35,887 bases of DNA from a bacterium (GTDB lineage: Bacteria; Patescibacteriota; Minisyncoccia; Phycocordibacterales; UBA12079). Positions 1-35,887 of this stretch are shown one piece after another; the first letter of the stretch is position 1, and each line of letters starts with the position of its first letter. Below the pieces are notes generated by a model, which had not been told where the DNA came from, made no database searches, and saw nothing but the letters and a program-made list of their open reading frames with translations. The position numbers and the translations under genes were made by a program. Location: positions 1-35,887 of the forward strand of contig DAOWHH010000007.1 in assembly GCA_030641525.1 (NCBI GenBank). Direction: 5' to 3'.

Positions 1-2
1 AA

Positions 3-704
3 CAATTAAAAGAAAAATTTTTATCTATCCCTGAGGATGTACGGGCGGCTATTTCATCTACTGACATTGCTCAGAAATTACAAGAATTAGGAAATGAATA
101 TAGTTTACAGCTTGATGAAATAGATAAGTTATTTAATGAAATAGGTTTTGTAATGCTTGGATTAAAAAAATCAAGTGATTTTGTAAAAAATATACAAAAT
201 GTTAGTGGTTTAAGTTACGAGAAATCAAAACAATTAGCCGAAGATATAAATAATTCAATCTTTAAAGACATAAGAGAGTCTTTAAAAGAAATTCATCAAC
301 AATCTGATTTAGAAGAAGATGAAGACTTAGATGAGGATGCGGTAAGAAAAGAAATTATGTCAGAAATAGAAAAACCTACAATAAAAACAACAGATATTAT
401 CAATATTCCTCAAATGAATGAGAAGGAATCTACTTCTACTGAGGCTATTGTAGCTAAGAAAGACTTTAATGTGATAAAAACCTCCTCTACTGAAGACTCT
501 GGTGTGGTAAAGAAAGAAAATATTGTAGTAGATTTACCTACTGAACAAACAGATGAAATATCATTAACTAAACCATCCTTAGCTGAAGCTGTAATTGAAA
601 AAAGAGAACAATCTGCAAAGTCTTCCATCGCCAAAACTACAACAGACAAGCAAAAACAAGAAAAAAATACTATAATAGATCCATACAGAGAACCAATTGA
701 GTAG
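3..704 (+). CDS. Hypothetical protein of the secretion cluster, 5'-truncated
   Basis: The reading frame is open from the left edge, so the true start lies outside the window; the ATG at 153 is internal and not the real start. The part encoded before it (segment SIPEDVRAAIS, then a helix ending GFVMLGLKK) resembles a short helical domain I associate with conserved proteins of CPR secretion-like clusters. From about residue 100 onward the visible part becomes a low-complexity, Glu/Lys/Thr/Ser-rich tail that is probably disordered. No catalytic motif is visible. It lies 83 bases before the PrgI-family gene on the same strand and a palindromic repeat fills the gap. Function unknown; membership of the secretion cluster is inferred from position. 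Confidence 0.75.
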   Translation, partial: QLKEKFLSIPEDVRAAISSTDIAQKLQELGNEYSLQLDEIDKLFNEIGFVMLGLKKSSDFVKNIQNVSGLSYEKSKQLAEDINNSIFKDIRESLKEIHQQSDLEEDEDLDEDAVRKEIMSEIEKPTIKTTDIINIPQMNEKESTSTEAIVAKKDFNVIKTSSTEDSGVVKKENIVVDLPTEQTDEISLTKPSLAEAVIEKREQSAKSSIAKTTTDKQKQEKNTIIDPYREPIE

Positions 705-706
705 AA

Positions 707-786
707 AGTTCATAAAGTAAAAAAATCGCAAAGCAATTTTTCTGAAAGAACTTTCAACTTTACAAACTTTATAAACTTTACGAACT
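707..786. repeat. Composite intergenic palindrome, AAAGTTTATAAAGT family
   Basis: Outer arms 707-718 and 775-786 are reverse complements with one mismatch. An inner hairpin sits at about 722-743 (stems around a GC-AAA-GC triloop, one mismatch). The right half is a tandem of short ACTTTAYAA-like units. A closely related element lies at 9000-9082. Confidence 0.7.
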
Positions 787-787
787 A

Positions 788-1192
788 ATGTATATGCAAT
801 TTGAAGTACCACAATTTATAGAAGTTGAAGATAAAATTTTTGGACCTTTAACTTTTAAACAATTTATATATTTAGCAGGGGGTGCTGGTTTGAGTTTTAC
901 TCTATATTCCATTTTACCGAAATATATTGCTTTTTTACTTATTATTCCTATTATGATTTTTGTAAGTGCCTTAGCCTTTTATAAGATAAACGATAAACCA
1001 TTTATATTTATTCTGGAAGCTTTCTTTAAATTTTTAATGAAAAATAAATTATATATCTGGAAAAAAGAAACTAAAAAAATGGACATTAAAAAAGTAGAGG
1101 ATAAGGATATTATAGACCAATTAAATGTTCCTAGATTATCTAAAAATAGATTAAAAGAATTGAGTTGGGAATTAGACATACAAGATAAATAA
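788..1192 (+). CDS. PrgI-family membrane protein
   Basis: This 134-aa protein matches the PrgI family, small two-TM proteins found with VirB4-type ATPases in Gram-positive and CPR secretion systems. After the short leader QFEVPQFIEVEDKIFGPLTF come two adjacent hydrophobic segments at about residues 25-45 and 48-67. A basic amphipathic stretch (KFLMKNKLYIWKKE) and a charged C-terminal tail follow. The ATG at 794 (MQFEVPQF) is an equally possible start. It is followed 160 bases later by the TraC-like gene. The role is presumably membrane scaffold of the translocation channel; that is family knowledge, not visible in the sequence. Confidence 0.85.
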   Translation: MYMQFEVPQFIEVEDKIFGPLTFKQFIYLAGGAGLSFTLYSILPKYIAFLLIIPIMIFVSALAFYKINDKPFIFILEAFFKFLMKNKLYIWKKETKKMDIKKVEDKDIIDQLNVPRLSKNRLKELSWELDIQDK

Positions 1193-1199
1193 TAAATTA

Positions 1200-1350
1200 G
1201 GAGGTTAGCTTACTAGCTTTCTAGGAAAAAAATTTGCAGTTAAAACACTCTAAAAAATGTTCGCTCGACTAAAACATCTTTGATGTTCGTCCGATTAAAA
1301 CAGAGTTTTGATTTAGAGAGCAAATTTTATACTTAATACTTAATACTCAC
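1200..1350. repeat. Composite intergenic palindromic repeat containing a 44-bp unit
   Basis: The gap between the PrgI and TraC-like genes contains nested inverted repeats (AAAATTTGC near 1230 with GCAAATTTT near 1319-1328) and the 44-bp unit 1266-1309, which recurs in inverted orientation at 7751-7794 with one mismatch. The right end is a tandem of TACTTAA units ending just before the ATG at 1353. The unit itself contains the triloop hairpin AACATC-TTT-GATGTT. Confidence 0.75.
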
Positions 1351-1352
1351 TT

Positions 1353-1982
1353 ATGGTAAATAAATCAAAAAAAACACAAGATTTTGTATCTATAAAAGAA
1401 ATCCGAAATGGGGTAGCTCTTTTAACAAATAATTCTATGGTGGCTATATTAATGGTATCTTCTATAAACCTTGCTCTTAAATCATCAGATGAACAAAAAG
1501 CTATTATCTTACAATTTCAAAATTTTTTAAATTCACTTGAATTTTCTGTCCAACTCTTTATCCAGTCACAAAAATTAGATATTCGTCCATATATAACTAT
1601 GATGAATGACAGATTACAAGAACAAAAAAACGAATTAATTAAAATTCAAACAAAAGAATATATTAACTTTATTAAAGATTTTACAAATAAAACCAACATA
1701 ATGTCTAAATCATTTTTTGTTGTTGTTTCATACAATTCTCCAATCATTCAAACTAAAAAAGGAATAGGGGCTTTGTTTTCAGGTAAAAAAACTTTAAAGA
1801 AACAAGATTCTAGTATATTTGAAGAAAATCGTACACAATTAGAACAAAGAATTAATATAGTGGAACAAGGATTAACAAGGACAGGTGTCCGTTTAGTTAA
1901 ATTAGGAACAGAGGAGATTGTAGAATTACTTTATAAGTTATATAACCCAGGAGAATCAGAAAAACCAATCAAGCAAACTTGA
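1353..1982 (+). CDS. TraC-like / VirB4 N-terminal-domain-like protein
   Basis: The 209-aa protein resembles the stand-alone TraC/VirB4 N-terminal domain found just upstream of VirB4 in many CPR genomes. The visible order is a segment KTQDFVSIKEIRNGVALL, a predicted beta strand MVAILMVSSIN, a helical region FQNFLNSLEFSVQLFIQSQKLD, and a later strand KSFFVVVSYNSP. There is no P-loop, so it cannot be an ATPase by itself. It is cytosolic, with no TM segment. It ends in TGA 42 bases before the VirB4 ATPase and is probably co-transcribed with it. It likely partners with the ATPase; function inferred from family and context. Confidence 0.75.
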   Translation: MVNKSKKTQDFVSIKEIRNGVALLTNNSMVAILMVSSINLALKSSDEQKAIILQFQNFLNSLEFSVQLFIQSQKLDIRPYITMMNDRLQEQKNELIKIQTKEYINFIKDFTNKTNIMSKSFFVVVSYNSPIIQTKKGIGALFSGKKTLKKQDSSIFEENRTQLEQRINIVEQGLTRTGVRLVKLGTEEIVELLYKLYNPGESEKPIKQT

Positions 1983-2024
1983 CCAATTAAAAACTAATAA
2001 CTACAAACTAAAAACTTAATCATT

Positions 2025-3863
2025 ATGTCAATATTAGATAAAATAACAGGAAAAAAAGAAAAAAAAATAAAGATAGAACCTATTCTGCCTCAAGAAATTT
2101 ATGACGCAGGTGTTTTAGAGTTGAAAGATATTATTGCTCCTTCTGCCTTGAAAATAACTCCTAAAGAAACTCATTTGGGAGAAAAAATTATTAGAACCTT
2201 TTTTGTTATTTCATATCCAAAATTTTTAACAGATAATTGGTTTTCTCCGGTTATAAATCTGGATAAAGAATTTAATATATCAATTTTTATTCACCCAATC
2301 GAAACATCAACAATTCTTCGTAAATTTCAAAAAAAAGTTGCAGAAGTTCAAAGTCAAATAATAATGAGAGAAGAAAAAGGTATGGTTAGAGATCCATCAT
2401 TGGATGCCTCATATAGAAACCTAGAAAATCTAAGAGATAAATTACAACAATCCCAAGAAAAAATCTTTAATGTGAGTGTTTATTTATCAATTTATGGAGA
2501 TTCTGAAACAGAATTAGATAAAGCTGAGTCAGAAATCCGTTCTATTTTAGAATCTAAATTGATTTATATCCGACCATCTTTATTTCAACAAGAACAAGGA
2601 TTTAAAAGCACTCTTCCTCTTAATGAAGATAAGCTTGGTATTCATTCTAAATTAAATTCATCTCCGCTTTCTAGTATTTTTCCTTTCATATCTTCTGATC
2701 TTACATCCGATAAAGGAATTTTGTATGGTATTAATAGACATAATTCAAGTTTAGTTCTTTTTGATAGATTTTCATTACCAAGTTATAATTCTGTCACATT
2801 CGCTAAGTCAGGAGCAGGAAAATCCTATGCTGTAAAATTAGAAATCCTTAGATCTCTTATGTTTGATACAGATGTAATGGTTATTGACCCTGAAAAAGAA
2901 TATGAATATTTATCTGAGGCTATGGATGGAAGATATTTTAATATCTCATTAACATCTGAACACCATATCAATCCATTTGACCTTCCTAAAGCAAGAGAAG
3001 GGGAGTCTCAGTCCAATATTCTTCGTTCTAATATTATTAATTTAGTTGGTTTATTCAGAGTAATGTTTGGAGGTCTAACAGCAGAGGAAGACGCTATTAT
3101 AGATAAAGCTATAACCGAAACTTATGCTTTAAAAGATATTACTGCTGATTCTGATTTTTCTAATATTGAAGCACCTTTATTATCAGATTTTGAATTAGTC
3201 CTAGCAGGAATGGAAAATACTGAAAATCTTATACAAAAACTTTCAAAATTCACAAAAGGAACATGGTCAGGGTTTATAAATCAACCTACTAATATAGATA
3301 TTGATAGAAAATTTATAGTCTTTTCTTTGAGAGATATGGAGGATGAATTAAAAGCGGTAGCTATGTATATAATTACACATTATATTTGGAATGCTATTAG
3401 AAAAGAATTAAAAAAACGATTACTTGTAATTGAAGAGGCTTGGTGGATGATGAAAACAGAGGATACAGCATCATTTTTGTTCTCCTTAGCAAAGAGGGGG
3501 CGAAAATATTATTTAGGTATTTCTACTATAACTCAAGATGTAAATGATTTTTTACAATCTCCTTACGGTTTACCAATAATAACTAACTCATCAATGCAAT
3601 TATTATTAAAACAATCACCTACCAGTATAGATCAAATACAAAAAACTTTTAATTTAACTGATGAAGAAAAATTTCTATTATTAGAATCAAGAGTAGGGGA
3701 AGGAATATTCTTTGCAGGAACAAAACACATAGCCATACAAATATTTGCATCATATACAGAAGATCAAATCATCACATCAGACCCATCTCAAATACTAAAA
3801 ATCAAAAAAGCTAAAGAAGAGTTAGAAACAACCGAGTCTAAACCGAAACTTAACCAGCTTTAA
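2025..3863 (+). CDS. VirB4-family secretion ATPase
   Basis: This 612-aa protein is the motor ATPase of the secretion-like cluster. Residues about 20-230 form a VirB4/TraC-type N-terminal domain, including a long helical hairpin at 95-150. The ATPase domain has a Walker A at 263-267 (GAGKS within FAKSGAGKSYAVK), an Asp-containing strand MVIDPEKEYEYL at about 285-296, and a Walker B at about 466-474 (LLVIEEAWW). A conserved RGRKYYLGISTITQDVNDF stretch follows. The length is shorter than Gram-negative VirB4 (about 800 aa) but normal for CPR. It is followed 15 bases later by a small membrane protein. ATP hydrolysis powering substrate or pilin movement is family knowledge; the substrate is unknown. 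Confidence 0.92.
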   Translation: MSILDKITGKKEKKIKIEPILPQEIYDAGVLELKDIIAPSALKITPKETHLGEKIIRTFFVISYPKFLTDNWFSPVINLDKEFNISIFIHPIETSTILRKFQKKVAEVQSQIIMREEKGMVRDPSLDASYRNLENLRDKLQQSQEKIFNVSVYLSIYGDSETELDKAESEIRSILESKLIYIRPSLFQQEQGFKSTLPLNEDKLGIHSKLNSSPLSSIFPFISSDLTSDKGILYGINRHNSSLVLFDRFSLPSYNSVTFAKSGAGKSYAVKLEILRSLMFDTDVMVIDPEKEYEYLSEAMDGRYFNISLTSEHHINPFDLPKAREGESQSNILRSNIINLVGLFRVMFGGLTAEEDAIIDKAITETYALKDITADSDFSNIEAPLLSDFELVLAGMENTENLIQKLSKFTKGTWSGFINQPTNIDIDRKFIVFSLRDMEDELKAVAMYIITHYIWNAIRKELKKRLLVIEEAWWMMKTEDTASFLFSLAKRGRKYYLGISTITQDVNDFLQSPYGLPIITNSSMQLLLKQSPTSIDQIQKTFNLTDEEKFLLLESRVGEGIFFAGTKHIAIQIFASYTEDQIITSDPSQILKIKKAKEELETTESKPKLNQL

Positions 3864-3878
3864 ATATAGAATTAATAT

Positions 3879-4190
3879 ATGAATAAAGACGGAAAGATAG
3901 ACAAAACTACTGCAACTTTTATGGTAATAATTGCCTTTTTAATTGATGGAATTCAAGGTTTTTTAACTCTTATATTAATAGGACCTTTTGTAAATTGGCT
4001 TATTAGTATTTTCGCTTGGCTTACATTTTTTCTATGGTTTGCAATTAAAGGTGTTAGATTTTCTAAAGACACTAAGAGTTTATTAATGTTTACAGGAGGA
4101 GGTTTAATGGAAGTTATACCTCTTATAGCATCATTACCCGGATGGACAATTACAATAATATCATTGGTTACAAGAAATAAGAATTTTTAA
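3879..4190 (+). CDS. Small membrane protein of the secretion cluster
   Basis: A 103-aa protein beginning MNKDGKIDKTTATFMV. It has hydrophobic segments at about residues 13-35 and 40-57 and a weaker one at about 65-95 containing GGGLMEVIPLIASLPGW. No enzyme motif is visible. It starts 15 bases after the VirB4 gene and is followed by a secreted protein gene, so it is probably an inner-membrane accessory of the same system. I do not recognise a named family with certainty. Confidence 0.75.
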   Translation: MNKDGKIDKTTATFMVIIAFLIDGIQGFLTLILIGPFVNWLISIFAWLTFFLWFAIKGVRFSKDTKSLLMFTGGGLMEVIPLIASLPGWTITIISLVTRNKNF

Positions 4191-4224
4191 TATATATAGA
4201 GTATAATACTTATATAATATATTT

Positions 4225-5217
4225 ATGATATATAATCTTCATAAAAAAATATATATAGGAATTACAGCATTTCTATTGTTGAGCATATTTAATATTTCAC
4301 ATAGTCAAGATTTTGCCCTTCGCGGAACTGATATGCAAATAACATTAAGTCCTGAATTTCCTTCAGCTAATGAGACTATTACAGCTAAAATAGAATTTTA
4401 TTCCATTGATTTGCAAAGAACTAATATTATTTGGTCTATAAATGGAGAAATAAAAAAAGAAACTATTGGAGGAAGAGATTTTTCATTCAGAACTAAAGAT
4501 TTGGGAGAAATAATAGTTTTAAAAGTTGATGTCTATACTCCTAATTCAGAATTATTTACAAGACAAATTAATATAAATCCTACCGATATAGACCTAATTT
4601 GGGAAGCAGAAACATACACACCAACTTTTTATAAAGGTAAGGCCTTAAATACCCACGAATCTGTCATTAAAATAGTAGCTCTACCTAATTTCATTGATGC
4701 TTCTAAAAATAAGATTGATCCAAAAAATCTAATTTATAAATGGAAGAAAGATTTAAGTGTACAGGGTGAAAAATCAGGATATGCTAAAAATACACTCTCT
4801 TTTATTGGGCCATCTTTATTAAGAGAAAATATTATTACAGTTGAAATAGAGAGTATGGACGGAAAAATTAAAGGAAGAAAATTAATTATAATAGAGGCTC
4901 AGGAGCCAGAAATTATTTTTTATGAAAACGACCCTTTATTAGGAATAAAAAATAATTTAAGTATTGAAAATAATTTCAATTTAAAATCAGGAGAATTAAA
5001 ATTAATAGCTCAACCCTTTTTCTTTTCATTAACAAGTGGAAATAATATTCAATATGAATGGATTATGAATGGAAATATTATAAATAATAATACTAACAAA
5101 ATTATTTTAAAAAAACCTGAAGAGATTAAAGGTTTATCTACTTTATCATTACGCATTCAAGATATAACAAAAATCTTTCAATTTGCTGAAAATGATTTAA
5201 ATATTAATTTTAATTAA
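4225..5217 (+). CDS. Secreted Ig/PKD-like protein of the secretion cluster
   Basis: 330 aa with an N-terminal signal peptide: basic start MIYNLHKK, hydrophobic core IYIGITAFLLLSIF, likely cleavage near HSQ-DF. The rest is beta-rich with repeated patterns such as PSANETITAKIEFYSID...IIWSINGE, typical of Ig/PKD-like folds, at roughly 35-110, 130-225 and 230-325. No catalytic residues were identified. Its stop (TAA, 5215-5217) directly abuts the ATG of the pilin-like gene at 5218, indicating translational coupling. It is likely a surface or periplasm-equivalent component of the apparatus. Function unknown. Confidence 0.8.
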   Translation: MIYNLHKKIYIGITAFLLLSIFNISHSQDFALRGTDMQITLSPEFPSANETITAKIEFYSIDLQRTNIIWSINGEIKKETIGGRDFSFRTKDLGEIIVLKVDVYTPNSELFTRQININPTDIDLIWEAETYTPTFYKGKALNTHESVIKIVALPNFIDASKNKIDPKNLIYKWKKDLSVQGEKSGYAKNTLSFIGPSLLRENIITVEIESMDGKIKGRKLIIIEAQEPEIIFYENDPLLGIKNNLSIENNFNLKSGELKLIAQPFFFSLTSGNNIQYEWIMNGNIINNNTNKIILKKPEEIKGLSTLSLRIQDITKIFQFAENDLNINFN

Positions 5218-5787
5218 ATGAAAAAAAATATATTAAAAATAGTTTTTATATTTGTATTGTTTGCAAAATATACTGTTACTAACGCTACAACTAAAACTGT
5301 GGAATATACACTTTTAGAATCTTCATTACCTAATATCCCAGACAAAACAAGTAATATAGGAGAGTACTTACAAGGAATATTTATATTAGGGGTTGGTTTG
5401 GCATCTGTGTTGGCTGTTTTAATGATCGTAATTGGAGGTTTTAAGTATATGACAGCAGAGGCTTCTCCTTTTTCAATAGAAGAAGCTAAAAAAAATATCA
5501 CAAATGCTATATTAGGTTTAATTCTTATACTAGCATCTTGGTTATTACTTAATACCATTAGCCCTGATTTAATAAACTTTAATCTTAATTTAAAAGGAGT
5601 GACTCTACCTGAACCTAAAGAACCTGAACATGTTGTCCCTTTCTGTGAAATAGAAGAAAATTGGTGTGATAATATTTGTCGTGATTGTAAAATAAAAGAA
5701 CATAGAGATAAATGTATAGAATGTCAAGATATTGGATTCTTACCCATAAATAATAAAAAAATAACAAATCTAAAAACCCTAACATAG
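5218..5787 (+). CDS. VirB2/TrbC-like pilin-type membrane protein with a Cys-rich tail
   Basis: 189 aa. The N-terminus looks like a signal peptide (MKKNILKIVFIFVLFAKY..TNA). Two TM helices follow at about residues 53-74 (GIFILGVGLASVLAVLMIVIGG) and 93-115 (ITNAILGLILILASWLLLN), separated by FKYMTAEASPFSIEEAKKN. This arrangement is typical of the TrbC/VirB2-like pilin proteins of Patescibacteria. The C-terminal about 45 residues carry seven cysteines, including two CxxC pairs, and could bind zinc or form disulfides. It overlaps nothing but abuts the upstream gene exactly. It may be the pilus or channel subunit of the cluster. Confidence 0.82.
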   Translation: MKKNILKIVFIFVLFAKYTVTNATTKTVEYTLLESSLPNIPDKTSNIGEYLQGIFILGVGLASVLAVLMIVIGGFKYMTAEASPFSIEEAKKNITNAILGLILILASWLLLNTISPDLINFNLNLKGVTLPEPKEPEHVVPFCEIEENWCDNICRDCKIKEHRDKCIECQDIGFLPINNKKITNLKTLT

Positions 5788-5800
5788 AAGATATAAAAAT

Positions 5801-7045
5801 ATGAACATAAAAAAAATAATATTTATTACAATACCAATTTTCCTAATAATTATTTTATTTTATTGGTTTTTTTTAAGAGAAACTGATAGAGGTATTAGTT
5901 TTGATGATTTTACAGTTCTCTTTCCTAGTGGAGAAGTAGATGATATTGATTTAGGGAGAGAATTTAGAGAAAGACAGGAACAGGATCAAATAGATGGTAT
6001 CCCTATAACATCACAAGATATTTATACTGAGGATCTTATTTTAAGAAAAATATCATCAAACCCTGTCGTTAATGCAATTATTTTTGAAGATATATCTTCA
6101 AAAACAACAATTAATGAAGATAAAAACTACATAATAAGATATATAGAAAAAATCACAGGACATATTTATGAAACTACAACAAAATCATTAATTCAAAACA
6201 GAATATCAAATACAACCATCCCTAAAATAAATAAAGTTCTTTGGATTGATAAAGATAATTTAATTATTAGGTATATAGAAGAAGATATTATTAAAACATT
6301 TTCAGCTAATTTAGTTGAAGATTCAAATAACGAATTAAGTTTAGAGGGTGTTTATCTACAAGATAATATAAGAGAAATTATAAAATTTAACGATGGAATA
6401 TTCTATTTATTAGAAATAGGAACTAATTCAATAGGCTTAACCTCTGACTTAAAATCTGAAAAAAGGAAACAAGTGTTAAATTCTGACCTAAGAGAATGGT
6501 TAATTTATAATATTGATGACGAAAAAATAAACTTCACAACAAAAACAGCTGAAAATATATTAGGATATTCATTTATTTTTAACCCTATTACTGAAAATTT
6601 TGATAAAGTTTTAGCAAATAAATTAAATTTATCTACATTAATAAATAAAAATTTTGATATTCTATACACTGAAAACTTACAATTAATACCTAAGTTATTT
6701 GTCTATAATTTTGAAAATAAAGTAAGTATTGATATACCTATCAATACATTTCCAGAAAAATGTGTTTGGGGGAAAGATAATATAAAAGTATATTGTGGAG
6801 TTCCTAATAATTCTTTATCTAGAAGTTCTTTAGATAATTGGTATAAAGGAAAAATATCTTTTTCGGATGATATTTGGGAAATCAATACAAATACAGGAAA
6901 GACAAAAAAATTAATCTCACCTCTTGATGAAGTAGGAGAGAATATTGATGTTATTAATATAAAAATAAACAATGATGACAATTACCTAACATTCATCAAT
7001 AAAAAAGACTTTAATCTCTGGGGATTGAAACTTATCTCTAATTAG
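5801..7045 (+). CDS. Membrane-anchored extracytoplasmic beta-rich protein
   Basis: 414 aa with one N-terminal TM segment (IIFITIPIFLIIILFYWFF, about residues 6-24). A long extracytoplasmic region of repeated beta patterns follows (for example KINKVLWIDKDNLIIRYIE, NDNYLTFINKKDFNLWGLKL), suggestive of a beta-propeller-like fold of the kind common in CPR secretion clusters. No catalytic motif was found. It starts 13 bases after the pilin-like gene and is last in the plus-strand cluster; its stop codon lies inside the 7028-7055 terminator hairpin. The propeller assignment is tentative. Confidence 0.75.
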   Translation: MNIKKIIFITIPIFLIIILFYWFFLRETDRGISFDDFTVLFPSGEVDDIDLGREFRERQEQDQIDGIPITSQDIYTEDLILRKISSNPVVNAIIFEDISSKTTINEDKNYIIRYIEKITGHIYETTTKSLIQNRISNTTIPKINKVLWIDKDNLIIRYIEEDIIKTFSANLVEDSNNELSLEGVYLQDNIREIIKFNDGIFYLLEIGTNSIGLTSDLKSEKRKQVLNSDLREWLIYNIDDEKINFTTKTAENILGYSFIFNPITENFDKVLANKLNLSTLINKNFDILYTENLQLIPKLFVYNFENKVSIDIPINTFPEKCVWGKDNIKVYCGVPNNSLSRSSLDNWYKGKISFSDDIWEINTNTGKTKKLISPLDEVGENIDVINIKINNDDNYLTFINKKDFNLWGLKLISN

Positions 7046-7055
7046 AGATAAGTTT
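7028..7055 (+). terminator. Hairpin terminator of the secretion cluster
   Basis: A perfect 12-bp stem (7028-7039 with 7044-7055) around the loop AATT, ending in TTTT. It overlaps the stop codon of the upstream gene. Confidence 0.75.
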
Positions 7056-7057
7056 TA

Positions 7058-7220
7058 AAGTATCAAGTAGTAGGTATTAAGTATACAAAATTCGCTTCGC
7101 GAATTTTGACTTAATAATTATTATAAATAAATATAATAAATTTTGTAAAATAAAATTTATAATAAAAACAGGAGGGCTTTAACCCCTCCTGTTTTGCTTG
7201 ATACTTACTACTTGATACTT
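7058..7220. repeat. Composite intergenic palindrome, TACTTGATACTT family
   Basis: Outer arms 7058-7081 and 7197-7220 (24 bases) are reverse complements with two differences. Inside are a perfect 9-bp hairpin with a TTC triloop (7087-7107) and the 7165-7195 terminator. The right arm runs into the last codon of jag. Confidence 0.75.
7165..7195. terminator. Bidirectional terminator between the secretion cluster and jag
   Basis: A perfect 12-bp stem (7165-7176 with 7184-7195) whose sides end in A4 and T4, so it can act in both directions. It closes jag (minus) and any read-through from the plus-strand cluster. Confidence 0.85.
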
Positions 7221-7689
7221 ATTTAGGCTTAACAACCACCCTTCTAAACTCTCCCTCACCAATAGACTCTGTTGATACATTAGGGTCGTCAGTTAATATA
7301 GAATGCGTAATCATTCTTTCATATGAATTAACTGCATGCATTTCTATATCCCTTTTAAATAAATCTACTTTTTTTGCTGTATCAAGAGCTTGTTTTTTTA
7401 TTTTTTCAATATTATTACTCTGGTAATCATTTACATCTATAAAAAAATCTACCTTTTCATCAAAATCTTTTATTTTTTTCCAAACAATTTTTTTTATTAA
7501 ATGATTAAAAGCATAAATATTTACTCCTTCATTTCCAATTAAAATACCAGAATCCTTACTTTTAATTACAAATTTAACACTATTATTAGTGATATTATTT
7601 TCAACGAAATGAATGTCATCAAAATCAACACATAATTTATTAAGTGTATTCTCTATATATTCTTTTATTATCTGTATTTGTTCATCCAT
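7219..7689 (-). CDS. jag: Jag/KhpB (EloR) KH-R3H RNA-binding protein
   Basis: 156 aa. A KH domain at about residues 35-95 carries the GxxG-type loop IGNEG in GILIGNEGVNIYAF. An R3H domain at about 95-156 carries the ERMITHSILTDD...GEGEFRRVVVKP signature. The usual extra N-terminal Jag-N domain is absent, as often in short CPR versions. KhpB/EloR proteins bind RNA and influence cell elongation and division in Firmicutes; that role is family knowledge. Its place after yidC and rnpA on the same strand is the classic rnpA-yidC-jag order. A long palindromic repeat separates it from yidC. Confidence 0.92.
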   Translation of the reverse strand: MDEQIQIIKEYIENTLNKLCVDFDDIHFVENNITNNSVKFVIKSKDSGILIGNEGVNIYAFNHLIKKIVWKKIKDFDEKVDFFIDVNDYQSNNIEKIKKQALDTAKKVDLFKRDIEMHAVNSYERMITHSILTDDPNVSTESIGEGEFRRVVVKPK

Positions 7690-7696
7690 AATGATT

Positions 7697-7870
7697 AAGT
7701 ATTAAGTAGTAAGTATCAAGTATTAAGTATAAAAATTTGCTTCCTAAATTAAAACTTTGTTTTAATCGGACGAACATCAAAGATGTTTTAGTCGCAATTT
7801 TTTCCGCAACAGGTGGTCGCTTCGCGACCACCTGTTATACTTAATACTTACTACTTGATACCTAATACTT
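7697..7870. repeat. Composite palindromic repeat between jag and yidC
   Basis: Arms of TACTTAA/TACTTGA units (about 7698-7732 and 7836-7870) are imperfect reverse complements. Inside are the inverted copy of the 44-bp unit (7751-7794, one mismatch to 1266-1309) and a perfect 13-bp hairpin with a TTC triloop (7808-7836). The right arm encodes the last codons of yidC (QVLGIK). Confidence 0.78.
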
Positions 7871-8597
7871 GGTTTGTTTCCATTTTTCTTTTAATAAAAA
7901 CTTCTTGAAAAATCATAAAAATATTACTTGTTATCCAATATAATGCAATAGCTGCTGGTAAATTATATGCAATAAAAATAATAATCACAGGCATTACAAA
8001 CCTCATTTGTAAATTCATACTCTTCATAAAATCATTTTTAAAACTTTTTTGTCCATTATTTTTTATCTCAGGTAAAATTAATTTAATCTGAATAAATTGA
8101 GAAATACCAGTCAAAAGAGCTAGAATTAGATTTTTTTGAGTTAAATCAATCAAACCAAAAAGGGACATTTTTATATCAACAGGAATCTTAATAAAAGAAT
8201 AAAGTATCTCTGTATTTATATCAGGTAAGCCACCTTTTAAAAAAACAAAATATAAGGCAAAAATTATAGGTATTTGAATAAACATTATAAGAATACCAGA
8301 CAAAGGGTTAAGGTCATTTTCCTTATATAATTCCATCATTTTACGAGCTTGTTCTTCTTTATTGTCTTTATGTTCTTCTTTTATTTTTTGTATTTCTGGT
8401 TCTAATTTCTTTGTTTTAATTTGTAACTTAATTGATTTTTTAGTGAGAGGGAACATTATTAATTTAACTATTATTGTTATTAAAATAACAGCCACACCCA
8501 TATCTACCCAAGAGCAATTGATTAAAAAAATTAATCCATTGTAAATAGGATTAAAAAATAATAAATTAAAAATATAAGATATCATAATCGCTATCAT
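7851..8597 (-). CDS. yidC: YidC/Oxa1 membrane protein insertase
   Basis: 248 aa, the short YidC/Oxa1 form without the large periplasmic domain of Gram-negative YidC. TM segments lie at about 8-27, 31-53, 100-120, 155-175 and 200-225. The cytosolic hairpin after TM2 contains KSIKLQIKTKKLEPEIQKIKEEHKDN, typical of the family, and FIQIPIIFALYFVF is the conserved helix. It inserts proteins into the cytoplasmic membrane with or without Sec. It lies between rnpA and jag on one strand, as in most bacteria. The last codons lie inside a repeat arm, so the C-terminus may have been replaced by repeat insertion. Confidence 0.95.
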   Translation of the reverse strand: MIAIMISYIFNLLFFNPIYNGLIFLINCSWVDMGVAVILITIIVKLIMFPLTKKSIKLQIKTKKLEPEIQKIKEEHKDNKEEQARKMMELYKENDLNPLSGILIMFIQIPIIFALYFVFLKGGLPDINTEILYSFIKIPVDIKMSLFGLIDLTQKNLILALLTGISQFIQIKLILPEIKNNGQKSFKNDFMKSMNLQMRFVMPVIIIFIAYNLPAAIALYWITSNIFMIFQEVFIKRKMETNQVLGIK

Positions 8598-8640
8598 ATC
8601 GCATAAAGACCAAAATCACAAGAAAACCTTTTAAAACAGA

Positions 8641-8982
8641 CTAATTTATAACTTTAATTTGTTTTAAAGAGGTGATTATTTCCTTCTTTAATTCTTCATA
8701 ATTTGAATCTTTTACTTCTTTTTTAAGAAAAAAAATGATATTAAAAGAGGGTAATATATCTTCATAAACATCTTTAATAATATTAAAAACCTTTCTTTTT
8801 ATAAAATTTCTTTGAAATGCTTTTTTAAATTGTTTTTTAGGAGCCACCACAGCAAATCTACTATTTTCTTCAATAGATGATCTTAAATATTTTAAAGAAA
8901 ATAAGTCAGAACTATACATTTTTCCAGATTCTAGAATCTCTTTAAATAATTGAGTATTTATTTTTTTATCTTTAGATAACAT
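8641..8982 (-). CDS. rnpA: Ribonuclease P protein component
   Basis: 113 aa, normal length. The N-terminal part FKEILESGKMYSSDLFSLKY matches the RnpA pattern before the central strand RFAVVAPKKQFKKA. The family signature appears as QRNFIKRKV (canonical RNRxKR), which contacts RNase P RNA. It matures tRNA 5' ends together with rnpB RNA, which is not identified in this window. First gene of the minus-strand set rnpA-yidC-jag. A TATACT box ends 6 bases before the ATG, preceded by TAGACT at a 17-base spacing, so the mRNA is probably leaderless. Confidence 0.92.
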   Translation of the reverse strand: MLSKDKKINTQLFKEILESGKMYSSDLFSLKYLRSSIEENSRFAVVAPKKQFKKAFQRNFIKRKVFNIIKDVYEDILPSFNIIFFLKKEVKDSNYEELKKEIITSLKQIKVIN

Positions 8983-8988
8983 ACAGAC

Positions 8989-9017
8989 AGTATAAAGTTA
9001 AAAGTTCATAAAGTCTA
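8989..9017 (-). promoter_or_regulatory. Promoter of rnpA, within a repeat arm
   Basis: On the minus strand: -35 TAGACT (9017-9012), 17-base spacer, -10 TATACT (8994-8989), then 6 bases to the ATG at 8982. It overlaps the left part of the 9000-9082 palindrome. Confidence 0.6.
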
Positions 9018-9082
9018 TAAAGTAAGAAAAATTGCAAAGCAATTTTTCCCAACTTTCAACTTTACAAACTTTATGAACTTTT
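9000..9082. repeat. Composite intergenic palindrome between rnpA and rpmH
   Basis: Perfect 15-bp outer arms (9000-9014 with 9068-9082), further imperfect pairing inside, and a perfect 9-bp inner hairpin with an AAA triloop (9027-9047). Same family as 707-786. Confidence 0.8.
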
Positions 9083-9093
9083 AATTATTTTGC

Positions 9094-9122
9094 TTGTAAT
9101 TTTTCATATTTTACACTATAAT
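9094..9122 (+). promoter_or_regulatory. Promoter of rpmH
   Basis: -35 TTGTAA (9094-9099), 17-base spacer, perfect -10 TATAAT (9117-9122). The predicted start falls about 3-4 bases before the ATG at 9133. Confidence 0.75.
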
Positions 9123-9132
9123 CTTTAACATC

Positions 9133-9267
9133 ATGTCACGAACATATCAACCAAAAAACAGAAAAAGAAATAAAACTCATGGTTTTCTAGTAAGAAGCCA
9201 ATCTAAAGGTGGAAAAAATATTCTAAAAAACAGAAGAAGGAAGGGGAGGTCTCAAATCTCTGTTTAA
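9133..9267 (+). CDS. rpmH: 50S ribosomal protein L34
   Basis: 44 aa, the usual L34 length, very basic. It begins MSRTYQPKNRKRNKTHGF and contains RKGRSQISV at the end, close to the consensus (KRTYQPSxRKRxRxHGFRxRMxTxxGRxVLxxRRxKGRxxLSV). It is a structural protein of the large ribosomal subunit. It normally shares a strand and operon with rnpA, but here it is on the opposite strand, pointing towards dnaA, with a palindromic repeat between it and rnpA. It has a near-consensus promoter at 9094-9122 and a terminator at 9299-9330, so it is a single-gene unit. Confidence 0.96.
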   Translation: MSRTYQPKNRKRNKTHGFLVRSQSKGGKNILKNRRRKGRSQISV

Positions 9268-9298
9268 TTGAATTAAAATTAAATATTTAAGAATTAAG

Positions 9299-9331
9299 AA
9301 AGGGTGGTGGGTGAAAGCCCATCACCCTTTT
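9299..9331 (+). terminator. Terminator of rpmH
   Basis: A 13-bp stem with one G·U pair (9299-9311 with 9318-9330) around TGAAAG, ending in a T run (CCCTTTTATT). Confidence 0.88.
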
Positions 9332-9346
9332 ATTCTACCTTTCACC

Positions 9347-9416
9347 TTATCAACAGGTTAACAACATATTAATGCACTTTTAGGAAGTTTAATAAATTCT
9401 CAATAAAGAATATAAT
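9347..9416 (+). promoter_or_regulatory. dnaA upstream region: DnaA-box-like site and -10 box
   Basis: TTATCAACA (9347-9355) is a one-base variant of the DnaA box TTATCCACA; TTAACAACA follows at 9358-9366. A perfect TATAAT at 9411-9416 lies only 9 bases before the dnaA ATG, predicting a very short or absent leader and possible DnaA autoregulation. Confidence 0.6.
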
Positions 9417-9425
9417 GGTAAGAAA

Positions 9426-10769
9426 ATGAGTTATAAAACAATAGATAATAAAAAAATATGGGAAGAAGTTTTATTGGGTATTGAATTAAATCTATCAAAA
9501 GCTAATTTTAATACATGGTTTAAAGACACTCATATTATTAAATATGAAAATGGGGTTATTTTTTTGGGGGTTCCTAACGAGTTTGTTAGAAATTGGTTAT
9601 ATGAAAAATACAATAAATATATTATTAAAATATTAAGAGATATTGAAGGAAATATCAGAACTATTGAATATGTAGTTGATAGTTCTTATAATAAACAGAA
9701 TAATTTAATTAATCAACAAATTATAACCCCTAATAATAGACTTTCTTTAGAAGAAATAGATAAAAAAAACAACTTAAACCCTCGTTACACATTTGATTCA
9801 TTTATTGTAGGTACTTTTAACGAATTATCTTATGTGGCATCCCAAGCAATTCTTAAAAAACAAGGAGTTATTTATAATCCTCTTTTTGTGTATGGAAAAA
9901 CTGGTTACGGTAAAACACATTTAATTCAAGCATTAGGGAACGAATTTAAAAGGTTAAATAAAAAAGTTTATTATATAACATCAGAAAAATTTTCAATGGA
10001 TTGTGTTAATTCAATTCAGCAAAATAAAATTAATCTTTTTAAGGAAAAATATAGAAAATATGATGTTTTAATAATGGATGATATCCAATTTTTAACCAAA
10101 AAAGAAAGAACTCAAGAAGAATTATTCCATCTTTTTAATTTTCTCTATGATAATAATAAACAAATTATCTTTTCATCAGATAAACACCCAAATTATATCC
10201 CTGATATAGCAGATAGATTAAAATCACGATTTGGCTCTGGTATGACAGTGGATATTCAAGCACCTGATATGGAATCTAGAATGTCTATTATAAAATCCAA
10301 GACAAAATTACATAATTTTTATTTATCTGATAATATTATTAATTATATTGCTTCTGAAGCAAAAGGTAATATTAGAGAATTAGAAGGTATTTTTAATTCA
10401 ATAATATGCCAATCTCAATTAAAAAAGAAAGAGCTTGGTTTACAAGAAGTCAAAAATTTAATTAAAGATAATATTTTCCCTAAGAAAAATGTTTCTGTTA
10501 AAGAAATTGTTAGGGTTGTATCTGAATTTTATGGTATAGATGAAGAAGTTATTTATAAAAAAACCAGAAAAAAAGAAGTGGTTAAACCTAGACAATTAGT
10601 AATGTATATCTTAAGAGAAGATTTCAGTATTTCATATCCATCTATAGGAGAAAAATTAGGTGGTAGAGATCATACAACAGTTATACATTCTTGTGATAAA
10701 ATTCGAAATAATTTAAAAATTGATAATTTACTTACACAAGAATTAGAACAAATACGAACAAATTTTTAG
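9426..10769 (+). CDS. dnaA: Chromosomal replication initiator DnaA
   Basis: 447 aa, complete. Domain I (1-80, WEEVLLGIELNLSKANFNTWF), linker (85-115), and an AAA+ domain III with Walker A at 157-164 (GKTGYGKT) and Walker B at 215-219 (LIMDD). Domain IV has the DNA-binding signature GGRDHTTVIHS (412-422). It binds DnaA boxes and opens oriC. The ATG at 9426 fits the family N-terminus and follows a TATAAT box by 9 bases. The downstream 326-bp gap carries DnaA boxes and an AT-rich stretch, the typical dnaA-oriC-dnaN layout. Confidence 0.98.
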   Translation: MSYKTIDNKKIWEEVLLGIELNLSKANFNTWFKDTHIIKYENGVIFLGVPNEFVRNWLYEKYNKYIIKILRDIEGNIRTIEYVVDSSYNKQNNLINQQIITPNNRLSLEEIDKKNNLNPRYTFDSFIVGTFNELSYVASQAILKKQGVIYNPLFVYGKTGYGKTHLIQALGNEFKRLNKKVYYITSEKFSMDCVNSIQQNKINLFKEKYRKYDVLIMDDIQFLTKKERTQEELFHLFNFLYDNNKQIIFSSDKHPNYIPDIADRLKSRFGSGMTVDIQAPDMESRMSIIKSKTKLHNFYLSDNIINYIASEAKGNIRELEGIFNSIICQSQLKKKELGLQEVKNLIKDNIFPKKNVSVKEIVRVVSEFYGIDEEVIYKKTRKKEVVKPRQLVMYILREDFSISYPSIGEKLGGRDHTTVIHSCDKIRNNLKIDNLLTQELEQIRTNF

Positions 10770-11095
10770 TGGATAAGTTTGTGTAAAAAGGTAAATAAAA
10801 TGTTTATATTTCTAGTATAAATTTTTAATAAAATTAGAAATATAAACTTATAAAGAATATAAAATAATTTATTCACAACTTATTAAAATAAATAATTATA
10901 AATAACTATTATAAATAAAGATTAATTAAAGTTATCCACCTATCCACAGAATATATAAATATTATTATTTATATATATAAATAATAAACATATTATAATA
11001 AATAAAATTTATATACAAAGTATATAATTCTATCACTTGGATACAGTAAAAATAAATATTATTATAATCATTTTTACTAATCCTTACTTGAAATT
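10768..11095. other. Replication origin (oriC), dnaA-dnaN spacer
   Basis: DnaA-box-like 9-mers are: TTATCCACT on the minus strand (10768-10776), TTATTCACA (10869-10877), TTATCCACC (10932-10940) and CTATCCACA (10940-10948). A near-pure A/T stretch from about 10950 to 11030 follows the clustered boxes and is the likely unwinding element. A TATAAT box (11063-11068) lies 27 bases before dnaN. Location between dnaA and dnaN supports the call. Confidence 0.85.
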
Positions 11096-12196
11096 ATGAA
11101 AATAAAATGTCTTTCTGAAAATATATTAAATGCAATTTCTAAAGCAGAAAAAATTGTGGGTAAGAATTTAAATAATCCTGTGCTTAATTGTATTTTATTA
11201 GAAGCTAAAAATAATAATTTAATTATTAGATCAACTAATTTAGATTTAGGTATAGAAATATTAATACCTGCTAAAGTTGAAAATGAAGGAATAATTGCTA
11301 TTCCAGGAAATATATTTAAAAATCTATTATCTAATATTTCTAATCAAGAAGATATATCTTTAGAAATTAAAGATAATAATCTTTTTATTTCAACTAAAAA
11401 TAACACAACTACCCTTAAAGCACATTCAAATGATGATTTTCCTTCTATTCCTAAAATTAAAGGTGATAAAACTTTTGTAATTGATAGTAAAAAACTAATT
11501 AAAGGTTTTAAATCTGTATGGTATAGCGCTTCAATTTCAAATATTAAACCAGAATTATCTAGTGTTTTGATAAATATTGATGAAAATTATATTTATTTTG
11601 TGGCCACTGACTCTTTTAGATTAGCTGAAATAAAAATTCCTAATAAATCGAATGAATTAATTGAAAATATATTAATTCCTTTCAAAAATATTCCTGAGAT
11701 TATAAGAGTTTTTGAAGATGTTGATGGTGATATAGATATTGATATAAATAAAAATCAAATTGCATTTAAATATAATAATATTTATCTTACCTCAAGGGTT
11801 GTGGAGGGTGTTTTTCCTGATTATAAACAATTAATTCCTAAAGAATTTACAACAGAAGTTGTTATTCTTCTAGAAGATTTTATAAAGGTTTTCAAAATCA
11901 CAAATATTTTTTCAGATAAATTTAATCAAGTAAATTTCAATATAAATCCTAAAAATAAAAAATTTGAGATAACTTCAAAAAGTGATGAAGTTGGAGAAAA
12001 TATTAATATAGTCCCAGCCGCTTTATCTGGCGAAGAATTAAATATTAATTTTAATTGTAAGTATATTACAGATTGTTTTCAATCTATTAGTACAGACAGT
12101 ATTATGCTTCAATTTAATAGTACAAATAAACCAATGATTATTCGTGGGGTGTCAGATAATCAATTTCTCTATCTATTAATGTCTATGAATAAATAA
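11096..12196 (+). CDS. dnaN: DNA polymerase III beta subunit (sliding clamp)
   Basis: 366 aa, the normal length, with three repeated clamp domains (about 1-120, 125-245, 246-366). It begins MKIKCLSENILNAISKAEKIVGKN and ends with the family-typical YLLMSMNK (usually ...MPMR). Segments such as RVVEGVFPDYKQLIP (clamp signature) are clear. It forms the ring that tethers the polymerase to DNA. A hairpin terminator immediately follows, shared with the convergent PBP gene. Confidence 0.97.
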   Translation: MKIKCLSENILNAISKAEKIVGKNLNNPVLNCILLEAKNNNLIIRSTNLDLGIEILIPAKVENEGIIAIPGNIFKNLLSNISNQEDISLEIKDNNLFISTKNNTTTLKAHSNDDFPSIPKIKGDKTFVIDSKKLIKGFKSVWYSASISNIKPELSSVLINIDENYIYFVATDSFRLAEIKIPNKSNELIENILIPFKNIPEIIRVFEDVDGDIDIDINKNQIAFKYNNIYLTSRVVEGVFPDYKQLIPKEFTTEVVILLEDFIKVFKITNIFSDKFNQVNFNINPKNKKFEITSKSDEVGENINIVPAALSGEELNINFNCKYITDCFQSISTDSIMLQFNSTNKPMIIRGVSDNQFLYLLMSMNK

Positions 12197-12198
12197 TT

Positions 12199-12227
12199 AA
12201 AAAATGAGTGCTAAGCACTCATTTTTT
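12199..12227. terminator. Bidirectional terminator between dnaN and the PBP gene
   Basis: A 13-bp stem (12199-12211 with 12215-12227, loop TAA) with A6 on one side and a T run on the other, so it serves both convergent genes. Confidence 0.85.
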
Positions 12228-12233
12228 TAAATT

Positions 12234-14744
12234 TTATTTTATTCTGAAGTTAATAGATTCAATTGTTCTATTAAGGACAGAATCATACATTATTACTTTT
12301 AATGTATTTTCTGTTTCTATATTTAAAATATCGTTAGGTATGAATGAGAAATTATTATTATAATCTGATGATCCTACAAACATCCCATTAATATAATAAT
12401 CTTTTTTAGATATTGGATATCTATTTTGATAATTAGTTAAAAGAATATTTATTTTTTCATCTTTATTATATTCAATTAAAAGATTAGGGTTATTTATTAT
12501 AAATCTTGGTGAATATTCTGGTTTATGAATATCATCAAATAATGTTGGAATATTTTGAATAGTTGATGTTCCTAAATTATTCTCCTGAGCCCATTCTGCT
12601 ATCCTGTACTCCCATCTTTCGAATTGTGAGTCATTCTCTGGGTAATCAGGTTTAGAGCCTTGAGGGTTGTTTTTATCTATCCAATATAAAATTGAATGAA
12701 TATCTTGTAAAACTTTTTCTTCTCTTAATTCTTCAGGGGTATATTCAGTAGCTAATTTACCTGATATTTTATCTACAACATAAGTTTTTCCACCTAACCA
12801 AACACCTCTAAGAATTGGTTTCATATCATCAAGAGCAAGTTTTTCTGGTTTTTTAAAAGATTTTGCTGGATATTTTTCTAAAACTTTTTCCATAAATTCA
12901 TGCCACATTGGAGCTACTATATATCCAGCCACTTTTTTATCCATTGATGAATTATCATTATTACCTGCCCAAGCTCCTATTGATATATCATTAGTGTATC
13001 CAATAATCCAGGCATCTCTATAATCATTCGTTGTTCCTGTTTTTGATGCTACATTTTCGTTTCCAAAATAAAGAGGAGAATTTGATCCAAAAGCAGGAGT
13101 TCTTGCTTTATTATCTGATAGAACATCAGATATAAGTAAAGCACTTTGTTGAGGTAATACTTGTTTTGAACGAAGAGAGAATTTTTCTATAATATTTCCA
13201 TTTTTATCTTCAATTTTTAATATTCCAGTTGGTGAATTTTTAATTCCTTCATTAGCAAAAACAGCATAAGCATTTGTTATATTTAATAAAGAAACTTCTC
13301 CACCCCCTAATACCAAAGTAAGACCATATCTATTAGCATCACTTAAATTATCAATACCCATATCTTTAGCTGTTTGAAAAGAATTTTGTAAACCTGCTAA
13401 ATAAAGTGTCTTAATTGCTGGGATATTTATTGATTGAGCTAATGCGTCTCTTAGTGAAACAGGACCTCTAAAAATATCATCATAATTTGATGGTGAATAA
13501 CAAGTATCATCCTCACCTTCAATAACTTCTATTATTGGTGTTCCATCAGGATTACAATCTAAAGAAAATTCTGTTTCAAGATCAAATACCACAGTATCGG
13601 GGGTATACCCTTTGTTAAAAGCTGTTGCATACACAAATGGTTTAAAAGCTGAACCTGGTTGTCTATGAGCTAAAGCAATATTAAAATTTCCATCTATTTC
13701 TTCATCAAAATAATCTCTTGAACCAACCATAACTAATATTTGTCCTGTTTTTGTATCTATAACTACAAATGAAGTGTTTTCAGCATTAAACCTTTCTTCG
13801 TTATATAGAGCATATTTTTTAGCAATTTCTTCTCCTTTTTCTTGTAATTCATAATCTAAGGTTGTAGTCACTTTATAACCTTCTTCAGTTATTTTCTTAC
13901 CATATTTACTTTCTAAATATTCTTTAATATATATTACAAAATGAGGTGCTAATATACCTGTTTCAGATCTAGGTTTGAATTCAATTTTTATATCTTTAAC
14001 TTTATCAAATTCATCTTGGGTTATAAAACCGTTCAATCTCATTTGTGATAATACTAAATCTTTTCTAATTTCTAATTTATCTCTATTGTTTCCATAAGGT
14101 GAATAAAAAGTGGGGGCTTGTGGTATAGCAGCGAGATAAGCAGCTTCCACTAAATTTATATCTTTAGAATTTTTTCCAAAAAAAGCTAAAGATGCTTCTT
14201 CAACACCATAAATATTTCCACCATAAGGTGACTCATTTAAATAAAGAGCTAATATTTCTTCTTTAGACATTAATTTTTCAAGTTTTAATGCTAAAACCCA
14301 CTCTTTTAATTTTCTTGTAATCTTTTTTTCTGTTGTTAATATAGAGTTTTTAACAACTTGTTGAGTAATAGTGGATCCACCTTGACTAAAACTCATTGTT
14401 TTTATATTAGCTAATACTGATCTTAAAAAAGCCATTGGTTTAATACCGTTATGTTGGTAAAATTCAGCATCCTCTATAGCCACAGCAGCGTTTTTCATAT
14501 AAGGTGAGATTTCATTAAAAGAAACCAAAGTTCTTTTTGTGTCCTTATGTAAGTCATATAAAAGAATTTCTCCTGTTTTATCATAAATTTTAGTTGATTC
14601 TGATATCCTTCTATCAACAATAGTATTTAAATCAGGTACTTTAAATGTAGAAATCCACAGTAAAATTATTCCTCCTAAAAGCATACAAAAAACAAATAAG
14701 ATGGGTGTTATTTTTTTTATTATTTTTTTATTTTTTCTTTTCAT
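12234..14744 (-). CDS. Class A penicillin-binding protein (PBP1A-like)
   Basis: 836 aa. TM anchor at about 12-33. Glycosyltransferase 51 domain at about 50-230 with EDAEFYQHNG (catalytic Glu91) and QGGSTITQQVVKN (121-133). Transpeptidase domain with SAFK (nucleophile Ser365, Lys368), SIN (438-440) and KTG (568-570). The C-terminal about 180 residues are an extension with beta-rich content and an Asn-rich stretch. It polymerises and cross-links peptidoglycan outside the membrane. It starts 3 bases after the ruvC stop, so the two are probably co-transcribed. Confidence 0.94.
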   Translation of the reverse strand: MKRKNKKIIKKITPILFVFCMLLGGIILLWISTFKVPDLNTIVDRRISESTKIYDKTGEILLYDLHKDTKRTLVSFNEISPYMKNAAVAIEDAEFYQHNGIKPMAFLRSVLANIKTMSFSQGGSTITQQVVKNSILTTEKKITRKLKEWVLALKLEKLMSKEEILALYLNESPYGGNIYGVEEASLAFFGKNSKDINLVEAAYLAAIPQAPTFYSPYGNNRDKLEIRKDLVLSQMRLNGFITQDEFDKVKDIKIEFKPRSETGILAPHFVIYIKEYLESKYGKKITEEGYKVTTTLDYELQEKGEEIAKKYALYNEERFNAENTSFVVIDTKTGQILVMVGSRDYFDEEIDGNFNIALAHRQPGSAFKPFVYATAFNKGYTPDTVVFDLETEFSLDCNPDGTPIIEVIEGEDDTCYSPSNYDDIFRGPVSLRDALAQSINIPAIKTLYLAGLQNSFQTAKDMGIDNLSDANRYGLTLVLGGGEVSLLNITNAYAVFANEGIKNSPTGILKIEDKNGNIIEKFSLRSKQVLPQQSALLISDVLSDNKARTPAFGSNSPLYFGNENVASKTGTTNDYRDAWIIGYTNDISIGAWAGNNDNSSMDKKVAGYIVAPMWHEFMEKVLEKYPAKSFKKPEKLALDDMKPILRGVWLGGKTYVVDKISGKLATEYTPEELREEKVLQDIHSILYWIDKNNPQGSKPDYPENDSQFERWEYRIAEWAQENNLGTSTIQNIPTLFDDIHKPEYSPRFIINNPNLLIEYNKDEKINILLTNYQNRYPISKKDYYINGMFVGSSDYNNNFSFIPNDILNIETENTLKVIMYDSVLNRTIESINFRIK

Positions 14745-14747
14745 ATT

Positions 14748-15230
14748 TTATTTATTGATAGGGTTAATCGCAAAATATGTTAAACCAATTGCGATAGCAT
14801 CATATTCATCATCATATTTAATTTCTTTTTCTATATTAATCAAATTTTTTGTCATTGATGTAATTTGTTCTTTAGTACCTCTTCCATAACCAGTAATAGC
14901 TATTTTAATTTGAAGAGGTGTGTATTCAAAAATTTCTAAACCTCTTTCTAGGGCTAAATATTTAATAAGTCCCTTAGCTTCAGAAACCTGTAAAGCGGTT
15001 TTTTGATTATTATTAAAAAACAAAGACTCAATCGCCATTATTTTTGGTTTATGAGTTTCTATAATTCTTTTAATTTCTTGTCCAATATTATTTAAACGTT
15101 CTGAAAAATCTTTAGTAGAAGATGTTTGAAAACAATCAGAATATATAAGAATTTCTTTTTGAGAATTATTTTTTTCCAAAATAGCGATCCCCACCCTTTC
15201 ATATCCTGGGTCAATAGCAATTATTTTCAT
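14748..15230 (-). CDS. ruvC: Crossover junction endodeoxyribonuclease RuvC
   Basis: 160 aa, normal length. The RNase H-like fold starts with MKIIAIDPGYERVGIAILE (catalytic Asp7), followed by the acidic strand MAIESLFF and the C-terminal DEYDAIAIGLTY with the last acidic pair. It cleaves Holliday junctions that RuvAB migrates. It lies 29 bases after yebC; ruvB is separate at 20791-21804 and ruvA is not in the window. Confidence 0.93.
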   Translation of the reverse strand: MKIIAIDPGYERVGIAILEKNNSQKEILIYSDCFQTSSTKDFSERLNNIGQEIKRIIETHKPKIMAIESLFFNNNQKTALQVSEAKGLIKYLALERGLEIFEYTPLQIKIAITGYGRGTKEQITSMTKNLINIEKEIKYDDEYDAIAIGLTYFAINPINK

Positions 15231-15259
15231 AAAAATTAAGATGTTTACAAATATTGAGT

Positions 15260-15790
15260 TTACTCAATATTAGTGAAAACTTCTTGCACATCATCATTAT
15301 CTTCTAAATCCTCAATGACTTTTGCAGTTTTTTCCATATCTTCATCAGATAACGGGAGGGTATTTTGAGGAACCCATTTATTAGCTTCTTTAGTAAAAGA
15401 CCATGTGACAGAACCAACCCCAGCTAAAGTTAATCCATTTTTAGAAAGAATATGTCTAATTTCTGCTGCTGTTCTATTTTTAGAGTCTGTTAAGGTTTCA
15501 ATAATTAAAGCACAACCTCCAGGGCCATAAGCTTCATAAGTATTAGCTTCCATACTTCCAGCATCAGCACTAGTCCCCTTTTTTATAGCTCTAGCAATAT
15601 TATCAGACGGCATATTAGCTGTTTTAGCTTGTTCAATAGCAGTTTTAAGAGAAGGAGAATTTATATCTCCTTTTACTGCTTTAGATTCAACAGTGATTAA
15701 TTTAGCTAATTTAGAGAATATCTTACTCTTTTTTGCATCTGTAGCAGCTTTTTTATGTTTGATTTTTGACCATTTATTATGACCTGACAT
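15260..15790 (-). CDS. YebC/PmpR-family regulator, short form lacking the middle domain
   Basis: 176 aa against about 240 for the family. The N-terminal domain is clear (MSGHNKWSKIKHKKAATDAKK; NMPSDNIARAIKKG; YEAYGPGG). After GVGSVTWSF the sequence jumps almost directly to the last-domain motif PQNTLPLSDED...IEDLEDNDDVQEVFTNIE, so about 60 residues of the central subdomain are missing. YebC proteins act as DNA-binding regulators or, as recently reported for relatives, as translation factors. A TAATAT box ends 6 bases before the ATG with TAGACA 17 bases further up, predicting a leaderless mRNA. It heads yebC-ruvC-PBP. Confidence 0.9.
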   Translation of the reverse strand: MSGHNKWSKIKHKKAATDAKKSKIFSKLAKLITVESKAVKGDINSPSLKTAIEQAKTANMPSDNIARAIKKGTSADAGSMEANTYEAYGPGGCALIIETLTDSKNRTAAEIRHILSKNGLTLAGVGSVTWSFTKEANKWVPQNTLPLSDEDMEKTAKVIEDLEDNDDVQEVFTNIE

Positions 15791-15796
15791 AAGCTT

Positions 15797-15825
15797 ATAT
15801 TACCCCAGTTTAGACCAAATGTCTA
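15797..15825 (-). promoter_or_regulatory. Promoter of yebC
   Basis: Minus strand: -35 TAGACA (15825-15820), 17-base spacer, -10 TAATAT (15802-15797), then 6 bases to the ATG at 15790. Confidence 0.7.
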
Positions 15826-15831
15826 TATTTT

Positions 15832-15870
15832 AAAAACATCTCTAGAAGTCGCACCTCTGGAAATGTCTTT
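15832..15870 (-). terminator. Terminator of the terpene-cyclase-like operon
   Basis: A 17-position stem (15854-15870 with 15832-15848, loop of 5). It contains three G·U pairs when read on the minus strand and one mismatch, and is followed by TTTTT. It lies just downstream of the 15888 stop and before yebC. Confidence 0.65.
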
Positions 15871-15887
15871 AGGTATATAAATAAATG

Positions 15888-17804
15888 TTATTTAAAAGTT
15901 TTTAAGAATTGCAGGGTCTTTTTTTGTTCATCTAGGGCTTTTTGGGCTGATTTTTCTTGTCTCTCTAATATTTTCTCAAAAATTTTAAAATTATTTATTA
16001 TTTTAAGTTTTTTAATACTCATTCTGGCTTTTTGGCTATGTTTAAGAACATCATTACATAATTTAATAATAGTTTTATTCCAAAAAATACTTTGTAATTG
16101 TTCCAAATCTCTTTCAATATCTAATTCTTTATTTTTAGTCCATTTTTTCAAAACCAAAGCACAAGCTGGGCTAATATGTTGATTTTTCAAATCAATTTCC
16201 CAATCATGAGCATCATCATTTAGTTGTTTGGTTATAATATAATTTTCAAAAAATTTAATAGTGTTTTTTATTTCTAACGATGATTCTTTGTATCCAAGAG
16301 AAAATAGGATTGCAGTTGGACCTAAAGCATGACCCATTGATCTATCAGCTAATCTTTTATAATTAGAATAATCAGGAATATTTTTTAAATCAATTCCTCT
16401 ACAATTAGTAGTTTCCCAAGTATTAGCAGAATCAATTTCATTCATAGTCTTTTTGAAAAAATCAAAAAAACCTGTTTCATAAGGGAGAATTTTTTCAAAT
16501 ATTAAAGTTAATTCTCTTAAACATACATTAGCAATAGAAAGTTTTTTGGGATTACCCTCTTCATCCAGAAAATCATCATAAATAGTGTAAGCGATCCAAC
16601 CTAATAAATTAGCTAAACCAAGATTTATTATCATTTCGTCAGATAGTTTTTTAGCAAACTCTTTTTTAAGAGATGATTTAAAAAAATAAGGAAGAAGTAT
16701 TATTTCAAAACGACTTTTATGTTTATTTATTTTTTCTAAAGATTTCAAAGTTTGATTTTTTAAATCATCATCTAATTTTGAAAAAATATTTTTAGTTTTC
16801 TTTATTATTTTATTATAAATTTGTTTTTGATCGTTAGTTTTTTTGTTTTCTATCTTTGTCTTTTTGATTTCTAGTACTTTTTTATATTTATTCATAGCTT
16901 CCAAACAAAATGCTGTTGTTAGGGTGGGGGAACCAGCATAATATGTTTTTTTATTTATAACAGGATCAATACAAAAAGCATAAGCTTTCCATTTTCCATT
17001 TTCATTATTTTTATTTAAATAATTAATTGCTTTATCAACCTTCTTAGGTGATTCTCCTAAATTAAGTAGAGCTGAGACAGCTAAAGCTGTATTTAATGGA
17101 TTATTCCAAGAGCCATTTTTATTTTGTTTTTTAAAAAGATATTTTTTTATTTTTTCTACTTTTTTACCCTTATAATATCGAGATATAAAATAGATAGCAG
17201 TATAAGGGGTTGGATAATAAGGAGTTATGTATTCTTCTTTATCTATTTTTGATTCAATAAATTTATTGAGTTTTGGTAAAGAAATTTCTTGAAGTAATAA
17301 AAAATAGGCAATATTACTATTTACAACCAAATCTACATCTTTCCAAATTTCCTCAGTATCGGATGGAACAATCCAAGTTTTATAAGGACCCCCTTCTTGT
17401 TTTTCTGTAAAGGTTAGGATATTTATAATATTAGCTAATACCTCTCCGTCAAATATTTCTGGTTTATTTAAAAATAATGTAGAAATTGCACAAAAAGTAT
17501 CATCTAAATCGTCGGGATATGGAAGTTTTTTTGATTCTTCTGAATTACGAACCCAATAATTAAAAGACCACACATCACTTTTTTGTGTTAATAAAAATTT
17601 TATTCCTTTAGATATAATCTTTTTACTTTTTAAGTCATCTAATTCACTCAAAGACGAAAGGATAAGAGAGGTAGGAAATACCGAATGATATTTTCTAGTA
17701 TTTTTAAAATTATTAATAGATGGTGAAGATAAACTTAAAAAACTACCGTTTTTTTCTTGGTTTTTTAATAGAAAATCTATACTTTGTTCTTTATTAAATT
17801 TCAT
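15888..17804 (-). CDS. Putative bifunctional class II/class I terpene synthase-like protein
   Basis: 638 aa, two parts. Residues 1-310 look like an alpha/alpha-barrel of the squalene-hopene cyclase/prenyltransferase fold. QW-like repeats are FLLKNQEKNGSF (11-22), YLFKKQNKNGSW (222-233) and YLNKNNENGKW (262-272), and DLDDT at 99-103 matches the DxDD(T) proton-donor motif of class II cyclases. Residues about 330-638 are all-helical with IYDDFLDEEG (Asp410, Asp411, Asp414), a DDxxD motif of class I isoprenoid synthases, and a second acidic cluster QLNDDAHDWEID (527-538). Together they suggest protonation-initiated cyclisation plus diphosphate-dependent chemistry on a prenyl diphosphate. No signal peptide or TM. 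It starts 22 bases after the histidine kinase stop, so it is probably in one operon with it. The fold is well supported by motifs; substrate and activity are unknown. Confidence 0.75.
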   Translation of the reverse strand: MKFNKEQSIDFLLKNQEKNGSFLSLSSPSINNFKNTRKYHSVFPTSLILSSLSELDDLKSKKIISKGIKFLLTQKSDVWSFNYWVRNSEESKKLPYPDDLDDTFCAISTLFLNKPEIFDGEVLANIINILTFTEKQEGGPYKTWIVPSDTEEIWKDVDLVVNSNIAYFLLLQEISLPKLNKFIESKIDKEEYITPYYPTPYTAIYFISRYYKGKKVEKIKKYLFKKQNKNGSWNNPLNTALAVSALLNLGESPKKVDKAINYLNKNNENGKWKAYAFCIDPVINKKTYYAGSPTLTTAFCLEAMNKYKKVLEIKKTKIENKKTNDQKQIYNKIIKKTKNIFSKLDDDLKNQTLKSLEKINKHKSRFEIILLPYFFKSSLKKEFAKKLSDEMIINLGLANLLGWIAYTIYDDFLDEEGNPKKLSIANVCLRELTLIFEKILPYETGFFDFFKKTMNEIDSANTWETTNCRGIDLKNIPDYSNYKRLADRSMGHALGPTAILFSLGYKESSLEIKNTIKFFENYIITKQLNDDAHDWEIDLKNQHISPACALVLKKWTKNKELDIERDLEQLQSIFWNKTIIKLCNDVLKHSQKARMSIKKLKIINNFKIFEKILERQEKSAQKALDEQKKTLQFLKTFK

Positions 17805-17826
17805 AATGATTTTTTCCTACCTTTAA

Positions 17827-19290
17827 TTAACTTCTTACCGGTATTTCAATCATAAATATTGTCCCTTTTCCCTCTTTCGTTCTTAATTTAATTTTTCCAT
17901 TAAAATCTTTTTCAACCACATCTTTACAAATAGATAACCCAAGTCCAGTTCCATCTATACCTTTTGTTGTGAATAAAGGTTCAAAGATTTTATTAATATA
18001 TTTCTTTTTGATCCCACAACCCCAATCTTTAATTGTAATTGTGATAATATTTCTTTTTTGTGAAAGAGAAACTTCCACTTGTTTTTTATTTTTTTTGGTC
18101 TCTTTCTTTATTGCTTTACAAGCATCTATAGAATTAGCAACTAAATCACTTATTATTCTATAAAATTTGATAGGATTTCCTTTTGTTCTAATTAAAATAT
18201 TAGGAGGATTAAAAATAAGTCTAATATTATCTTTTCTAGTTTTATACGAAAGGGTCTCTAATGCTAATGTAATTTCATCAGCTAAAGAAAAAGTAATTTT
18301 AATTTTCTGATTTTGTATTTGTTTTCTGGCAACGTCAGTAAATCTTTTCATCTCCTCAATATTATTTGCTACTTTTTCTATAGCCTTGTAATCTTCTCCA
18401 ATTTTCTCATACTTTTTTTGAAGTTTTTCTATATTAAGAGTCATTGCTGTTAAAGGGTTGACTAAATCATGAAAAATTCCAGATGCCATTCTTCCAAATT
18501 CTGCGAATCTATAAAGTTGTATAGCTTTTTCAGTCTGTGTTTCTTTAAGCCTATTAGTTCTTTCAGTAATTTTTATTTCTAAAGAATCTTTTTCAGCTCT
18601 TAAATTAACTTCTGATTTTCTAGCTCTATTTAAAGATTTTCTAATTTCTCTATTAGATAACCAAGAGACAATAAATATAATAATAAGTATTATTGAAAAG
18701 ATAATCGGATCTTCTTTTTTAATTACTAATTCATTTTTCCAATATGTATGGGCTGTATAAATACCTTTTGTTTGTAAGTACCCAAAAAATATTAATATAA
18801 AACTAATTAATAATGTCATTAAAAAAGAAAACCGATAATTTATTAATATTCCAGTAATAATTATAACCAAGACAAATGACAATAATATTTGGGGTTGTCC
18901 TACTCCAAAATAATACACACCGTGAGATATAGCTAAAAAATATATAATAACTAAATTATATGATGCTAGATTAATATGACTTTTATAAGAAAATATAAAG
19001 AGTGAAATGAATATGGACAATATTATTAATATATAATATGGTGAAATACCATTATATAGATTACCTAATCTAACATAATTGTAAGCTGTTGTAATAAATA
19101 CTACAAAAATTAAAATAATTGAAGTAAAAAGAAGAATATTAAGAATAAATTCTTGACGTTGAATATCCTCTTTTTTAGACTTAGGTTTAATTAATTTTTC
19201 AAATAAAAAATAGGCATATCTTTTTAAAGAAAAACCTTTTTCTGTAATTTTTGAAATGCCCATTTTCATTTTTATTCTAACTCCATACAA
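17827..19290 (-). CDS. Sensor histidine kinase with six-TM N-terminal domain
   Basis: 487 aa. Six hydrophobic segments at about 48-69, 83-101, 108-126, 133-150, 155-171 and 195-211 form a membrane sensor with little extracytoplasmic sequence. A coiled coil follows (about 215-258). The HisKA H-box is GIFHDLVNPL with phospho-acceptor His274. The HATPase domain has the N-box SDLVANSIDACKA (Asn386), DWGCGI (422-427), an F-box-like IFEPLFTTK and GTGLGL (447-452). The start at 19290 has no Shine-Dalgarno; Met8 (19269) has GGAG 11 bases upstream and may be the real start. It pairs with the response regulator upstream. The signal is unknown; the membrane-embedded sensor suits a lipid or membrane-state cue, which is inference. 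Confidence 0.9.
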   Translation of the reverse strand: MYGVRIKMKMGISKITEKGFSLKRYAYFLFEKLIKPKSKKEDIQRQEFILNILLFTSIILIFVVFITTAYNYVRLGNLYNGISPYYILIILSIFISLFIFSYKSHINLASYNLVIIYFLAISHGVYYFGVGQPQILLSFVLVIIITGILINYRFSFLMTLLISFILIFFGYLQTKGIYTAHTYWKNELVIKKEDPIIFSIILIIIFIVSWLSNREIRKSLNRARKSEVNLRAEKDSLEIKITERTNRLKETQTEKAIQLYRFAEFGRMASGIFHDLVNPLTAMTLNIEKLQKKYEKIGEDYKAIEKVANNIEEMKRFTDVARKQIQNQKIKITFSLADEITLALETLSYKTRKDNIRLIFNPPNILIRTKGNPIKFYRIISDLVANSIDACKAIKKETKKNKKQVEVSLSQKRNIITITIKDWGCGIKKKYINKIFEPLFTTKGIDGTGLGLSICKDVVEKDFNGKIKLRTKEGKGTIFMIEIPVRS

Positions 19291-19548
19291 GGGTTGTTTC
19301 CATAATGATCACAACAAAAGCTGAAATAGCCATTGTATCTCTTATTACTTTATTAATAAAAACCTTTTTCAGTAGTTTCTTTGTATTTTTATATCAAATT
19401 AGTCTCTTTCTAAGAGACAATATAAGAAGCAGTTTTTCTTTTTATCATATCAAAATAATCTTTTTCATTTACTGTAATTTTATTATCTCATATCCATTTC
19501 ATTTCTAGATATTAACCCTTAGTGATAATTAAAAACATCTCGTTTATT

Positions 19549-20220
19549 TTAAAATTCATCAATTTTGTAACCCCTTCCTGAAACAGTCTTAATTAATTTT
19601 CTTTTTGATGTATTATATATTTTTTTTCTCAAATTCATTATATGAGCTTCAATAGTATTTGAGAAAGGATCAATACTCAAATCCCAAACATGTTCCATAA
19701 TCATTCCTCTAGATAAAACCTTCCCTTTATTTCTTGCCAAATATTCTAATAACATAAATTCTTTTTTTGTAAGATCTATTTTTTTATTTCGATATACAAC
19801 CAAATACTTATCCATATCTATAACAAAATCATTTAATAATATTATATTATTTTCTATATTTTTAGGACGACGTAATAAAGCTTTTATTCTAGCTAATAAT
19901 TCAATCAATAAAAACGGTTTGGTTAAATAATCATCAGCACCTAAATTAAGTAAATTAACTTTATCTTCAATCTCAGGCTTAATTGATAAAATTAATATAG
20001 GTGTATCTTTACCCGCTTCTCTTATTTCTTTACATACTATATCACCAGTTTTATTAGGTAACATAATATCTAATAATATTAAATCGTAATCATTAGTTCT
20101 AGCTAAATACGAACCTTTTTCTCCGTCATTAGCTATATCCACAGCGAAGCATTCTTCTTCTAGACTTGTTTTAAGAGAATCAATAATTTCTAAATTATCT
20201 TCTATAATTAATATACGCAT
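19549..20220 (-). CDS. OmpR/PhoB-family response regulator
   Basis: 223 aa. Receiver domain 1-115 with acidic pocket EDN (7-9), phospho-acceptor Asp51 in LILLDIMLP, Ser79 at the switch position and Lys101 in LTKPF. The winged-helix DNA-binding domain (about 125-223) has LTKKEFMLLEYLARNKGKVLSR and VSGRGYKI. It is a transcription factor activated by phosphorylation, presumably by the kinase 258 bases downstream. An extended -10 (TGCTACAAT) ends 7 bases before the ATG, suggesting a leaderless mRNA. It is the first gene of the RR-HK-cyclase set. Confidence 0.94.
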   Translation of the reverse strand: MRILIIEDNLEIIDSLKTSLEEECFAVDIANDGEKGSYLARTNDYDLILLDIMLPNKTGDIVCKEIREAGKDTPILILSIKPEIEDKVNLLNLGADDYLTKPFLLIELLARIKALLRRPKNIENNIILLNDFVIDMDKYLVVYRNKKIDLTKKEFMLLEYLARNKGKVLSRGMIMEHVWDLSIDPFSNTIEAHIMNLRKKIYNTSKRKLIKTVSGRGYKIDEF

Positions 20221-20227
20221 TATATTT

Positions 20228-20236
20228 ATTGTAGCA
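20228..20236 (-). promoter_or_regulatory. Extended -10 promoter of the response-regulator gene
   Basis: Minus strand TGCTACAAT (20236-20228), 7 bases before the ATG at 20220. No good -35 is seen. The gap 20237-20428 holds nothing else clear except one DnaA-box-like 9-mer TTATCCACT at 20368-20376. Confidence 0.5.
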
Positions 20237-20428
20237 TCTTTAGTATTAGAAGAGGAAATTTATTTTTTAATAACACAATAAAATTAAAAAAGATTTAATT
20301 TATCTCCAAGATAATTATAAAATAATTCGGAAAAAGTAGATATTTCTATTAAATAGACAGATTAGTGTTATCCACTGATTTTATTTTTTCTTTATCTATT
20401 CTTTATAAGAAATTTATAGTAATTATTC

Positions 20429-20434
20429 TATAAT
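20429..20434 (+). promoter_or_regulatory. -10 box upstream of the hairpin RNA/Com-like gene
   Basis: Perfect TATAAT; the start would fall near 20441, 20 bases before the hairpin. No clear -35. A second TATACT at 20560-20565 could serve the small gene alone. Confidence 0.45.
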
Positions 20435-20460
20435 TAGAGGTAGAAAGTTACAAATAAATT

Positions 20461-20546
20461 TTCTTTATTTGTATCGGGCTGGAGTTGCGTTATTTTTTAT
20501 AGCGATATAAGAAATGAATGGATTCTGGCTCGATATAAATAAAGAA
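20461..20546 (+). ncRNA. Strong RNA hairpin, leader element or small RNA of unknown family
   Basis: Positions 20461-20486 pair with 20521-20546 in a continuous 26-bp helix with no mismatch and six G·U pairs. Those wobbles would be A·C mismatches on the other strand, so selection appears to act on a plus-strand RNA. A second small hairpin lies inside (20488-20493 with 20499-20504, loop TTTTT, one G·U). It lies between a TATAAT box and a Com-like zinc-finger gene starting 34 bases later, so it may be a 5' leader control element or an independent small RNA. I do not recognise an Rfam family; it lacks the conserved SRP RNA loop sequences. Confidence 0.65.
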
Positions 20547-20580
20547 TAACGATATTAATTATACTAGTTTTGAATTACCT

Positions 20581-20727
20581 ATGAGTAAATTTCTAGAAGA
20601 ATACCGATGTAAATATTGTCATAAATTATTTTTTAAAGCTTATCTTAAATCTTGTGTTATTGAAGTTAAGTGTAAACATTGTAAAAACTTCAGTACAATA
20701 AATATGTCAATCAATAAGGTTTTTTAA
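20581..20727 (+). CDS. Com-like small zinc-finger protein
   Basis: 48 aa beginning MSKFLEEYRCKYCHKLFFKA. Four cysteines are arranged C10-x2-C13-x17-C31-x2-C34. The surrounding pattern (YRCKYCHKLFFKA...VIEVKCKHCKNF) matches the Com family, whose phage Mu member binds mom mRNA and activates its translation. A zinc-ribbon fold is likely. It is preceded by a strong RNA hairpin, making an RNA-related role plausible but unproven. It lies alone between the response regulator and ruvB, on the opposite strand to both. Confidence 0.75.
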   Translation: MSKFLEEYRCKYCHKLFFKAYLKSCVIEVKCKHCKNFSTINMSINKVF

Positions 20728-20777
20728 TAGCTGATAAAGATTATTATAATAATATATATTATAAATATTAATTTTTG

Positions 20778-20816
20778 AAATAAATTATAATCAAAGTAAT
20801 TTATTATAATTTATTT
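20778..20816. terminator. AT-only inverted repeat at the ruvB 3' end
   Basis: A perfect 14-bp stem (20778-20791 with 20803-20816), all A/T, overlapping the ruvB stop. It could separate the convergent Com-like and ruvB transcripts, but A/T-only stems are weak terminators. Confidence 0.35.
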
Positions 20817-21804
20817 TAAGGTGTTGATATCCTTTCTCTGTCACAACTCTACCACGAGGGGTTCTTTCTATTAAACCTAATTGGATTAAGTATGGTTCGT
20901 TTACCTCTTCAAGAGTCGGAGCTTCTTCAGAAAGAGCCATTGCAATAGTTCCTAAACCAACAGGTCCTCCCTTAAATTTTTCTATTATATTTTCAAGTAT
21001 CTGTCTATCTAATTGTGATAAACCTATATCATCTATTCCGAGCATTGTTAAAGTTTTATTAACTGTATTCTCATTCAAATTTTTTTTACTAACCTGAGCA
21101 AAATCGCGGCATCTTCTTAAAAGAAAATTAGCTGTTCTTGGTGTGAAACGACTTCTTTTAGCAATTTCTAGAGCAACTTCATCTTTTATTTCTATATCTA
21201 AAATACTAGCCGATCTTTTAATAATATCTTTTATTTCCTCATTAGAGTAAAATTCTAATCTAAATACTCCACCAGAAAAACGAGAACGAAGTGGGGCAGA
21301 CAACATAGATATTCTAGTAGTGGCTGCTATTAATGTGAAAGGAGGTAATTCTAATTGAATAGTTCTAGCAGATGGGCCTTTCCCTATAATGATATCTAAA
21401 GTGCCAGATTCCATAGCAGGGTACAAAATTTCTTCTATATTTTTATTTAAACGATGGATTTCGTCTATAAATAGGATATCTCCTGGAGATAAATTTGTTA
21501 AAATGGATGCTAAATCACCTACTTTTTCAATAGCGGGACCAGAGGTTATTTTTATTTGATGACCAGTTTCTTTTGAAATTAAATAGGCAAGAGTTGTTTT
21601 CCCGAGTCCTGGGGAGCCATAAAATAAAATATGTTCAGGTTGATGACCTCTTTCTTTGGCTGCTTCTAATAAAACAAATACATTATTTTTGATATTTTCT
21701 TGCCCAATATACTCATTCCATGTATTAGGGCGAAGAGTTTGGTCTAAAAAAAGCTCTTTTTTATCGTTTTTTTTTCTAATTTCAGTTTTTTTAATAGAAT
21801 CCAT
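20791..21804 (-). CDS. ruvB: Holliday junction branch migration helicase RuvB
   Basis: 337 aa, normal length. AAA+ core with LRPNTWNEYIGQENIK at the N-terminus, Walker A at 63-71 (GSPGLGKTT), Walker B at 112-115 (FIDE in DILFIDEIHRLN), and sensor/arginine-finger region APLRSRFSGGVFRLEFY. The C-terminal winged helix ends RTPRGRVVTEKGYQHL. It is the hexameric motor that migrates Holliday junctions with RuvA; ruvC is at 14748. The stop overlaps an AT hairpin, and upstream (21805-22193) lies a structured RNA on the opposite strand. Confidence 0.97.
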   Translation of the reverse strand: MDSIKKTEIRKKNDKKELFLDQTLRPNTWNEYIGQENIKNNVFVLLEAAKERGHQPEHILFYGSPGLGKTTLAYLISKETGHQIKITSGPAIEKVGDLASILTNLSPGDILFIDEIHRLNKNIEEILYPAMESGTLDIIIGKGPSARTIQLELPPFTLIAATTRISMLSAPLRSRFSGGVFRLEFYSNEEIKDIIKRSASILDIEIKDEVALEIAKRSRFTPRTANFLLRRCRDFAQVSKKNLNENTVNKTLTMLGIDDIGLSQLDRQILENIIEKFKGGPVGLGTIAMALSEEAPTLEEVNEPYLIQLGLIERTPRGRVVTEKGYQHLKINYNKLL

Positions 21805-21849
21805 ATTTCTTTGGTTTATATAGTTTTTTGTGTATGGAATAGAAAATGC

Positions 21850-21878
21850 TTGACACTAATTATTATTTATGTTAATCT
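21850..21878 (+). promoter_or_regulatory. Predicted promoter of the structured RNA
   Basis: Perfect -35 TTGACA (21850-21855), 17-base spacer, -10 TAATCT (21873-21878) preceded by TGT (extended -10). The start would be near 21885. There is no plus-strand ORF downstream of it before pilB in antisense. Confidence 0.6.
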
Positions 21879-21884
21879 TAGATA

Positions 21885-22165
21885 AGATTATTTTATCCCG
21901 TGTTAAAGATTGCGGTCATATACAGGATATAAAATGTTTAATTATAGAAAGTTGAACTAATGTTTGTAAAAAATTAATTCAGCAAATCCTGACGATCGCG
22001 ACTTATCTCTAACAGGGTTTTAATTAAAGACACAATTCTCTAAGTAATATATAAATATTTCTCAAGGTTCTTTCAGTTATTGATTTTTAATCAATTTACT
22101 TAAATTTCCCTTAGACAAATGTTTTTCAAATTGTTTTACTTAGAGAATTGTGTTTTTAATTTTGT
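21885..22165 (+). ncRNA. Large structured RNA of unknown family (two hairpin domains)
   Basis: Domain 1 pairs 21897-21910 with 22005-22017, 21911-21917 with 21994-22000 and 21923-21928 with 21986-21991, with an apical stem 21951-21960/21974-21983; it includes G·U pairs valid only on the plus strand. Domain 2 is closed by an 18-bp perfect helix (22030-22047 with 22136-22153), extendable to about 26 bp with one G·U, and has an inner 7-bp hairpin near 22079-22095. It ends in TTTTTAATTTT. This fills the 389-base gap between ruvB and pilB, both on the other strand. A 6S-like architecture is conceivable for a long closed helix, but no family motif is recognised. Domain 2 alone could instead be a MITE-like palindrome. 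Confidence 0.55.
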
Positions 22166-22193
22166 ATCTCTTATTTCTATCTAAACATAAATT

Positions 22194-23870
22194 TTATTCT
22201 AAATCAATAACCCTTTTTATTTCTTCAAGTGTTGTTAATCCGTTCAAAACTTTTATTATTCCATCCTGAGATAAAGAAAGTATTCCTTGTTTCTTAAATA
22301 TTTCTTTTATAGCAGATTTATCTGGATTTTGTTCTAATATTCTATATGTTTCCACATCAACTATAATTGCTTCAAATATTCCTATTCTTCCTTTATAACC
22401 AGTGTTATTACATTTAAGACAACCAACTGGTGTATACATTTTTTCTGTATTATTTGTGTATTTACCGACATCATTGATTTCATTAATAATAAGGTCAATT
22501 ATTTTTTTATTTTCACCATCTATTATTACCTCTTTTTTACATTGGTCACATGGTTTCCTAACTAATCTTTGAGCAAGGACTATATTAACAGCATTACTAA
22601 TAATATTAGGTCTTATTCCTAAATCAATTAAACGATAAAAAGTACCTACTGCATCTTGTGTGTGAAGAGTAGAAAAAACTAAATGTCCTGTTAATGCAGA
22701 GTTAATAGCTATTTTAGCTGTTTCATTATCTCTAATTTCACCTACCATCATTACATCAGGATCTTGCCTCAAAGATGATCTTAATCCTTCTAAAAATGTA
22801 TAACCTTTTTTTACATCAACTTGAGTTTGAACTATTCCTGGTAAGTGATATTCAATTGGGTTTTCTATGGTAATAATTTTTATTTCTGGAGTGTGAATTT
22901 TTCTCAAAAAAGCATATAAACTCGTGGTTTTTCCTGAACCTGTTGGCCCAGTATTTAAAAGCATTCCATTTGGTCTTTTTATTTCTCTCATTACTATTTT
23001 TAAAAGATTTTTTTCAATACCTAAATCTTCCATTGGAACAGAAATAGTGTCTGGATTTAAAACCCTAAGAACTATTGATTCACCATAAGCATCAGGTAGA
23101 ACAGATGTTCTAATTTCAATATTTTTATTTTCTAATTTAATACTGAAACGACCGTCTTGTGGTTTTTTTATTATATTTAATTTTAATCCTGAAATTAATT
23201 TAATTCTAGATAATAATAATTTATATAATTTATGATCAAACTTAGTTATAATAGTTAACACACCGTCTAATCTAAACCTTAATGTTATTTCTTCTTCCTC
23301 TGGTTCTATATGGATATCAGAAACTTCAATAGCGAGTGCACTAGCAAGAATTGCTTCTAAAAAACGAGAAATAAGATGAGGTTGTTTTGATAATAATATT
23401 TCTTGTAAGGTGTCATTAACATTATTTAAATTCTTTATTTGATTTGAGATTATTTTTATGTTTTCGCTGGAAATATCTATTATACCTGCAGTTGTCTTTG
23501 TAGCATAAGATACTTCCTCATATTTTTTCCATGCTTTCTCTATACTTTGATGGGAAACCATATAAACAGTTATTTTATAACCTTGTTTTTCTAATTTTTT
23601 TAAATATTCACTCGTTTCTTCTTTTTGTGGGGATATAACTGCTATTTTAATTTTATTACCAACTTTAGCAAAAACAGCAATTTTAAATTCCCTAGATACT
23701 TTTTCAGGAATTAAACGCAAAGCATCAGCTCCAATAGGAATAGTGGTTAAGTTTATATAATGAACACCATGTTTTACTGATAAAATTCTAGCCAAATCTT
23801 CTTCTTCTTTTTGACGAATCTTTTTTAATTCAATTTCACTTGTTCTTTGTTGGTTGTTAAATTTAAACAT
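22194..23870 (-). CDS. pilB: PilB/GspE-type secretion/pilus assembly ATPase
   Basis: 558 aa. N-terminal MshEN/GspE-N domain (about 25-120, LSVKHGVHYINLTTIPI, IPEKVSREFKIAVFAK). ATPase domain with Walker A 308-316 (GPTGSGKTT), Asp box around 335-341, Walker B LRQDPDVMMVGEIRD (368-381), and His box GHLVFSTLHTQDA. A zinc site is formed by Cys441, Cys444, Cys484 and Cys487. It powers extension of type IV pili or pseudopili. No other pilus gene is in the window, so partners must be elsewhere. It lies alone on the minus strand, upstream of divergent tsaE. Confidence 0.94.
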   Translation of the reverse strand: MFKFNNQQRTSEIELKKIRQKEEEDLARILSVKHGVHYINLTTIPIGADALRLIPEKVSREFKIAVFAKVGNKIKIAVISPQKEETSEYLKKLEKQGYKITVYMVSHQSIEKAWKKYEEVSYATKTTAGIIDISSENIKIISNQIKNLNNVNDTLQEILLSKQPHLISRFLEAILASALAIEVSDIHIEPEEEEITLRFRLDGVLTIITKFDHKLYKLLLSRIKLISGLKLNIIKKPQDGRFSIKLENKNIEIRTSVLPDAYGESIVLRVLNPDTISVPMEDLGIEKNLLKIVMREIKRPNGMLLNTGPTGSGKTTSLYAFLRKIHTPEIKIITIENPIEYHLPGIVQTQVDVKKGYTFLEGLRSSLRQDPDVMMVGEIRDNETAKIAINSALTGHLVFSTLHTQDAVGTFYRLIDLGIRPNIISNAVNIVLAQRLVRKPCDQCKKEVIIDGENKKIIDLIINEINDVGKYTNNTEKMYTPVGCLKCNNTGYKGRIGIFEAIIVDVETYRILEQNPDKSAIKEIFKKQGILSLSQDGIIKVLNGLTTLEEIKRVIDLE

Positions 23871-23946
23871 ATCTTTATTAAAATAATATCTTTTTTTTAT
23901 ATATTATTCAATCACATTTCGTAATTTAAAGTAAATAGATATATGA

Positions 23947-23952
23947 TATTAT
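23947..23952 (+). promoter_or_regulatory. -10 box of tsaE
   Basis: TATTAT ends 6 bases before the tsaE ATG at 23959, predicting a leaderless start. The -35 is weak. Confidence 0.4.
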
Positions 23953-23958
23953 ATCAAT

Positions 23959-24402
23959 ATGAAGACAGAAATAATAAGTGATATTAAGGAAATGAAAGAT
24001 TTTGCCAATTCCTATATTAGAAATCTTAAAAAAGAAGAGAATGAAGCAATTATAATTGCATTATTTGGAAATCTAGGGTCGGGAAAGACAACCTTCACAC
24101 AGAGAATTGCTCAAATTTTTGGAATACAAGAATATGTTACGAGTCCCACTTTTGTTATCCAGAAAAGGTATAAAATACACAATTCACAAGGTTTAGGTTT
24201 TGAAACCCTAATTCATATTGATGCTTATCGTTTAGATTCTGAAGAAGAATTATTAGATCTTGGTTGGGAAAAAACAAGTAAAGATCCTAAAAATATTATT
24301 TTTATTGAATGGCCTGAAAAAATAGAAGGTGTATTACCTAAAGATACAAAGAAGATTTATTTTAAATTTATAGATGAAAACAAAAGAGAAATTAGGTTTT
24401 AG
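23959..24402 (+). CDS. tsaE: tRNA threonylcarbamoyladenosine biosynthesis ATPase TsaE
   Basis: 147 aa, typical length. P-loop GNLGSGKTT at 37-45, followed by the family motifs SPTFVIQKRY, LIHIDAYRL and IIFIEWPEKI. It is the ATPase of the TsaBDE complex that makes t6A37 in ANN-decoding tRNAs. It heads a plus-strand run and is 16 bases before polA, so the two are probably co-transcribed. Confidence 0.95.
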   Translation: MKTEIISDIKEMKDFANSYIRNLKKEENEAIIIALFGNLGSGKTTFTQRIAQIFGIQEYVTSPTFVIQKRYKIHNSQGLGFETLIHIDAYRLDSEEELLDLGWEKTSKDPKNIIFIEWPEKIEGVLPKDTKKIYFKFIDENKREIRF

Positions 24403-24418
24403 GTTTAAATAAAACATT

Positions 24419-26815
24419 ATGACTGAAAAAAAACATAAGAGTAAAAAAAATAATAAAAAATTAGTACTACTCGATGCATATGCTATTTTACATAGAGCGT
24501 TTCATGCTTTACCAGATTTTGTTTCTTCTAAAGGAGAGCCAACAGGAGCTTTGTATGGAGTTTCTTCAATGTTATTGAAAATAATAAAAGATTTGAAGCC
24601 AGATTATATTGTAGCTTGTTATGATTTACCCGAAAAAACTTATAGACATGAAATTTATGACAATTATAAAGCAGGAAGAGAAAAACCAGACGAAAGTCTT
24701 ATTGCTCAAATAGAAAGATCTCGAGATATTTTTAAAGTTTTTAATATTCCTATTTACGAAAAAGCAGGATTTGAAGCTGATGATATTTTAGGAACCATTA
24801 GTGAACAATTAAAAAACCAAGATATAGATATTATTATTGCTTCTGGTGATATGGATACTTTGCAATTAGTAGATCGTAAAAAAGTACAAGTCTATACTCT
24901 TAAAACAGGAATAAATAATGTCATTATGTATGATGAAAAAGCGGTAGTGGATAGATTTGGTTTTGGACCTAAACTTACAATTGATTATAAAGGATTAAGA
25001 GGTGATCCCTCTGATAATATTAAAGGGATAAGAGGAATAGGGGATAAAATAGCTACTGAATTAATCCGTAATTTTGGAAATATAGATGACATTTACAAAA
25101 AATTAGAAAAAAACGAGGACTCTTTTTTAAAAAAAGGAATTAAACCTAGGGTTATAAATTTATTAAAAGAAAATAAAGAAGATGCTTTATTTTCAAAAGA
25201 GTTGGCTACTATCAGATTAGATGTTCCAATAAAATTTTCTTTACCAAAAAAAACTTGGAGTGATGAGATAGATTTAGAAAAGGTGATTAAATTATTTCAA
25301 GAATTAAGTTTTAGAACTCTTTCGCAAAGATTAATGGATTTATTTTCTCCTGATAATGATTTAGAGGATAATACTTCTGACGATGAAAAAATAACAGAAG
25401 AAGAATTTGAAAAATTAGCCATTGCTTTATGGGTTTTAAATTCTGATAAAACAAAAATTAATATTGATGATATAAAAGACTTTACTAATGAAGATAATAT
25501 TTTAAAAGCCAAAGAAATTCTTTTAAAGAAGATAAAACAAAATGAATTAGAATTCATTTATGAAAAAATAGAGATTCCATTAATTCCTGTAATTAAAAAG
25601 ATGGAAAATAACGGTATTTTAGTAGATGTAAATTTTTTGAAAAAACTTTCAAAAGAATATCATAAAAAATTAGATAAATTAAAAGAAAAAATTTGGAAAT
25701 ATGCCGGAGAAGATTTTAATATAAATTCACCTAAACAATTATCAGAAACTCTTTTTGATAAAATGGCTTTAAATACCACTAGCCGTAAAAAAACATCAAC
25801 AGGTATGCGATCAACAAAAGAGTCTGAATTAAGAAAGATGTTGGAAGTTCATCCTATTATTGATGAAATCCTAAAATATAGAGAATTACAGAAATTATTA
25901 TCTACTTATATAGATAATTTACCTAAATTAGTCGCTAAGGACGGACGTGTCCACACTACCTTTTTACAGGCTGGAACTACAACAGGAAGGTTGTCTTCTA
26001 ATCATCCTAATTTACAGAATATTCCAATACGAACAGAGCAAGGTAAAAAAATTAGGGATGCTTTTATAGCTCAAAAAGATTTTGAATTATTTTCTTTTGA
26101 TTATTCACAGGTTGAATTAAGAGCAGCTGCTATGTTATCAGAGGATGAAGGAATGATAAAAATATTTAAAAGTGGTGATGATGTTCACAGTTCTGTTGCT
26201 TCTGAGATTTTTTCAGTACCTATAGATAAAGTAAATAGTAGTATGCGAAGAAAAGCTAAAGTAGTAAATTTCGGAATAATTTACGGTATGGGTATAAATT
26301 CTTTAAGACAAAATATGGAAGATGCTTCTGACGGGATAGAGCAAATTACCAGAAAAGAAGCTCAAGAATTTTATAATAAATATTTTGAGAAATTTGAAAC
26401 ATTAGCTAAATATCTTGAAGATTCCAAAAAGCAGGCAATTAAATTAGGTTATACAAAAACATTTTTTGGTAGAATTAGACATTTTGAAGGAATACAATCA
26501 AAGATTCCATTTATTCGTGCTATGGCGGAAAGAATGGCTATTAACGCTCCTGTACAAGGAACTAGTGCTGATATTCTTAAAATAGCTATGGTGAAGATAG
26601 GTGATTATATTTCTAAAAATAAATTAGAGGAGGATATAAGAATGCTATTACAAGTTCATGATGAATTAATTTTTGAAATTAAAAAAAGGATTGATAAAAA
26701 ACACATTTTAGAGATTGAAAAAATAATGGAAACTATAATTCCATTAGATGAATCAAAAGGAATTGTCTTCCAAGTAGATGTCAAAAAAGGAGATAATTGG
26801 GGAAATTTGAAATAA
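24419..26815 (+). CDS. polA: DNA polymerase I, apparently without proofreading exonuclease
   Basis: 798 aa. N-terminal 5'-3' exonuclease/FEN domain (about 14-300; LVLLDAYAILHRAFHAL, EADDILGTI, YKGLRGDPSDNIKGIRGIGDK). A reduced, charged middle region (about 315-385) lacks recognisable 3'-5' exonuclease acidic motifs. The polymerase domain has motif A SFDYSQVELRAA, motif B RRKAKVVNFGIIYGM and motif C LLQVHDELIF. It fills gaps and removes RNA primers. The length fits PolA with a shrunken middle domain, as in many Gram-positive and CPR bacteria. It starts 16 bases after tsaE and ends 10 bases before cobU. Confidence 0.96.
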   Translation: MTEKKHKSKKNNKKLVLLDAYAILHRAFHALPDFVSSKGEPTGALYGVSSMLLKIIKDLKPDYIVACYDLPEKTYRHEIYDNYKAGREKPDESLIAQIERSRDIFKVFNIPIYEKAGFEADDILGTISEQLKNQDIDIIIASGDMDTLQLVDRKKVQVYTLKTGINNVIMYDEKAVVDRFGFGPKLTIDYKGLRGDPSDNIKGIRGIGDKIATELIRNFGNIDDIYKKLEKNEDSFLKKGIKPRVINLLKENKEDALFSKELATIRLDVPIKFSLPKKTWSDEIDLEKVIKLFQELSFRTLSQRLMDLFSPDNDLEDNTSDDEKITEEEFEKLAIALWVLNSDKTKINIDDIKDFTNEDNILKAKEILLKKIKQNELEFIYEKIEIPLIPVIKKMENNGILVDVNFLKKLSKEYHKKLDKLKEKIWKYAGEDFNINSPKQLSETLFDKMALNTTSRKKTSTGMRSTKESELRKMLEVHPIIDEILKYRELQKLLSTYIDNLPKLVAKDGRVHTTFLQAGTTTGRLSSNHPNLQNIPIRTEQGKKIRDAFIAQKDFELFSFDYSQVELRAAAMLSEDEGMIKIFKSGDDVHSSVASEIFSVPIDKVNSSMRRKAKVVNFGIIYGMGINSLRQNMEDASDGIEQITRKEAQEFYNKYFEKFETLAKYLEDSKKQAIKLGYTKTFFGRIRHFEGIQSKIPFIRAMAERMAINAPVQGTSADILKIAMVKIGDYISKNKLEEDIRMLLQVHDELIFEIKKRIDKKHILEIEKIMETIIPLDESKGIVFQVDVKKGDNWGNLK

Positions 26816-26825
26816 ATTATATTGT

Positions 26826-27341
26826 ATGAAAAAATTAATTTTTATAACAGGTGGTGCAATTTCTGGAAAAAGTACTTTCGCTTTACAGATTTTAGAGAAT
26901 GAAGATGATGTTAGTTTCATTGCAACAGGACAAGTATGTGATAAAGAAATGAAAGAAAAGATTAAAAACCACAAAAAAGAGCGTTCAAAAACTTGGGAAA
27001 CAATTGAGGTGAATAATCAAAACATAGAAGATATCATTAAAAATATCAATAAAAAGTTTGTTATTATAGATTGTTTAACTTTTTATGTTTCTACACAATT
27101 GATAAAAAATAAAAATGATAGAATTCTAGATTCTGCTAAAAATATAGTGGAAGAAATTAATAAAAACAAGAACATTAAAAAATGTATTATTGTATCAAAT
27201 GAGGTTGGGATGGGAATTGTACCAAATAATGAACTTTCAAGAAATTTCAGAGAGATATTAGGTAATGTTAATAAAATTTTTATGAAAAATACGAATAAAG
27301 CTTATTTTATGGTTTCTGGGTATCCTTTAAAATTAAAATAA
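26826..27341 (+). CDS. cobU: CobU-like adenosylcobinamide kinase/guanylyltransferase
   Basis: 171 aa, normal length. P-loop GGAISGKST (9-17; consensus GGARSGKS), a His49 region HKKERSKTWETIE corresponding to the GMP-accepting histidine, and the diagnostic SNEVGMGIVPNNELSRNFREILGNVN stretch near 130-155. The reaction phosphorylates adenosylcobinamide and then transfers GMP to give AdoCbi-GDP. It is 10 bases downstream of polA and 42 bases upstream of cobS, so cobU-cobS-cobC form a run. The P-loop Arg is replaced by Ile; otherwise intact. Confidence 0.9.
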   Translation: MKKLIFITGGAISGKSTFALQILENEDDVSFIATGQVCDKEMKEKIKNHKKERSKTWETIEVNNQNIEDIIKNINKKFVIIDCLTFYVSTQLIKNKNDRILDSAKNIVEEINKNKNIKKCIIVSNEVGMGIVPNNELSRNFREILGNVNKIFMKNTNKAYFMVSGYPLKLK

Positions 27342-27383
27342 CTTTGTAGTTTTGTTTTTAAGGTAGAATGTAAATAATAAAAA

Positions 27384-28148
27384 ATGAAAAATCTTCTATT
27401 AGCGATAATAACTTTCACAAGAATACCATTTCCTCAAAAAGATTTAAACTTGGATATGGACGAATTATATAAATCAATGGCATTTTTCCCATTCTGTGGT
27501 TTTATTATTGGTTTGTTTTGCTCCGCTATTTTATATTCTTTACAAAATATACTTCCTGTGAATATCTTAATACTTACTGTTATTTTTATTATGACAATAA
27601 TTACTGGAGCATTTCACGAAGATGGTTTAGCAGATGTTTGTGATAGTTATGGTGGTTATACAAAAGAAAAAAAGCTTGAAATTATGAGGGATAGTAGAAT
27701 TGGGACTTTCGGGGTTTTGGGTTTAATAATGCTTATATTTTTTAAATTTTTCTTATTAAAAGAAATTTCCTTAGAAATATTACCTATAGCAATTATAACA
27801 TCTCTTACTATAGGAAGGTTTTGTGTAATACCTATCATAAAACTATATTCATGCTTAGAAAGAGATGAAGGGGAACAAAATTATGTATCCCATATATTAA
27901 ATTTTAACTACAGAACATTATTTATTGCTTTTCTATTTACAATCATAATCACTGGTTTAGTTTTAGGTTTTATAAAAGCTTTGTTAATCTTATTTATAGT
28001 TCAGATTATTATTCTTTTAATAGGTATATATTTTAAACATAGTTTAGGAGGAATTAGTGGAGATGTATGTGGAACGTTAGAACAAATCGGAGAATTAATT
28101 GTTTATTTATTATTTATATTTTTTCAAAATGGAATTATATTTATTTAG
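27384..28148 (+). CDS. cobS: CobS, adenosylcobinamide-GDP ribazoletransferase
   Basis: 254 aa polytopic membrane protein with about six TM segments. Diagnostic motifs are FTRIPFP at the N-terminus, HEDGLADVCDSYGGY (the acidic Mg-binding motif, about 72-86) and KLEIMRDSRIGTFGVLGL (about 91-110), then GGISGDVCGTLEQIGE near the end. It joins AdoCbi-GDP to alpha-ribazole (phosphate) at the membrane to complete cobalamin. The 3' end overlaps the cobC start by 20 bases, indicating translational coupling. Confidence 0.93.
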   Translation: MKNLLLAIITFTRIPFPQKDLNLDMDELYKSMAFFPFCGFIIGLFCSAILYSLQNILPVNILILTVIFIMTIITGAFHEDGLADVCDSYGGYTKEKKLEIMRDSRIGTFGVLGLIMLIFFKFFLLKEISLEILPIAIITSLTIGRFCVIPIIKLYSCLERDEGEQNYVSHILNFNYRTLFIAFLFTIIITGLVLGFIKALLILFIVQIIILLIGIYFKHSLGGISGDVCGTLEQIGELIVYLLFIFFQNGIIFI

Positions 28149-28638
28149 ACATGGAGAAATAGAAGATAAAAATAAATTTATTGGTCATACCGATAGTGAA
28201 TTAACTATAAAAGGAAAAAAACAAAATCTTTTTACAAAAATAAAAATACAAAAAATAAAAGTTGATGCGGTTTTTTCGAGTAATTTAAAAAGAACATTTA
28301 TTGATAATGCTGTTAATGTTAAAAACATTAATGAAATCAATTTTGGTTTATGGGAAGGTTTAAGTTGGTATGAAATAGAAGAACAATTTCCTAAATTAGT
28401 AAAAAATTATTTAAACAACCCTCTATCATTTCATTTTCCTAATGGTGAAAATTTCGATGATTTCAAAATAAGAGTGTTATATTTTATTAATAATCTAAAA
28501 GAAAATAATTATAAAAAAGTTGCCCTAATTACCCATAAAGGAGTTATCCAGTTATTGTTAAACCATTTCCAAAATAAAGATTTTTGGGATATAAAAATAT
28601 CTTACGGTGAAATGATTAAGTTAAACTTACACTTCTAA
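28129..28638 (+). CDS. cobC: CobC-like histidine phosphatase (alpha-ribazole phosphatase)
   Basis: About 169 aa from the ATG at 28129 (MELYLFRHGEIED); an upstream in-frame ATG at 28099 would add ten hydrophobic residues encoded within cobS and is unlikely. Histidine phosphatase motifs are LFRHGE (catalytic His), SSNLKRTF, FGLWEGLSWYEIEEQFP and ALITHKGVIQ (second His). It removes phosphate from alpha-ribazole 5'-phosphate or adenosylcobalamin 5'-phosphate. Overlap with cobS and position after cobU-cobS support the cob assignment over a generic phosphoglycerate mutase. The family alone would be ambiguous. Confidence 0.85.
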   Translation: MELYLFRHGEIEDKNKFIGHTDSELTIKGKKQNLFTKIKIQKIKVDAVFSSNLKRTFIDNAVNVKNINEINFGLWEGLSWYEIEEQFPKLVKNYLNNPLSFHFPNGENFDDFKIRVLYFINNLKENNYKKVALITHKGVIQLLLNHFQNKDFWDIKISYGEMIKLNLHF

Positions 28639-28690
28639 TTTTTCTAGATATTTTTCATCCATAATAAATTTTCTTATTGACTTTGTTACA

Positions 28691-28740
28691 CTCAACTTTC
28701 GACTTTATGGACTTTCGGCTTTATAGACTTTATACTATCT
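28691..28740 (+). repeat. Tandem GACTTTAT-like units upstream of the holA-like gene
   Basis: Degenerate repeats of ACTTTMGGACTTTAT type, related to the arms of the 707-786 and 9000-9082 elements, but without an obvious opposite arm. They contain a promoter: TGGACT (28708-28713), 17 bases, TATACT (28731-28736), 7 bases, ATG. Confidence 0.6.
28708..28736 (+). promoter_or_regulatory. Promoter of the holA-like gene, inside the repeat
   Basis: -35 TGGACT, 17-base spacer, -10 TATACT, only 7 bases before the ATG at 28744. The layout is nearly identical to the rnpA promoter (TAGACT-17-TATACT-6-ATG). Confidence 0.6.
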
Positions 28741-28743
28741 AGT

Positions 28744-29493
28744 ATGTTTTATTGTTTACATGGAGATGATATCGAAAATTCAAGGAAGAAATTACATTCT
28801 TTATTAGGTTTACTTTTTTCTAAAAAACCAGATGCTGGTTTTTTTAAAATTAATATTGATAATTTTAGTGAGGGTAAATTGGATGAATTATTATTAGGGC
28901 AAGGACTTTTTGAAAAAAAATATATTGTTCAATTAGATGCTTTATTTGAAGACAAGGGCAGTACTCTCTTTTTACAAAAAAGATTGGAAGACATAAAAGA
29001 ATCCGAGAATATTTTTATTTTTATAGAACAAAAAATTAATAAACCAATTTTAAAAAAATTAGAAAAATATGCTACTAAAATTCAGGAATTTTCTCTTAAA
29101 AAACAAATAGGTAGAAAATTTGTAACAGAAAATGAAAATTTTAATATTAAAGATTTTAATATTTTTGATATAGCTGATGCTTTTGGAAATAGAAAGAAGA
29201 AAGATTTATGGGTTTTGTACCAAAAAACAAGAATGAGAAATATTCCGCCAGAAGAAGTGAGTGGAATTTTATTTTGGCAATTAAAATCAATGTTTCAGTC
29301 TCAAAATACAGATAATGCTACAAAAGCAGGTTTAAAACCCTTTGTTTTTAATAAATCAAAGAGATTTTTAAAAAATTACTCAAAAGATGAATTATTAAAG
29401 ATAAGTTCTAATTTAGTATCTATTTATCATAATGCTAGACGAGGAAAGTCAGAATTTGACATTTCTCTAGAAATGTTTATTATTTCTCTGTAA
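28744..29493 (+). CDS. HolA-like DNA polymerase III delta subunit
   Basis: 249 aa, shorter than E. coli HolA (343). It begins with the family pattern YCLHGDDIENSRKKL. A degenerate nucleotide-fold region includes FIFIEQKINKPILKKLEKYA, followed by the helical region DIADAFGNRKKKDLWVLYQK and a C-terminal collar-like helical domain with FNKSKRFLKNYSKDELLKI. Delta opens the beta clamp during loading. Conservation is weak in this family, so the call rests on pattern order and length. A leaderless-type promoter in a repeat precedes it; the Mpl-like gene follows 18 bases later. Confidence 0.75.
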   Translation: MFYCLHGDDIENSRKKLHSLLGLLFSKKPDAGFFKINIDNFSEGKLDELLLGQGLFEKKYIVQLDALFEDKGSTLFLQKRLEDIKESENIFIFIEQKINKPILKKLEKYATKIQEFSLKKQIGRKFVTENENFNIKDFNIFDIADAFGNRKKKDLWVLYQKTRMRNIPPEEVSGILFWQLKSMFQSQNTDNATKAGLKPFVFNKSKRFLKNYSKDELLKISSNLVSIYHNARRGKSEFDISLEMFIISL

Positions 29494-29511
29494 TATTAAA
29501 AAACTTATTTT

Positions 29512-30927
29512 ATGAAAAAGGTATATTTTATAGGAATAGCTGGAGTGGGTATGAGTGCTGTTGCAAAACTCTTAAAAGATAAGGGTTGGGATGTTTCTGG
29601 TTCAGATCAAAATTGTTACCCACCAATAAGTGATTATTTAGATGAACAAAAAATTCCTTATAAAACTGGATACAATAAAAGTAATATACCTGAAAATGTA
29701 GATCTTTTTGTTTTAGGTAGAAATGCAAAACTTAGACCAGATATAAATGAAGAGGTAAAAGCTGTTATGGAAAGTGGAATAGAAATAAAATCATTCCCAG
29801 AAATTTTGGCAGATTTGAGTAAGGATACAGAAAATGTTGTGGTGGTTGGTAGTTATGCTAAATCAACTTGTACAGCAATGATTGCTCATTGTTTAGAAGA
29901 TTCAAATAAAGAACCTAATTATTTTATTGGGGCTGTTCCTGTTGGAAAAAAAGAAACTTCTAAAATAGGTAAAAATAATGTTTTTATAATAGAGGGAGAT
30001 GAATACCCAGCAGATATAAAAGAAAATAAATCAAAATTTCTTTATTTAAAAACAGATAATATTTTATTAACATCTGCAGAACATGACCATATAAATATTT
30101 TTCCTACAAAGGAAGATTATTTAAAACCTTTTGAAGAATTACTTAAAAAAGTTCCAAATAATGGTTTGGTAGTTGCTTGTGTAGAAAATGGAAATGTTGA
30201 AGGACTTATAAATAATAGTAAATCAAGAGTGGTTGCGTATGGATTAGAAAGAAATGACAAAACTCCTTGGTATGTAGAAAATATAAAATACGGTAAAACT
30301 TCTAGTTTTGATATCATTAAAAATGGAGAAAAAATTGTGAGTTTAGAGACTACTTTGTTAGGAAAACATAATTTACAAAATATATTAGGTGTGTCAGTTA
30401 TGCTTTTAGAAAAAGATCTAATAACAACCGACGATTTAAAAAAGAGTATTAAAAGTTTCGGTGGAATAAAAAGAAGAATGGAATTAAAAACAAAAACCTC
30501 AGAAGTTCCTGTTTATGAAGGATTTGGTTCATCTTATGAGAAGGCTAGATCAGCAATAGAAGCTATGAAAACTCATTTTCCTGATAAAAAGTTGGTAGTG
30601 GTTTTTGAACCACACACCTTTAGCTGGAGAAATAAAGGGAAGATACATTGGTATGATGATGTTTTTAGTGGTTGTGAAAAAGTTTTTGTTTTTGCTCCAC
30701 CTACTCAAGGATCAGATACACATGAACAATCAAGTTCAGAAGAAATAGTTGAAAGAATAAAATCTTCTGGTATGGACACCAGAGATGTTTCAAATGAAAA
30801 TATAGAAGAAAAATTAAAGGATTATTTAGAGTTAAACCATTCTGTTCTTTTATTAAGTTCAGGAGATTTTGGTGGTATGATAGATCCTATAGCAAATTTA
30901 GTGGAAGATTTATTTAAAACAAGATAA
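29512..30927 (+). CDS. Mpl/MurC-like Mur ligase with altered active-site motifs
   Basis: 471 aa with the three Mur ligase domains. The N-terminal Rossmann domain is FIGIAGVGMSAVAKLLKDKGWDVSGSD. In the ATPase domain the usual GT(H)GKT(T) loop reads GSYAKST (113-119), keeping Lys-Ser/Thr but with Ala for the last Gly; EGDEY (161-165) and AEHDHINIFPT (189-199) are present. The C-terminal domain has GGIKRRME and FEPHTFSWRN. The very conserved DDFAHHP segment of MurC/Mpl is replaced by YEGFGSSYEKAR (335-346), losing both histidines. Overall closest to Mpl (murein tripeptide ligase), but substrate is uncertain. It ends 4 bases before the ATE-like gene, so they are tightly coupled. Confidence 0.82.
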   Translation: MKKVYFIGIAGVGMSAVAKLLKDKGWDVSGSDQNCYPPISDYLDEQKIPYKTGYNKSNIPENVDLFVLGRNAKLRPDINEEVKAVMESGIEIKSFPEILADLSKDTENVVVVGSYAKSTCTAMIAHCLEDSNKEPNYFIGAVPVGKKETSKIGKNNVFIIEGDEYPADIKENKSKFLYLKTDNILLTSAEHDHINIFPTKEDYLKPFEELLKKVPNNGLVVACVENGNVEGLINNSKSRVVAYGLERNDKTPWYVENIKYGKTSSFDIIKNGEKIVSLETTLLGKHNLQNILGVSVMLLEKDLITTDDLKKSIKSFGGIKRRMELKTKTSEVPVYEGFGSSYEKARSAIEAMKTHFPDKKLVVVFEPHTFSWRNKGKIHWYDDVFSGCEKVFVFAPPTQGSDTHEQSSSEEIVERIKSSGMDTRDVSNENIEEKLKDYLELNHSVLLLSSGDFGGMIDPIANLVEDLFKTR

Positions 30928-30931
30928 TTAT

Positions 30932-31693
30932 ATGCAAGAATTTAAAAGCGAATTTGTTCATTCTTATCATACCTATTCTTTTGGGTATTGTAATTATGCA
31001 ATAAAGGAAAAAAAAGATATTTTGTCAGATATTTATAATAAGGGTTATCTTCCTTATTCAGGTGAAGAGGGTATAAAAAATATCTTATATATGGCAAGAA
31101 GTGCAAGGGTGAATTTAAAAGATTTTGTTTTAAATAGTGAGAACAGAAGAGTGTTGAGAAAATTTGATGATAAATTTGAGTTTGAAAAAATTCCTCTAAA
31201 TAAATTTAATTTTAAAGATAAAAAATTTATTAAATTTTGTTTAAATTATTTCGAAAAAAAACATGGTGATAAAATTATGCCCAAAAAAAGATTAGAGACT
31301 GTACTTAAGGCAAATTTTATAACAAATATTTTAGTTTATAAGGATATGGATGGGGATATTATTGCTTATGTTTATGAAGTGGATGATAAAAAAATATCTC
31401 ATGTTTGGCTTTATTTTTATGATTTAGATTATTCTGATCAATCTTTAGGGATGTGGCTTATGATAGATATGGCAAGAAGGTCAAAACTAGAAGGTAAAAA
31501 ATATTTTTATGTAGGTACTATTTATGGGGAAAAAGCTTTATACAAAACAAATTTTGATTTTTTAGAATATTGGAATGGGAATGAATGGATAAAAAATAAA
31601 AAGAAATTAAAACAAAGGAGTCGGAGTGATTATCAAAGAGAATTCAATAATATAGATGAATTTAAGGAAGGGAAAAATATAGATTTTAAATAA
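30932..31693 (+). CDS. Aminoacyl-tRNA-protein transferase (ATE/Bpt)-like GNAT protein
   Basis: 253 aa. The N-terminal half has ARSARVNLKDFVLNSENRRVLRKF (55-78), which parallels the ATE/Bpt stretch ending in SRSQRRVxRR, but the cysteines that precede it in classical ATE are missing. The C-terminal half fits the GNAT-like ATE_C domain: WLYFYDLDYSDQSLGMWLM (159-177), then KKYFYVGTIYGEKALYKTNFDFLEYWNGNEW (189-219; family pattern YLGYWI...MxYKxxFxPxE...GxW). Relatives move an amino acid from aminoacyl-tRNA to a protein N-terminus. It is 4 bases after the Mpl-like ligase, suggesting a joint pathway and perhaps a non-protein acceptor. Acceptor and donor are unknown. Confidence 0.68.
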   Translation: MQEFKSEFVHSYHTYSFGYCNYAIKEKKDILSDIYNKGYLPYSGEEGIKNILYMARSARVNLKDFVLNSENRRVLRKFDDKFEFEKIPLNKFNFKDKKFIKFCLNYFEKKHGDKIMPKKRLETVLKANFITNILVYKDMDGDIIAYVYEVDDKKISHVWLYFYDLDYSDQSLGMWLMIDMARRSKLEGKKYFYVGTIYGEKALYKTNFDFLEYWNGNEWIKNKKKLKQRSRSDYQREFNNIDEFKEGKNIDFK

Positions 31694-31720
31694 ATAACTT
31701 TTACTGAAGTAATAAATAAT

Positions 31721-32059
31721 ATGAAAAAACAAAGCAAATTATTTTTAAAAAATAATCCGACAATAAAAGATTTTCAGCAATATGTATTAGATTTAGAAAA
31801 GGAGAGGGATTTTAATCAAGAGATTTTTGAGAATTGTCTTCAGATGGGTGAAGAAGTAGGTGAATTATTTAAAGCGATTCGTAAGAATATTAATATGAGT
31901 ATAGATTCTAATTCAAAAATTAGTTCAGTTGAGGAAGAGTTGGTTGATGTACTTATTTTTGTCTTAGCAATTGCTAATAGATTTAATATAGATTTAGAAA
32001 AAGCTTTCCGTGAGAAAGAGGAAATAAATAAGAAAAGAGTTTGGAAGAAAAATAAATAA
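31721..32059 (+). CDS. MazG-like nucleotide pyrophosphohydrolase
   Basis: 112 aa, all-helical. MGEEVGELFKAIRKN (about 43-57) provides the ExxE metal site, and SVEEELVDVLIFVLAIANRFNIDLEKAF (about 69-96) the ExxD site, as in single-domain MazG/NTP-PPase proteins. It probably hydrolyses non-canonical or excess (d)NTPs. It is last in the plus-strand run, 27 bases after the ATE-like gene, and is followed by a strong terminator. Confidence 0.85.
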   Translation: MKKQSKLFLKNNPTIKDFQQYVLDLEKERDFNQEIFENCLQMGEEVGELFKAIRKNINMSIDSNSKISSVEEELVDVLIFVLAIANRFNIDLEKAFREKEEINKKRVWKKNK

Positions 32060-32065
32060 CAAAAT

Positions 32066-32101
32066 AAAAAGAGCGGTGGGCTGATGCCCACCGCTCTTTT
32101 T
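32066..32101. terminator. Bidirectional terminator between mazG-like and cspA
   Basis: A 16-bp perfect stem (32066-32081 with 32086-32101, loop TGAT) with A5 and T5 flanks; the strongest terminator in the window, shared by two convergent genes. Confidence 0.93.
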
Positions 32102-32112
32102 ATTAATTTTGG

Positions 32113-32316
32113 TTACGCTTTGTTAACATTAACGGCGTTAAGTCCTTTAGGACCTTCTTCAACGTCAAATGTTACAGCATCACCTTCAGCTAGATCATTG
32201 AATTGTACGTTCTTTAGCTCGTTTGTGTGGAAGAAAACATCTTTATCTTCACCTTCACGAGAAATGAAACCAAATCCTTTGTCTGATACTAGACGAGCAA
32301 TTGTTCCTGTTTCCAT
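32113..32316 (-). CDS. Cold shock protein, CspA family
   Basis: 67 aa from the ATG at 32316 (METGTIARLVSDKGFGFI). An in-frame upstream ATG at 32367 would add 17 residues not found in the family and is rejected. RNP1 is KGFGFI and RNP2 is DVFFH, both intact; the ending NVNKA is typical. It binds single-stranded RNA/DNA and melts RNA structure. The strong promoter at 32411-32439 leaves a leader of about 90 bases, usual for cold-shock mRNAs. Confidence 0.93.
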   Translation of the reverse strand: METGTIARLVSDKGFGFISREGEDKDVFFHTNELKNVQFNDLAEGDAVTFDVEEGPKGLNAVNVNKA

Positions 32317-32410
32317 ATCGCTATAAAAATAATCTATTAAATCATCAAATACTTTATAACCATACAAAAACTCGACTTGGTCTCTTTATAGTTCGATTTG
32401 AATTAAGTAA

Positions 32411-32439
32411 ATACTATCATATTATGTATTTATTGTCAA
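32411..32439 (-). promoter_or_regulatory. Promoter of the cold-shock gene
   Basis: Minus strand: perfect -35 TTGACA (32439-32434), 17-base spacer ending in TGA (extended), -10 TAGTAT (32416-32411). It leaves an untranslated leader of about 90 bases. Confidence 0.8.
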
Positions 32440-32490
32440 TTTTTAATTGATAATAATAATTTATATATCTTAATTATTATATTTTTTATA

Positions 32491-32519
32491 TTGATTTTTT
32501 GTTGTTTTTAATGTACTGT
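32491..32519 (+). promoter_or_regulatory. Promoter of typA
   Basis: -35 TTGATT (32491-32496), 17-base spacer, -10 TACTGT (32514-32519). The predicted start near 32526 is just before a terminator-like hairpin. Confidence 0.55.
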
Positions 32520-32530
32520 ATTTACATATA

Positions 32531-32556
32531 AAAACGCTTTGAGCGCTTTTTTATTT
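32531..32556 (+). promoter_or_regulatory. Terminator-like hairpin in the typA leader
   Basis: AAAACGCT (32531-32538) pairs with AGCG-TTTT (32542-32550, one bulged C) and runs into T6ATTTT. It ends about 13 bases before the typA ATG, so it may attenuate transcription or act as a 5' hairpin. Confidence 0.5.
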
Positions 32557-32568
32557 TGAAATAAAAAA

Positions 32569-34374
32569 ATGGAAATACGAAATATCGCAATTATTGCCCA
32601 TGTTGATCATGGAAAAACAGCTATCACCGATGCTATTATGAAACAATCGGGTATGTTTACTGGTGAGATGAGTATGGATACTGATAAATTAGAAAAAGAA
32701 AGAGGAATTACTATTTATGCAAAAAACACATCTTTATTTTATCCTAATCCTGCGGACGGACAAGAAAAGACTACAAAAATAAATATTGTAGATACACCAG
32801 GGCATGCTGATTTTGGTTCAGAAGTAGAACGAGTACTTCGTTCAATTGATTCAGTTCTGTTAGTTGTGGATGCACAGGAAGGACCAATGCCTCAAACCCG
32901 TTTTGTATTAAAAAAATCTTTAGAGCTTGGGTTAAAACCAATTGTTGTTATTAATAAAATAGACAAACCAGCTGCTAATCCTAAACAAGCAGAAGAGGAT
33001 GTTTTTGAACTTTTTATGGAATTAGGAGCGACTGAAGAACAACTTGATTTTACTACTGTATATTCAATCGGTCGTGATGGGATAGCTAAAAAGAATTTAG
33101 AAGATGAATCAAAAGATTTAACACCTCTTTTAGAAACTATTTTAGAAGAAGTTTCTCCTGCCCCAGCAAATATTACAGCTCCAGTCAAAGCACAAGTATT
33201 TAATCTTGCTTATGATAATTTTCTAGGAAGAATGGCTGTTTGTAGAATATATGATGGTATATTAAAAGACGGGGAATCTATTTTTGTTAAAAAACCAACA
33301 GGAGAGGTGAGGGGTGGGAAAATAACAAAACTTTTTACATTTAAAGGTGTTTCTCGTGAAGAAGTTAAAGAAGCAATTGCTGGTGATATTGTTATGGTGG
33401 CTGGTCTTCCAGATGTTTTTATAGGGGAGACACTTACCACAGATGAAGATATAGTAGAAGCAATGCCTGCTATTAAAGTTGATGAACCTACGATTACTTT
33501 AGATTTTTTGGTTAATAATTCTCCTTTTGCTGGTAGGGAAGGTAAATTTGTGACAGGGCGACAAATTCGTGAGCGATTAGAAAAAGAGCTTGAAATAAAT
33601 GTTGGTCTTGAGGTTGATTTTTCTGATAGTGTTTTTAAAGTGGCTGGTCGTGGAGAATTACATATTGCAGTCTTACTTGAAAATATGCGAAGAGAAGGTT
33701 ATGAACTTCAAGTATCACAACCGCATATTATTATAAAAGAAAAAGATGGAGTTAAACTTGAACCTTATGAAGAAGTGACTATTGATGTACCTAATGAATT
33801 TCAAGGAGTTGTAATAGAAAAATTAGGAAAAAGAAAAGGAGTACTTTCAGATATGAAACAAACTGAGAATACATCTCGTTTAATTTTTGAAATACCAACT
33901 AGAGGACTTTTAGGTTATAGGGGGCAATTTATTGTTGATACGAGAGGAGAGGGAATTATTTCTAGTAGAGTAATTGGTTTCAAAGAATATGCAGGAGAGA
34001 TATTCAAACGAGCAACTGGTTCAATGATATCAATGGTAGCTGGTAAAGCCCTTGGTTTTTCTTTATATAATTTACAAGATAGAGGAGAACTTTATATCGG
34101 AGCTAACACAGAAGTATATATAGGTATGGTAATAGGGAATACCTCAAAAGGTGAAGAAATGAGTGTTAATCCAACTAAAGGAAAACAATTAACTAATATG
34201 AGATCGTCTTCTTCTGATGAAAATATTGTATTAGTGCCTCCGAAAGAACTTTCAATTGAATCAGGACTTGAAGTAATGGCGGAAGATGAATATTTAGAAA
34301 TTACCCCAGAAAGTGTCCGTTTAAGAAAACAATATTTAACTGAGATAGAACGTTCAAAGGTTAAGAGAAAATAA
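32569..34374 (+). CDS. typA: Translational GTPase TypA/BipA
   Basis: 601 aa, normal length. G domain with AHVDHGKT (G1), ERGITI (G2), DTPGHADF (G3) and [10 protein letters not shown] (G4). Domain II, EF-G-like domains III/V ([26 protein letters not shown]) and the BipA-specific C-terminal region ([24 protein letters not shown]...[14 protein letters not shown]) are all present. It binds the 70S ribosome and aids 50S assembly or stress and cold growth. Neighbouring cspA on the other strand is also a cold/stress gene. Confidence 0.97.
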
Positions 34375-34384
34375 ATGGTCATTC

Positions 34385-34408
34385 AAACAAAGATTTTACT
34401 CTTTGTTT
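34385..34408 (+). terminator. Probable terminator of typA
   Basis: An 8-bp stem (AAACAAAG, 34385-34392, with 34401-34408) and an 8-base loop, followed by TAATTAG; 10 bases after the typA stop. Confidence 0.5.
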
Positions 34409-34436
34409 TAATTAGATTGGAAAAAGAAATAAAAAA

Positions 34437-34459
34437 CCACAGAATTAATTATTCTGTGG
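34437..34459 (-). terminator. Terminator of the 117-aa gene
   Basis: A perfect 9-bp stem (34437-34445 with 34451-34459, loop of 5). Read on the minus strand it is followed by TTTTTTATTTCTTTTT, 35 bases after the stop of the gene ending at 34495. Confidence 0.82.
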
Positions 34460-34494
34460 GATTCTGTGAGAAACTATTTTAATTAAGAACCTCG

Positions 34495-34848
34495 CTACTT
34501 TTTAAATATTGAAATATTAATGGTATTAGGGTATTCATCCTGGATGAGTTTCAAAACTTCTTCAGTCTTCTCCCTCCATTTTTTCAAATATTGTTTCTTT
34601 GAGTTCAGGCAATTAATTGCGTCGTTTTTATCAAAAAACAAAGCAACTACCGGAGAAGTTTTTGATTTGCCAATATACATTCCCCGTGCACGAAAATCAA
34701 GTTTTTTACCAGTGAGTTTACTATTAATAGAAATCTCGCTCTCACTCTGGTCTTTTAATGTTATTTTTTTAGCACTGAAAGATAAATCTCCATTTTCTTC
34801 GCTATAAACGCAATAAACAGATGTATTTGTGGTTATAAAAAACTCCAT
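34495..34848 (-). CDS. Hypothetical 117-aa protein
   Basis: I do not recognise this family. It starts with predicted beta strands (MEFFITTNTSVYCVYSE, FSAKKITLK, SEISINSKL) and ends in a helix (YLKKWREKTEEVLKLIQDEY) and strand (TINISIFKK). No signal peptide or TM; two cysteines. It is the only gene in the window with a full consensus Shine-Dalgarno: AAGGAGG 4 bases before the ATG (AGGAGG at 34858-34853). Its own terminator (34437-34459) makes it a single-gene unit. Codon use looks slightly less AT-extreme than its neighbours (for example GCC/CTG-type codons), compatible with acquisition, but this was not computed. Confidence 0.8.
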   Translation of the reverse strand: MEFFITTNTSVYCVYSEENGDLSFSAKKITLKDQSESEISINSKLTGKKLDFRARGMYIGKSKTSPVVALFFDKNDAINCLNSKKQYLKKWREKTEEVLKLIQDEYPNTINISIFKK

Positions 34849-34930
34849 TTTTCCTCCTTTTCTTGGTTTTATTAAAAATTTCTATGTACAAGTTGTTTAT
34901 AACAATACATATTTTTTATAAAAAGTAAAC

Positions 34931-34956
34931 AAAAAACTCGCTGAAGCGAGTTTTTT
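34931..34956 (-). terminator. Terminator of tRNA-Lys
   Basis: An 11-bp stem (34931-34941 with 34946-34956, loop TGAA) with A6/T6 flanks, 12 bases downstream of the tRNA on the minus strand. Confidence 0.85.
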
Positions 34957-34967
34957 ATTATTCATTG

Positions 34968-35041
34968 TCCACCCAGTAGGGATCGAACCTACGACCGTCA
35001 GCTTAAAAGGCTGCTGCTCTACCTGACTGAGCTATGGGTGG
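34968..35041 (-). tRNA. tRNA-Lys (anticodon TTT)
   Basis: On the minus strand the 7-bp acceptor stem is CCACCCA/TGGGTGG, D arm GCTC...GAGC, anticodon loop CTTTTAA (anticodon TTT), T arm GTAGG-TTCGATC-CCTAC, discriminator A. The 27-43 pair of the anticodon stem looks mismatched, the rest is standard. The 3' CCA is not encoded, so it must be added. 74 bases. Confidence 0.95.
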
Positions 35042-35102
35042 AAATGTTAAAATATAAGAAAATAATATCAAAAAATAGGAAAAAGTCCAGTATTTTGGTA
35101 AT

Positions 35103-35471
35103 TTATAAAGGTAAATCTAATGCATAAAACCCAGCACCAGTAAAAATAAGTGAAATCAACACTACTATAAGGAGAATATAAAAATCAAATTCAGACCACT
35201 TTAGGCTCCTTTTTTGAGAAATTAAAATAGCATTTGATATAGTTATTATTATCAAAATAATACTAGTAATCTGTGTAAAGAATCCAGTAATGAGAAATAT
35301 ACCACCTAATAATCCAATCATTGTTAATACTTTATAAGTATTAACTTTTTTCTTTTTATCTATTATTAATTTTAAATAAGCTTCTTTTAAGAAATAAGCT
35401 CCGACTATAGTTCTCAAAACTAAAGGAGCAATAAAAGAAAGAGATAATAAATCTGGAAATGCATTTAACAT
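35103..35471 (-). CDS. DoxX-like small membrane protein
   Basis: 122 aa with four TM segments at about 13-30, 46-65, 67-84 and 95-115. The pattern LVLRTIVGAYFLKEAYLKL, then GGIFLITGFFTQITSIILI and the C-terminal GAGFYALDLPL, is typical of DoxX/DoxD-family proteins; the family is small and loosely defined and its reaction here is unknown. A perfect extended -10 (TGCTATAAT) ends 6 bases before the ATG, so the mRNA is probably leaderless. Confidence 0.8.
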   Translation of the reverse strand: MLNAFPDLLSLSFIAPLVLRTIVGAYFLKEAYLKLIIDKKKKVNTYKVLTMIGLLGGIFLITGFFTQITSIILIIITISNAILISQKRSLKWSEFDFYILLIVVLISLIFTGAGFYALDLPL

Positions 35472-35477
35472 AATGTT

Positions 35478-35486
35478 ATTATAGCA
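35478..35486 (-). promoter_or_regulatory. Extended -10 promoter of the DoxX-like gene
   Basis: Minus strand TGCTATAAT, with TATAAT at 35483-35478, 6 bases before the ATG at 35471. Confidence 0.6.
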
Positions 35487-35537
35487 AAATTATAATAATG
35501 AAAGCAAAATTATTATTTTATAATTCAAAGAAAGCAT

Positions 35538-35887
35538 ATGAAATCATATTTAATACTCCATAATATAAGAAGTACTCATAATGTTGGATCTATTTTTAGA
35601 ACAGCAGACGCTTCTGGTATTTCAAAAATATTTTTAACAGGCTATACCCCTACTCCCAAAGATAGATTTGGAAGGGAAGTGGGAGCTATTTCTAAAACAG
35701 CCTTAGGAGCTGAGAAAAATATTCCGTGGGAATATTTTTCTCGAATTACTTCACTTATAAAAAAAATAAAAAAAGAAGGAGTAGAAATTATTGGAGTTGA
35801 ACAATCAAAAGAATCAATTGATTATAAAAAAATCAATATTAATAAAAAAGATACTGTCTTTATTTTTGGTAATGAGGTTAGAGGAAT
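35538..35887 (+). CDS. SpoU/TrmH-family RNA methyltransferase, 3'-truncated by the window
   Basis: The ORF runs off the right edge after about 116 codons. MKSYLILHNIRSTHNVGSIFRTADASGISKIFLTG is the SpoU motif 1 (NxRSxxNVGxxFRTADAxG), and VFIFGNEVRG at the edge is motif 2. These SPOUT enzymes 2'-O-methylate ribose in rRNA or tRNA; the target cannot be told from this part. A TATAAT (35519-35524) lies 13 bases before the ATG. Divergent from the DoxX-like gene. Confidence 0.88.
   Translation, partial: MKSYLILHNIRSTHNVGSIFRTADASGISKIFLTGYTPTPKDRFGREVGAISKTALGAEKNIPWEYFSRITSLIKKIKKEGVEIIGVEQSKESIDYKKININKKDTVFIFGNEVRG

Follow-up and report, generated by a model that had tools for sequence, protein, structure and literature searches.

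A conserved kinase, response regulator and two-domain terpenoid-type enzyme in CPR bacteria: a probable circuit for signalling with terpene-tagged peptides

Few CPR bacteria have been cultured; their genomes are tiny, and they are thought to depend on other cells. What is a dedicated sensor kinase and response regulator pair doing in one of them, directly beside a terpenoid-type enzyme? The window that raises this question, the whole stretch of 35,887 nucleotides analysed here, belongs to an assembly of 0.58 Mb in 18 contigs, with 87% completeness. A sequence-only reading of it had proposed a membrane-lipid sensing circuit, in which a scavenged prenyl diphosphate is cyclised to alter the membrane. 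We arrive at a different answer, to which we give a probability of roughly 0.7: the window carries one copy of a CPR-wide cluster that is a prenyl-peptide pheromone circuit working in the manner of ComQXPA.

The three genes lie on the minus strand in the order regulator, kinase, cyclase-like enzyme, at the coordinates given by the sequence-only reading; all three are intact, and the order is conserved in relatives. The regulator (19549..20220, 223 aa) is of the OmpR/PhoB type, with Pfam Response_reg and Trans_reg_C domains. The sensor histidine kinase (17827..19290), recognised in Pfam by its HATPase_c domain, has 487 aa when read from the TTG at 19290, the likely start being either this codon or the ATG at 19269. 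Its DHp motif, FHDLVNP, includes a histidine, His274, that is invariant in the kinase alignment (A2), and the AF2 model shows the six TM helices that had been predicted. The two-domain enzyme (15888..17804, 638 aa), identified by fold, profile and motif evidence, begins 22 bases after the kinase stop, the same distance as first reported. Regulator and kinase are separated by 258 bp, a spacing that does not by itself imply co-transcription of the regulator. The terminator that had been placed 3' of the enzyme gene is less secure: a hairpin is present on the minus strand (15824..15876; MFE -17.5 kcal/mol, z -5.6), but its T-run is short and it was absent from the output of the terminator scan.

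Elsewhere in the window, on the plus strand, genes for CobU, CobS and a CobC-like phosphatase stand in a row (26826-28638); such cobalamin nucleotide-loop assembly genes are unexpected in a 0.58-Mb CPR genome. Close to the dnaA region (153-7045, also on the plus strand), a TraG/VirB4-like ATPase is encoded together with small membrane and pilin-like proteins, a set that resembles a type IV secretion or conjugation apparatus. A protein encoded at 30932-31693 on the same strand matches arginyl-tRNA-protein transferase (ATE_C) and GNAT only weakly.

The character of the enzyme is best seen in its AF2 model (mean pLDDT 90.6). Foldseek and structural alignment matched residues 1-311 to drimenol synthase (9mhs; Z 32.0, rmsd 2.4, 284 aligned) and to the monodomain class II cyclase MstE (6sbd; Z 27.6, rmsd 3.1, 286 aligned), an enzyme that cyclises prenylated aromatics. 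A phmmer search of the PDB with the enzyme returned no match, whereas a profile of the N-domain did find drimenol synthase there (E 7e-12). The domain combines an alpha/alpha-barrel fold with a DxDD-type acid motif, DLDDT, found by motif search at residues 99-103 (17496..17510, minus strand), and is thus a class II terpene cyclase (beta domain) by fold and motif; the sequence-only reading had called the protein terpene-cyclase-like. Pfam matches to TED_complement and RGS were taken as chance or fold-level resemblance. A DxD[DTS] motif is present in 54 of the 64 family members that exceed 580 aa; the shorter relatives mostly lack the acid motif, so the cyclase part appears to be optional, and in some relatives the cyclase domain is shortened or has no acid motif. 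Two outlying sequences that resemble the domain were also seen. One (L038:8154-9176, minus strand) is a stand-alone homologue that has no C-domain and begins with a segment for membrane insertion or secretion; the other is a segment of a TPR protein encoded on a plasmid of Nostoc sp. C052 (L149:1778-5434), which at 30% identity to the N-domain is possibly a cyanobacterial relative of the cyclase.

Residues 323-621 match a trans-polyprenyl synthase (4jyx; Z 24.7, rmsd 2.8, 280 aligned). The C-domain thus unites the trans-IDS fold with a first, FARM-like Asp-rich motif, DDFLDEE (residues 410-416; 16557..16577, minus strand), in which D414 is invariant and D410 is conserved in at least 90% of sequences in alignment A1. 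The second Asp-rich motif (SARM) and the Gln preceding it are contained in QLNDDAHDW (residues 527-535; 16200..16226, minus strand), where Q527, D530, D531 and D534 are all invariant in the same alignment. The domain therefore has both a FARM (D410/D414) and a conserved Gln immediately upstream of its SARM (Q527/D530/D531/D534), although a Gln in this position also occurs in ordinary IDS and is not decisive for a Trp prenyltransferase. A pattern search for the IPP-site signatures GGK..R and DDxxDxxxxRR found them in 0 and 2 of 85 family members, respectively. Nearly the whole family consequently lacks the IPP-binding signatures of a chain-elongating trans-polyprenyl diphosphate synthase, whereas 13 IDS-like ORFs within the clusters do carry both.

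The arrangement recurs well beyond the window. A gene for a six-TM histidine kinase stands immediately 5' of the enzyme gene in 71 of the 73 CPR loci with upstream room, and 69 of the pairs overlap or are no more than 60 bp apart; in the same set, an OmpR-type regulator gene lies upstream in the same orientation in 55 loci and elsewhere in the locus in 4. This adjacency of kinase and enzyme is far beyond chance and identifies a real conserved system. The earlier suggestion of a dedicated two-component pair tied to a terpenoid-type enzyme thereby holds, and holds across the CPR. Two findings named beforehand as fatal to it, genes that lie apart in relatives and a predicted structure without a cyclase fold, did not turn up. 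Of 380 genomes sampled from the phylum to which the window belongs, 20 gave an enzyme match, dispersed over many families; two of these (G161, a weak match, and G349, with the N-domain only) were judged not to be true full relatives, leaving 18. An alignment-based scan of 84,980 species yielded 84 relatives, and among the matches listed (80 of the 84) all are CPR/Patescibacteria by title or plain 'bacterium' MAGs, in a scan that required the motif [RK]Q[LIM]xDDx[HK]DW and that distant relatives outside the CPR could escape. When genome contigs were scanned with a single enzyme protein as the query there was no match; the alignment query succeeded.

What the sequence-only reading overlooked is a tiny peptide gene ahead of the kinase. 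In relatives, the gap between regulator and kinase contains, directly before the kinase, a reading frame of 34-40 aa, such as MNKLIKKILTDRRMRNIATLNAFLVTTLSVGGPWQD, with a conserved leader and a Trp near the C-terminus. A leave-one-out profile, searched in six frames through the locus withheld from it, ranked this peptide first in 68 of 68 loci, and the model also detected L088 and L113, both outside the training set and both ending in PW plus a few residues. A leader-only model, restricted to the first 18 residues and blind to the Trp, found 64 loci; in all 64 matches there is a Trp among the last nine residues, 2-8 from the end. Positions M1, L9, R15 and W34 are invariant in an alignment of 34 members. 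Relatives therefore encode, next to the kinase gene, a peptide with a Trp no more than about 10 residues from its C-terminus.

The peptide gene is also tied to the enzyme gene, which it directly precedes even where a kinase was not detected (L113, L120). All 13 confident matches in the 380-genome sample (E <= 1e-3, in 13 genomes) fall in enzyme-positive genomes, a co-occurrence that is partly by construction, as the model was trained on several of these loci. More telling is what the other genomes lack: enzyme-negative genomes of the sample gave no confident match at this threshold and a single marginal one (E 0.009, in G174). The Pfam model for ComX (PF05952) matched none of ten peptides and nothing in the genome, but this model passed its own cut-off in no control genome, B. 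subtilis included. ComX itself is very variable.

Additionally, a polyprenyl diphosphate synthase gene is found inside the cluster in 13 loci. It lies directly 3' of the enzyme gene in L043, L050, L063, L065, L080, L088, L097 and L099, and on the other strand in L060; between regulator and kinase in L041 and L091; before the kinase, at a contig end, in L069; and just upstream of the regulator in L071. Two of these in-cluster synthases match PF00348 with E-values of 8e-55 (L041) and 4e-57. Counted over whole genomes, the association with a synthase is only mild: one is present in 9 of the 18 genomes that have a real enzyme match, against 95 of 362 others. From the neighbourhood, the peptide and the enzyme we conclude that the probable role of the cluster is to produce a terpene-tagged peptide signal and to detect it.

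The window copy is a special case. In its nearest relative, L041 (enzyme 69% and kinase 61% identical), synthase and peptide genes are both intact and lie between regulator and kinase, and the 258-bp gap of the window contains remnants of both genes. The synthase gene is mostly deleted, and the fragment left of it (19416..19547, minus strand; PF00348, E 3e-4) is interrupted by an internal TGA and TAA. The remnant of the Trp-peptide gene, the pheromone precursor (19277..19393, minus strand), is a frame that reads YKNTKKLLKKVFINKVIRDTMAISAFVVIIMETTLVWS up to a stop codon, with no ATG, GTG or TTG upstream. This frame occupies the conserved position, retains the ...LVWS ending and is the best match to the leave-one-out model in the window, although a weak one (E 0.03, with a runner-up at E 0.066). 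The 87%-complete assembly contains no second copy of the peptide and no intact polyprenyl diphosphate synthase; this bacterium may therefore use a scavenged prenyl donor, as the sequence-only reading had suggested, but the proposed cyclisation of that donor to alter the membrane is not supported.

The simplest account of these remnants is a recent loss of signal production, with receiver and enzyme retained. Probably this bacterium no longer makes a signal of its own; it may now only be listening, or the locus may be in early decay. That the window peptide is not intact does weigh against the pheromone circuit, in that the system may not function here. A tentative alternative, which we consider improbable, is that the peptide is still translated from a non-standard start and that the local system is active, its prenyl donor being scavenged or otherwise made. 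Such activity would agree with a frame that is open to its stop and keeps the Trp and leader pattern, with the intact state of the other three genes, and with purifying selection on the open frame of the enzyme (dN 0.20, dS 1.3 and dN/dS about 0.15 versus L041); yet the frame has no ATG, GTG or TTG where its start would be expected, it scores only marginally with the peptide model, and the adjoining synthase gene is clearly broken. Since this alternative concerns the window copy only, it is compatible with a pheromone circuit in the family at large. In a Colwellbacteria locus (L070:6965-8832) it is the enzyme gene that is broken, into two frames, and this is another possible decaying copy.

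Upstream of the regulator in the window there is a direct repeat, TTCTTTA-N4-TTCTTTA (20388..20405, plus strand), a candidate regulator-binding box with a layout typical of OmpR-type sites. It is the sole perfect match genome-wide; one-mismatch matches are at control level (17 versus 19 for the reversed pattern), and information can thus be drawn from the perfect site ahead of the regulator alone. In the loci compared, the repeat with up to two mismatches occurs upstream of the peptide in 12 of 67 (0.85 expected) and upstream of the regulator in 12 of 55 (0.95 expected). Because the motif was derived from the same sequences, this enrichment is only suggestive of autoregulation.

Which known systems does the cluster resemble? 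ComQXPA of Bacillus likewise brings together a small precursor peptide with a Trp near its C-terminus, a trans-IDS-fold enzyme with an Asp-rich motif and, in adjacent genes, a multi-TM kinase and response regulator. Its regulator ComA, however, is of the LuxR/GerE type, whereas that of the CPR cluster is OmpR-type (Trans_reg_C), and the CPR gene order of regulator, peptide, kinase and enzyme is unlike that of ComQXPA. The CPR enzyme differs from ComQ in its extra class II cyclase domain and in its SARM, a full DDxxD (DDAHD) in place of the pseudo-SARM NDxxx. No sequence relation between the enzyme and ComQ was detected, at an hhalign probability of 1.8% with a profile of only two ComQ sequences. 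By regulator type, ComQ homology, pseudo-SARM and ComX Pfam match the CPR cluster is thus not ComQXPA proper, but it appears to work like it. The hosts also differ, being CPR here and Firmicutes for ComQXPA, of which a census in 2014 found none outside Firmicutes (PMC4008528).

In the PalP-PalX-PalQ system of Paenibacillus alvei, the gene for a proven Trp prenyltransferase lies next to those for its peptide and a kinase (PMC10853753). The PalQ residues Q197/D200/D204 have the same Q-xx-D-xxx-D spacing as Q527/D530/D534 here, whereas PalX, with its NHLP leader and C-terminal Trp, is unlike the CPR peptide (PMC10853753); PalQ, compared by description, also differs from the CPR enzyme in having no cyclase domain. 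The characterised trans-IDS-like peptide prenyltransferases (ComQ, PalQ and the P domain of ChrPC) all act on Trp, and they have in common a Gln just upstream of the SARM that helps to hold the indole (PMC13290415). According to the same review, the cyclase domain of ChrPC cyclises the prenyl group on the peptide in the course of RiPP biosynthesis (PMC13290415). Likened to it by description only, the CPR enzyme resembles ChrPC in joining a trans-IDS-like domain, in ChrPC a Trp prenyltransferase, to a cyclase domain. Drimenol synthases (HAD-TCbeta) and MstE share the fold and acid motif of the N-domain, but the drimenol synthase cyclase is fused to a HAD domain and the CPR cyclase to a trans-IDS-like domain. 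We know of no sensor circuit linked to ChrPC. Enzyme type and circuit logic are each known separately, and their combination across the CPR would be new; the literature searched, mostly without subscription papers, contained no report of it and nothing relevant on quorum sensing in Patescibacteria or Saccharibacteria.

We propose that the circuit would operate as follows. A prenyl diphosphate would be supplied by the in-cluster synthase, by another synthase or by scavenging, and the C-domain of the enzyme would bind it and move the prenyl group onto the Trp in the C-terminal region of the peptide. Where present, the class II cyclase domain would cyclise the chain, either before transfer or on the peptide, the latter modelled on MstE (prenylated aromatics) and ChrPC (prenylated Trp). 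The product would then be cut and exported. Outside the cell, the processed peptide would be sensed by the membrane domain of the six-TM kinase, and the OmpR-type regulator would switch target genes, probably including this cluster. Among the CPR loci compared, the cluster has no conserved exporter or protease. Paired ABC exporter genes lie on the opposite strand, about 1-3 kb downstream of the enzyme, in L075, L077, L084, L087 and L090; they might serve in peptide export, but their linkage to the cluster is loose.

The same modified peptide might instead be a secreted antimicrobial (RiPP), its production autoregulated by the kinase-regulator pair, and not a pure cell-cell signal. Trp-prenylated and terpenoid RiPPs do exist (PMC13290415), and the exporter pairs downstream of the enzyme would suit such a role, but they are few, on the opposite strand and grouped with other genes. 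No conserved immunity or protease gene is present, and the compact set of one kinase, one regulator and one peptide is the layout of a pheromone circuit; we therefore regard an antimicrobial as unlikely. A shade less likely still is a bifunctional terpene synthase whose product is a small unattached terpenoid (a pigment, a membrane lipid or a signal), with the peptide as something else, such as a leader or small regulator. Both enzyme domains resemble terpenoid enzymes and polyprenyl diphosphate synthase genes join the cluster, but almost all intact loci have the peptide alongside the enzyme, it was not found in enzyme-less CPR genomes, and the invariant Trp at its C-terminal end is left with no role; conservation at the protein level, with a Trp 2-8 residues before the end, is also more than a leader peptide would require. 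The sequence-only reading came close to this idea, and its membrane-lipid sensing via a free terpenoid was dropped because of the conserved Trp-peptide. Together with a second domain that has the fold and motifs of a prenyl-transferring enzyme, that small Trp-containing precursor points to a modified peptide signal and away from a change of the membrane.

For the pheromone circuit we would go one step further, with confidence only a little better than even: scattered CPR lineages communicate through a cyclised-prenyl-Trp pheromone, with a fused cyclase-prenyltransferase to produce it and a dedicated kinase and regulator to detect it, and the lineage of the window has lost the signal and kept the receiver. 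The literature searched describes no dedicated system of cell-cell signalling in the CPR. If true, a circuit that extends across Saccharibacteria, Microgenomates, Parcubacteria, Berkelbacteria and others would offer a testable handle on how these bacteria sense each other or their hosts, and it would also provide some 70 predicted peptides and a new enzyme for terpenoid-tryptophan peptides.
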